Source: Schwartzia sp. (in: firmicutes) (GTDB lineage: Bacteria; Bacillota; Negativicutes; Selenomonadales; Selenomonadaceae). Taken from it: a DNA stretch of 43,058 bases. Both the position numbers and the translations under genes were made by a program. The stretch is from NCBI GenBank assembly GCA_017444395.1, contig JAFSWT010000133.1, positions 1 through 43,058 on the forward strand. Direction: 5' to 3'. Below are positions 1-43,058 of this stretch, in pieces (positions within the stretch are counted from its first letter, which is position 1; the number at the start of each line of letters is the position of its first letter). The notes beneath the pieces were generated by a model. It did no database searches. It was not told where the DNA came from and saw nothing but the letters and a program-made list of their open reading frames with translations.

Positions 1-101
1 CGCCTGAGGCGCGCCGCCGCGACCATCTTCATTGCCTTGGTGATCTGCTGGATGCTCTTTACGCTGCGTATTCTGCGGCGTATATCCTGTAAGCTCGCCA
101 T
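1..101 (-). CDS. atpG: ATP synthase gamma subunit, N-terminal part
   Basis: Only the first 33 codons lie in the window; the gene continues off the left edge. The translation begins [20 protein letters not shown] and continues into [14 protein letters not shown], the conserved N-terminal helix of the gamma subunit, the rotating central stalk of F1. A GAGGTGATTGA site directly precedes the ATG at 101. It lies 12 bp downstream of the atpA stop in the same operon, which is the usual atpA-atpG order. Confidence 0.93.
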
Positions 102-113
102 TCAATCACCTCA

Positions 114-1631
114 TCACGCCATTTTATAAGGAACGGTCTCCTTGAATTCCTCGATTGCCTTGGAGAGAGCGTCCTCAAGATTGTCGTCGAGCTTCTGCTG
201 CTCGGCAATCTTCTGGCCGATCTCCGGATGCGTCTGGCGCATGAATTTCAGGAAATCGTTCTGGAACGTGACGACCTTGTCCACGGGGATGTCCGCGAGG
301 AATCCGCGAACCGCCGTGAAAATAGCCATGACCTGCTCCTCGACGACGAGCGGCGCATACTGAGCCTGTTTCAAAGTCTCCGTCATACGCGCGCCGCGGT
401 CGAGCTGATCCTTCGTCGCCTTGTCGAGATCGGAGCCGAACTGCGCGAACGCCGCGAGCTCACGATACTGCGCAAGGTCGAGTCGGAGCGTACCGGCGAC
501 CTGTTTCATCGCCTTGATCTGCGCGCTGCCGCCGACACGGGATACCGAAAGACCGACGTTGACCGCCGGACGGATGCCCGAATAGAACATATCGGTTTCC
601 AGCATGATCTGGCCGTCTGTGATTGAAATAACGTTCGTCGGGATGTAGGCGCCGACGTCGCCTGCCTGCGTCTCAATGATCGGAAGCGCCGTGATCGAGC
701 CTGCTCCGAGTTCGTCGGAGAGCTTCGCCGCACGCTCCAGGAGACGCGAATGGAGATAGAATACGTCGCCCGGATACGCCTCGCGTCCGGGAGGACGACG
801 GAGAAGCAGGGACATGGCGCGGTACGCCGCCGCGTGCTTCGTCAAATCATCATAAATGCAGAGGCAGTGTCCGCCCTTCCGCATGAAATACTCCGCCATC
901 GCGACGCCGGCATACGGCGCCATATACTGGAGCGGCGAGGAATCCGCCGCCGTCGCAGCGACGACGATCGAATACGCCATAGCCCCGGAATCCTCCAGCG
1001 TCTTGACCACGCGGGCCACCGTAGACGCCTTCTGGCCGATAGCAACGTAAATGCAGATACAGTTCTGCCCCTTCTGGTTTATCATCGTGTCGACGGCAAT
1101 CGCCGTCTTGCCCGTGCCGCGGTCGCCGATAATCAATTCGCGCTGGCCGCGTCCGATGGGAACAAGTGCGTCGATAGCCTTGATACCCGTCTGCAGCGGC
1201 TCGTGAACCGACTTTCTGTCCGCGATGCCCGGCGCCGGACTTTCAATCTTCCGGTATTCGGTTGTTTCGATAGCACCTTTGCCGTCGATGGGTCGACCGA
1301 GAGCGTCCACGACGCGTCCGATCATTGCCTCGCCGACCGGCACCTGCATGATGCGGCCCGTGCGCTTGACCGTGTCGCCTTCCATGATCTCGTTCTCGCG
1401 ACCGAGCACCACGGCGCCCACATTGTCCTGCTCCAGGTTCAGGACCATGCCGAAAATATCGTCTCCGAAATCGAGCAGCTCGCCGGCCATTGCTTTTTGC
1501 AGGCCATGAATATGAGCGATGCCGTCACCGATTTCGATAACAGTTCCGACATCATTGATCTCAAGATCCACGTTGTAGTTCTTGATCTGCTCTTTGATGA
1601 TGGCTGTTATTTCTTCCGGATTTATTTTCAT
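114..1631 (-). CDS. atpA: ATP synthase F1 subunit alpha
   Basis: Non-catalytic nucleotide-binding subunit of the F1 head, cytoplasmic face of the membrane. The 505-residue length is normal for the family. The P-loop GDRGTGKT is at residues 169-176, and a Walker B-like strand ending in CIYDDL lies near residue 265. The N-terminal beta-barrel (about 25-95) and C-terminal helical domain are complete, ending in ETVPYKMA. It sits between atpH and atpG in a standard ATP synthase operon. The start MKINPEEI follows the atpH stop by 22 bp. Confidence 0.98.
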
Positions 1632-1653
1632 AACTTAGCAGTCACCCCAATAC

Positions 1654-2193
1654 TTAATCCGCCAAAAGCTGTGCTTCGAGTGCCTTCATGCGGCTTTTGA
1701 GACTGCCATCGATGAGGCGGTCGCCCATGCGGACCACCACGCCGCCGATAAGCTTCTCGTCCAAATGCTTTCGCAGCTTGATCGTCTTGCCGGTAAGCGT
1801 TCCGAGCTTCTCCGTGAGCTTCTGCCCCAGGCCGTCCGAAATGCTTCGCGCGGTCGTAACGTCCGCCACGAGAATGCCCTGCGCCTCGTTGGAAAAATCC
1901 TCGTACTGCTGCACGATTTCCTTGAGAAGCGAGACCCGCTGCTTGTCCAGCAGGAAACGGAGAAAATTCATCACCATCGGGGACAAATCCCCCTGGAATA
2001 TCTTCTCCACGGCTTCCTGCTTCGCCTGCCGGGGAATCATGGGGCTTTCGAGATACGCCTTTAGCTCCGGCGTTTCCTCAAAATCCGAGGAGAGCGACCG
2101 GAGTTCCTGGCCGTATTCATTCAGCTTCCCGTCCTCCTGCGCGAGGAGGAACATCGCCCGTGAATACTTGGTTGCAAGCTGCAGACTCAGCAT
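1654..2193 (-). CDS. atpH: ATP synthase F1 subunit delta
   Basis: Peripheral-stalk subunit that ties the F1 head to the b subunits. The 179-residue product is the usual length. It starts MLSLQLATKYSRAMFLLAQE, the conserved N-terminal helix of the OSCP/delta family, and its C-terminal part holds the typical GGVVVRMGDRLIDGSLKSR stretch. It overlaps the end of atpF by 7 bp, so translation is probably coupled. Identification rests on these motifs and on operon position. Confidence 0.95.
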   Translation of the reverse strand: MLSLQLATKYSRAMFLLAQEDGKLNEYGQELRSLSSDFEETPELKAYLESPMIPRQAKQEAVEKIFQGDLSPMVMNFLRFLLDKQRVSLLKEIVQQYEDFSNEAQGILVADVTTARSISDGLGQKLTEKLGTLTGKTIKLRKHLDEKLIGGVVVRMGDRLIDGSLKSRMKALEAQLLAD

Positions 2194-2690
2194 GACAGAT
2201 CACCCAGATCGTCCTTGCGGAGGCCGTCGATGAACTCACCGACGAGCGCTTCGTTGGCGGCGTCGTCCATGTTCTTGCCCATGAGCTTCGTGGCCGCCGC
2301 CAGAGAAAGCGCCACCATGTGCCCTTTCATCTGCTTCGCGGCTTCGTCGCGCTCCGCCTGGATCTGCGCCTTCGCGGCGCTCTTCATCTGCTCGATTTCC
2401 TGCTGCGTCTCCTCGACGCGGGCGCGGCGCTCGGCCTCGCTCCGCTGGGTCGCGGAGTCGGTGATCTCCTGGGCGCGTTTTCTGGCCTCGGAGAGCTTCT
2501 GCTCGTATTCCTTCTTCATCTCGGCCGCCTGCAGGCGGTCCTCGTCTGCCTGACGGATATTGTTCGCAATCTTGTCCGTCCGGTCATGGAGAACCTTGAG
2601 CAGCGGTCCCCAGGCGAATTTCTTGAGCACGATGAGGAGCACGAAGAAGTTCAACATCTGTATGAAGAATGTCGAATTAACATCTACCAC
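2187..2690 (-). CDS. atpF: ATP synthase Fo subunit b
   Basis: Membrane-anchored stalk subunit, 167 residues. One N-terminal membrane helix (about residues 8-26, FIQMLNFFVLLIVLKKFAWG) is followed by a long charged coiled coil (about 35-130) rich in E, K, R, A and Q. This is the family layout. It overlaps atpH by 7 bp and follows atpE by about 80 bp. There is one b gene and no second b' copy here, so the peripheral stalk is presumably a homodimer. Confidence 0.95.
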   Translation of the reverse strand: MVDVNSTFFIQMLNFFVLLIVLKKFAWGPLLKVLHDRTDKIANNIRQADEDRLQAAEMKKEYEQKLSEARKRAQEITDSATQRSEAERRARVEETQQEIEQMKSAAKAQIQAERDEAAKQMKGHMVALSLAAATKLMGKNMDDAANEALVGEFIDGLRKDDLGDLSC

Positions 2691-2771
2691 TCGCTAATCC
2701 TCCCTTCCGCCATCTTGCACGAAAAGGCGGCCGCACCGAAAGCCGCCGCCTTCCGCCAAAACAGGCCGTCA

Positions 2772-3023
2772 TTATTTGATGAACGGATTCGCGAAGATGA
2801 GGATCAGGACGACGACGATCGCGATGATGGGGATGGACTCGACGAGACCGCAGGCGACCAGAGCGTTCGTGAACAGAGCGTCCTTCGCTTCCGGCTGACG
2901 GACGGTGCCGTCCATGAGGCGCATGAGGACGCGGGAGTCACCGTAAACAGCCATGATGATGGAAGTCATCGTGATGAGAAGGATAACGATAAGGGACATC
3001 TGTACGGGAGTAATGTTGGCCAT
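2772..3023 (-). CDS. atpE: ATP synthase Fo subunit c with two carboxylates
   Basis: The rotor-ring subunit, 83 residues and two membrane helices joined by the polar loop RQPEAK (residues 42-47). The start was set at the ATG at 3023 because AGGAGG lies 11 bp upstream; a longer reading frame adds a non-conserved leader. Helix 2 carries E62 followed by S63 (GLVESIP), a sodium-type ligand pair. In helix 1 the usual glycine repeat is mostly lost, and D29 (VYGDS) falls exactly 33 residues before E62, the place of Q32 in Ilyobacter numbering. That gives a possible two-carboxylate ion site. Family identity is certain; ion choice is inference. Confidence 0.95.
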   Translation of the reverse strand: MANITPVQMSLIVILLITMTSIIMAVYGDSRVLMRLMDGTVRQPEAKDALFTNALVACGLVESIPIIAIVVVLILIFANPFIK

Positions 3024-3173
3024 GAGTAAAAACCCTCCTAAAAATAATAAAATATTTGATGATGGCAAATTCTCGCGGCCCGGAAGCCATGCTCCCGCGC
3101 CGGAACCGTTGCCGCGGTGACTTGATGGTACCCGTCCCGGCAAAAATCAAAAACTGACCGGGATCAACAGAGA

Positions 3174-3857
3174 TCATTCTTCGTGTTCGTGCGGCTTGGC
3201 CGCCGGCGCCACATACACCAGCGACAGCGTCGTGAAGATATACGCCTGGATAACGCCCACCGCGAGCGAGAAGATGACCCAGACCACATGGGGGGCCCAG
3301 TTCGCATACCACGGGGCGAGATTCAGGATGATGATGATGAGCACCTCGCCCGCCAGGATGTTTCCGAAAAGACGGAAGGCCAGCGACGCGGGACGCGCAC
3401 ACTCCTCAATGAGATGGATCAGGATGAAGGGAGCGAACGGCTCGAGGAAGTGCTTCAGATAGGCGATGCCGTTCCTCGCAAGACCGATGCCATGGTGAAT
3501 CAACAACGACATCGTGACCGCCAGGGACAGTGTCGTATTCAGATCGTTCGTCGGCGACTCCATGGCCGGGAAAAGGCCCAGCCAGTTCGCGATGACCAAA
3601 TACACGAACAATGTGAGGAAGATATGGGTCAGGGACCGCCCCGTAGGCCCAATCATCGTATAAATCTTTTCCTCCCACACTTCGGCAATGGCCTCGATGG
3701 CGTTCTGCCAGCCCGTCGGAACCTCCTTCAGGTTCCGCGACGCGAGAAACGCGATCAGGATGACGATGGCCATCGTGATGAAGTTCATGATGATCGTCTC
3801 TTCGTTGAAGAAATAGCCGGCGAACTCAACGACTTCGCGATGACCGATTTTGTCCAT
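3174..3857 (-). CDS. atpB: ATP synthase Fo subunit a
   Basis: Stator channel subunit, 227 residues with several membrane helices. The essential arginine is in the motif SLAFRLFGNILAGE, and the protein ends in a histidine/glutamate-rich tail (KPHEHEE). The ATG at 3857 is preferred over one 15 bp upstream because the purine-rich GGGGAGGGG lies just before it and itself covers the upstream ATG's first codons. It heads the Fo genes in the order atpB-atpE-atpF, about 130 bp after atpI. Confidence 0.96.
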   Translation of the reverse strand: MDKIGHREVVEFAGYFFNEETIIMNFITMAIVILIAFLASRNLKEVPTGWQNAIEAIAEVWEEKIYTMIGPTGRSLTHIFLTLFVYLVIANWLGLFPAMESPTNDLNTTLSLAVTMSLLIHHGIGLARNGIAYLKHFLEPFAPFILIHLIEECARPASLAFRLFGNILAGEVLIIIILNLAPWYANWAPHVVWVIFSLAVGVIQAYIFTTLSLVYVAPAAKPHEHEE

Positions 3858-3986
3858 AAAACCCCTCCCCATAATGTGTTCTTATCAGGCCGGAGGAACG
3901 TCAGGAAAGCGAAGATACCCCGGTGCTTCCCGCATACCCGCCATCCCCGGCGGCGTGCCGGAACGCACCGGCGCCGTCAGTCTCTC

Positions 3987-4373
3987 CTACCGTTTCTTCT
4001 GCAGGCGGAACACAACGTAGCTGACGAAGGCGAATACCAGAAAAAACAGGTAGCCTGCCAGCGCGACGAGGAAAAAACGCTTCGAGAACTGCGCCGCGAT
4101 GCCCATGATCAGGCAAAGGGAGCCGATGCGGATGAGCGTGCCCTGCTGGAGCTGCTCGGCCGCCTTCCTCTCGTCGAATCTTTCTCCTTCGTCCGCGCGA
4201 TTCGTCAGCGTCCAGCAGAAAATCCCTCCCGTCGCGTAACCGACGGCGAGCCCGCCGAAGAGCTGCCAGTCCTCCATCAAAGAGATGGGGATGGCCGCCA
4301 GCAGCGAAAAGCCCGTCAGGAGTTTCAGCATCAGGACGCCGCCTCTGCCATAGACCGATAAGAACTTGTTCAT
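3987..4373 (-). CDS. atpI: ATP synthase subunit I (AtpI-like)
   Basis: Small membrane protein of 128 residues with four predicted membrane segments (about residues 13-32, 38-55, 80-97 and 100-122) and a basic tail (RLQKKR). Proteins of this type occur at the head of ATP synthase operons, where they help c-ring assembly or magnesium supply. It is the first gene after the promoter at 4427-4456 and is followed by atpB. Sequence similarity in this family is weak, so the call leans on topology and position. Confidence 0.8.
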   Translation of the reverse strand: MNKFLSVYGRGGVLMLKLLTGFSLLAAIPISLMEDWQLFGGLAVGYATGGIFCWTLTNRADEGERFDERKAAEQLQQGTLIRIGSLCLIMGIAAQFSKRFFLVALAGYLFFLVFAFVSYVVFRLQKKR

Positions 4374-4426
4374 ATTCCCCCTCGGCGGGATGCCCCGCCC
4401 CGACGAAATATTTTTACATTCGCTCT

Positions 4427-4456
4427 ATTATAACCCTAAGCCCAAAACTTTTGCAA
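4427..4456 (-). promoter_or_regulatory. Promoter of the ATP synthase operon
   Basis: Read on the minus strand, TTGCAA (4456-4451) and TATAAT (4432-4427) are separated by 18 bp. Transcription would start near 4420 and run into atpI, with a 5' leader of about 45 nt. The leader can form a short hairpin from GGCGGG and CCCGCC (about 4384-4399) just before the atpI ribosome site. Confidence 0.75.
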
Positions 4457-4539
4457 GACTATCTCCATCATTTTTTCAGACAATTTCCCCTTTTTTCCTT
4501 CACTTTTTCAGAAAAACGTGGCCGCATCATCACATGAGG

Positions 4540-4582
4540 AAATCCCCGTATCAGGACAGCTACCGTCCTGATACGGGGATTT
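4540..4582 (-). terminator. Perfect 18-bp hairpin between atpZ and atpI
   Basis: Arms 4540-4557 and 4565-4582 are perfect inverted copies around a 7-nt loop. The hairpin lies downstream of atpZ and upstream of the atpI promoter. Neither side has a long T run, so it may be an imperfect or bidirectional terminator separating wecA-wecB-atpZ from the ATP synthase operon. Confidence 0.6.
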
Positions 4583-4601
4583 CTCCGTTTCAATATTCAT
4601 T

Positions 4602-4865
4602 TTATTCCTTTTTGACAAAAAACCGCCGTACATTGTGATAAATGGAATAGATGGCGGCAGGGAAGGCAATCACGATGCCAAAGAGCCGTCCCTTTGGCGC
4701 GGTATCGAAGCATTCGTCGAACTTCATGCCGAGCCACAGGCATACCACGACGGTCGTTGCGAGATAGATTCCAATGCCCATGAAGTAGGACGCCGCCCAG
4801 ATGTAGCGGAAAGCCACGGCAAAGGGGCGGCGTTTTTGTTGTTTCGTGTCGTCATGCTTTTCCAT
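4602..4865 (-). CDS. atpZ: AtpZ/AtpI-family small membrane protein
   Basis: 87 residues with two membrane helices (about 27-48 and 61-77). The pattern of glycine-rich helix, LGMKFDECFDTAPKG, then a second helix matches the AtpZ family, small proteins that accompany atpI upstream of ATP synthase operons. An AGGA site lies 8 bp before the ATG. It follows wecB by 44 bp and probably shares its transcript, with the hairpin at 4540-4582 beyond its stop. Confidence 0.78.
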   Translation of the reverse strand: MEKHDDTKQQKRRPFAVAFRYIWAASYFMGIGIYLATTVVVCLWLGMKFDECFDTAPKGRLFGIVIAFPAAIYSIYHNVRRFFVKKE

Positions 4866-4909
4866 CAGCGAATCCTGTCAGACGGAAGCGGCGGGTCTCA
4901 CCGATGCGC

Positions 4910-6064
4910 CTAGCGGAACCGGTCCGGCTTCGCTTCGCGCATCCCGTAGTGATAAAGGACGGCCTCCACGATGCGGCGGGCGGCCTGGCCGTCGCCGTAA
5001 GGATTGCAGGCCTCGGCCATCTGCCGGTAGCCGGCTTCGTCGGTCAGAAGGCGCCGGGCCTCCTGGTAAACGCGTTCCTGATCGGTGCCAATGAGGCGGA
5101 CGGTGCCGGCCGCCACTGCTTCCGGGCGCTCGGTGGTATCGCGCAACACCAACACCGGTTTGCCCAGTGCCGGCGCTTCCTCCTGAACGCCGCCGGAATC
5201 GGTCAGGATCAGATGGGAGCGGTGCATGAGATTGGCGAAAGGCTCATAGTCCAGCGGGTCAATCAGATGGACCCGGGGTACGCCGCCCAGTTCCTGTTCC
5301 ACGACCTCACGGACTTTCGGATTCTTATGTACCGGGAAGACGACGGCGATATCGCTGAACTCGTCCACCAGGCGCTTGAGGGCCTTATACACATGGCGCA
5401 TCGGCTCCCCGAGGTTCTCTCTACGGTGGGTCGTCACCAGGATAAGGCGGTGGCCCTGAAAATCAATGCCGGAAAGGGCCGGAGAGAAGGCGAAATCGTC
5501 GCTTACCGTATGGTGCAGGGCATCGATTACGGTATTGCCCGTGACGAAAATCTGCTCGCCGGAAATGTTTTCCCGCAGGAGGTTTTCCTCCGAGGTCGCG
5601 GTGGGCGCGAAATGAAGGTCGGCGATGGCGCCGGTCAGATGGCGGTTCATTTCCTCCGGGAAGGGGGAATATTTGTTGTGGGTGCGAAGGCCTGCCTCCA
5701 CATGGCCCACTGCCGTCTGGTGGTAGTAAGCCGCCAGCGCCCCGGCAAAGGTGGTGGTGGTATCGCCGTGAACCAGCACGAGGTCGGGATGTTCGGCGGT
5801 GAGGACCCGGTCCAGGCCTGTCATCGCCCGCGTCGTGATGTCAAACAGTGTCTGCCCGGCCGCCATGATATCCAGATCATGGTCCGGGCGGATACGGAAC
5901 AGGTGCAGCACCTGATCCAGCATTTCGCGATGCTGCGCCGTCACGGTCACGACGGGAACAATCTCCTCCGGGTGCTTTTGGAGTTCCAGGACCACCGGTG
6001 CCATCTTGATTGCTTCCGGCCGTGTACCAAACACGGCCATGACTTTGATTTTTTCCTTCGCCAT
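4910..6064 (-). CDS. wecB: UDP-N-acetylglucosamine 2-epimerase (non-hydrolysing)
   Basis: Converts UDP-GlcNAc to UDP-ManNAc for surface polysaccharide. The 384-residue length is typical. Family motifs are all visible: GTRPEAIKMAP near the N-terminus, HGDTTTT near residue 96, HVEAGLRT, PFPEEMNR, THRREN and the nucleotide-binding TDSGGVQEE. It follows the wecA-like gene by about 57 bp, and the two supply substrate and lipid carrier for the same kind of pathway. Location just upstream of ATP synthase genes is common in Firmicutes. Confidence 0.95.
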   Translation of the reverse strand: MAKEKIKVMAVFGTRPEAIKMAPVVLELQKHPEEIVPVVTVTAQHREMLDQVLHLFRIRPDHDLDIMAAGQTLFDITTRAMTGLDRVLTAEHPDLVLVHGDTTTTFAGALAAYYHQTAVGHVEAGLRTHNKYSPFPEEMNRHLTGAIADLHFAPTATSEENLLRENISGEQIFVTGNTVIDALHHTVSDDFAFSPALSGIDFQGHRLILVTTHRRENLGEPMRHVYKALKRLVDEFSDIAVVFPVHKNPKVREVVEQELGGVPRVHLIDPLDYEPFANLMHRSHLILTDSGGVQEEAPALGKPVLVLRDTTERPEAVAAGTVRLIGTDQERVYQEARRLLTDEAGYRQMAEACNPYGDGQAARRIVEAVLYHYGMREAKPDRFR

Positions 6065-6121
6065 GAGAAATCTCCTCGCCGTCGATGTGAAACGGAAACG
6101 TCCGCTTGCCTCAAGGCGCTG

Positions 6122-7174
6122 TCAATGCGTGTGCGCGGTATTGTTCAGGTGAAAGATGCCCAGCCTTTTTGCGCCGTAAATAACAGCCACGATGACCAGC
6201 GCCAGGATGAGAAGGGCGCAGAGAGGGCTGACTTCGGTCATGGCAATGGCGCTGGAGCCCAGAAGGGCGCTGATGATGTACATGAGCAGCACCGCCTGCC
6301 GCTGGGTGAAGCCCAGGCTCAGGAGCCGGTGATGAAGATGGCCTTTGTCCGGCTTCATGATGGGAACGCCCGCCAGCTTGCGCCGGATGATGGCGAAAGT
6401 GGTATCAAGGATGGGCAGCCCCAGGGCCAGGATGGGGACAATCAGCGCAATGGTGGCGGCACTCTTTACGGCGCCGATGACGGAGATGCCGGAGAGCATG
6501 AAGCCGAGGAACATACTGCCGGTATCGCCCATGAAGATGCGGGCGGGATTGAAGTTGAAGAACAGGAAACCCAGCGCTGCACCGGCCAGCGCCGCCGTGA
6601 CCACCGCTACCAGTGGCACACCCTGTTGCAGCGCCACCAGGAGAATCGTCACCGAAGCGATGGACGAAACGCCCGCCGCCAGACCGTCAAGCCCGTCGAT
6701 GAGGTTTACGGTGTTGGTGATGCCGACAATCCAGAAGATGGTTCCGGGAATCGTCACGTAATCATAGAGATAGAGGATATCACCAAAGGGGTCGCTGATG
6801 AAGTCGATGCGGACACCGAAAGCAACCGCGATGCCGGCGCTGATGATCTGCCCCAGAAGTTTGACCTTCGCAGGCAGGTTCTTGTAGTCGTCGATAAGGC
6901 CGATGGCGACGATCAGTGTCCCGCCCAGGAGCAGGCCGGTCATCGCCTGCTTCACGTCCGGCTCCAGCTCGACGAGCGGCAGGGCCTGGTACATCGCGGC
7001 CATGAAGGCGAGATAAATCCCCGCGCCGCCAATCCGCGGAATCGGCTGTTTGTGTACTTTTCGCGCGTCAGGCTTGTCCAGCGCTCCGGTTCGAAAGGCC
7101 ACCCACATGACGCCGGGCGTAACCACCAAAACCACTGCCAGCGCCGTAACAAACGCCACACCATATTCGGGCAT
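6122..7174 (-). CDS. wecA: Undecaprenyl-phosphate GlcNAc-1-phosphate transferase (WecA/TagO family)
   Basis: Polytopic membrane enzyme of 350 residues that loads GlcNAc-1-P onto undecaprenyl phosphate. Characteristic motifs are KPDARKVHKQPIPRIGG, the magnesium motif GLIDDYKN, NTVNLIDGLDGLAAG, NPARIFMGDTGSMFLG and DKGHLHHRLL. The HLHHRLL form and IDGLDG place it with WecA/TagO rather than MraY, which is encoded separately at 15325. It is first in its operon, behind a consensus promoter at 7282-7310, with GGAG about 12 bp before the ATG. Confidence 0.94.
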   Translation of the reverse strand: MPEYGVAFVTALAVVLVVTPGVMWVAFRTGALDKPDARKVHKQPIPRIGGAGIYLAFMAAMYQALPLVELEPDVKQAMTGLLLGGTLIVAIGLIDDYKNLPAKVKLLGQIISAGIAVAFGVRIDFISDPFGDILYLYDYVTIPGTIFWIVGITNTVNLIDGLDGLAAGVSSIASVTILLVALQQGVPLVAVVTAALAGAALGFLFFNFNPARIFMGDTGSMFLGFMLSGISVIGAVKSAATIALIVPILALGLPILDTTFAIIRRKLAGVPIMKPDKGHLHHRLLSLGFTQRQAVLLMYIISALLGSSAIAMTEVSPLCALLILALVIVAVIYGAKRLGIFHLNNTAHTH

Positions 7175-7281
7175 TCTTGATTCGCTCTCCTTTGTGGGGA
7201 ATTCGCCATGCCTCCGAAGAGACTCGCTATTCCTGAAAAAACAACACGCTTTTTACAGGAATCATCGTTATCTAACTGCCT

Positions 7282-7310
7282 ATTGTAACCCAAAGCCGGA
7301 AGCCTGTCAA
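7282..7310 (-). promoter_or_regulatory. Consensus promoter of wecA-wecB-atpZ
   Basis: On the minus strand TTGACA (7310-7305) and TACAAT (7287-7282) are spaced by exactly 17 bp. The start of transcription would be near 7275, about 100 nt before wecA. The -35 lies just past the end of the upstream PHP phosphatase gene. Confidence 0.85.
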
Positions 7311-7353
7311 ACCGGGTGGCAAAGGCCGCGTCCGGTTTGTTTTTGGGAGGCGG

Positions 7354-8205
7354 TCAGCCCAGCGGAACCGCTTTCCGGTCACGTTTCTCGAATTGCAGCA
7401 CCGTCTTGTAGCCGTAGCTTCTGGCGTAGGCGACGGCGTCGTCATTATAGGCGCCGCAGTCCTCCGGTTCGTGGGCGTCTGACGAAGTGACGATGGGCAG
7501 ATGATAGTCGGCGGCGATTTCCAGGAACGCCGGATAGGGCGAGATTTCCTTCACCGGGTAGCGGTACAGGGTGCCGGTATTGATGTCGATGGCCATATCC
7601 GCTTTCTGCACCGCCCGGGCAACCCGTTCCAGATAGGGCGTAGCGTCGAAGTCGGGGAAATCGCGGTATACGCGGATGTTGAAGGGATGTCCCAGCACGT
7701 CGTATAACCCGCTGGCGCAGAGTGTCTCGGCCGCTTCCGCGTACCAGTCGTAAAGTTCTTCCAGCGGATGGGCCCGGAATTCCTCCTTGACCGCCGAGGC
7801 GTCGAAGCCCCAGCCGTGAATGAAATGGACGGAGCCGATCAGGTAATCGAAGGAATAGGGCGCCAGGAGTTCCTTCACTTTTTCCTGATCGCGGAAATTG
7901 CAGACCTCCATCGAGAGCTTCAGCCGGTGGCCGCGGGCCCGGAGCGCCTCGACAAAATCCACATATTCGTCAATCGTATATTTGAACTTGTTTTCTTTCA
8001 GCCATTTTTTCTGGAAGGCGCCGACGAAGGAGTCGTCCAGCGTCAAATCCTCGTAATAGAGGGGCTCGAATTCCGGGAAAGTATGACTGTGGTCGCTGAA
8101 TCCGATCTCGTCCAGTCCCCGGGCGTCAGCCGCCCGGAAAAAGCCTTCCACCCAGTCGAAGTCATAGGAGCCGTGCTCCAGGTGCATATGGTAATCGAGC
8201 TTCAT
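7354..8205 (-). CDS. PHP-family phosphatase, histidinol-phosphatase (HisJ/HisK-like)
   Basis: 283-residue PHP-domain phosphoesterase. Metal-binding residues typical of the family are visible: HMHLEH at residues 6-11, SDHSH near 38, SMEVC, GSVHFIHGW, LGHPFN and the C-terminal SSDAHEP. This set matches the histidinol-phosphatase HisJ branch, but there is no his gene in the window, so the substrate is not proven. It overlaps the upstream HAD gene by 4 bp (ATGA) and both share the promoter at 9112-9140. Confidence 0.82.
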   Translation of the reverse strand: MKLDYHMHLEHGSYDFDWVEGFFRAADARGLDEIGFSDHSHTFPEFEPLYYEDLTLDDSFVGAFQKKWLKENKFKYTIDEYVDFVEALRARGHRLKLSMEVCNFRDQEKVKELLAPYSFDYLIGSVHFIHGWGFDASAVKEEFRAHPLEELYDWYAEAAETLCASGLYDVLGHPFNIRVYRDFPDFDATPYLERVARAVQKADMAIDINTGTLYRYPVKEISPYPAFLEIAADYHLPIVTSSDAHEPEDCGAYNDDAVAYARSYGYKTVLQFEKRDRKAVPLG

Positions 8206-9032
8206 GCAATCGAACCTCCTTCATTTCCAATCAGGCCTTTTGCCAGCAGATCTTCCAGTACCCGCATTACGCCGTATTCCGTATTCGGGGGTGCTTCATA
8301 GGGCGCGATTTCCTTTAGCGCTGGCAGGGCATTTCCCATGGCGTAGCCGTAACCTACCGCCCGGATCATCTCGGCATCGTTGAGATAGTCACCGAAGGCC
8401 GCGCACTCCTCCGGGCGGACGCCGAGCATCGCCTGCAGGCGGCGTACTGCGGCGCCTTTATTCACGCCGGGGTTCATCACATCAATCCAGTAGTTGGAGC
8501 TCAGCACCACCTGCACCGGGCCGTTGAGCTTGTCCAGCGCCGGGAAAAGGCGCGTGCCCGCTTCGCCGTGCTCGGCGTCACAGAAGGCCAGCTTGATGAT
8601 TTCCTCTTCGGCGGCCACGGTGTCCAGGTCTTCCACAATCCGGCACTGGGTGAAGTACTGGCGCATATTTTCCAGATAAGGCTCCCACAGGGGCTCCACA
8701 TATGCCAGCCGTTTGCCGCAGAGCACCGGATAGGCACCGGGAATCGACCGGCCCGCTTCCAGTACCCGTCGAATATCCGTTGCCGCCATCTCGCTGGAAA
8801 AGAGTTCCTGATCGTGACGCGCCACGAACGTGCCGTTTTCCGCCACGAAGAGGAAATCGTTGATGTGCGTGCCCATCTGCCGCAGCAGCGCCGAATACTG
8901 CCGCCCGCTGGCAGGGCAGAAGACCGCGCCCCGGGCCAGCACCCGCGCCATCACATCCTCGAACATCGGCGGCAGGTTCCCGTCCGCGTCGAGCAGTGTG
9001 CCGTCCATATCGCAAAAAATCAATCGGATCAT
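8202..9032 (-). CDS. Cof-type HAD-superfamily hydrolase
   Basis: 276 residues. The HAD nucleophile motif is DMDGTLLD (D8 and D10), and the distal metal motif is FGDYLNDAEM with the type IIB cap between. GDxxND is diagnostic of the Cof/YidA group, which dephosphorylates sugar phosphates, pyridoxal phosphate or flavin mononucleotide. The exact substrate cannot be read from sequence. It overlaps the PHP gene by 4 bp, so the pair is likely translated together. Confidence 0.88.
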   Translation of the reverse strand: MIRLIFCDMDGTLLDADGNLPPMFEDVMARVLARGAVFCPASGRQYSALLRQMGTHINDFLFVAENGTFVARHDQELFSSEMAATDIRRVLEAGRSIPGAYPVLCGKRLAYVEPLWEPYLENMRQYFTQCRIVEDLDTVAAEEEIIKLAFCDAEHGEAGTRLFPALDKLNGPVQVVLSSNYWIDVMNPGVNKGAAVRRLQAMLGVRPEECAAFGDYLNDAEMIRAVGYGYAMGNALPALKEIAPYEAPPNTEYGVMRVLEDLLAKGLIGNEGGSIA

Positions 9033-9111
9033 CCGAAGTCAGACCACCCTTATGCACAGAGAAAGAAACTTCCGGTGGGAAAGCGGCCCGGAGAGGAGCC
9101 GCTGTTTCTCC

Positions 9112-9140
9112 ATTTTATGATAAGATGACCGTTTGGTCAA
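9112..9140 (-). promoter_or_regulatory. Promoter of the two-phosphatase operon
   Basis: On the minus strand TTGACC (9140-9135) and TAAAAT (9117-9112) are 17 bp apart. A dyad GACC-N4-GGTC (9127-9138) overlaps the -35 and could be an operator. The remaining 9141-9259, before the divergent deacetylase, holds a weak plus-strand TAAAAT (9194-9199) without a convincing -35. Confidence 0.75.
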
Positions 9141-9259
9141 GAAAAACGGTGTGATTGGAATCCGCAAGGCTGGCTTTTTTTCCCCGCTGGGAGTAAAATA
9201 GGGAAGAAAAAACGGCGGCAGGCGAGATGGATTTCCGGCCTCCGCGACAGGAGGTCGCT

Positions 9260-10102
9260 ATGCGAAAGGATAAGCGAAGGCATGCATCACCGGCTTCGTG
9301 GGGAAAGAGAATACTGCTCATCACGCTGGCGGTGTTGTTGCCGCTGGGATGGTTCCTCACGCCCCGCCTTGCCGCCCGCATGGGTCTGGATGAGGCCAAC
9401 GGGGTCAAGATTGTCGTTTTGAACTATCATAAGATAGAGAATCTGCACAATTCACTGTCGGTCCTGCCGGAGGATTTCGATCGGCAGATGCGGTATCTGC
9501 AGGATAACGGCTTTCATGTCATCAGTCCGGCAGAGCTTCACGCGGCGCTGGCGGAGGGCGCGGAGTTGCCGGAGAATCCGGTACTCATCACCTTTGACGA
9601 CGGGTATCAGGACAACTATAAGAACGCGTATCCCATCTTGCAGAAGTATGGATTCCGGGCGACGATCTTCGTCGTCACCAGCTTTCTGGATCAGGCGCTG
9701 CCCGGATACCTCACCTGGGCGCAGGCGGCCGAGATGGAGGCCAGTGGCCTCATCGATATCGAGTCCCATACGGTCACCCACGGCTCGATGACCGAGCTCA
9801 GCGACGAGCAGCTTCGCTACGAGCTGGCGGAGTCGAAACGTGATATCGAGAAGCGATTGGGGAAACAGGTGGAGTTCATCGCCTATCCCACCGGGACCTA
9901 TAATCTCCATATCGCCAGCCTGGTCAAGGAGGCCGGCTATAAGGGCGCCTTCACCATAAAATACGGCAATGTGGACGCGGCGAGCAACCTGTACGCCCTG
10001 GAGCGGGTGCCCATCTTCCATACGGCAAACACCTATCGTTCCTTTCTGGAACGGCTTCAATACGTCCCGGTTTTCGAACAGTTGGGCTGGAATAAGAGCT
10101 GA
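9260..10102 (+). CDS. Membrane-anchored polysaccharide deacetylase (NodB domain)
   Basis: 280 residues. The ATG at 9260 is chosen because AGGAGG ends 5 bp before it; an upstream in-frame ATG has no site. A basic N-terminus and one membrane helix (about 17-36) anchor an extracytoplasmic NodB domain. Catalytic motifs are TFDDGYQDN (base and metal aspartates), SHTVTH (metal histidines) and AYPTGTY. Members remove N-acetyl groups from chitin-like polymers or peptidoglycan. It stands alone between a divergent promoter and a strong terminator, just before the dcw cluster. Confidence 0.9.
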   Translation: MRKDKRRHASPASWGKRILLITLAVLLPLGWFLTPRLAARMGLDEANGVKIVVLNYHKIENLHNSLSVLPEDFDRQMRYLQDNGFHVISPAELHAALAEGAELPENPVLITFDDGYQDNYKNAYPILQKYGFRATIFVVTSFLDQALPGYLTWAQAAEMEASGLIDIESHTVTHGSMTELSDEQLRYELAESKRDIEKRLGKQVEFIAYPTGTYNLHIASLVKEAGYKGAFTIKYGNVDAASNLYALERVPIFHTANTYRSFLERLQYVPVFEQLGWNKS

Positions 10103-10133
10103 TTTTTCCAAAAAATAAACAGTAAGTCCCTTT

Positions 10134-10168
10134 CACGGTTTGACAGTTTTGTCAAACCGTGTTTTTTT
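10134..10168 (+). terminator. Strong intrinsic terminator after the deacetylase
   Basis: Perfect 12-bp stem (10134-10145 with 10150-10161), GTTT loop, followed by seven T residues. It separates the deacetylase from the dcw cluster. The stretch 10169-10419 beyond it is AT-rich and contains no supported gene. Confidence 0.93.
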
Positions 10169-10419
10169 ATCGCTGAAATGCGGGTTTGATTTGGAAATAA
10201 TAACAGGATATTGTGGGCGGGTGATTTTTCAAGGGAACATATTGTGGCGGAATGGAGCAATGAAAGAAAAGACTTTCACTTTGGCGATCTTTGGCAAAAC
10301 GTACAGGAAAATAGACCTATAAAAGGCAGAAAAATGCTGTTTTGAAATATATGTTCGCTGATTTTCACCCAAAAGAAGGAGGATTTTGGGTGGGGAAAAA
10401 GAATATATTCTAACCAAAA

Positions 10420-10444
10420 GTGGGGAATTGTGGTAAAATGTGGG
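10420..10444 (+). promoter_or_regulatory. MraZ box and likely mraZ promoter
   Basis: GTGGG, GTGGT and GTGGG begin at 10420, 10430 and 10440, three direct repeats with a 10-bp period, the known MraZ operator design. An extended -10 (TGGTAAAAT, 10431-10439) overlaps the middle repeat, so MraZ binding would block its own promoter. A further GTGGG starts at 10390, exactly three periods upstream. Confidence 0.82.
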
Positions 10445-10473
10445 AGAAATTTCCGAAAGGGTGGTGAGACGAA

Positions 10474-10905
10474 ATGTTGATGGGCGAGCACGCGCATACG
10501 ATTGACGCCAAGGGGCGCATCATCCTGCCGGCGGAGTTCCGCGAGGACCTGGGCGAGCGTTTCGTCATCACCCGGGGCTTTGATACCTGCCTGTCCATTT
10601 ATAGTGAAGCGGACTGGCAGGTGCTGACGGAAAAGTTGAAGTCCATGCCGGTCGCCAAGCCTGAGGTGCGGATGCTGAGCCGCGTCTTCGTATCGGTGGC
10701 ACGGGTCCTGGATTGCGACCGCCAGGGGCGATTCCTGGTGCCGGGCAATCTTCGGAAATTTGCCTTACTGGAAAAGGACGTGGTGCTGGCCGGTGTCATC
10801 AACCGCGTCGAGGTTTGGAGCAAGGCGGAGTGGGAACGTTACAACGACGCGGTTATCCCCTCAATCAGCACCATGGCGGAATCGCTGGCGGAGCTGGGGT
10901 TCTAA
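10474..10905 (+). CDS. mraZ: Transcriptional regulator MraZ
   Basis: 143 residues, the normal length. It starts MLMGEHAHTIDAKGRIILPA, the first of two AbrB-like SpoVT domains; the second holds VLDCDRQGRFLVPGNLR near residue 85. MraZ represses the dcw cluster it heads, acting on GTGGG repeats, and such repeats are found at 10420-10444. It is followed by rsmH after 3 bp. Confidence 0.96.
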   Translation: MLMGEHAHTIDAKGRIILPAEFREDLGERFVITRGFDTCLSIYSEADWQVLTEKLKSMPVAKPEVRMLSRVFVSVARVLDCDRQGRFLVPGNLRKFALLEKDVVLAGVINRVEVWSKAEWERYNDAVIPSISTMAESLAELGF

Positions 10906-10908
10906 GCG

Positions 10909-11907
10909 ATGACGGCGTTCCATCATATCAGCGTCATGCCGGAGGAAACCATCCGGGGGCTTGTGACATCCCGGGACGGGACGTATGTGGACTGTACCCT
11001 GGGCGGCGCCGGCCACGCGTCCCGGATCGTCCAGCATCTTTCCCCGGCCGGCCGGCTTATCGGCATCGACCAGGACGCGGCGGCGATTGCCGCGTCCCGG
11101 GAGCGGCTGGCCGGGGCGGACTGCCGGGTCGATATCGTGCCGGGCAACTTCCGGAATCTGGACGGGATTTTGGCGGGCCTTTCCGTTGCCGCTGTCGATG
11201 GGGTGCTCTTCGATCTTGGCGTTTCGTCGCCGCAGATTGACGAAGCGGCCCGGGGGTTTTCCTATATGCAGGACGCGCCCCTGGACATGCGCATGGACAT
11301 AACGGCGTCGCGGTCCGCCTTCGAGGTTGTGAATACATACAGTGAGGAAGCGCTGACCCGCGTCTTCCGCGAGTACGGGGAGGAACGGTGGGCAAAGCGC
11401 ATCGCGTCGTTCATCGTCGCGGCCCGGAAAAAAGCGCCGGTGGAAACGACGGGTGAACTGGTGGACATCATCTGCCGGGCGGTTCCCAAGGCTGTCCGGC
11501 GGGCGGCGGGCGGCCATCCGGCGAAACGCGTCTTCCAGGCGATCCGCATCGAGGTCAATGACGAGCTGACCATCCTGGAAGGGGCGCTAAGGGCGGCGGT
11601 ACGCCATCTGAAGCCGGGCGGGCGGCTGGCGGTCATCACGTTTCATTCGCTGGAGGACCGTATCACCAAGAACACGCTGCGGGAAATGGCGCGTGGCTGT
11701 ATCTGCCCGCCGGAGATTCCCGTCTGTATCTGTCATCATCATCCGGAAATACGGCTTTTAGGAAAAGCGATCGTACCGGGGGCCGATGAGACGGCCCAAA
11801 ATCCCAGAGCCCGGAGCGCCAAGCTCCGTCTCGCCGAAAAAATACTCTTGCCCAATCCGGAACGGACGGGCGGGAGCGAAGGGAGACCTTTGGAATGCCT
11901 GCAGTGA
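10909..11907 (+). CDS. rsmH: 16S rRNA (cytosine(1402)-N(4))-methyltransferase
   Basis: 332 residues. SAM-binding motif DCTLGGAGHASRI near residue 28, the conserved LFDLGVSSPQID, and DAPLDMRMD are all present, along with the C-terminal HPAKRVFQAIRIEVNDE and VITFHSLEDR. It methylates C1402 in the ribosomal decoding centre. Its last 13 bp overlap ftsL, a frequent arrangement in dcw clusters. Confidence 0.97.
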   Translation: MTAFHHISVMPEETIRGLVTSRDGTYVDCTLGGAGHASRIVQHLSPAGRLIGIDQDAAAIAASRERLAGADCRVDIVPGNFRNLDGILAGLSVAAVDGVLFDLGVSSPQIDEAARGFSYMQDAPLDMRMDITASRSAFEVVNTYSEEALTRVFREYGEERWAKRIASFIVAARKKAPVETTGELVDIICRAVPKAVRRAAGGHPAKRVFQAIRIEVNDELTILEGALRAAVRHLKPGGRLAVITFHSLEDRITKNTLREMARGCICPPEIPVCICHHHPEIRLLGKAIVPGADETAQNPRARSAKLRLAEKILLPNPERTGGSEGRPLECLQ

Positions 11908-12275
11908 GAGCCAGAGAGGAAGAATTCCATTACGAGAGAGATTTATACACGGCGCCGGCCAGAGAGCCGGTTCATCGGGTGCAGCCGGCAGAGCGGCCCT
12001 GCATCAATACGAGCCTTCGCAATCGGGCATTGGTATTGGCCATGGTATTGACCGTAGCGGCGTCGGTCATCACCGCGCGCAGTATCCTGAGCGCGGTCCG
12101 GGGTACTGAGATGGTACAGACCCGGCGGGCGGCAGAGCAGCTGGAAAGCGAGAATTTGCAGCTGGAGCTTGAGATTGCGCGGCTGAAATCGCCGCAGCAT
12201 ATCAAGGATATCGCGATCAATCATCTGGGCATGGTTGTGCCCAGGGATGTATATTTTGCCGCGGAGAAACAATAA
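11895..12275 (+). CDS. ftsL: Cell-division protein FtsL-like
   Basis: 126-residue bitopic protein. A cytoplasmic N-terminus of about 40 residues is followed by one membrane helix (about 44-62), a coiled coil (about 72-98) and a short conserved-looking LGMVVP stretch. This layout, rather than sequence identity, defines FtsL. Its place after rsmH supports the call. The gene normally next, the transpeptidase ftsI/spoVD, is absent. Confidence 0.85.
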   Translation: MPAVRAREEEFHYERDLYTAPAREPVHRVQPAERPCINTSLRNRALVLAMVLTVAASVITARSILSAVRGTEMVQTRRAAEQLESENLQLELEIARLKSPQHIKDIAINHLGMVVPRDVYFAAEKQ

Positions 12276-12336
12276 AGAAGGGCCGGCGCGTTGTCTGGTC
12301 ATCCGCCTGGATGGGGACAAATCCGCGCCCGCTGTT

Positions 12337-12364
12337 AGGGGTATTGCCTTGGCAATGCCCTTTT
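12337..12364 (+). terminator. Terminator-like hairpin between ftsL and murE
   Basis: An 11-bp stem (12337-12347 with 12352-12362, one G-T pair in each of two positions) with CTTG loop ends in TTTT. It sits in the 137-bp gap where ftsI is usually found. It could attenuate transcription into murE. The rest of the gap shows no gene. Confidence 0.55.
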
Positions 12365-12412
12365 CGTGTGTGTCTGGCTAAAAACGGGAGCCGCAGGAAA
12401 GGCGGGGAAGAA

Positions 12413-13900
12413 ATGCAAAAGAAGCTGAAGGATCTGGCGGCGCTGGTGGAGGGCGCCAAAATCATCGGGAGCGCACAGGCGGTCATCACCGATATCGTGC
12501 AGGATTCGCGGCAGGCCGGGAAGAATTCGCTGTTCGTCTGCGTGGCGGGCGAGCATGTGGACGGCCATGACTTCATCAAGGCGGCCGTGAAGCAGGGCGC
12601 CGTAGCCATCATGACTGAGCGGGACATCAAGCCGCCGGTGGGCGTCGCGGTACTCAAGGTGCCGGACCTCGATGAGGCCGTGAAAAAGATCGTGCCGGCT
12701 TTCTTCGGCTATCCCGGGAAACAGCTCCGCCTCGTCGGCATCACAGGCACCAACGGCAAGACAACGACCAGTTTTCTCATCCGCGCCATCCTGGAAAAAG
12801 CCGGTCATAAGACGGGACTCATCGGAACCATACAAATATTGATCGGGGACAAGGTCCTGCCGGTCCACAACACGACACCGAATGTCGTGGACCTGCAGCG
12901 CACGTTGGCGCAGATGGTGGAGGATGGGATGGAGTACGCCGTCATGGAGGTGTCCTCTCACGCGCTGGACCAGGACCGCGTCGCCGGCTGCGAATTTGAC
13001 GTGGCGGTGTTCACGAATCTTACCCAGGATCATCTGGATTATCATAAGACGATGGAAAACTACCGCGCCGCCAAGGCGAAGCTCTTCGCCTCGCTGATGG
13101 ACGGCGTGAAGCCGGGCAAGACGGCGGTCGTCAATGTGGACGACGCGGCGGCGGGCATCATGCTGGAGGCGTCGGGGCCGGCGGCGCACATCACTTACGG
13201 CGTCATGAACGAAGGCGCCCAGCTCCGGGCCGTGGAAACCAAGGTCCGGGCCACGGGCGCGGAGTTCGCCGTTCAGGGCAGTTTCGGCCGCCTGAAGCTG
13301 CGGCTGAAGATTACCGGCCTGTTCAATATCTATAACGTCCTGGCGGCGACCGGGGTGGCGCTGGCGGAGGAAATCCCGCTGGCCGTCATCGAGAAGGCGC
13401 TGACGGAGTTCGGCGGCGTGCCGGGACGGTTCGAGCTCGTGGACTGCGGGCAGGATTTCGCGGTGGTGGTGGATTACGCCCATACGCCGGACGGCCTGGA
13501 GAACATCCTGAAAACAGCCCGGCAGATCACGGAGCGTCGCATCATTACCGTCTTTGGCTGCGGCGGTGACCGCGACCGCACGAAGCGGCCCATCATGGGG
13601 CGCATTGCGGCGGAGCTGTCGGATGTGGTCATCGTCACCTCGGACAATCCGCGCTCGGAGAATCCGGAGGCCATCCTGGACGAAGTCATGGCCGGCGTCA
13701 AAGAGACCATCGGCACCAAGGCGCATGACCGCATCGCGGATCGCCGGGATGCCATTCTTACCGCCATCGCCATGGCCGGGCGAGGGGACACGGTGGTGAT
13801 TGCCGGCAAGGGGCATGAGGATTATCAGATCCTGGCGACGGGAACGATTCATTTCGATGATCGGGAGGTCGCCCGCGAGGCGTTGGGAGGAATCATCTGA
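12413..13900 (+). CDS. murE: UDP-MurNAc-tripeptide synthetase, meso-DAP type
   Basis: Adds the third residue of the peptidoglycan stem peptide. The ATG at 12413 follows a GGCGGGGAAG site; the open frame extends further upstream but without one. 495 residues. P-loop GTNGKTTT at 112-119, NTTPN for UDP-MurNAc binding, and DNPR at 411-414, the motif that selects meso-diaminopimelate over lysine. Peptidoglycan is therefore expected to be of the DAP type. The stop shares one base with the murF start. Confidence 0.97.
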   Translation: MQKKLKDLAALVEGAKIIGSAQAVITDIVQDSRQAGKNSLFVCVAGEHVDGHDFIKAAVKQGAVAIMTERDIKPPVGVAVLKVPDLDEAVKKIVPAFFGYPGKQLRLVGITGTNGKTTTSFLIRAILEKAGHKTGLIGTIQILIGDKVLPVHNTTPNVVDLQRTLAQMVEDGMEYAVMEVSSHALDQDRVAGCEFDVAVFTNLTQDHLDYHKTMENYRAAKAKLFASLMDGVKPGKTAVVNVDDAAAGIMLEASGPAAHITYGVMNEGAQLRAVETKVRATGAEFAVQGSFGRLKLRLKITGLFNIYNVLAATGVALAEEIPLAVIEKALTEFGGVPGRFELVDCGQDFAVVVDYAHTPDGLENILKTARQITERRIITVFGCGGDRDRTKRPIMGRIAAELSDVVIVTSDNPRSENPEAILDEVMAGVKETIGTKAHDRIADRRDAILTAIAMAGRGDTVVIAGKGHEDYQILATGTIHFDDREVAREALGGII

Positions 13901-15273
13901 TGGCAGAATTATCTTTGGCGGAAGTCAGGGAGGCGACCGGGGCCCGGGTGGAGAACGCCGCCTCCGTGATGTACGAGGACGTCGTCACCGATACGCGGGA
14001 AATCACCGTGGGGAACCTCTTTCTGGCGCTCTTGGGCGAACGCTTCAACGGCGAGGATTTCGTCCGGGAGGCGGTGGCGAAGGGGGCGACCGGCGTCGTC
14101 GTCAGCGAGGGCTGCGACCGGGAAAAACTCCGGGATCTCAAGGTGCCGGTCTTTTTCGTGCCGGATACCCTGAAGGCATATCAGGACATCGCTCATGCCT
14201 GGCGCATGCGTTTCGATTTGCCGGTCATCGCCGTGACCGGCTCCAATGGCAAGACCACGACGAAAGATCTTACGGCTTCCGTACTGGCGGCAAAGATGCC
14301 GGTGCTGAAGACCGAGGCGAATTTCAACAACGAGATCGGCCTGCCGCGGACGCTCCTAAAGATTGCTCCGTTCCACCGGGCGGCGGTGGTGGAGATCGGC
14401 ATGCGCGGGCTGGGGCAGATCGCGGCGCTGGCGCCGGTAGCCGCGCCGACCATCGGCGTCATCACCAATGTTGGCGAGACGCACATAGAGCTTTTGGGCT
14501 CCATCGAGAATATTGCCCGGGCCAAGGGCGAGATGGCGGAGGCCATCGCGCCGGGCGGAACGGTCATCCTAAACGACGACGATCCCCGGGTGGCGGCGAT
14601 GCGCGGCCGGGTGCAGGATGGCGTCCGGGTCGTGGCCTTCGGAACATCGGGCAACGCCGATGTGCGGGGCGGCGATATCGAGGCGGCGGGCTCGTCGATG
14701 CGCTTTTCCGTTTCCTTTGACGGTGCGCCGCCGGTTCCCTTTGTCCTGCCGATGGCGGGGCGTCACAATGTGTACAACGCGCTGGCGGCGCTGGCGGCCG
14801 GCTATGTGCTGGAACTCACACCGGAGGAGATGCAGGCGGGGCTGGCGGAGCCGGACATGACCGGGCAGCGCTTCGAGCGCCGGCAGATCGGTGATATCAC
14901 GGTCATCAACGATGCCTACAACGCCAGTCCGGCCTCGATGAAAGCGGCTTTCGATACCCTGCGGGAAATCGCCCCGGGCCGGAAAGTCGCCGTGCTGGGC
15001 GATATGCTGGAGTTGGGGGCGATTGCCGCCGAAGCGCACCGCCGGGTAGGCGCCCAGGCGGTGGAAGCCGGCGTTTCCGTGCTCCTTACCCGCGGGAATC
15101 TGGGGGAGGAAATCGCCCGGGGGGCGGAAGAAGCCGGGTTGAAAGAGGTTCACCGCTGCGCTTCCCACGAGGAAGCGGGACGCATCCTGAAGGAAGTCCT
15201 GCGGCCGGACGATACGGTGCTTTTCAAGGGCTCCCACAGCATGGAAATGGGGAAGATCATCGACCTTCTTTGA
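13900..15273 (+). CDS. murF: UDP-MurNAc-tripeptide D-alanyl-D-alanine ligase
   Basis: 457 residues, normal length. ATP-binding GSNGKTTTKD near residue 112, the NFNNEIGLP and EIGMRGLGQI segments, and NDAYNASPASMKAA in the C-terminal domain identify MurF. It adds D-Ala-D-Ala made by Ddl (encoded at 20375). The start overlaps the murE stop (TGATG), indicating coupled translation, and mraY follows after about 50 bp. Confidence 0.97.
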   Translation: MAELSLAEVREATGARVENAASVMYEDVVTDTREITVGNLFLALLGERFNGEDFVREAVAKGATGVVVSEGCDREKLRDLKVPVFFVPDTLKAYQDIAHAWRMRFDLPVIAVTGSNGKTTTKDLTASVLAAKMPVLKTEANFNNEIGLPRTLLKIAPFHRAAVVEIGMRGLGQIAALAPVAAPTIGVITNVGETHIELLGSIENIARAKGEMAEAIAPGGTVILNDDDPRVAAMRGRVQDGVRVVAFGTSGNADVRGGDIEAAGSSMRFSVSFDGAPPVPFVLPMAGRHNVYNALAALAAGYVLELTPEEMQAGLAEPDMTGQRFERRQIGDITVINDAYNASPASMKAAFDTLREIAPGRKVAVLGDMLELGAIAAEAHRRVGAQAVEAGVSVLLTRGNLGEEIARGAEEAGLKEVHRCASHEEAGRILKEVLRPDDTVLFKGSHSMEMGKIIDLL

Positions 15274-15324
15274 TTAATTCGGCGAATAGAAAGAACGGCG
15301 TGTGGCGCCGGGAGGGGATTGGTT

Positions 15325-16290
15325 ATGGGAAGTAATTCCTGCTTGCTGGCGGGCCTGGTGGCGGCGGCGGTCGTATTGATAACCGGCCCCTTCGCGATTC
15401 CGGCGCTGCACCGGCTGAAGTTCGGCCAGAGCATCCGCGACGAGGGGCCGAAAAGCCATCGGGCCAAGAGTGGCACACCGACGATGGGCGGCCTGATGAT
15501 TGCCGCCGGCATCACGGTGGGGACACTGGTGGCGACGGGCCGTGAGCCGGCTGTCCTGCTGGCGCTTTTCGTGACCCTGGGGCATCTCGTCATCGGCTTT
15601 GTCGATGACTATATAAAGGTAGTGAAGAAACGCAACCTGGGGCTGAAGGCGCGGCAGAAACTGGCCGGACAGATCTTCATGGCGGTCCTGGTGACTTTCA
15701 TCGGTACCCGCTGGCTGGGCATCACGACGGATCTCTGGATCCCGTTCGTCGCCCGGACCGTGGACCTGGGGCTGGCGTATTATATACTGGTATTTTTTGT
15801 TCTTGTCGGCACAACGAACGCGGTCAACCTGACCGACGGCCTGGACGGCCTGGCAGCAGGGACTGTAGCCGTCGCGGCGGTGGCGTATGCGCTCGTGTGC
15901 GTTCATTTCGGTAAAGCGGCGTTGGCCGCATTCTGTGTTGCCGTAGCCGCGGCCTGTCTCGCCTTCCTGCGCTTCAATGCGCACCCGGCCAGGGTGTTCA
16001 TGGGCGATACCGGGTCGCTGGCCCTCGGCGGCGCACTGGCGGCGGCGGCCATCCTCACGAAGACGGAGCTGCTGCTCATCGTGATCGGCGGCGTTTTCGT
16101 TGTAGAGGCGCTGTCCGTCATCATCCAGGTCATTTCGTTCCAGACGACAGGCCGGCGGGTGTTCCTGATGAGCCCGATTCATCATCATTTCGAGCTCAAG
16201 GGCTGGCCGGAGACAAAGGTGGTTCACCGCTTCTGGCTGGCGGGGGTACTGCTGAGCATCCTGGCGCTGATTATCCTGCGTTGCGGTTGA
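15325..16290 (+). CDS. mraY: Phospho-MurNAc-pentapeptide transferase
   Basis: Integral membrane enzyme that forms lipid I. The ATG at 15325 is preferred because GGGAGGGG lies 8-9 bp upstream. 321 residues with about ten membrane helices. Motifs: KSHRAKSGTPTMGG, the catalytic VDDYIK, TNAVNLTDGLDGLAAG, NAHPARVFMGDTGSL and SPIHHHFELKGW, the last being diagnostic for MraY against WecA. Confidence 0.97.
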   Translation: MGSNSCLLAGLVAAAVVLITGPFAIPALHRLKFGQSIRDEGPKSHRAKSGTPTMGGLMIAAGITVGTLVATGREPAVLLALFVTLGHLVIGFVDDYIKVVKKRNLGLKARQKLAGQIFMAVLVTFIGTRWLGITTDLWIPFVARTVDLGLAYYILVFFVLVGTTNAVNLTDGLDGLAAGTVAVAAVAYALVCVHFGKAALAAFCVAVAAACLAFLRFNAHPARVFMGDTGSLALGGALAAAAILTKTELLLIVIGGVFVVEALSVIIQVISFQTTGRRVFLMSPIHHHFELKGWPETKVVHRFWLAGVLLSILALIILRCG

Positions 16291-16315
16291 AATTGGAAAG
16301 AAAGTATGATAGAAT
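16287..16315 (+). promoter_or_regulatory. Internal promoter ahead of murD
   Basis: TTGAAA (16287-16292) and TAGAAT (16310-16315) are 17 bp apart. A near-perfect dyad of 13 bp (16316-16328, CACGGA and TCCGTG around one central base) sits right at the expected start point and may be an operator. The 150-nt leader to murD has no open frame of note. Confidence 0.68.
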
Positions 16316-16470
16316 CACGGAATCCGTGGTGGGCATAGAATGCCGGATTGCGATAGGCGCGTTTGTTACGCAGTGTGCGGGCAGGCAACAATCGTAATGC
16401 GTTTTCGGTTGGTTGACAACGTCGCAGTGGTTGGCGGCGAATCGGGGATATATTTAAGGAAGTGAATCGG

Positions 16471-17850
16471 TTGGAGTGGAAAGCGGAAAAGGTTTTGGTC
16501 ATTGGCGCCGGCATCAGCGGCATCGCGGCGGCGAAGATGGCCCGGAACTTCGGGGCTGAAGTGGTCCTCAGCGACGCCAAGGCCGAGGGGGAAATCCCGC
16601 AGGATCTCAGCGAATTGCGTTCCCTGGGCGTCCGGTTGGCGCTGGGGCCCCAGGACGAAAAGCAACTGGACGGCGTGACCCGCGTCATCCTTTCGCCGGC
16701 GGTGCCGGTGAAGATTCCTCTGGTCCAGGCGGCCCGGCAGCGTCAGATCACGGTGGAGAGTGAAGTGGAGTTCGCCTGGCAGTTAGCGAAGGCGCCCATC
16801 TACGCCGTGACCGGCACCAACGGGAAGACGACGACGACGACGCTCCTGGGGCAACTGATGGAAACGGTCTATCCTGTGGTGGGCGTGGGCGGCAATATCG
16901 GCGTCCCCCTCTGCGAGGAGGCGGTCCGGGTCGGCAGCGAGGGCTGCATCGTGGCGGAGATTTCCAGCTACCAGATGGAGGCGACACAGCATTTCCGCCC
17001 CCGGGCGGCAGCTATCCTCAACGTGACGCCCGACCATGTCGTGCGCCACGGTTCGCTGGAAGTCTATCAGCAGATGAAGGAGAAGATCTTCGCCGAGCAG
17101 ACGGCGGAGGATTTCCTGATCCTGAACTATGACGATCCGAAAACCCGCGGCATGGCGGAGCGGGCAAAGGCGAAGGTCTGCTTCTTCAGCCGCCGGGAGG
17201 CGCTGGAGGAGGGCGCGTTCCTGGAGGACGATCAGCTCGTCATGCGCTGGCAGGGCAAGACGCACACCATCCTGCCCGCCCGGCAGCTCCGCATCAAGGG
17301 CGGACATAATATCGAGAACGCGCTGGCGGCCAGCGCCGTCGCTTTCCTGGCGGGGGCGCAGCCGGAGAAGATCGCGAAGGTCCTTCACGATTTCCCCGGG
17401 GTGGAGCACCGCATCGAGCCGGTCCGCATGGTGGACGGCGTCATGTATTACAACGATTCCAAGGCGACGAATACCGATTCGGCCATCAAGGCGCTGGATA
17501 GCTTCCCGGAGGAGCCGGTGGTCCTGATTGCCGGTGGCGACGACAAGATGACCGATCTGACGGAGTTCATGCAACTCGTGAAACAGCGTTGCACGAAACT
17601 GATCCTCGTCGGCAACGCGGCGGCCCGCTTCAAGGAGGCGGCCATCCGGAACGGCTTCCCGACGACGGACATCCGCGAGGCCGGCTACTCGATGGAAAAG
17701 GCGGTGGAGATTGCCCACGCCCTGGCCAAGCCGTCCCAGATCGTGCTCTTGTCCCCGGCCTGCGCCAGCTTCGATATGTTCAGCGGATTCGAGGAGAGGG
17801 GCCGGGTGTTCAAGAATCTCGTGAAAGCGCTGAAAGACACTATGGCATAA
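16471..17850 (+). CDS. murD: UDP-MurNAc-L-alanine:D-glutamate ligase
   Basis: 459 residues. The TTG at 16471 is chosen: AAGGA lies 10 bp before it, whereas an upstream in-frame GTG at 16462 directly abuts that site. N-terminal Rossmann motif VIGAGISGIAA, ATP-binding GTNGKTTTTTLLG near residue 114, GNIGVPL, and YYNDSKATNTDS in the C-terminal domain. Adds D-glutamate to UDP-MurNAc-Ala. In most dcw clusters ftsW follows; here murG comes next after 12 bp. Confidence 0.96.
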   Translation: MEWKAEKVLVIGAGISGIAAAKMARNFGAEVVLSDAKAEGEIPQDLSELRSLGVRLALGPQDEKQLDGVTRVILSPAVPVKIPLVQAARQRQITVESEVEFAWQLAKAPIYAVTGTNGKTTTTTLLGQLMETVYPVVGVGGNIGVPLCEEAVRVGSEGCIVAEISSYQMEATQHFRPRAAAILNVTPDHVVRHGSLEVYQQMKEKIFAEQTAEDFLILNYDDPKTRGMAERAKAKVCFFSRREALEEGAFLEDDQLVMRWQGKTHTILPARQLRIKGGHNIENALAASAVAFLAGAQPEKIAKVLHDFPGVEHRIEPVRMVDGVMYYNDSKATNTDSAIKALDSFPEEPVVLIAGGDDKMTDLTEFMQLVKQRCTKLILVGNAAARFKEAAIRNGFPTTDIREAGYSMEKAVEIAHALAKPSQIVLLSPACASFDMFSGFEERGRVFKNLVKALKDTMA

Positions 17851-17862
17851 GGAGTCCTGGCA

Positions 17863-18975
17863 TTGCGCGTCATTGTATCCGGCGGCGGCACGGGAGGTCA
17901 TATCTACCCAGCGCTTACGCTGATCCGAACCATTGAGAGGAATGTGCCTGACGCCCGGTTCCTTTATGTCGGGACCAAGGCGGGGTTGGAAGCGGATATC
18001 GTTCCCCGGGAAGGGATTCCCTTCACGACGGTGGATATCAGCGGCTTCAAGCGCAGCCTGTCGCCCGCCAATCTGGTGCGGGGGGCCAGGGCCTTCGGCG
18101 GCGTCGTGAAGGCCATGAAGATCGTGCGGGAATTCCGCCCCGATATCGCCATCGGCACCGGCGGCTATGTCTGCGGTCCAATCCTGTTGGCGGCGAGCCT
18201 GCTCCGGGTGCCGTCCCTGGTGCAGGAACAGAATACCGTCCCCGGCATCACCAACAAGCTGCTGTCGCGTTTCGTGCGCCGCATCGCGGTGGGCACACGG
18301 GAAGCGCTGGCGGCTTTCCCAAAACAGAAAACGGTGTTCACCGGCAATCCCATCCGCCGCGAGGTCATGGAAGCGCGGCGGGAGGAAGGACTGGCGGCCT
18401 ATGGCCTGGACCCGGAGAAAAAGACCATCCTGGTCTCCGGCGGCAGCCGGGGCGCCCGCAGCATCAACCGGGCGATGACCGGGGTGATGGCGCACTATGC
18501 CGGCCGGCCCGGGGTGCAGATCCTGCACGTGACCGGGAACGACGGCTACGAGGAGACGCGGGCGGCACTCGCCGAAGCCGGCGTCGATTGGGAGGCGGCG
18601 GGCAACCTGTTCCTGCGCCCCTATCTCTATGATATGCCGCAGGCATTGGCCTGCGCTGATTTAGCGATATTCCGGGCCGGGGCCATTGGCATCGCCGAGC
18701 TCACCGCCCGCGGCGTACCGGCCATCCTGATTCCGTATCCTTACGCTGCCGCCAATCACCAGGAGCATAACGCCCGGGCAGTGGAAGCGGCGGGGGCGGC
18801 AAGGATGATTCTTGACCGCGATCTCAGCGCCGAAAGCCTTTTGCGGCTCTTGACCACGCTTCTGGACGACGACGGGACGCTTCGAAAGATGGCGCAGGCG
18901 AGCCGGGAACTGGGGCGGCCGCAGGCGGCGGAAGAGATTGCCGGATTGGCGCTGGAGATGGCGCGCAACAAATGA
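17863..18975 (+). CDS. murG: UDP-GlcNAc:undecaprenyl-PP-MurNAc-pentapeptide GlcNAc transferase
   Basis: Makes lipid II at the inner membrane face. 370 residues from a TTG start with GGAG 8 bp upstream. The N-terminal GGGTGGHIYPA loop, IGTGGYVCGP, QEQNTVPGITNK and the C-terminal FRAGAIGIAEL region are visible. The last of these normally reads SRAGA, so F replaces S. It overlaps or abuts murC. Confidence 0.96.
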   Translation: MRVIVSGGGTGGHIYPALTLIRTIERNVPDARFLYVGTKAGLEADIVPREGIPFTTVDISGFKRSLSPANLVRGARAFGGVVKAMKIVREFRPDIAIGTGGYVCGPILLAASLLRVPSLVQEQNTVPGITNKLLSRFVRRIAVGTREALAAFPKQKTVFTGNPIRREVMEARREEGLAAYGLDPEKKTILVSGGSRGARSINRAMTGVMAHYAGRPGVQILHVTGNDGYEETRAALAEAGVDWEAAGNLFLRPYLYDMPQALACADLAIFRAGAIGIAELTARGVPAILIPYPYAAANHQEHNARAVEAAGAARMILDRDLSAESLLRLLTTLLDDDGTLRKMAQASRELGRPQAAEEIAGLALEMARNK

Positions 18976-18992
18976 CGAAGGGAGAAGGCAAT

Positions 18993-20378
18993 ATGCTAGA
19001 GGATATCCATAAAATCCATTTCGTCGGTATCGGTGGCGCCGGCATGAGCGCCCTGGCCCGCATTCTCCTGGATAAGGGCTACATGGTTTCCGGCTCCGAC
19101 CTCAAAGACTCCCCGATGGCCCGGCAGCTCAAGGAACACGGCGCCCGCATCTTCCTCGGCCATCGGGCCGAGAACGTGAACGGTGCCGAGGCGGTCGTTG
19201 TCTCGTCGGCAATCCCCGGCAACAATCCCGAGGTTGTGGCAGCGAAAGCGCTGGGACTCCGGCGGCTGCACCGTTCTGATGTCAACGCTGCCCTGCTGAA
19301 CGCCGCCCGCGGTATTGCGGTGGCCGGCGCCCACGGCAAGACTACTACGACTTCCATGATCGGCCTGGTGCTCGAACATGGAGGGCTGGATCCGACCATC
19401 GTCATCGGCGGCGAGGTGGACTATCTCGGCGGCAATGCCCGCCTCGGAAAAGGCGACTGGCTGGTCTCCGAGGCCGACGAGAGCGACGGCTCCTTCCTGA
19501 AGCTGAAGCCGCAGATTGCCGTGGTGACGAATGTAGAAGACGACCATCTCGATCATTACGGGACGGTCGAGAATATCAAGAAAGCTTTCCGCACATTCAT
19601 CGAGAACCTCGACCCGGCAACGGGGAAAGCGGTTCTCTGCTTCGATAACGAAAACATTCGCGAGATTGCCGGGCAGGTTGAGAGGAAAATCGTCTCCTAC
19701 GCCATTGATTACCCGGCGGATTACCGGGCGGTGAATATTGAGCCCGCGGGCACCGGCGTCGCCTTTGATGTCGTGCGCGCGGGGGAAACCCTCGGCCATG
19801 TGGTCCTGCATATCCCGGGGCGCCACAATGTGCTGGACGCGCTGGCCACCGTGGTGACCGGCGTGCTCTGCGGGCTGACGGTGGACGAGGCAGCGGCGGG
19901 TCTGGACAACTTCCACGGCGCCAAGCGCCGTTTCGAGACGAAAGCGCATATCGGTGGCGTCTGGATCGTTGACGATTACGGCCACCATCCCAGCGAAATC
20001 AAAGCGACGCTGGCCGCGGCCCGGGAGACGAACCCGAAGCGGCTGGTCTGTGTTTTCCAGCCCCACCGTTTCAGCCGGACAAAACTCCTGGCAAAGGAAT
20101 TCGGCGCTTCGTTCCCGGCAGCGGACGTCCTGCTTCTGACGGACATCTATTCCGCCGGGGAGGAGCCCCTGCCCGGGATCAGTGGCGAGACGATTTTCGC
20201 CGCCGTGGAGGAGGCCACCGGCCAGAACGCAACATATATTAAAGAGCGGGCTCATATCGCTCCCTATTTGGAGACCATCGTGCAGCCCGGCGATCTCGTC
20301 ATCACCATGGGGGCCGGCGACATCTGGCGGACCGGCGAGGAGCTGGCGGAACGGCTGGGAAAGGGTGTAACAGGATGA
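18993..20378 (+). CDS. murC: UDP-MurNAc:L-alanine ligase
   Basis: 461 residues. Two starts are possible: an ATG overlapping the murG stop at 18972, and the ATG at 18993 with GGGAGAAGG just before it. The latter gives the family-typical start MLEDIHKIHFVGIGGAGMS. P-loop AGAHGKTTTTSMIG, SEADESDGSF, HIPGRHNVLDALA and DDYGHHPSEIKATL are all conserved. Adds the first alanine of the stem peptide. The usual neighbour murB is missing. Confidence 0.96.
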   Translation: MLEDIHKIHFVGIGGAGMSALARILLDKGYMVSGSDLKDSPMARQLKEHGARIFLGHRAENVNGAEAVVVSSAIPGNNPEVVAAKALGLRRLHRSDVNAALLNAARGIAVAGAHGKTTTTSMIGLVLEHGGLDPTIVIGGEVDYLGGNARLGKGDWLVSEADESDGSFLKLKPQIAVVTNVEDDHLDHYGTVENIKKAFRTFIENLDPATGKAVLCFDNENIREIAGQVERKIVSYAIDYPADYRAVNIEPAGTGVAFDVVRAGETLGHVVLHIPGRHNVLDALATVVTGVLCGLTVDEAAAGLDNFHGAKRRFETKAHIGGVWIVDDYGHHPSEIKATLAAARETNPKRLVCVFQPHRFSRTKLLAKEFGASFPAADVLLLTDIYSAGEEPLPGISGETIFAAVEEATGQNATYIKERAHIAPYLETIVQPGDLVITMGAGDIWRTGEELAERLGKGVTG

Positions 20379-21313
20379 AGAACCGGAAAATCGTCGTTGT
20401 CATGGGCGGCCCTTCCTCAGAGGCGGAGGTCTCCCGGCGAACGGGGAGCGCCGTTTTGGAGGCGCTGCGGTCCCGCGGTCTTGAAGCGTCAGGGCTGGAG
20501 CTTGTTCCGGCACGTTTCGCGGCGGATATTCAGGCGGCGGCGCCGGCGATCGTGTTCAACGCCGTCCATGGCGCTTTCGGCGAGGATGGGCGGTTGCAGG
20601 CGGTACTGGAACTCATGCAGATTCCCTATACGGGATCGGGCGTTTTGGCGTCGGCCATGACGATGGACAAGGTGATGGCGAAACGGGTATTTCTCGGCGC
20701 CGGCATCTCGACACCGCGGGCCTGTTCCTACCAAACTTTCCAGCGGCAGCAGAATCTTGCCGCCATCGTTGCCTGGGAGTTCTCCCTGCCGGTGGTCGTT
20801 AAGGCGGCGACACAGGGTTCCAGCATCGGCGTCATCATCGTGGAAAGGAAAGAAGACCTCGCCGGGGCCATCGATGAGGCGTTTCTTTACGGCGATGAGA
20901 TTCTGGTAGAGGAGTTCATCCAGGGCATGGAGATCACGGTCGCTGTCTGGGGCGACGGGGAAAAGGCGGAATGCTTTCCCATCATCGAGATCACGACATC
21001 CTCCGGCCGATACGATTATAACAGCAAATATACCGTGGGGGCGTCGCAGCATATCATCCCGGCGCGGCTGGAGGAAAAAGTGGCGGAGCGGGCCCGGCAA
21101 ACCGCCATCGATACATTCCGCGTCTGCGACTGCCGCGGCGTGGCACGGATGGATATGATGGTCTCGGAGGACGGGGTACCCTATGTCATCGATGTCAATA
21201 CCGTGCCCGGTATGACGGGCACTTCTTTGGTGCCAGACGCGGGGCGGGCCATGGGCGTCGAGTTCCCGGAGCTTTGCGTTCGCCTGTTGGCAATGGCGGG
21301 GTTTTCCGTGTGA
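20375..21313 (+). CDS. ddl: D-alanine:D-alanine ligase
   Basis: 312 residues, ATP-grasp fold. N-terminal MGGPSSEAEVSRRTG, the NAVHGAFGEDG loop, KAATQGSSIGV, YNSKYTVGASQHIIPA and the metal-binding IDVNTVPGMTGTSLVP are present. The residue context YDYNSKY is that of D-Ala-D-Ala ligases, not vancomycin-type D-Ala-D-Lac enzymes. It overlaps murC by 4 bp. Confidence 0.96.
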   Translation: MKNRKIVVVMGGPSSEAEVSRRTGSAVLEALRSRGLEASGLELVPARFAADIQAAAPAIVFNAVHGAFGEDGRLQAVLELMQIPYTGSGVLASAMTMDKVMAKRVFLGAGISTPRACSYQTFQRQQNLAAIVAWEFSLPVVVKAATQGSSIGVIIVERKEDLAGAIDEAFLYGDEILVEEFIQGMEITVAVWGDGEKAECFPIIEITTSSGRYDYNSKYTVGASQHIIPARLEEKVAERARQTAIDTFRVCDCRGVARMDMMVSEDGVPYVIDVNTVPGMTGTSLVPDAGRAMGVEFPELCVRLLAMAGFSV

Positions 21314-21349
21314 TTTGGGGCATGAGATACTTGAAAGGAGGCGGGCGCT

Positions 21350-22123
21350 GTGGATGAGGAGAAAGAGGTCCGGGAAAGTGTTGACCCGTCGCCGGCAACC
21401 GGTGGGCGGAAATGGCACTGGTTCTTTCAGAGCCTGGCTTTCCTGGGCGCAATCGCCGCTATCGGCGCGGCGTTCTTCTACCTGCCCTTTTTCAAGGTGC
21501 AATCGGTGACGATTGTTGGGAATCACTATGTGCCGGCGGAGGATATTTGCCGTATTGCCGGCATTTACCGCGGACAGCATCTCATGCAGGTCGAGACCGC
21601 CGTATCATCACGCACCCTGACGAAGGACCTTCGCATTGAGCAGGCCACGGTTCGCCGCGTCTTTCCCAATGGAATCATGATTGAGATTGAGGAACGGCGG
21701 CCGGTGGCTGTGATTGCCTGCGAATACGGATTCCTGGATCTGGACCGGCAGGGTCTGGTGCTGAACGCGCATCGCCAGCTGGAGGCGAAGGGCATTCCGT
21801 TCCTGACCGGTGTAAGTGTCCAGGAACGCTATATTGGCGATAAGGTGGAGCAGCCGCTGGTGGAGGCGGCTCTTCGCTATCTTTCGTATATCCGGCCCGA
21901 AGGGCTGGCGGAGATTACAGAGGTGGCTTTGCAGGACCCCGGCCATGTGGTTGCCAGGACGATCAGTGCCACGGAGATCCGGATTGGCGGGTTGGAGCCG
22001 GAGCGGTTGGAGCAGAAGGCCCTGGACACGCAGGATTTCATCGAGGAACTTCATACCGCGAAGCACGCCATCGCTTATCTGGACCTGACATACGCGCAGT
22101 CATTTGTCGGCCTTCGTGAATAG
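21350..22123 (+). CDS. ftsQ: Cell-division protein FtsQ/DivIB
   Basis: 257 residues from a GTG start with AAGGAGG 8 bp upstream. A short acidic cytoplasmic tail is followed by one membrane helix (about 26-46), a POTRA domain beginning FKVQSVTIVGNHYV, and an FtsQ-type beta domain containing EIEERRPVAVI. It scaffolds the divisome outside the membrane with FtsL. Position between ddl and ftsZ is standard; ftsA is not present after it. Confidence 0.9.
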   Translation: MDEEKEVRESVDPSPATGGRKWHWFFQSLAFLGAIAAIGAAFFYLPFFKVQSVTIVGNHYVPAEDICRIAGIYRGQHLMQVETAVSSRTLTKDLRIEQATVRRVFPNGIMIEIEERRPVAVIACEYGFLDLDRQGLVLNAHRQLEAKGIPFLTGVSVQERYIGDKVEQPLVEAALRYLSYIRPEGLAEITEVALQDPGHVVARTISATEIRIGGLEPERLEQKALDTQDFIEELHTAKHAIAYLDLTYAQSFVGLRE

Positions 22124-22188
22124 GTGCGCCGGGCGAAACCGCGCGTTTTCCCCGGTATTATCTGGAAAGAAAAGGAAGCGTTCATTTT

Positions 22189-22893
22189 ATGTCATCCCTG
22201 CGACGAAGCCGTATTTCGATTTCCTTTGTCTGCATCGTGCTGGGCTTCATGCTGAGCATGCAGTTCCGCATCGCTATGGAACAGCGGTCTTCGTTGCCCT
22301 ATCAGCGGACGGAGGAACTGTCGGCCCGGCTTTTGCAGACGGAGAAGGAGCGGGACGCCCTGCAGGAGCAGGTAGCGAAGTTGGAGGAAGCGGCGGCAAA
22401 GAAGGCGGCCGAGCCGTCCGGCCAGCAGACGATCCAGGAACTTCGGATGCGTAGCGGTCAGATACCTCTCACGGGGCCGGGCGTCATTGTCACCATCGAC
22501 GACAGCAAGATCGCGTCGAAAGCGGGTGATAACCAGAACCTCTACATCATCCACGACGACGATCTGCTGAAGGTCATCAACGAGTTGCGGGCGGCGGGGG
22601 CGGAGGCGATATCCGTCAATGGTCAGCGTCTCGTGGCAACCTCGGAAATCCGGTGTGCCGGACCGACGCTTTCCGTCAACAATGTTCGTTCCGCGCCGCC
22701 CTATGAGATTCGGGCCATCGGCGATATCCAGACGCTGGAGAACTCGCTCAGGATGCGTGGCGGCGTGATGGAGACATTGCGGGTATGGGGTATCCAGTTG
22801 GAAATTCAGGTTTCGGAGAATGTGACGGTGCCTGCTTACAAGGGCGTCGGTGCGTATCAATACGCCCGGCCGGCTGAGGAGGCGTCATCATGA
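22189..22893 (+). CDS. DUF881 membrane protein
   Basis: 234 residues. One N-terminal membrane helix (about 10-25), a coiled coil (about 42-75), and a DUF881 domain with ITGPGVIVTIDDS-like and AEAISVNGQRLVATSEIRC segments. In Firmicutes and Actinobacteria this family sits between ftsQ and ftsZ or near sbp, suggesting a role in division or the cell envelope, but no activity is established. The next gene overlaps by 4 bp. Confidence 0.88.
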   Translation: MSSLRRSRISISFVCIVLGFMLSMQFRIAMEQRSSLPYQRTEELSARLLQTEKERDALQEQVAKLEEAAAKKAAEPSGQQTIQELRMRSGQIPLTGPGVIVTIDDSKIASKAGDNQNLYIIHDDDLLKVINELRAAGAEAISVNGQRLVATSEIRCAGPTLSVNNVRSAPPYEIRAIGDIQTLENSLRMRGGVMETLRVWGIQLEIQVSENVTVPAYKGVGAYQYARPAEEASS

Positions 22894-23225
22894 GTTATGC
22901 CTTGGTGAGCTTGATGGTGGGAATCCTTTTGGGCGCGTTCACCCCCATTGCCGTGCCGGTTGCTTATGCCAAACTCTTCTCCGTGGCGCTCCTGGCATCG
23001 CTGGATTCCGTTTTCGGCGGTTTCCGGGCGGCCATGGAGGAAACATTTGACAATACGATCTTCATTTCGGGTTTCTTTGCCAATGCGTTGTTGGCGGTGT
23101 TCCTCGTATATGCAGGGGATCATATGGGCATTGACCTGTATTATGTAGCCTTATTGGCGTTTGGCTTGCGGATTTTCCAGAATCTTGCCATCATCCGCCG
23201 CTATTTCCTCAAGAAACACAGCTGA
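22890..23225 (+). CDS. sbp: Small basic protein, DUF1290
   Basis: 111 residues with three membrane segments and a basic C-terminus (RRYFLKKHS). The motif FTPIAVPVAYAKLFSVALLA, then LDSVFGG and the glutamate-bearing AAMEETFDN, is the Sbp signature. In Gram-positive relatives the gene lies upstream of ftsZ. Function is unknown. It shares ATGA with the DUF881 stop. Confidence 0.88.
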   Translation: MSYALVSLMVGILLGAFTPIAVPVAYAKLFSVALLASLDSVFGGFRAAMEETFDNTIFISGFFANALLAVFLVYAGDHMGIDLYYVALLAFGLRIFQNLAIIRRYFLKKHS

Positions 23226-23301
23226 TTGTGGCGGGAATAAAGGAAATCCTCCGGCTCGGGCATTGGGAAAATTTTTTGTAGCAAAAATGGCAAATCAATG
23301 G

Positions 23302-23307
23302 TACAAT
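23302..23307 (+). promoter_or_regulatory. Possible ftsZ promoter, extended -10
   Basis: TGGTACAAT contains an extended -10 (TACAAT at 23302-23307). The -35 region is poor. It would give a leader of about 70 nt, inside which GCACG and CGTGC (about 23331-23349) can pair. Confidence 0.5.
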
Positions 23308-23381
23308 AGGATGGTATATCAGGAAAAAGGAGCACGCGAAACAATCGTGCGTTGAATACTGCTAGGCTTGGAGGTTTTATC

Positions 23382-24512
23382 GTGATTGAACTGGACGATA
23401 CGGCAATGGAGGAGTTTGCCCGGATAAAGGTAGTCGGAGTCGGCGGTGGCGGCAGCAACGCCATCAACCGGATGATTTCGGCCGGACTCAAGGGCGTGGA
23501 ATTCATCGCGGTCAATACCGATTCCCAGGCGCTTTTGCATTCGCTGGCGCCGAAACGTATCCAAATAGGCGCGAAGCTGACCCGCGGTTTGGGTGCGGGG
23601 GCCAAGCCGGAAATTGGCAGCCAGGCGGCGGAGGAGAGCCGGGACGATCTGCTTGACGCGTTGCAGGGCGCCGATATGGTCTTCATCACCGCCGGTATGG
23701 GTGGCGGTACCGGCACGGGCGCGGCGCCGGTGGTGGCCGCTTGCGCCCGGGAGTCGGGAGCGCTGACGGTGGCTGTCGTGACGAAGCCTTTCCGCTTTGA
23801 GGGGCGCCGCCGCATGGTGAACGCCGAAGGCGGCATCGTGAATCTCAAGCAGCAGGTTGATACCATCATCACGATTCCCAATGATCAGCTTTTGCAGATT
23901 GTCGATAAGAGGACGCCGATGATGGAGGCGTTCCGCATCGCGGACAACGTTTTGCATCAGGGCGTGCAGGGCATTTCCGATCTCATCGCCGTTCCCGGCC
24001 TTATCAATCTCGATTTTGCCGATGTGAAGTCCATCATGTCCAGTGCCGGTTCCGCTCTCATGGGCATCGGCGAGGGCTCGGGCGAGAACGCCGCCGTCAC
24101 GGCGGCGCATAACGCCATCACGTCGCCGCTGCTGGAAACCGATATCAATGGTGCGAAGGGCGTCCTGCTCAACGTTACCGGCTCGGCGGAAAAAGTCAGC
24201 ATCTTCGACGTCAACGAGGCGATGACGACGATTCAGGAGGCGGCGCATCCCGATGCGAATATCATCTTCGGTGCCGCGATTGATGATACACTGGGCGATA
24301 CGATACGCGTAACCGTGATTGCTACCGGGTGTGATAATGAGGAAGGGGTCGTCGGGGTTCCGTCCAAGAACCAGGCGGCAACCAATCAACCGGCAGCAAA
24401 GACTGCTGACGGTCAGGACGCGAAGGCCGCCACGGTGGCTTCTCAGCCGGCGGCACCAAAGCCGGCGCCGGCGTCCATCGAAATACCGGACTGGCTCCGG
24501 CACAGTGAATAG
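23382..24512 (+). CDS. ftsZ: Cell-division GTPase FtsZ
   Basis: 376 residues. The GTG at 23382 is chosen because GGAGG lies 7 bp before it; an upstream TTG in frame lacks a site. The GTP-binding loop [12 protein letters not shown] is near residue 105, and the T7 loop [11 protein letters not shown] near 203. The C-terminal tail is a Q/A/P-rich linker (about 320-365) ending in the IPDWLR peptide that normally binds FtsA or SepF. FtsA is not encoded in the window, so another anchor is expected. Confidence 0.98.
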
Positions 24513-24529
24513 CCGATGAAGTAAGGCAA

Positions 24530-24554
24530 GGGGCCGCCCGGGCGGCCCCTTTTT
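24530..24554 (+). terminator. Terminator ending the dcw cluster
   Basis: Perfect 20-bp palindrome (24530-24549, GGGGCCGC arm) followed by TTTTT. It marks the end of the mraZ-ftsZ cluster. Confidence 0.93.
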
Positions 24555-24603
24555 GGTAGCGTTTGTCACCCACTTATTTCCGGGCAAAGGAGATCACATT
24601 CCC

Positions 24604-25617
24604 ATGAGACGCTATACATCCTTGCTGCTGACAGCTTTTGTGCTGGTCGTGGCGGTGGCGCTGGGTTCGCTTTTCCTTTCCGGCCATGCCGACCAGACAC
24701 GACGTCACGCAATCCGGGTCTATACGACCATGCCGGCGGAGCAGGCGGGGCTTTTGGCGGCGGAATATGAAAACGAAAGCCACATCCGGGTGGAGTTCGT
24801 GCCGTTTTCGCCGGCGGAGCTTTCAGAGCGGTTGCGGACGGCAAAAACAAATCCGGACGCGGCGATGGTGCTGGCGGACAGTGCGGTTCTCCGGCAGGCG
24901 GCGAAGGAAGGGGCTTTCGTTCCCTATGAGACGGAGCAGACCGACCAGGTTGCGGACGAACTGAAGGATCCCGAGGGAGCCTGGGTCGGTGTCTGGTATG
25001 ATCCGGTCGTGTTCTGCGTGAACAGCGACTATCTCCGGACATTGCCACGGATTCCCCAGACCTGGCCGGAGCTGGCGAATTACCCGAACGTGCGCCTGGG
25101 CATGACGGATTTCCTGGCGGCTGACGCGGCATCGAATCTTTATTTTTCTCTGCTGGCGGCGTATGGCGAGCCGGAGGCGTTCCGCCTGCTGGCCGCTATG
25201 CAGCCGAAGGTCGTGCAATACGTAAAATACCTTTCCACGCCGGTGCGCATGGCGGGCATGGGCGAGGTCGATATTTCCCTGGCGGTACAGAGCGAGACGC
25301 TTCGTTATCTTAACAACGGGTATCCGCTGAAAATCATCTACCCGGCGGACGGTACCGCCTATATGCTGACGGGAATCGGTCTGCTGCGGGATGACCAGAA
25401 GCCGGTTTACGATTTCGCTGCCTGGTTGCTCAGCGACCGGGCCCAGCAGGCTTTGCAGGAGGCAGGCGTCTATTTCGTTCCCACAGATCCGGAAACGCTG
25501 GCTTACAAGATGCTGGCGGGCAAGAATCTGACGCTCTTTGAACGCCTGCCGGCCTATACGGGAGAGCAACGGCGGGAGCTTCTCGATCGCTGGCTCAAGG
25601 AGATTCGTTTCCGGTAA
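24604..25617 (+). CDS. Extracellular solute-binding protein (family 1, iron/anion-type)
   Basis: 337 residues from the ATG at 24604, which has AAAGGAG 11 bp upstream. The N-terminus (about 5-27) is a signal peptide or membrane anchor without a lipobox cysteine. The mature part reads as a periplasmic-binding fold: IRVYTTMPAEQAGLLAAEYE, VGVWYDPVVFCVN, LGMTDFLAADAASN and GIGLL near the hinge, resembling ferric iron/spermidine-type binding proteins. No permease or ATPase is adjacent, so the ligand and partner are unknown. Confidence 0.8.
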   Translation: MRRYTSLLLTAFVLVVAVALGSLFLSGHADQTRRHAIRVYTTMPAEQAGLLAAEYENESHIRVEFVPFSPAELSERLRTAKTNPDAAMVLADSAVLRQAAKEGAFVPYETEQTDQVADELKDPEGAWVGVWYDPVVFCVNSDYLRTLPRIPQTWPELANYPNVRLGMTDFLAADAASNLYFSLLAAYGEPEAFRLLAAMQPKVVQYVKYLSTPVRMAGMGEVDISLAVQSETLRYLNNGYPLKIIYPADGTAYMLTGIGLLRDDQKPVYDFAAWLLSDRAQQALQEAGVYFVPTDPETLAYKMLAGKNLTLFERLPAYTGEQRRELLDRWLKEIRFR

Positions 25618-25630
25618 GAATTGATAATAG

Positions 25631-25660
25631 ACGGGGCGCACAGCCCCGTTTCTCTTTCGC
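25631..25660 (+). terminator. Terminator after the solute-binding protein
   Basis: Seven-bp stem ACGGGGC/GCCCCGT with a 5-nt loop (25631-25649), followed by a T-rich run broken by C. Confidence 0.75.
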
Positions 25661-25679
25661 TTGCAGAGGAGGAGCGACT

Positions 25680-27011
25680 GTGAAAGTTGGATTCATCAGT
25701 TTGGGATGCGCCAAGAATCTTGTCGACACTGAGGTCATGCTGGGGATTTTGCGGGAGAACGGCATGGAACTGACGCCGGAACCGGCGGAGGCGGAAATCC
25801 TCATCGTCAACACCTGTGCCTTCATCGAGACCGCCAAGCAGGAGTCGATCACGACCATCCTGAATCTGGAGGAGTACAAAAAGACCGGCTGCTGTCAGGC
25901 CCTGATCGCCGCCGGTTGTTTGGGCCAGCGCTACGACCAGGCAATCCTCGACGAGATGCCTGAGGTGGATGCCATTTTGGGCACAGGGGCGTTTCCGCGC
26001 GTCATGGAGGCGGTGCGGGAGGCGTTGGCCGGCAACCGCGTCATTCTTGCCGGCCCCTCCGAGATCATCTACGACGCCCGGATGCCCCGGATCGTTACGA
26101 CGCCGTCCTATACCGCCTACGTCAAGATTGCCGAGGGGTGCGACAATCGCTGCGCTTTCTGCGCCATTCCGTTGATCCGGGGCCACTACCGCAGCCGTCC
26201 GATGGAGGATATCCGGGCCGAGGTGGAGCGTCTGGCGGCGGACGGCGTCAAGGAAATCAACCTTATCGCCCAGGATACCACGAACTACGGGCGTGATCTC
26301 TACGGTGAGCCGAGACTGGCGGCGCTGCTCCGGGAACTGTGCCGGGTGGAGGGCATCCAGTGGATACGGAACCTTTACGCTTACCCGCGGTTCTTTACCG
26401 ACGAACTCATCGACACCATTGCCCGGGAGCCGAAAATCTGCAAGTATGTCGATTTGCCGCTTCAGCACGCCGATGATGATATCCTGCGGGCCATGCGCCG
26501 TCCCACGACGCGCCGGGACATGGAAGCCCTGCTGAAAAAAATCCGGGAGCGGATTCCCAGCGTGGCTATCCGTTCCACTTTCATTGTTGGTTTTCCCGGG
26601 GAAACGGCGGAAAAATACGAGACATTGCGCCGCTTCGTGGAGGAGCAGCGATTCGATCAGGTGGGCGTATTCACTTATTCTCAGGAAGACGGCACGCCGG
26701 CGGCGGCGCTGGGCAACCAGATCGGCGAGACGGACCGGGAAGAGCGCTACCACGACCTGATGAGCCGCCAGAGCAAAATTTCCGAGGAGCTGGGGCAGTC
26801 GCTGGTGGGCCATGAGATTGATGTGCTGATCGAGGGCCGGGACGCGGAGGAGGAGCAGATTGCCTATGGCCGTTCCTACCGCGAGGCGCCGGATGTGGAC
26901 GGCAAGATCTACATCGAGGGCGACGCGGACAGCCAGCCCGGTGACATTGTTCGGGCCCGGATCGTGGAGGGCTTCGCTTACGACCTGGTGGCGGAGCCGG
27001 CCCGGTCATGA
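25680..27011 (+). CDS. rimO: Ribosomal protein S12 methylthiotransferase
   Basis: 443 residues from a GTG start behind AGGAGG. MTTase domain starts KVGFISLGCAKNLVDTE with cysteines for the first cluster; the radical-SAM motif CDNRCAFC is near residue 150; a TRAM domain closes the protein. It places a methylthio group on an aspartate of S12. The SLGCAKNLVDTE form separates RimO from MiaB. It overlaps pncC by 4 bp. Confidence 0.96.
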   Translation: MKVGFISLGCAKNLVDTEVMLGILRENGMELTPEPAEAEILIVNTCAFIETAKQESITTILNLEEYKKTGCCQALIAAGCLGQRYDQAILDEMPEVDAILGTGAFPRVMEAVREALAGNRVILAGPSEIIYDARMPRIVTTPSYTAYVKIAEGCDNRCAFCAIPLIRGHYRSRPMEDIRAEVERLAADGVKEINLIAQDTTNYGRDLYGEPRLAALLRELCRVEGIQWIRNLYAYPRFFTDELIDTIAREPKICKYVDLPLQHADDDILRAMRRPTTRRDMEALLKKIRERIPSVAIRSTFIVGFPGETAEKYETLRRFVEEQRFDQVGVFTYSQEDGTPAAALGNQIGETDREERYHDLMSRQSKISEELGQSLVGHEIDVLIEGRDAEEEQIAYGRSYREAPDVDGKIYIEGDADSQPGDIVRARIVEGFAYDLVAEPARS

Positions 27012-27511
27012 GGGACAGTGTTGCGGCGCCGGAAGAAGCCGTTGAGGAAACGGCGGGGCGTTTGCTGGCGGAGCGCGGCCTCACGATTGCCTGTGCCGAG
27101 TCCTGCACCGGCGGGCTCCTGACCAGCCGGCTTACGGATATCGCCGGCAGTTCGGCGTATGTCAGGGGAGCGGTCGTCTCCTATACCAACGAGGTCAAGG
27201 CCGGTGTGCTGGGCGTACGGCAGGAGACCCTCGATGCCCACACGGCGGTTTCCGAACCGACGGCGCGGGAGATGGCGGAAAATGTGCGCCGTTTACTGCA
27301 GACGGATATCGGCGTCAGCATCACCGGTCTTGCCGGCCCGGCAGGTGCCCCCGGTCAGCCGGTGGGCCTGGTCTATATCGGCATAGCTGTCCCGTCAGGG
27401 ACGCGCGTGACGGAAAACCGGTTCGCCGGCAGCCGGAAGGAAATCAAATGGCAGGCCAGCCAGCGGGCATTGGAAATGGTCCTTCACGCTCTTTTCAGAT
27501 GGCATTGCTAG
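27008..27511 (+). CDS. pncC: Nicotinamide-nucleotide amidohydrolase (CinA C-terminal type)
   Basis: 167 residues, a stand-alone CinA C-terminal domain. Motifs: AESCTGGLLTSRLTDIAGSS, the catalytic-serine region, VVSYTNEVK and SITGLAGPAG. It deamidates NMN to NaMN. In many Firmicutes rimO-pgsA-cinA-recA form a group; here pgsA and recA are missing and only the short CinA form remains. Confidence 0.93.
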   Translation: MRDSVAAPEEAVEETAGRLLAERGLTIACAESCTGGLLTSRLTDIAGSSAYVRGAVVSYTNEVKAGVLGVRQETLDAHTAVSEPTAREMAENVRRLLQTDIGVSITGLAGPAGAPGQPVGLVYIGIAVPSGTRVTENRFAGSRKEIKWQASQRALEMVLHALFRWHC

Positions 27512-27554
27512 CATACGGATAGTATTCCTGATGAATCACAAGGAGGGTTTGCCC

Positions 27555-28355
27555 ATGAATTGGAAGAAATCTTTGAAGATGGCACTGGCCACGGGAACGG
27601 CTGCCTTATCCCTGATGGGACCGGTGGCGTTCGCGGAGGAAGCGGCGGAGACAGCTACGCCCGCAGCAGAAGCTCAGGCGGCGGAAAACAACGGGGCGAC
27701 GGAGATAACGCCGGAGGAAGCTCTGGACTACTATCAGAACAGCGGCTATAAATATACCAGCCAACGCTATGGCTATAGCATCATCTGCCCGCAGAAACCG
27801 AATGTGATTCCCGCCAGCACGATGGACGAGAGCGCCCGCGGCGACGTGCTGATTTTCCAGAACGAGGGTTACGACATCATCAACGCCTGGATTATCCTGG
27901 TGGATGCTTTCGATGAAAAGGAACTGCCAAAGGACATTGGCACCCGTAGTGAGGAAGATCAGAAGAAATTCATCGAGCACATCATGGGCAGTGGCGGCTA
28001 TGAATTCGTGCGCCTGACCGATGTGCAGGGTCAGACGGGCATCTATTGTGTGACCGCCAAGGTCCTCGATATCGATACCAACGGTGACGGCAAGATTGAC
28101 GAGACCGTGACCGCCGACACCCAGATGGTGAAGACCTTCTTCCGGGGACAGTACGGCGGGCGCTTCTCCGTCCAGCTCATCGATAATCCTGAGCTTACCC
28201 AGGCCGGCGTCGCCATCTATCAGCTCGGTATGCTGACATTCCAGGAGTGGCCGTCCCAGGTCACGGAGAACGGTCAGAACCAGGTGAAGCGGGACAGCAA
28301 GCAGCAGGATAACAAGGACAATAAGGATAAGAAAGAAAAAAAGGATAAAAAATGA
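27555..28355 (+). CDS. Secreted protein of unknown function with a calcium-loop-like segment
   Basis: 266 residues from the ATG at 27555 (GGAGG 8 bp upstream). A signal peptide ends at AFA (residue 27). An alanine/glutamate-rich spacer (28-55) leads to a globular domain of about 60-235 with no family I recognise. Residues 172-183 read DIDTNGDGKIDE, like an EF-hand or dockerin calcium loop. The tail (250-266) is almost only K, D, E, N and Q. It is a single-gene unit between pncC and a good terminator. Confidence 0.8.
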   Translation: MNWKKSLKMALATGTAALSLMGPVAFAEEAAETATPAAEAQAAENNGATEITPEEALDYYQNSGYKYTSQRYGYSIICPQKPNVIPASTMDESARGDVLIFQNEGYDIINAWIILVDAFDEKELPKDIGTRSEEDQKKFIEHIMGSGGYEFVRLTDVQGQTGIYCVTAKVLDIDTNGDGKIDETVTADTQMVKTFFRGQYGGRFSVQLIDNPELTQAGVAIYQLGMLTFQEWPSQVTENGQNQVKRDSKQQDNKDNKDKKEKKDKK

Positions 28356-28381
28356 CCGCTGACCGGTCATTGCCTTCGGGG

Positions 28382-28410
28382 GGAGGGAGCGCGGCTCCCT
28401 CCTTTCTTGT
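28382..28410 (+). terminator. Terminator after the secreted protein
   Basis: Perfect 9-bp stem GGAGGGAGC/GCTCCCTCC with GCG loop (28382-28402), then TTTCTT. Confidence 0.85.
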
Positions 28411-28457
28411 GTCCGGAAAAGGTTTTCCCGGGGTGCATCCTGAATCCGATTGGGTGA

Positions 28458-28486
28458 TTTACTTTTTGCCGGTTTTTCTTTATAAT
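28458..28486 (+). promoter_or_regulatory. Promoter of the carbonic anhydrase-ndk-adenosyltransferase operon
   Basis: TTTACT (28458-28463) and TATAAT (28481-28486) are 17 bp apart. The start point would be near 28493, giving a leader of about 22 nt. Confidence 0.78.
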
Positions 28487-28514
28487 ATCATTGACTGCGG
28501 AAGGAGGATTGGCA

Positions 28515-29048
28515 GTGAGTCAAATCTTTTCCTATCGGGGCATGACGCCCAGGATTGCCGGAGATGTGTTCCTGGCGGAGGGGGCCCGCGTCATTGGCGA
28601 CGTCACGCTGGCGGAGGGCGCGAATGTCTGGTTCAATACGGTCGTCCGGGGCGATATCCAGCGTGTCGAGGTCGGGAAGTTCACGAACCTCCAGGATAAC
28701 GTCACGGTCCACGTCATGAGCAGCGAGCCGACGATCATTGGCGACTATGTGACCGTAGGCCACGGCGCGGTCATCCATTGTTCCCGTGTCGGCAACAATA
28801 CGCTGATCGGCATGGGCGCGGTCCTGCTGGGGCACGCGGTCATCGGCGGGAACTGCATTGTCGGCGCCGGCTCGGTGGTCATGCAGCGCAAGAAATACCC
28901 GGACAACGTCCTGATATACGGCAATCCCGCCCGGGTCATTCGCGATCTCCGTGAGGACGAGATCAAGGCACTCCACCAGTCCGCGGTTGACTACTACGAC
29001 ATCGCGCTCAAATATCTCAAAGAAAATGATGTGAAAGGAGTTCAATGA
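28515..29048 (+). CDS. Gamma-carbonic anhydrase-like hexapeptide-repeat protein
   Basis: 177 residues from the GTG at 28515, which has AAGGAGG 7 bp upstream. Left-handed beta-helix made of hexapeptide repeats (AEGARVIGDVTLAEGANVW and on). Metal histidines are in VTVHV, VGHGAVIH. This is the YrdA/PaaY branch; zinc or iron binding is expected, while carbonic anhydrase activity is often not shown. It overlaps ndk by 4 bp. Confidence 0.88.
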   Translation: MSQIFSYRGMTPRIAGDVFLAEGARVIGDVTLAEGANVWFNTVVRGDIQRVEVGKFTNLQDNVTVHVMSSEPTIIGDYVTVGHGAVIHCSRVGNNTLIGMGAVLLGHAVIGGNCIVGAGSVVMQRKKYPDNVLIYGNPARVIRDLREDEIKALHQSAVDYYDIALKYLKENDVKGVQ

Positions 29049-29464
29049 TGGAAAAGACACTGGTACTGATCAAACCGGACGCCTTCAAGGGCAAGCACAC
29101 GGGTGACATCATCCGGATTTACGAGGAGGCGGGGCTCACGCTTCTGGCTATGCGGATGATGAAGATGACGAAAGAGGTCGCCGCCAAGCATTACGTCGAG
29201 CACATCGGCCGGCCTTACTACGAGGAGCTGGAAACCTTCATGATGTCCGGTCCCATCGTCGCCATGGTACTGGCGGGCGACAACGCTATCGCCAAGGTGC
29301 GAGACATCAATGGCAAGACCGATCCGAAGGAAGCGGCGCCGGGTACGATCCGGAAGCTCTACGCGGCCAGCAAGGGCGAGAACGCCGTCCACGCCTCCGA
29401 CAGCCCGGAGAGCGCGGCCCGTGAGATCCGTATCTTCTTCAACGAATCTGAGATTTTTGATTGA
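29045..29464 (+). CDS. ndk: Nucleoside diphosphate kinase
   Basis: 139 residues. Starts TLVLIKPDAFKG; the phosphorylated histidine is in NAVHASDSPESA near residue 115. Balances NTP pools. Two tandem ATGs (29045 and 29048) follow the AAAGGAG site; spacing of 7 favours the second, but the first overlaps the upstream stop. Confidence 0.97.
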   Translation: MMEKTLVLIKPDAFKGKHTGDIIRIYEEAGLTLLAMRMMKMTKEVAAKHYVEHIGRPYYEELETFMMSGPIVAMVLAGDNAIAKVRDINGKTDPKEAAPGTIRKLYAASKGENAVHASDSPESAAREIRIFFNESEIFD

Positions 29465-29475
29465 GGTGAAAAAGC

Positions 29476-29976
29476 ATGGGCGTTTATACGAAGACCGGCG
29501 ACAAAGGGCAGACGAGCCTCTTCACGGGCGAGCGTGTCGATAAGGATTCGCTGCGGGTCGAGACGTACGGCATCGTCGATGAGATGAACTCCGCTCTGGG
29601 CATGGCCCGGGCGTTCTGCCAAAACGAAGAAGTCAAGACGCTGCTCCTGATGTTGCAGAAGGATGTCTCGCTGTTCATGGCCGATCTCGCCAGTCTGGGA
29701 CAGCCGCCGCACATCACGGATATGCACATCAAGGATATCGAGTCGGAGATGGACCGTATCGAGGGCATTGTCGGTCGCCTCGGCTGCTTCCTGATTCCCG
29801 GCGATACCCAGGGCGGTGCCATGCTCGACCTGGCCCGTACCATCGCCCGTCGGGCCGAGCGTCAGATGCTCCGTCTGGCCCGCCAGGAGGAGGTCCATGA
29901 AACCGACCGCCTCTACATCAATCGTTTGTCCGATTACTGCTTCATGCTCATGCGGCTGGAGGAACACAAGGGATAA
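29476..29976 (+). CDS. ATP:cob(I)alamin adenosyltransferase, PduO type
   Basis: 166 residues. Starts GVYTKTGDKGQTSLFTGERV, the ATP-binding signature of the PduO/MMAB family, with LDLARTIARRAER in the helix that carries conserved arginines. It forms adenosylcobalamin. It is last in the operon with ndk and is followed by a terminator. The usual FVLPGG segment reads FLIPGD here. Confidence 0.92.
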   Translation: MGVYTKTGDKGQTSLFTGERVDKDSLRVETYGIVDEMNSALGMARAFCQNEEVKTLLLMLQKDVSLFMADLASLGQPPHITDMHIKDIESEMDRIEGIVGRLGCFLIPGDTQGGAMLDLARTIARRAERQMLRLARQEEVHETDRLYINRLSDYCFMLMRLEEHKG

Positions 29977-30004
29977 GGGGTAAAAAGGTCCCGTAACAAA
30001 AGAC

Positions 30005-30043
30005 AGGAGCCAATCCGGGGAATGCCTTGGACTGGCTCCTTTT
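30005..30043 (+). terminator. Terminator after the adenosyltransferase
   Basis: AGGAGCCA (30005-30012) pairs with TGGCTCCT (30033-30040), with a further TCC/GGA inside, followed by TTTT. The next 125 bp to the following start contain a promoter and no other gene. Confidence 0.82.
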
Positions 30044-30083
30044 CTGTTTGGTATTCATCGTATTCATCGCCGCCAATCTGTGG

Positions 30084-30089
30084 TATAAT
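30084..30089 (+). promoter_or_regulatory. Extended -10 promoter for the MmcQ/YjbR-EVE gene
   Basis: TGGTATAAT (TATAAT at 30084-30089) is a full extended -10; the -35 (TATTCA at 30061-30066) is weak. Start of transcription near 30096. Confidence 0.62.
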
Positions 30090-30168
30090 GGGGGCAGCTG
30101 CCGGGAGGAAAGCGGGACCCGGCGGACACAGCGGCAGGAAGCGGTCGGCGAAGGGAGGAGGACGGTCA

Positions 30169-31275
30169 GTGACTCTGGAAAGCGGACATTTTCTTCGTCG
30201 CCGGCCCGACCCGGCGCGCCTGGAAGCTTATGGATTCCAAAAACGCGACGGCGTTTACCGGCTGACGAAGGAATTCATGGACGGGTTCCGGGCCGAGCTG
30301 ATTGTAAGCCGGGAAGGGGAAGTCAGCGGCCGGGTCCTTGACAGCGAGACAGGGGAGGAGTATCTGCCGCTGCGGGCGGTGGAGGCTTGCGGAGCCTTCG
30401 TGGGCGAAGTCCGGGCGGCTTACGGGGCGTTTCTGGATGAGATTGCCGCCGCCTGCTTTGTGACGGCGCCGTTTCTTTCCCCGCAGGCGGACCGGTTGCA
30501 GGTAGCGCTGGCGGAACGCTTTGGCGACGTACCGGATTTTCCCTTTGAGAAGTGTCCGGGCTACGGCGTTTTCCGCTTTCCGGAGAGTGGCAAATGGTAC
30601 GGGCTCATCATGGCAATTCCCCGGGCCCGGTTGGAAAAAGGGGCACCGGAGGAACCGGTGGAGATCGTGAACCTCAAGATCGCGCCCGAAGACCGGGAGA
30701 AACTGCTGGAAAAGGACGGCATTTACCCTTGCTATCACATGAACCGCGCCCATTGGGTCAGCGTCGCCCTGGACGGCCGCCTGCCCGATGAAGAAATCCT
30801 GGCACTGCTGGCGGCCAGCCGGGCGCTGGTAGCCAAAGGCGCCGGCAGCCGGGCCGGCGAAAGCGGATCGACGGGGCCGGCTTCCTGGATTGTACCTGCG
30901 AATCCCCTGCAATATGATGTGGAAACAGGTTTCTGGGCGAACGGCGGGCGGCTGGACTGGACGCAGACGGCCCGTGTCCGCCCCGGCGATGAGGTCTTTA
31001 TCTATCTGGGGGCGCCGATCTCCTCGGTTCAGTTTGGCTGTGTCGTACTGGCCGCTGATTTGCCCGATCCGGAGCGGCCGGGGAAAAAGCGCATGACCAT
31101 CGAGTGTCGCGCCGTTTTTCCGATTGGCCGGTTCACGATGTCGTGGCTCCGGCGGGGCGGGGTGAAGAGCGTCCGCTCGGCCCGCCATCTGCCGGTGCCG
31201 CTGGCGGAAAAGCTGCGGGCGGCGGCCGCCAAAAGCGGTTGGCAAAAGGCGCCCGGCGGAAGAAAAAGACAATAA
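30169..31275 (+). CDS. MmcQ/YjbR-like protein fused to an EVE/PUA-like domain
   Basis: 368 residues from the GTG at 30169, which has GGGAGGAGG upstream; earlier in-frame ATGs lack sites. Residues about 15-85 resemble the N-terminal part of MmcQ-like proteins. About 105-225 is the YjbR/MmcQ fold (YGVFRFPESGKWYGLIM, NLKIAPED, YPCYHMNRAHWVSVALDG). About 240-345 begins WIVPANPLQYDV and contains GDEVFIYLGAPISSVQFGC, resembling EVE/PUA-like domains that read modified bases. Function unknown; nucleic acid binding is inferred. Confidence 0.78.
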   Translation: MTLESGHFLRRRPDPARLEAYGFQKRDGVYRLTKEFMDGFRAELIVSREGEVSGRVLDSETGEEYLPLRAVEACGAFVGEVRAAYGAFLDEIAAACFVTAPFLSPQADRLQVALAERFGDVPDFPFEKCPGYGVFRFPESGKWYGLIMAIPRARLEKGAPEEPVEIVNLKIAPEDREKLLEKDGIYPCYHMNRAHWVSVALDGRLPDEEILALLAASRALVAKGAGSRAGESGSTGPASWIVPANPLQYDVETGFWANGGRLDWTQTARVRPGDEVFIYLGAPISSVQFGCVVLAADLPDPERPGKKRMTIECRAVFPIGRFTMSWLRRGGVKSVRSARHLPVPLAEKLRAAAAKSGWQKAPGGRKRQ

Positions 31276-31300
31276 AAAACCCCGCCGCAAACGCGACGGG
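31272..31300 (-). terminator. Terminator of rpsT
   Basis: On the minus strand an 8-bp stem (31300-31293 with 31288-31281) with a 4-nt loop is followed by G and six T. It lies right at the 3' end of the convergent EVE-fusion gene and can also serve that gene weakly. Confidence 0.9.
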
Positions 31301-31318
31301 ATTCTGTCATCCTATGAT

Positions 31319-31585
31319 TCACTTCGCCAGGGAATTGACCTTGAGCGCCAGACGCGACTTCTTGCGGGCCGCGTTGTTCTTGTGATAGACGCGGTTGGCC
31401 GCCGCCTGGTCGATGGTCTTGCAGGCAGCCTGCAGGAGGGTCTTCGCCTCGTCGGCGTTGCCCGCCGCGACGGCATCGAGAACCTTGCGGGAAGCCTTCT
31501 TCACGCGCGTCTTTTCCGCGACGTTCTTCGCGTGGCGCTTGGCGTCGGTTTTAACACTCAAAACAGATGATTTGATGTTCGGCAA
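31319..31585 (-). CDS. rpsT: 30S ribosomal protein S20, TTG start
   Basis: 88 residues, exactly family length when started at the TTG at 31585: MPNIKSSVLSVKTDAKRHAK. The AGGGGGTG site lies 6 bp before this TTG; longer frames from upstream starts give a non-conserved leader. It is rich in K, A and R as expected of S20, which binds 16S rRNA. E. coli rpsT also uses UUG, which is tied to autoregulation. The leader holds a 14-bp palindrome (31627-31640). Promoter at 31669-31697, terminator at 31272-31300. Confidence 0.96.
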   Translation of the reverse strand: MPNIKSSVLSVKTDAKRHAKNVAEKTRVKKASRKVLDAVAAGNADEAKTLLQAACKTIDQAAANRVYHKNNAARKKSRLALKVNSLAK

Positions 31586-31668
31586 ATACTTCACCCCCTG
31601 CCAGTAAAATCTGATGAATTGAAGCGCGCCGTATACGGCGTCCGCCCCTTCCATTCAATTACCAAGCC

Positions 31669-31697
31669 ATTATAACATGGCGAAATGGAAAAAGCAA
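31669..31697 (-). promoter_or_regulatory. rpsT promoter
   Basis: On the minus strand an extended -10 TGTTATAAT (TATAAT 31674-31669) lies 17 bp from TTGCTT (31697-31692). Leader about 75 nt, including the perfect palindrome CGCCGTATACGGCG at 31627-31640. Confidence 0.8.
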
Positions 31698-31754
31698 CCT
31701 ATTTTTCCCGACGGTCATCGGAAAGCCGGAAGATATCCAGAGAAAAGAGATTTG

Positions 31755-32318
31755 ATGCGAATGATGGATTTTGTAGCCATTGACTTTGAAACCGCCACCC
31801 GCTGGCCGGACTCCGCCTGCAGCGTCGCATTGGTGGACGTTCGGGACGGCGCGGTGGCAGACTCCTACTATACGCTGATTTGCCCGCCGGGATGCCGGTT
31901 TGACGCAACCAATAGCCGTATCCACGGCATAACATCGGAGATGGTGGCGGGTGAACGCGACTTCGCCGGCGTCTGGCCGGAACTTCAGGCGCGGCTGGCG
32001 GGACGGGTTGTCATCGCCCATAACGCCTCCTTTGACATGAACGTGCTGCGCCACTCGCTCAGGCGGTACCATTTGGCGGCGCCGGCGTTCCGGCAATGCT
32101 GTACGGTGCAGATTGCCCGCCGGGCCTGGCCGGAGCTGCCCAATCACAAACTCAACACCGTCGGGGATTTCCTGCATGTCGATTTCGCGCACCATAACGC
32201 GCTGGAGGACGCCCGGGCCTGCGCCATGATTCCCCTGGCCGCGGCCAGAGAATGTGGTGCGGCCAGCCTGGAGGAACTGACGGGAAAACTCAACGTAACC
32301 ATCAAGCCGTTTGTATGA
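31755..32318 (+). CDS. DnaQ-like 3'-5' exonuclease (DEDDh)
   Basis: 187 residues from the ATG at 31755; starts at 31761 or 31764 are equally possible and no strong ribosome site decides. The three exonuclease motifs are clear: DFVAIDFETAT (D, E), IAHNASFDMNVL (D) and HNALEDARACA (H, D). Domain size matches stand-alone epsilon-like exonucleases, which also resemble the PolC insert. It runs divergently from rpsT and precedes rlmD by 30 bp. Confidence 0.88.
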   Translation: MRMMDFVAIDFETATRWPDSACSVALVDVRDGAVADSYYTLICPPGCRFDATNSRIHGITSEMVAGERDFAGVWPELQARLAGRVVIAHNASFDMNVLRHSLRRYHLAAPAFRQCCTVQIARRAWPELPNHKLNTVGDFLHVDFAHHNALEDARACAMIPLAAARECGAASLEELTGKLNVTIKPFV

Positions 32319-32348
32319 ATCCAGCGTTTCGGGAAAGGGAGGACAATC

Positions 32349-33731
32349 GTGGAAAAGGAATTGCCTGTCCGCGAGGGCGAAATATACGAGCTCACGGTCG
32401 AACGGCTGGGGCTGGGAGGCGAAGGCGTTGCCCGCCGGGAGGGATTTACCGTTTTTGTGCCGGGGGCGCTGCCGGGGGAAAGGGTTCGGGCCCGGATTGT
32501 CAAACGGAAGAAGAGCTACGCCACGGCAGTTGTCGAGGAACAGCTCACGCGGAGCCCGGACCGCGTTTCGCCCCGCTGCCCGCTCTATGAAGCGTGCGGC
32601 GGCTGCCAGCTGCAGCATCTCGCGTATCCGGCGCAGCTTGATGCCAAACGGCAGCAGGTCGCGGACGATTTGATTCACATCGGCCGCTTGCCGGAGGTTC
32701 CGGTCCTTCCAACCCTGGGCGCGGACGATCCCTGGAACTACCGCAACAAGGTCCAGTTCCCGGTGGGCCGGGAGGGCGGCGAAATCATCATTGGCTGCTT
32801 TGCCCGGGGCACGCATACCATCATTGATACCGAAAACTGCCATATCCAGGCGGTGGGCAACAACGACATCGTCAACGCCGTGCGCGACGCGGTGAAGGAG
32901 TTCCGCGTTCCCGTTTACGACGAGGACCGCCATACCGGCGTCCTGCGCCATGTGGTGGGCCGCGCCGGGCAGGACGGCAGCCTGATGATCGTCCTCGTCA
33001 CCGCCGTCCGCGAGCTCCGGCAGGCCAAAGGCATCGTCGCCTTCCTGCGCCGCCGTCTGCCAAAGCTGGTCAGCGTCCAGCAGAATATCCAGACGTATCG
33101 CAACAACGTCATCCTGGGTCGCGAAACCGTGCTGCTCTGGGGGAAAGACACCATCCGTGACCGGATCGGCCCCCTGTCGTTTCGCATCTCACCGCGGTCC
33201 TTTTTCCAGGTCAATACCCGGCAGGCGGAGGTCCTTTACCGGAAAGCGCTGGAATACGCCGGCCTCACGGGGAAGGAAACCGTAATCGACGCCTACTGCG
33301 GCACGGGGACCATCTCGCTCTTCCTGGCCCAGCGGGCGCGAAAGGTCTATGGTATCGAGATCGTCAAGCCGGCCATTCTCGACGCCCGCCGCAACGCCCG
33401 GGAGAACCACGTCAAAAACGCCGAGTTCATCGTCGGCGACGCCACGGCGGTCATGCCGCAGCTCTATCGGAGCGGCATTCGCGCCGATGTCATCGTGACC
33501 GACCCGCCCCGCGCCGGTTGCACGTCGTTGGTGTTGCAGACATTCGCCGCCATGCGCCCCCGGCGTATCGTATACGTCTCCTGTAACCCGGCGACCCTGG
33601 CCCGGGACCTGGCCATCCTCGACGAGCTCGGTTACCGGACCATCGAAGTGCAGCCGGTGGATATGTTCCCCATGACCAGCGCCGTCGAAGTTTGCACGAA
33701 ACTTATCAGGGCGGATGCGGCGGACGGCTAG
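32349..33731 (+). CDS. rlmD: 23S rRNA (uracil-5-)-methyltransferase, RlmD/RlmCD family
   Basis: 460 residues from a GTG with GGGAGGA upstream. An N-terminal TRAM domain (about 5-65) is followed by iron-sulphur cysteines C77, C83, C86 and C164, then the SAM motif DAYCGTGTISL near 315 and the nucleophile in SCNPATLARDL. The C-terminus (VEVCTKLIRADAADG) is normal in length. Its TAG overlaps the recombinase stop in CTAG, so this 3' end is probably the prophage attachment site. Confidence 0.93.
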   Translation: MEKELPVREGEIYELTVERLGLGGEGVARREGFTVFVPGALPGERVRARIVKRKKSYATAVVEEQLTRSPDRVSPRCPLYEACGGCQLQHLAYPAQLDAKRQQVADDLIHIGRLPEVPVLPTLGADDPWNYRNKVQFPVGREGGEIIIGCFARGTHTIIDTENCHIQAVGNNDIVNAVRDAVKEFRVPVYDEDRHTGVLRHVVGRAGQDGSLMIVLVTAVRELRQAKGIVAFLRRRLPKLVSVQQNIQTYRNNVILGRETVLLWGKDTIRDRIGPLSFRISPRSFFQVNTRQAEVLYRKALEYAGLTGKETVIDAYCGTGTISLFLAQRARKVYGIEIVKPAILDARRNARENHVKNAEFIVGDATAVMPQLYRSGIRADVIVTDPPRAGCTSLVLQTFAAMRPRRIVYVSCNPATLARDLAILDELGYRTIEVQPVDMFPMTSAVEVCTKLIRADAADG

Positions 33732-35167
33732 AAATTCCAAGCGATTTCCAGGCGGCCGGAGGCGTGCACGGTGATCTTTTGGATCAGAGAGTGCAAGATC
33801 TTTCTCTGCGTGTCAGGAACCCTGACGGTGGCGAAATCTTTTATGTTGGCGCGGGCTTCTGCCAGTGTCAGCCTGGGCTTTGACAGGGGCGCTGCCAGAT
33901 TCGTCAGCGTGGTTTGGAGCGTTTCCCGCTCGTTCTGGAGCTTCTGCGTTCTCGTGCTGATGTCGTCGAGGGAAATCGTCCCGATTTGGTAGAGGTCAAT
34001 GATGCGCGGAATCTGATGGTCGATTTCGTCAAGGCGCCGTTGTATGGCTTGCCGCTCTTCATCGCGGCGGGCCATTTCCGGTTCGTGACGGGCCGCCTCG
34101 CTGAGGTCGGTGAGGACTCGATTGCTTGCCGATGTCATCGCCTTTATCTCGCCCGTGATGCGGCGGTCTATTTTTTCCACGGGGAAGGCCGGGCTCATGC
34201 AGAGCGGGTCAATGACGCGCCGCTTGTTCGTCTTTGCCCGGCTATAGCAGTAATAGTATGGATAATACCGGCGATTCGTACCGTGTCCACTGTAGTTCCC
34301 TTTCGTCGTGTACATCGCGCCGCAATTCCCGCAGTATAGGAGCCCCGTCAGCAGGTGATGCTGGCGGAAAGGCGGCTCCTTGCTGGCGCTGATGCGGGAG
34401 CGGTCAGCGAGGAGCAGCCCGGCTCGGGAGAAGGCTTCCTGGTCGATGATGGGATCATGCTGCCCCTGGTACTGACGCCCCTCCCATTGGATACGGCCGA
34501 CATAGAGCGGCGTAGACAGGATAGAGCGGATCAGCGTCGGATTCAGCGGGCGCCCGTACTTTTTCGAGAGCGCGGTCACGATATGATGGATTGCCGTACC
34601 GCTCAGGAATTCATCGTAAACTTCCCGCACAACGACGGCCTCCACCGGATTGACGACCAGGCGCCCGTCAGTGTAATCGTATCCGAAAGGCTTCCAGCCG
34701 CCGCCGTGCCAGAGGCCGGATTTCGCCCTCTCGACGCGTCCCATTGCCGTCCGCTCTTTTATCTGCTCCCGCTCAAGCTGGGCGAAGACGGACAGGATCC
34801 CGATCATGGCCCGGCCAAACGGCGACGCCGTATCGAAGTTCTCCAGCATCGAGACGAATGCGACGCCGTTCTTGAGAAAGATGTCCTCGATGATGTGCAA
34901 AGTGTCTTTCTGCGACCGGGAAAGCCGGTCCAACTTGTAAACGAGAACGCAATCAATGCTCCCGCCCTGGATGCAGCCGAAAAGGCGCTGGAGGGCCGGA
35001 CGCTCCATATTCGATCCGGAAAAGCCCGGGTCCATGAAAACGCCGGTGATTACCCAGCCCTTTGCCTTGCAGTAAGCTGTCAGGCGATCCTCCTGGGCCT
35101 CGATCGAGTATCCCTCGATGGCCTGCTCCTGCGTGGATACGCGGATGTACAGCGCTGTCCGGTTCAT
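33728..35167 (-). CDS. Large serine recombinase (phage integrase)
   Basis: 479 residues from the ATG at 35167, which has GGAGGTGATACC directly before it. The resolvase domain starts TALYIRVSTQEQ with the catalytic serine S11, then YKLDRLSRSQKDT. A recombinase domain, a zinc ribbon (LLYCGNCGAMY, later cysteines in YYYCYS and LCMSP) and a long coiled coil (about 350-430) follow. This is the layout of phage integrases that cut attP/attB with a two-base crossover. Its stop overlaps that of rlmD. Confidence 0.95.
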   Translation of the reverse strand: MNRTALYIRVSTQEQAIEGYSIEAQEDRLTAYCKAKGWVITGVFMDPGFSGSNMERPALQRLFGCIQGGSIDCVLVYKLDRLSRSQKDTLHIIEDIFLKNGVAFVSMLENFDTASPFGRAMIGILSVFAQLEREQIKERTAMGRVERAKSGLWHGGGWKPFGYDYTDGRLVVNPVEAVVVREVYDEFLSGTAIHHIVTALSKKYGRPLNPTLIRSILSTPLYVGRIQWEGRQYQGQHDPIIDQEAFSRAGLLLADRSRISASKEPPFRQHHLLTGLLYCGNCGAMYTTKGNYSGHGTNRRYYPYYYCYSRAKTNKRRVIDPLCMSPAFPVEKIDRRITGEIKAMTSASNRVLTDLSEAARHEPEMARRDEERQAIQRRLDEIDHQIPRIIDLYQIGTISLDDISTRTQKLQNERETLQTTLTNLAAPLSKPRLTLAEARANIKDFATVRVPDTQRKILHSLIQKITVHASGRLEIAWNF

Positions 35168-35179
35168 GGTATCACCTCC

Positions 35180-35204
35180 GCCGCCCCTCGGGGCGGCTTT
35201 TTTT
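35180..35204 (+). terminator. Plus-directed terminator in the recombinase leader
   Basis: GCCGCCCC/GGGGCGGC hairpin (35180-35197) followed by seven T on the plus strand. It faces against the recombinase mRNA, in whose leader the same hairpin sits just before the ribosome site. It could stop antisense transcription or mask the site. Confidence 0.65.
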
Positions 35205-35268
35205 ATTTGCCGGTAACTTGCGCCCGACATAAATATCGGACGCAAAAGTCAGTACTGACGCGGTTTTT

Positions 35269-35337
35269 TTATTTGCTGGTCAATGCCGGCGGTAACGGCG
35301 GAAGGTTGTTGTATGCCAAATCGTTTCTGTGTTCCAT
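35269..35337 (-). CDS. Possible 22-residue leader peptide upstream of the recombinase
   Basis: An ATG at 35337 with GGAGG 6 bp upstream opens a 22-codon frame, rich in proline and asparagine at the centre (NNLPPLPPALTSK at the end). It lies between the recombinase promoter and gene. Palindromes follow it: GTCAGTACTGAC (35248-35259) and a CGCCCGA/TCGGACG hairpin (35221-35243). Too short to be sure it is translated. Confidence 0.4.
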   Translation of the reverse strand: MEHRNDLAYNNLPPLPPALTSK

Positions 35338-35357
35338 GTTATGCCTCCGTTTTATCG

Positions 35358-35438
35358 ATAGAGTGATTATTTGTAAAAATTTCACCCTATTGATAGTATA
35401 GAGTGATTTCGTAAAGGTATCAATCGGATAGAGTGATT
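35358..35438 (-). promoter_or_regulatory. Recombinase promoter with repeated operators
   Basis: On the minus strand TTGATA (35423-35418) and TATACT (35400-35395) are 17 bp apart. The 11-mer ATAGAGTGATT occurs at 35358, 35398 and 35428, offsets of 40 and 30 bp, and an inverted near-copy (TTCACCCTAT) is at 35381-35390. Copies overlap the -10 and flank the -35, so a repressor binding them would shut the promoter. Confidence 0.72.
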
Positions 35439-35470
35439 TTTGGACGAATTTTCATCCTGTTAAATTTCCG

Positions 35471-35526
35471 CCGCCCCTCCCGGGCGGATTTTTTATTGTC
35501 CGAAATCCGCAAGCGGTTGCGGGTTT
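35471..35526. repeat. Two-hairpin module B at the 3' end of the NYN gene
   Basis: A CCGCCC/GGGCGG hairpin (35471-35487) with a T-rich tail on the plus strand is followed by a second hairpin, AAATCCGCAA-N4-TTGCGGGTTT (35503-35526). The same pair occurs at 36456-36512, after the repressor gene. Each lies just past the stop of a minus-strand gene. Confidence 0.75.
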
Positions 35527-35538
35527 ATTTGCCCCTAC

Positions 35539-36207
35539 CTATCGTTTGCAGGAAGGATTAAAACGGGAATCGCAAGTCCGCAAGCCGTCAATGTGCTCGA
35601 ATAAATCCGGCTTAATCGGATTGAAAAGAGGATCAAGAATAAAATCAATTCCTTCCCGACGGGCCAGCTTGGCTGCCGCGACAAAATCGCTGTCGCCGGA
35701 AATAAGGACAATCTGATCGACCTGCTTCTTGTAAGCCAATGAAGCTATATCCAAGCCAATCTTCATATCTACGCCTTTTTGGTCGACTTCCAGCATAAAA
35801 TCCTTATCGGTGACATCAGAAAAAGCCCTGGAGCCGCTGCACAGTTTACGCAGCGTGGTCTCTCGCAGGGAAAAATGGGCCTGCTCATCCGCCAGCTTCC
35901 CAAATCGTATCGCGAATTTTCGACGCTTCTTTAGCTCGTTAATGAAAGCGTGCATCCATCGGTAAAGCTCGGTCTTTGCATAATCAATTTGAGAGTGCAA
36001 AAAGGGATGGAAAACCTTCTTTTCCATCGGGAGACAATCATAATAAAAAATACGGTATAGCTCGCTGTCAACGCCTTTCCGATGATGCAAATGGCGGCGG
36101 CAATAATCCTGAAGCTCCTGCGCTCGTTCTTCCGCTGTTTTTTCGCCAAGCATGATCTGGGCGCGGCGTCTATAAAAGCCTCCGTCGATTAAGATTGCAG
36201 TTTTCAT
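35539..36207 (-). CDS. NYN-domain protein (PIN-like, DUF88/LabA type)
   Basis: 222 residues from the ATG at 36207, with AGGAGG 6 bp upstream. Starts MKTAILIDGGFY with the first catalytic aspartate D8; further acidic residues are in DMKIGLDIASLA and the motif LISGDSDFVAAAKLA. This is the NYN fold, related to PIN ribonucleases. A phage role is not known; RNA cleavage is inferred. Base composition is much more AT-rich than the host. It has a consensus promoter, a structured leader and a repeat array upstream. Confidence 0.85.
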   Translation of the reverse strand: MKTAILIDGGFYRRRAQIMLGEKTAEERAQELQDYCRRHLHHRKGVDSELYRIFYYDCLPMEKKVFHPFLHSQIDYAKTELYRWMHAFINELKKRRKFAIRFGKLADEQAHFSLRETTLRKLCSGSRAFSDVTDKDFMLEVDQKGVDMKIGLDIASLAYKKQVDQIVLISGDSDFVAAAKLARREGIDFILDPLFNPIKPDLFEHIDGLRTCDSRFNPSCKR

Positions 36208-36231
36208 GCTAAACCTCCTAAAAATAAAAAC

Positions 36232-36282
36232 GTCTCTGGGCTCGGCCAAGCTCTTATTTTCGAGCGGCTTACTACCAGAGAC
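36232..36282 (-). promoter_or_regulatory. Long inverted repeat in the NYN leader
   Basis: GTCTCTGG (36232-36239) pairs with CCAGAGAC (36275-36282), and a GCTCG/CGAGC pair lies within. The element is in the transcribed leader, 25-75 nt before the ATG, and may be an RNA regulatory structure or terminator-like attenuator without a T run. Confidence 0.5.
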
Positions 36283-36311
36283 AGCATTAGCGAATTCATT
36301 TGTGTGCTATC

Positions 36312-36340
36312 ATCATATAGTTTCTTGCCGCGAATGTCAA
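36312..36340 (-). promoter_or_regulatory. Consensus promoter of the NYN gene
   Basis: On the minus strand TTGACA (36340-36335) and TATGAT (36317-36312) are exactly 17 bp apart. Start near 36305, leader about 98 nt. The 10-bp repeat array begins 11 bp upstream of the -35. Confidence 0.85.
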
Positions 36341-36350
36341 TTACAATATC

Positions 36351-36450
36351 TAACGATTTTAACAATATTTAACAATATTTAACAGTTTTTTAGCGTTTTT
36401 AACGCCATTTAACACTTTTTAGCACTTTTTAGCACGATTTAACACGATTT
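36351..36450. repeat. Ten tandem 10-bp units upstream of the NYN promoter
   Basis: Ten consecutive 10-bp units, each ending in TTT, most of the form A(A/G)C followed by variable bases and a T run (AACAATATTT twice, AACACTTTTT, AGCACTTTTT, AACACGATTT and so on). The T tracts repeat once per helical turn, so strong intrinsic curvature is expected. It occupies about -45 to -145 relative to the NYN start point. Confidence 0.85.
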
Positions 36451-36455
36451 CCTCT

Positions 36456-36512
36456 CCGCCCTCCCGGGCGGCTTTTTTTGTTTGGCTGAAATCCGCAAGC
36501 GATTGCGGATTT
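36456..36512. repeat. Two-hairpin module C at the 3' end of the repressor gene
   Basis: CCGCCC-TCCC-GGGCGG (36456-36471) with seven T on the plus strand, then a perfect hairpin AAATCCGCAA-GCGA-TTGCGGATTT (36489-36512) that reaches the repressor stop codon. It matches module B at 35471-35526. Confidence 0.78.
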
Positions 36513-37149
36513 AGACTTTGCGGCGGAGCTCGATGACGTCGCCGATGATCTGGAGGGGGAGGGACAGGACATCGTCGTTGGAGAAGAAGTGGGGCTCGTA
36601 GACGTCGGGGTTGTAGGCGACAAGGGTGACGCCTTCGCGGGACTTGATGACGCGCTTTAAGGTGGCGGACTCGCGGCCGATCAGGACGGCGGCGGTGCGG
36701 CCGGATTCGACGTCATCAGCGCGGCGAAGGATGACGGTATCGCCCTCGACGTATTTGGGCTCCATGGAGCGGCCACGAACGCGCAGCGCGAAGAATTCAC
36801 CGGGCCAATCCTGGGGAATTTCTTCCCAGTCCTCGATGTCCTCGATGGCCTCGATGGGGATCCCGGCGACGATGGAACCGTAAACAGGGATGCGCTTGCC
36901 ATGCAACGGTTGCGTGGCGAGGCCCGCAGGGGTGCTGGCGGGAAGGGTAATGGGTTGGTCTTCGATAATGTCACTTTTTTTTATACCAAAATGCTCTGAC
37001 AACCGCTCGATTGCTCCCATTCGCGGAACTTTTATGCCGAGCTCCCATGTTGAAACCGCTTTATCTGTAACACCTGCGATTTGGGCAAGCTCCTTCTGGG
37101 ATAATTCATGCTTTATTCGCAAACGTCTAATATTATCACCAATCGACAT
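36511..37149 (-). CDS. LexA/CI-like phage repressor with S24 peptidase domain
   Basis: 212 residues from the ATG at 37149, preceded by GGGGGGTGAGC. An XRE-type helix-turn-helix (about 5-58, with LSQKELAQIAGVTDKAVSTW) is joined to an S24 domain. The cleavable Ala-Gly is A95-G96 (GSIVAGIPI), the catalytic serine S128 (RGRSMEP) and lysine K165 (SATLKRV). RecA-stimulated self-cleavage and SOS induction are therefore expected. Divergent from the Cro-like gene, as in lambda-type switches. Confidence 0.93.
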   Translation of the reverse strand: MSIGDNIRRLRIKHELSQKELAQIAGVTDKAVSTWELGIKVPRMGAIERLSEHFGIKKSDIIEDQPITLPASTPAGLATQPLHGKRIPVYGSIVAGIPIEAIEDIEDWEEIPQDWPGEFFALRVRGRSMEPKYVEGDTVILRRADDVESGRTAAVLIGRESATLKRVIKSREGVTLVAYNPDVYEPHFFSNDDVLSLPLQIIGDVIELRRKV

Positions 37150-37177
37150 AATGCTCACCCCCCTAACAATTGATACT

Positions 37178-37269
37178 ATTATAGTAAACCTAAAGTAGAA
37201 AAAAATCAACCTTTAAAAAAGGAAATTCTACTTTTAGGGGTTGACATTCTACCAAAAGTAGATTATCAT
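37178..37269. promoter_or_regulatory. Divergent repressor/Cro promoters and operators
   Basis: Plus strand: TTGACA (37241-37246) and TATCAT (37264-37269), 17 bp apart, drive the Cro-like gene. Inside the spacer is TCTAC-N5-GTAGA (37248-37262). Half sites lie at 37195-37199 and 37227-37231. Minus strand: TATAAT (37183-37178) for the repressor has no good -35, so it may need activation. Confidence 0.8.
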
Positions 37270-37296
37270 GAGTAAAGAAAAGGAGGTGGGGCGTGA

Positions 37297-37488
37297 ATGA
37301 AGTTAAGTCTGAGAGCCGCAAGAGTTGATGCGAATTTGACGCAGGAAGACATGGCCAAGGCATTGAATATTCATGTGCAGACGTATCGTAAATTAGAGGA
37401 AAGGCCTGATACTGCAACAATCGAGCAAGCAAAAATCATTTCAGAGCGTGTAGGAAGGTCATATAACGAAATTTTTTTTGCGTCCTAA
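37297..37488 (+). CDS. Cro-like XRE-family regulator
   Basis: 63 residues, essentially one helix-turn-helix (about 5-58: LRAARVDANLTQEDMAKALNIHVQTYRKLE). AAAGGAGG lies 10 bp before the ATG. It is the first gene rightward of the repressor and starts the early operon, so a Cro role is likely. Another TCTAC-N5-GTAGA operator lies just after its stop. Confidence 0.85.
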   Translation: MKLSLRAARVDANLTQEDMAKALNIHVQTYRKLEERPDTATIEQAKIISERVGRSYNEIFFAS

Positions 37489-37489
37489 C

Positions 37490-37504
37490 TCTACTATAAG
37501 TAGA
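37490..37504 (+). promoter_or_regulatory. Operator copy after the Cro-like gene
   Basis: TCTAC-TATAA-GTAGA, the same dyad as at 37248-37262. The TATAAG inside it could be a -10, but no good -35 accompanies it. The 58 bp from here to the next gene hold no other signal except its ribosome site. Confidence 0.65.
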
Positions 37505-37562
37505 AGAATACGCAGACGGCGCTACCGGGGGACATGGGGGTGAGGGAAGGAGGGGTGAACGG

Positions 37563-37796
37563 ATGCGGTCATGTTTTATCAGGATTGAGGTGCCGGAAGG
37601 CGAAGTAAAGCAGATTTTGGATGAGCTGAACAAGGCGCAGGAGAAAATCTATGAGTGCTACAACAGATTGGAAGGACTCGGCGTGGTGACGGTTATAAAA
37701 AAGGACGCCGCCGAGAATGGCGACGCCAAGTCCGAGGAGCTTTCAAAGGCGCTGGAGCAGAAGCTCGAACACCTTAGTGACCTCGATTACGTTTAA
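37563..37796 (+). CDS. Phage early protein of unknown function, 77 aa
   Basis: GGAAGGAGGGG precedes the ATG. Residues about 12-45 are predicted helical and charged (EVKQILDELNKAQEKIYECYNRLEGLG), then VVTVIKK and an acidic helix. No family recognised. Its stop overlaps the stop of the convergent small gene at 37793-37972 in TTAA. The terminator of that gene lies antisense within its coding region. Confidence 0.75.
   Translation: MRSCFIRIEVPEGEVKQILDELNKAQEKIYECYNRLEGLGVVTVIKKDAAENGDAKSEELSKALEQKLEHLSDLDYV
37695..37727 (-). terminator. Terminator of minus-strand unit 1
   Basis: On the minus strand a GC-rich hairpin (GGCGTCGCC with GGCGGCGTCC, loop about 6 nt, 37727-37703) is followed by TTTTTTAT. 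It lies 66 bp beyond the stop of the small gene at 37793 and inside the opposite early gene. Confidence 0.75.
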
Positions 37797-37972
37797 TGTG
37801 CTTGTTCGTTTTTCATCTTGTCGTATTCAGCGAGTACATGGATGGTGTTTTTGATGGAAATGATATCAGCGGTCCAGATCATGCGCTGTTGATCATTTTC
37901 AGGAGGAGCGTCGGGGTCGATTCCGAATTTCGCAAAGACGCGCCGTTCCAGTTCATTGTAGTCGATGTTCAT
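37793..37972 (-). CDS. Counter-transcribed small protein 1, 59 aa
   Basis: Opens at the ATG at 37972, directly behind repeat module 1, which supplies an extended -10 and AAAGGAGGTGA. The product is MNIDYNELERRVFAKFGIDP and on: acidic, soluble, helical, no cysteine, ending NEQAH. No family recognised. Its start resembles that of small protein 3 (MNI, then ELE and VF). It is easily missed because it is under 60 codons. Confidence 0.8.
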   Translation of the reverse strand: MNIDYNELERRVFAKFGIDPDAPPENDQQRMIWTADIISIKNTIHVLAEYDKMKNEQAH

Positions 37973-37973
37973 G

Positions 37974-38020
37974 GTGTCACCTCCTTTCGGGTGACATTAT
38001 ACCACGGGCCGCGGGCGGCG
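37974..38020 (-). repeat. 47-bp promoter/ribosome-site module, copy 1
   Basis: Minus strand: extended -10 TGGTATAAT (TATAAT 38001-37996), a dyad TGTCACC-N8-GGTGACA covering the start point, and an AAGGAGGTGA ribosome site 5-6 bp from the ATG. Copies 1, 3 and 4 are identical over 47 bp; copy 2 has one change. Copies 1 and 3 also share the next 14 bp, the plus-gene ribosome site. Confidence 0.9.
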
Positions 38021-38028
38021 GGGAGGTG

Positions 38029-38202
38029 ATGGGGTTGGAGAGCAAGGAAAGAGCGACGACGATCGAGGAGGCCGAAGCGCGTATCATAAAGGCTTTGGAA
38101 GGTGTGGACTGCCAAACAGCGGAGTATGCGCTGGCCCGGGCGTCAAACGATTTGCGAGGGTTTGCATTCGTTCATGCAGACGAGAAAGCCCGCGAGGAAT
38201 AG
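38029..38202 (+). CDS. Phage early protein of unknown function, 57 aa
   Basis: ATG at 38029 with GGGGAGGTG immediately before it. Helical, charged protein (TTIEEAEARIIKALEGVDCQ) of the type common in phage early operons; no family named. A 13-bp hairpin (38188-38222) overlaps its end. It diverges from small protein 1 across repeat copy 1. Confidence 0.7.
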   Translation: MGLESKERATTIEEAEARIIKALEGVDCQTAEYALARASNDLRGFAFVHADEKAREE

Positions 38203-38222
38203 CGGCAACTATTTTCGCGGGC
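38188..38222 (-). terminator. Terminator-like hairpin of minus-strand unit 2
   Basis: GCCCGCGA/TCGCGGGC outer stem and AATAG/CTATT inner stem around a 6-nt loop. It lies 12 bp past the stop of small protein 2; on the minus strand TTTCT follows. It may also end plus-strand transcripts partly. Confidence 0.62.
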
Positions 38223-38233
38223 GAGGACAAGAA

Positions 38234-38446
38234 TCATTCTTCGATGTGGATGGCCTGGAGTTCGCTTCCGGCAAAGCAGAGCGTCGTTTTGTTGTCGCTG
38301 ATGAGCGAGTAGGAACACCTGACGTCAATAGGAAGGTATGGATCCGTCGGAGTCAGTGCCTTTCCCTCCCCCGTCAGGACGTTAGTGGATTTGTATGGTT
38401 CGATCACGATGGGCGGACGTCCTTTTAAGTAGACAGTAGCTTTCAT
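38234..38446 (-). CDS. Counter-transcribed small protein 2, 70 aa
   Basis: ATG at 38446, directly behind repeat copy 2. Predicted mostly beta: MKATVYLKGRPPIVIEPYKS, then a central TP-rich loop and CSYSLISDNKTTLCFAGSEL near the C-terminus. It shares the pattern SY(S/T)(L/I)(I/V)S...F(A/S)G..LQ.I with small protein 4, so the two are paralogues. No known family recognised. Confidence 0.82.
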   Translation of the reverse strand: MKATVYLKGRPPIVIEPYKSTNVLTGEGKALTPTDPYLPIDVRCSYSLISDNKTTLCFAGSELQAIHIEE

Positions 38447-38447
38447 G

Positions 38448-38494
38448 GTGTCACCTCCTTTCCGGTGACATTATACCACGGGCCGCGGGCGGCG
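38448..38494 (-). repeat. 47-bp promoter/ribosome-site module, copy 2
   Basis: Same module with a single substitution in the dyad spacer; both dyad arms, the extended -10 (TATAAT 38475-38470) and the ribosome site are intact. Confidence 0.9.
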
Positions 38495-38514
38495 GTTGAA
38501 GAGGAGGCGCAGCG

Positions 38515-38778
38515 ATGGCAAAGATGAAGACGGAATGGCAAAAGGCGGTTGAGAAAGAGGCGAGCGTGGCGTTGACGGCGGGATTTCCGCCGGAGCGGAA
38601 GGAGATGGTAGCGGCGGCGTTGGTTGAGACGATGAAGGAGATGGGATGCTCTTATGGGGAGGCCTATGAGGTTTTGGGATGGCTGCGGGAGCATTTACGC
38701 CGGAAAGCGGAAAACCTCGTGAAGGCCGCAAGCCTCCACGAGGTCGATGAGTTCCCGGCTTTTCCAAAAGTTAGTTGA
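38515..38778 (+). CDS. Phage early protein of unknown function, 87 aa
   Basis: GAGGAGG lies 7 bp before the ATG. Helical protein: MAKMKTEWQKAVEKEASVAL, then PPERKEMVAAALVETMKEMG and GEAYEVLGWLREHLRRKAE. No family recognised. It converges with small protein 3 and overlaps it by 8 bp. A 12-bp hairpin near its 3' end acts on the opposite strand. Confidence 0.75.
   Translation: MAKMKTEWQKAVEKEASVALTAGFPPERKEMVAAALVETMKEMGCSYGEAYEVLGWLREHLRRKAENLVKAASLHEVDEFPAFPKVS
38714..38744 (-). terminator. Terminator of minus-strand unit 3
   Basis: ACCTCGTG/CACGAGGT with an inner AGGC/GCCT pair; on the minus strand it runs into TTTTCC. It lies 27 bp beyond the stop of small protein 3, inside the opposite coding region. 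Confidence 0.65.
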
Positions 38779-39025
38779 TGTGCTGCGCGTCGTACGAGGA
38801 GTGCAAGTTCTCGATGATGGTCAGAAGTTCTCGGAGCATCGCGTCAGTGTCCATTTTGCCGATGTCATGGCGCTTTTCGAGAATCCGGATGGCCAGAAGC
38901 CCCAAGTGATCCCGCAGGACAAGGGCGGGAGCTGGGAGGGAGTGAGAGTAGCTGTCTTTGGCCTTTTCGTAAGAGACATACGCAGAGAATACCAATGACT
39001 CCAATTCGTCAGGGGAAATGTTCAT
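38771..39025 (-). CDS. Counter-transcribed small protein 3, 84 aa
   Basis: ATG at 39025, directly behind repeat copy 3. Helical: MNISPDELESLVFSAYVSYE, then LRDHLGLLAIRILEKRHD and a final helix LLTIIENLHSSYDAQHIN. The N-terminal MNI..ELE..VF pattern recalls small protein 1. No family recognised. Confidence 0.82.
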   Translation of the reverse strand: MNISPDELESLVFSAYVSYEKAKDSYSHSLPAPALVLRDHLGLLAIRILEKRHDIGKMDTDAMLRELLTIIENLHSSYDAQHIN

Positions 39026-39026
39026 G

Positions 39027-39073
39027 GTGTCACCTCCTTTCGGGTGACATTATACCACGGGCCGCGGGCGGCG
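39027..39073 (-). repeat. 47-bp promoter/ribosome-site module, copy 3
   Basis: Identical to copies 1 and 4 (TATAAT 39054-39049); identity with copy 1 extends 14 bp further into the ribosome site and start of the divergent plus-strand gene. Confidence 0.9.
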
Positions 39074-39081
39074 GGGAGGTG

Positions 39082-39312
39082 ATGGGGATGGATGAGCTGG
39101 TGTTCCGGGTAAGGAGTTCGCTGAATGATTGGAGGGTCACGCAGGGTATCATTGACAGAATATCCGCAATTTACAGCGGGAACTGCAAATTGCGGATAGA
39201 GGTTGATGTTACTGCGAATCAGGTGTTGCTGTCGTCGATGGCCGGGAGTTCGATGAGTTGTAATGATGCACCGGAGAAGGCATATACCATGCCAGCGGAG
39301 ACGATGGTGTAG
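39082..39312 (+). CDS. Phage early protein of unknown function, 76 aa
   Basis: ATG at 39082 with GGGGAGGTG just before it, as in the 57-aa gene after copy 1. The first 45 residues (MGMDELVFRVRSSLNDWRVT and on) look like an ordinary soluble protein. The last 31 codons overlap small protein 4 on the other strand, and the hairpin at 39161-39198 lies inside. The true length may have been altered by the adjoining unit. Confidence 0.55.
   Translation: MGMDELVFRVRSSLNDWRVTQGIIDRISAIYSGNCKLRIEVDVTANQVLLSSMAGSSMSCNDAPEKAYTMPAETMV
39161..39198 (-). terminator. Hairpin at the 3' end of minus-strand unit 4
   Basis: Perfect 12-bp arms (39161-39172 with 39187-39198) and a 14-nt loop, 21 bp past the stop of small protein 4. 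It has no T run. The stem contains ATCCGCAA/TTGCGGAT, the same core as the hairpins after the NYN and repressor genes. Confidence 0.6.
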
Positions 39313-39458
39313 GAGTGGTCGGGGTAGATGGCAATTTCTTTCATCCTGGCGCCCCGGAGTATAACGGGGGGACAGCCTTCTTTGCAATCGCGGATTTCGC
39401 TTACATTTGTCAAGGTAATGGAGTCCGCAAGGCCGTCAATGAATACTTCAATGTTCAT
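39219..39458 (-). CDS. Counter-transcribed small protein 4, 79 aa
   Basis: ATG at 39458 behind repeat copy 4. Beta-rich: MNIEVFIDGLADSITLTNVS, a CKEGC pair near residue 25, then EIAIYPDHSYTIVSAGMVYA and FSGASLQLIEL. The C-terminal half aligns with small protein 2. No known family recognised. Confidence 0.82.
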   Translation of the reverse strand: MNIEVFIDGLADSITLTNVSEIRDCKEGCPPVILRGARMKEIAIYPDHSYTIVSAGMVYAFSGASLQLIELPAIDDSNT

Positions 39459-39462
39459 GTTT

Positions 39463-39509
39463 GTGTCACCTCCTTTCGGGTGACATTATACCACGGGCCG
39501 CGGGCGGCG
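39463..39509 (-). repeat. 47-bp promoter/ribosome-site module, copy 4
   Basis: Identical to copies 1 and 3 (TATAAT 39490-39485); the distance from module to ATG is 4 bp, slightly longer than in the others (1 bp). Confidence 0.9.
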
Positions 39510-39548
39510 CGTGAGTATGAAAGGAAAGAGGCACAGGAGGTTTGATGG

Positions 39549-40190
39549 ATGAGCATGCTGGGTTTGAGAGTTAAAAAGAAGAAGCTGTCAAAGACGACGA
39601 AGGAGATCATCGCCGACGCGATCCGGGAAGGAAAGAACGCGTATGAGATCGCGTCTTTGGTGAAGCTCACGGATGATGATGTGCGGTATGCGGCGAAGGC
39701 GCTCCACATGACCCGGGCGCTGAACGCGAACGAGGGCTGCGTGACGCGGCAGGCGACTACGGAGGAGATGGGGCTGGATGAGCTCAAGGAAAAACTGGGA
39801 ATCGGTCCGGATGAGGACGTGGAGTTCATGGAGGCGCCGAAGCCGCCGGAGGTCGTGAGCAAGGAGCCGGAGCCGGAGAAGCCCCGGAAGCGAGGACGGA
39901 AGCCGAAAGCGGCTGTCGAGGCGAAGGAGGCCGCCGAAGCGGAAGCACCCCGGACACGGAGGAAGGCAGGGCCAAAGCCGCGGCCGAAGAAGGAGCGGCA
40001 GGTAGTAGTGCCGGGAGAGGCGCTGCTGGGGACGATCCGGATCCTGGAAGGCATCGGCAATGATATGTTTGCCGAGGGCGCCCAGGATGAGGAAAGCGGG
40101 ACGTGGCTGGGGTTCACGTACGATCAGGTGGTGACGACGCTTAAACTGCTGCGGACGATAGACAGAATTTGCCAGCGGTTGAGCCATTAG
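39549..40190 (+). CDS. Phage protein with AT-hook-like linker, 213 aa
   Basis: AGGAGG lies 8 bp before the ATG. The N-terminal part (about 13-60) looks like a helix-turn-helix (KEIIADAIREGKNAYEIASL, DDVRYAAKALHMTRAL). A linker rich in P, E, K and A (about 95-155) contains RKRGRKPK, an AT-hook-like motif, and GPKPRPKK. A helical C-terminal domain follows. DNA binding is inferred. No family recognised. Confidence 0.78.
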   Translation: MSMLGLRVKKKKLSKTTKEIIADAIREGKNAYEIASLVKLTDDDVRYAAKALHMTRALNANEGCVTRQATTEEMGLDELKEKLGIGPDEDVEFMEAPKPPEVVSKEPEPEKPRKRGRKPKAAVEAKEAAEAEAPRTRRKAGPKPRPKKERQVVVPGEALLGTIRILEGIGNDMFAEGAQDEESGTWLGFTYDQVVTTLKLLRTIDRICQRLSH

Positions 40191-40206
40191 AGAGGAGGTC
40201 AATGAA

Positions 40207-40374
40207 ATGAAAGATATCGTGATTATCCACCGGCTGAAAGACGGGACCATCATCGACAAGGAGCATGGGTTCCCGGATACGCCGGAGTGTCGGGAGGCAT
40301 GGCGGAAGGTTTTCAAGATTTTGGCGGAAGAGAAGTTGGCGAAAAAGTTGAAGGAAGAGATGGACGCGGTTTAA
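40207..40374 (+). CDS. Small phage protein, 55 aa
   Basis: ATG at 40207 with GAGAGGAGG upstream. Starts MKDIVIIHRLKDGTIIDKEH, a beta-hairpin-like start, then a lysine/glutamate helix (WRKVFKILAEEKLAKKLKEE). No family recognised. Sits 16 bp after the preceding gene and 14 bp before the next, in operon style. Confidence 0.72.
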   Translation: MKDIVIIHRLKDGTIIDKEHGFPDTPECREAWRKVFKILAEEKLAKKLKEEMDAV

Positions 40375-40388
40375 GAGGAGGAGAATGT

Positions 40389-40646
40389 ATGAGGAGCAAC
40401 AGGGACACGGCCCGCATGGTGGTCATGTGGGAGGTCGAGAAGGCGCTGGATGATTACGATCTGATGACGATTGAGCGCCTTATGGCACGCCTTGGCCAGA
40501 TGCGTATCGAGACGGTCATCATGGACGCGGTATCAAAAGCCATCGACCGGGCGGATGATGCGGGATTGGCACTGGCGGAGCGGTTTGCCAATAACCAGGC
40601 GGAGATCCGCGAGATCAGGGAACACCGGAAAGGAGTCGGAGCATGA
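40389..40646 (+). CDS. Small phage protein, 85 aa
   Basis: The ATG at 40389 follows GAGGAGGAG; earlier in-frame starts have no site and overlap the previous gene. All-helical, charged (RMVVMWEVEKALDDYDLMTI, IMDAVSKAIDRADDAGLALA). No family recognised. It overlaps the DUF4406 gene by 4 bp. Confidence 0.75.
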   Translation: MRSNRDTARMVVMWEVEKALDDYDLMTIERLMARLGQMRIETVIMDAVSKAIDRADDAGLALAERFANNQAEIREIREHRKGVGA

Positions 40647-41044
40647 CAAAGATCTATCTTTCCCATCCTTATGGCGGGAGTGAGAAAAACCGGGCGGCAG
40701 CCAAGGATGTGGCAGCGCTTTACCGCTGGGCCTGGGCCGGCGAAAGGGGTAAGGAGGATTACCGGCTGATCAATCCGCTGGAGATCCTGGAGCCGTGGGC
40801 CGGGCGGATGTCGGAGGACGAGATTCTGCGGGACGCGGTGGAGCTGATGCGCGGCTGCGAGGCGGTGATTTTCTGCCCGGGATGGAAGCGGTCGCGGGGC
40901 TGCCGGCTGGAGCATTATATCGCCGGACGCGAAGGAATCCAGCGGGTGTATCTGCCGGAATATGTAGAGGATGTGGCGCGGGAACTGGCCATGAGTGAGC
41001 GCGTTGAGAAGCGCCGGGCGGCTGAGGCGGTGAGCGTGGCATGA
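40643..41044 (+). CDS. DUF4406-type (nucleoside deoxyribosyltransferase-like) phage protein
   Basis: 133 residues. MTKIYLSHPYGGSEKNRAAA, a Rossmann-like start, INPLEILEPW, LMRGCEAVIFCPGWKRSRGC and EHYIAGREGI match the layout of DUF4406 proteins, which resemble nucleoside 2-deoxyribosyltransferases and are frequent in phages. Enzymatic activity is not proven. Starts in ATGA overlap with the previous gene. Confidence 0.82.
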   Translation: MTKIYLSHPYGGSEKNRAAAKDVAALYRWAWAGERGKEDYRLINPLEILEPWAGRMSEDEILRDAVELMRGCEAVIFCPGWKRSRGCRLEHYIAGREGIQRVYLPEYVEDVARELAMSERVEKRRAAEAVSVA

Positions 41045-41130
41045 GGTTCTGGGAGATGCTGACGCCTTACGGCCAGGCATGGGTGTCGGCGGTCGGGCTG
41101 GCGCTGGGGGCTATGGTGTTGCTCAGGTAG
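41041..41130 (+). CDS. 29-aa membrane peptide
   Basis: Starts in an ATGA overlap with the DUF4406 gene and ends 8 bp before the next start. One predicted membrane helix fills most of it (AWVSAVGLALGAMVLLR). Translational coupling supports it; length alone does not. Confidence 0.5.
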   Translation: MRFWEMLTPYGQAWVSAVGLALGAMVLLR

Positions 41131-41138
41131 GAGGGGTT

Positions 41139-41465
41139 ATGGCCAGGAATAAAATCACCTTTGAAATAGTATGGGGCGACGATCAACGCGCTCACTACTT
41201 TTTTACCGGGAGCCAGCGCCAGCCGACTCTCGTCGAGATCAATAACTTTATCTGCGAAAATCGGTTGGAAGACGATCTCCCGGATTATTTCGGAGTAACA
41301 CATATCGCGCTCAAGGACCAAGAGTGGGTTCCGCCGGAGGAGGTTAAAACAGTGGAGTTTCTCGGATACGACGGCGGCACCGGAGACGGAAGCTGCCCGG
41401 TCTGCGGACACGAGCGCGATATGAGCAAGGACGTCTGCCCGGTATGTCTCAGAGGCTGGGAGTAG
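41139..41465 (+). CDS. Phage protein with C-terminal zinc ribbon, 108 aa
   Basis: ATG at 41139 with GGAGGGG 2-8 bp upstream. The body is of unknown type; the C-terminus has CPVCGHERDMSKDVCPVC, a zinc ribbon with 4 cysteines. A frame extending further upstream adds a glycine-rich non-conserved leader without a site. Confidence 0.75.
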   Translation: MARNKITFEIVWGDDQRAHYFFTGSQRQPTLVEINNFICENRLEDDLPDYFGVTHIALKDQEWVPPEEVKTVEFLGYDGGTGDGSCPVCGHERDMSKDVCPVCLRGWE

Positions 41466-41481
41466 AGAGGAGCGGCGGAAG

Positions 41482-41565
41482 ATGAAAAGCGTCATCAACG
41501 AAATAGCTAAAACCATGCAGATCCAATGCAATCAAGAGCGCGAGGAGAGGAGAATGACAAAATGA
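41482..41565 (+). CDS. Possible 27-aa peptide upstream of lar
   Basis: ATG at 41482 follows GAGAGGAGCGG; the stop overlaps the next ATG (ATGA), so it may couple translation. Basic and glutamine-rich (MKSVINEIAKTMQIQCNQER at the start). Too short for a firm call. Confidence 0.42.
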   Translation: MKSVINEIAKTMQIQCNQEREERRMTK

Positions 41566-41780
41566 GCGAGGAGTTAAAGCCCTGCCCGTTCTGCGGGGGG
41601 CGCGATTTGCAGCTTGTCAGAGCCTTGTCAACGGGGCGCTACGTCGTGGAATGCCGTGGGTGCAGGAAACAGGTCTATCTTAATTCCGTCGAGTGCATGG
41701 ACAGAGGGAACGCGATCAAAGCGTGGAACAGGAGGGCTGGCGATGAACGTATGCAAATGCGGGCGGATTATTCCGCATGA
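41562..41780 (+). CDS. Lar-family restriction alleviation protein
   Basis: 72 residues from the ATG at 41562. LKPCPFCGGRD, then VECRGCRKQV and the ending NAIKAWNRRA are the Lar signature: a zinc-ribbon protein that in Rac prophage modulates type I restriction. Family members are common in phages; the activity here is untested. The last 38 bp overlap the next gene. Confidence 0.88.
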   Translation: MSEELKPCPFCGGRDLQLVRALSTGRYVVECRGCRKQVYLNSVECMDRGNAIKAWNRRAGDERMQMRADYSA

Positions 41781-41889
41781 GCCGGACCGACGGAAGCAGC
41801 CGCGTCTCTGCCATGTATGCCGGGCAAAGTTTGGCGGAAACGCGCAGCGAGGGAAGCGATTGGCCGGGATAAGAGGGGTGAAGGTGTGA
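41743..41889 (+). CDS. Small zinc-finger-like phage protein, 48 aa
   Basis: ATG at 41743 with GGAGGGC upstream. MNVCKCGRIIPHEPDRRKQP followed by CHVC gives a CxC...CxxC zinc-binding pattern, then a basic tail (AKFGGNAQRGKRLAG). This is a common kind of small phage protein. The end of the gene is inside a 39-bp tandem duplication. Confidence 0.65.
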   Translation: MNVCKCGRIIPHEPDRRKQPRLCHVCRAKFGGNAQRGKRLAGIRGVKV

Positions 41890-41935
41890 GCGATTCGATT
41901 GGCCGGGATGAGAGGGGCGAAAGTGTGAGCGATTT
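41858..41935 (+). repeat. 39-bp tandem duplication over a ribosome site and start codon
   Basis: Units 41858-41896 and 41897-41935 agree at 35 of 39 positions. Each carries a GAGGGG(T/C)GAA ribosome site and a GTG start, so the next gene has two start regions 13 codons apart. Confidence 0.85.
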
Positions 41936-42134
41936 CGGTGAGTTTCTTCGGCAGGCCTGGGCCGAGCGTGGGATGACGCAACGGGAGCTGACGAAGAAAT
42001 CAGGCGTCAGCGTGAATATGATCGGGTATATTGAGCGCGGCGAGTCGGAGCCAACACTGGAGACAGCGCGGCTGTTGCTGGTGGCGCTGGGGATGTCGTA
42101 CACGATCGGCATAAAAAAAGACCGCACAGGTTGA
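41886..42134 (+). CDS. Small XRE-family regulator
   Basis: 82 residues from the GTG at 41886, or 69 from the duplicated GTG at 41925; the latter begins right at the domain. The helix-turn-helix is FGEFLRQAWAERGMTQRELT, KKSGVSVNMIGYIERGESEP and on. The 3' end is overlapped by an antisense terminator. It lies just before the ATPase gene, a place like that of cII in lambda, but its role is not known. Confidence 0.82.
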   Translation: MSDSIGRDERGESVSDFGEFLRQAWAERGMTQRELTKKSGVSVNMIGYIERGESEPTLETARLLLVALGMSYTIGIKKDRTG

Positions 42135-42175
42135 TGCCCTGTACGGTCATAGGTTGATGACGTATCAATATCATC
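42112..42175 (-). ncRNA. Candidate OOP-like antisense RNA, about 65 nt
   Basis: A near-consensus minus-strand promoter (42182-42210) and an intrinsic terminator bracket a short stretch without a gene of its own. The terminator is an 11-bp stem (GACCGTACAGG with CCTGTGCGGTC, one G-T pair) followed by seven T. The RNA would overlap the last 20 or so bases of the XRE gene. CATCAACCT occurs twice within it. No confirmed homologue. Confidence 0.62.
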
Positions 42176-42181
42176 ATTTTC

Positions 42182-42210
42182 ATTATAGCAGGAGGTCAGA
42201 GAATGGTCAA
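42182..42210 (-). promoter_or_regulatory. Minus-strand promoter of the antisense RNA
   Basis: TTGACC (42210-42205), 17-bp spacer, extended -10 TGCTATAAT (TATAAT 42187-42182). It covers the ribosome site and start codon of the plus-strand ATPase gene, so polymerase here would compete with early transcription. Confidence 0.78.
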
Positions 42211-43058
42211 GATAAATCAGATTGCGCTCGAGAACGTGAAGCGGGTGAAGGCCGTCCAGCTGATGCCAACAGCGAACGGCCTGACAATCATCGGAGGCCG
42301 GAACGGGCAAGGAAAGACGTCGGTGTTAGACGCCATCGCCTGGGCGCTAGGTGGGGCGAAATTCGCCCCGAGCGAAGCGAAGCGAGAGGGCAGCGTATCG
42401 GCCCCGAAAATCCACATCGAGCTGTCGAACGGGCTGGTCGTCGAAAGGGCAGGAAAGAATTCCACGCTGAAGGTCACCGACCCGTCAGGGAAGAAGACGG
42501 GGCAGCGGATTCTCGACGAGCTGATCGAGACGCTGGCGCTGAATCTGCCGTCGTTTATGGCGGCTTCGCCGGTGGAGAAAGGGAAGAAGCTGCTGACGAT
42601 CATCGGCGTCGAGGATGAAGTACGAAAGCTCGACGAGGAGGAGGCAGCGCTCTATAATCGCCGGACGGAGATCGGCCGCATCGCGGAGCAGAAGAAGCAC
42701 TTCGCGGCTGAGATGGCGTTCTATCCGGACTGCCCGAAGGAGCCGGTGAGCGCATCGGAGCTGATTGCTGAGCAGCAGGAGATTTTGCGAAGAAACGCGG
42801 AGAACCAGCAGAAGCGGGAGCGGGTCCGAGAGATTGAGGCAAAGCTGGCGGCGGCCCAAAGTCGGAAGGCTGAGTTGGAGGAGGCGCTGGCGAAGGTTTG
42901 CGCCGAGCTTGATGAGGCCAGGGCAGACCTGGATACGGCACAGAAGTCGGCGCTCGACCTAGAGGACGAATCCACGGCAGAGCTGGAGGAGAACATCGCC
43001 AACGTGGACGCGCTGAACGTGAAAATCCGGGCAAACCTCGACCGGGAGAAAGCGGAGA
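42203..43058 (+). CDS. RecF/SbcC-like AAA ATPase, N-terminal part
   Basis: Open to the right edge; at least 285 codons. AGGAGG lies 9 bp before the ATG at 42203. Starts MVKINQIALENVKRVKAVQL; Walker A GRNGQGKT at 32-39 is followed by SVLDAIAWALGG. From about residue 145 on the sequence is mostly coiled coil (E, K, R, A, Q rich). This is the layout of phage-encoded SbcC/RecN-like ATPases, which often sit with recombination genes. No exonuclease partner is visible yet. Confidence 0.88.
   Translation, partial: MVKINQIALENVKRVKAVQLMPTANGLTIIGGRNGQGKTSVLDAIAWALGGAKFAPSEAKREGSVSAPKIHIELSNGLVVERAGKNSTLKVTDPSGKKTGQRILDELIETLALNLPSFMAASPVEKGKKLLTIIGVEDEVRKLDEEEAALYNRRTEIGRIAEQKKHFAAEMAFYPDCPKEPVSASELIAEQQEILRRNAENQQKRERVREIEAKLAAAQSRKAELEEALAKVCAELDEARADLDTAQKSALDLEDESTAELEENIANVDALNVKIRANLDREKAE

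Follow-up and report, generated by a model that had tools for sequence, protein, structure and literature searches.

The stretch of DNA analysed here (the window, 43,058 nucleotides) consists of host chromosome followed by a prophage, which runs from about 33.7 kb to the contig end. At the prophage edge lies a serine integrase gene (33728-35170, minus strand), which abuts the 3' end of an rlmD-like gene. It is followed on the same strand by the genes for an NYN-domain protein (35539-36207) and a CI/LexA-like repressor with HTH_3 and Peptidase_S24 domains (36511-37149), and on the plus strand by a Cro-like HTH gene (37297-37488), the first of the early genes.

A 47-bp module with the core GTGTCACC...GGCGGCG was found four times by repeat search, at 37974-38020, 38448-38494, 39027-39073 and 39463-39509, always on the minus strand and with a single mismatch, located in the loop of copy 2; the positions and the differing base given in the earlier note were exact. 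Identical repeats of 47 bp make a chance origin a non-issue. Read on the minus strand, each copy presents the extended -10 sequence TGGTATAAT (in 4/4 copies), a TGTCACC-N8-GGTGACA dyad and AAGGAGGTGA, followed by the ATG of a small gene. In copy 1 these parts are an upstream GC-rich block (38005-38020), the extended -10 (37996-38004), the 5' arm TGTCACC (37990-37996), a loop between the arms that contains AAGGA, and the 3' arm GGTGACA, which is also the Shine-Dalgarno (SD) sequence (37975-37981). Copy 4 has a longer spacer between SD and ATG (CACAAACATG), and the likeness between copies 1 and 3 spans 75 bp, reaching the next plus-strand SD. No further copy was detected in the window with up to 8 mismatches allowed, nor was a 30-bp module core detected elsewhere in the source genome with up to 3.

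The genes behind the modules, termed m1 (37793-37972, 59 aa), m2 (38234-38446, 70 aa), m3 (38771-39025, 84 aa) and m4 (39219-39458, 79 aa), all lie on the minus strand, which is the strand of CI. They alternate with plus-strand early genes of 77 aa (37563-37796, the stop of which overlaps the m1 stop), 57 aa (38029-38202), 87 aa (38515-38778), 76 aa (39082-39312, the 3' end of which overlaps m4) and 213 aa (39549-40190). Re-examination confirmed the minus-strand succession of -10, dyad, SD and ATG, the reading frames of 59, 70, 84 and 79 codons, and the presence after each module of a plus-strand frame with its own SD (starts at 38029, 38515, 39082 and 39549), all of which had been described earlier. 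The one strong terminator-like hairpin detected behind the minus-strand genes, with a T-run, follows m1 (37704-37727, minus strand). The 213-aa early protein had no match in phages or in other Selenomonadaceae genomes.

Searches of m1-m4 against Pfam, PHROG and PDB returned no convincing match. For m1 there was no significant relative (a weak phrog_25725 match had an E value of 0.0035), and its likeness to m3 was limited to MNI..ELE..VF; m3 had no match in IMG/VR. AlphaFold models built on single sequences of the window cargo reached pLDDT values of 45 and 60, too weak to use. Relatives were found in other Selenomonadaceae. In a genome of another genus (G135), homologues of m2 and m4 (65% each) both stand behind variant modules and oppose early genes. 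Two early genes are conserved there too, convergent with the same partners: the homologue of 38029-38202 (52%) is convergent with the m2 homologue and that of 39082-39312 (54%) overlaps the m4 homologue, as in the window, although the two pairs are arranged in a different order. The module of the m2 homologue in G135 is without a hairpin. By codon position, the differences from the G135 homologues number 14/17/30 for m2 and 20/14/42 for m4; coding support for m1 and m3 is weaker. It is possible that m4 is a distant paralogue of m2, a relation seen only in the multiple alignment, and pairwise BLASTP of the two gave no match. Homologues of m3 in G147 (44%) and G046 (39%) both lie behind SD hairpins, and in the G046 phage TATAATCAYC...GGAGRTGATTATA modules precede three counter-strand genes. 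At the G147 homologue (L016:10240-10300) the hairpin is a perfect SD hairpin, ACCTCCTT/AAGGAGGT, with no recognisable -10 adjoining. The NYN-domain prophage protein has relatives in the G019 phage (69% identity) and in IMG/VR contig L102 (57%), both of which carry hairpin cassettes. No empty insertion site was found for the cassettes of the window phage.

The earlier note had proposed that the 47-bp core be sought in related prophages and the genes behind it compared. The exact core was absent from IMG/VR and, but for one chance match to a host promoter, from 189 Selenomonadaceae genomes, and a 26-base core was absent from 84,980 genomes. On these searches the 47-bp sequence is private to the window phage, and what spreads, with varying genes behind it, appears to be the design. 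Since the core was absent elsewhere, the sequence search was replaced by a search for the architecture, namely a -10, an SD-complementary arm and an SD, which was independent of the module sequence. In the 189 Selenomonadaceae genomes the pattern TATAAT-N(0-3)-CACC-N(3-14)-GGAGGTGA gave 14 sites (the window's own four and ten in seven other genomes), against one for the reversed pattern used as control; without the arm requirement the pattern was scattered through 127 genomes. The Selenomonadaceae loci that were opened proved to be prophage early regions in which the driven genes oppose early genes, and G019 showed a threefold alternation of the two. In G007, more than 12 copies of a sequence like TATAATARTARGTGRCAGGAGGTGA were present on many contigs and probably mark the start of a mobile element.

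In IMG/VR, TATAATCACC-N-AGGAGGTGA, with the CACC arm, occurred in 33 contigs, and its counterpart with a permuted CCAC arm in one. The counts of the first RY scan represent a sample, among the matches listed. The same cassette design was present in phages of Veillonella, Clostridia, Bacilli and others, the named hosts of the matches including Veillonella, Staphylococcus, Peptoniphilus, Tissierella, Ruminococcus, Cytobacillus and Fusobacteria, among others. With genes called by a simple script rather than a trained gene finder, a gene could be assigned to 77 viral sites; the neighbours on both sides were on the opposite strand at 61 of them and co-directional at one. Among 25 matches in genome contigs with an assigned gene, the respective figures were 13 and 0.

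Behind this design the cargo varies widely. The 137 distinct cargo proteins fall into 84 sequence families, some of which, including DUF2513, YjcQ and an ACLLGxWVxL family, occur behind differing modules, and two streptococcal phages carry different cargo proteins behind a similar upstream module. A second class of module, without a hairpin, was observed in streptococcal-type phages (L176, L228, L230, L243 and others), where CTGCTATAATRTGRGCAGAAAGGAGGTGATT is nearly constant ahead of unrelated genes. Pfam matched only 9 families in 87 cargo proteins (DUF2513, DUF2188, YjcQ, KTSC and the like), and one or two of the scanned proteins resemble defence components (PD-Lambda-3_B, PDC-S16). The literature searched yielded no paper on DUF2513 prophage genes or on IS10-type protection. 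In Listeria phage B025, terL leads straight into the portal SD, whereas in Listeria phage LP-P111 a DUF2513-type cassette lies between the terL stop and the portal SD; the Listeria cassette is thus inserted relative to a related phage.

Prophage morons are independently expressed genes that are inserted between phage genes and vary among relatives, and an antisense placement to lytic genes has been described as characteristic of them (PMC2629481, PMC7067206). The cassettes can be assigned to the morons on three grounds: unrelated cargo behind near-identical modules, related cargo behind different modules, and presence or absence in Listeria phages. Cassettes of the window type likewise lie between phage genes, vary in cargo and face against early genes; they differ in forming serial arrays of three or four in which a compact start module is repeated and the cargo alternates with early genes, and in having a predicted SD-sequestering hairpin inside the promoter. 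The comparison bears out the description of the repeated unit as a portable expression cassette, the same architecture standing before unrelated genes in many phages, and that of its genes as accessory cargo, exchanged behind a shared design. The statement that the alternation was not known from described phages held only in part: deposited streptococcal phages alternate alike, with genes annotated as hypothetical proteins, as fits morons.

The dyad, listed earlier as a single feature of the module, is present, and probably acts at the RNA level as a clamp on the SD. When two arm bases were left free in the search, pairing with the SD was kept in 45 of 47 unique sites (AC 12, AT 30, GC 2, GT 1), the remaining two (TC) pairing in another register. 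The sites represent at least 13 upstream contexts; this count is rough, since AT-rich sequences were grouped by single linkage, and many of the sites are relatives of one another. Combinations of arm and SD bases were C-G 31, U.G 34, U-A 7 and C.A 1; wobble pairing is frequent on the cassette strand and the C.A mismatch rare, although the table by itself is only suggestive because ribosome binding limits which bases the SD side can have. Loop length varies inside one phage (6 and 9 in G123; 7, 7 and 10 in G046; 9, 9 and 10 in G019). Non-homologous stems, such as CTTATCC/GGATAAG and, ahead of several genes, CAACTTATCC/GGATAAGT, occupy the same position. A stem reaching at least 3 pairs into the -10 was found at 16 of 34 sites, compared with 3 of 95 SDs taken as background.

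The mean probability of the SD being unpaired was noisy, and the opening energy was used instead. For a set of sites chosen by arm pattern, the predicted cost of opening the SD was 12.1 kcal/mol in read-through RNA, 3.4 kcal/mol in the predicted own RNA and 9.1 kcal/mol with shuffled arms, and it was predicted to be higher in read-through than in own RNA at 125/125 sites. The difference made by shuffling the arm was 3 kcal/mol on average and at most 1 kcal/mol for three of the four window copies; in the window modules half of the SD is inside the loop. An arm-neutral scan gave strong folding in only 9 of 32 sites.

Such a dyad might alternatively be a DNA operator over the -10 and the start site, by which one phage regulator would repress the four promoters jointly. 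The site is symmetric, rightly placed and present in several near-identical copies per phage, and in cluster K mycobacteriophages 17-bp inverted repeats beside start-associated sequences have been read as protein sites (PMC3203893). We nevertheless regard an operator as unlikely: the half-site spacing differs inside one phage (G123, G046, G019), almost every deviation in the arm stays compatible with wobble pairing on one strand, which is not expected from DNA symmetry, and the presumed CI operators (37150-37297) look different by eye (CTACTnnnAGTAG). The variable loops and stems, the arm changes that keep pairing and the near absence of the permuted arm fit an RNA hairpin rather than a DNA operator. 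That the cassettes are morons whose dyad has no role of its own, or is a relic of the perfect SD and of an ancestral promoter, appears quite unlikely. Modules without a hairpin do share the counter-strand placement, and their existence means that a cassette can do without gating; against an incidental dyad stand the permuted arm (1 against 33 contigs), the complementarity conserved in those 13 or more contexts, and the occupation of the same place by non-homologous stems. It is highly improbable that the hairpin works in the plus-strand early mRNA, where, by hiding the complement of the cargo SD, it would keep the SD of the following early gene from being blocked. That complement does lie roughly 20-50 nt ahead of the next early SD, but the U.G pair, common on the cassette strand, corresponds on the plus strand to C.A, a mismatch.

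We therefore favour, as the likelier account though not a secure one, a moron-type counter-strand cassette in which the dyad acts as an RNA clamp on the SD. Each unit sets a small cargo gene, co-oriented with CI, against the early operon and would supply it with an extended -10 promoter for its sole use and a near-leaderless start. The cargo would likely be on during lysogeny, while the early operon is off, and firing of the early operon would oppose it by antisense transcription. The DNA of the -10 and discriminator encodes the 5' arm complementary to the SD, for which reason the clamp should form on read-through RNA only. Transcription usually starts 6-9 nt past the -10; with the arm in the discriminator, the cassette's own RNA would begin just past the arm and be translated, whereas RNA entering from upstream would carry the arm and have its SD folded away. 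Why the cargo strand should need insulation is not obvious.

In phage T4, longer transcripts of gene e and of I-TevI fold a hairpin over the ribosome site; its 5' strand comes from the promoter DNA and is missing from self-initiated RNA (PMC3014915); a title cited in that paper groups the mobE leader with these two. The four window copies and the sites in seven other Selenomonadaceae genomes share with them a promoter that encodes the 5' strand of an SD hairpin. The T4 cases, however, concern late promoters of a lytic phage in sense orientation within an operon, whereas the cassettes have predicted sigma-A-type promoters in temperate phages and counter-strand, unrelated cargo; by this analogy the cassette would work like T4 e but is not a member of the T4 e type. 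In cluster K mycobacteriophages, SAS/ESAS are short repeats with an SD at the starts of many small non-structural genes, some with inverted repeats, the changes in which do not support RNA pairing (PMC3203893). They comprise a conserved GGGATAGGAGCCC at operon-strand starts; the cassettes have a different sequence on the opposite strand, and only in the cassettes do the inverted-repeat changes support RNA pairing.

More tentatively, these sites may belong to a wide class of phage cassettes (Negativicutes, Clostridia, Bacilli and others) in which one element of ~35 bp combines promoter, anti-SD arm and SD. A gene placed in any operon and in either orientation would then be translated from its own start only, a built-in insulator making cargo exchange safe. 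Architecture, not homology, offers a sequence handle on many uncharacterised phage genes that are probably expressed in the lysogen. If the clamp works, temperate phages would be using a T4-like translational gate as an insulator, and the module would provide a compact genetic part.

Other repeats were also observed in the prophage. Terminator-like CCGCCC..GGGCGG-T7 blocks occur three times close to the genes for the integrase, the NYN protein and CI (35181-35216, 35471-35527 and 36456-36513), two of them followed by ATCCGCAAGCG(G/A)TTGCGG. Upstream of the integrase gene, at 35357-35461, a repeated ATAGAGTGATT may represent operator or att-associated iterons, and a 39-bp tandem duplication (85%) at 41849-41926 directly precedes an HTH gene.
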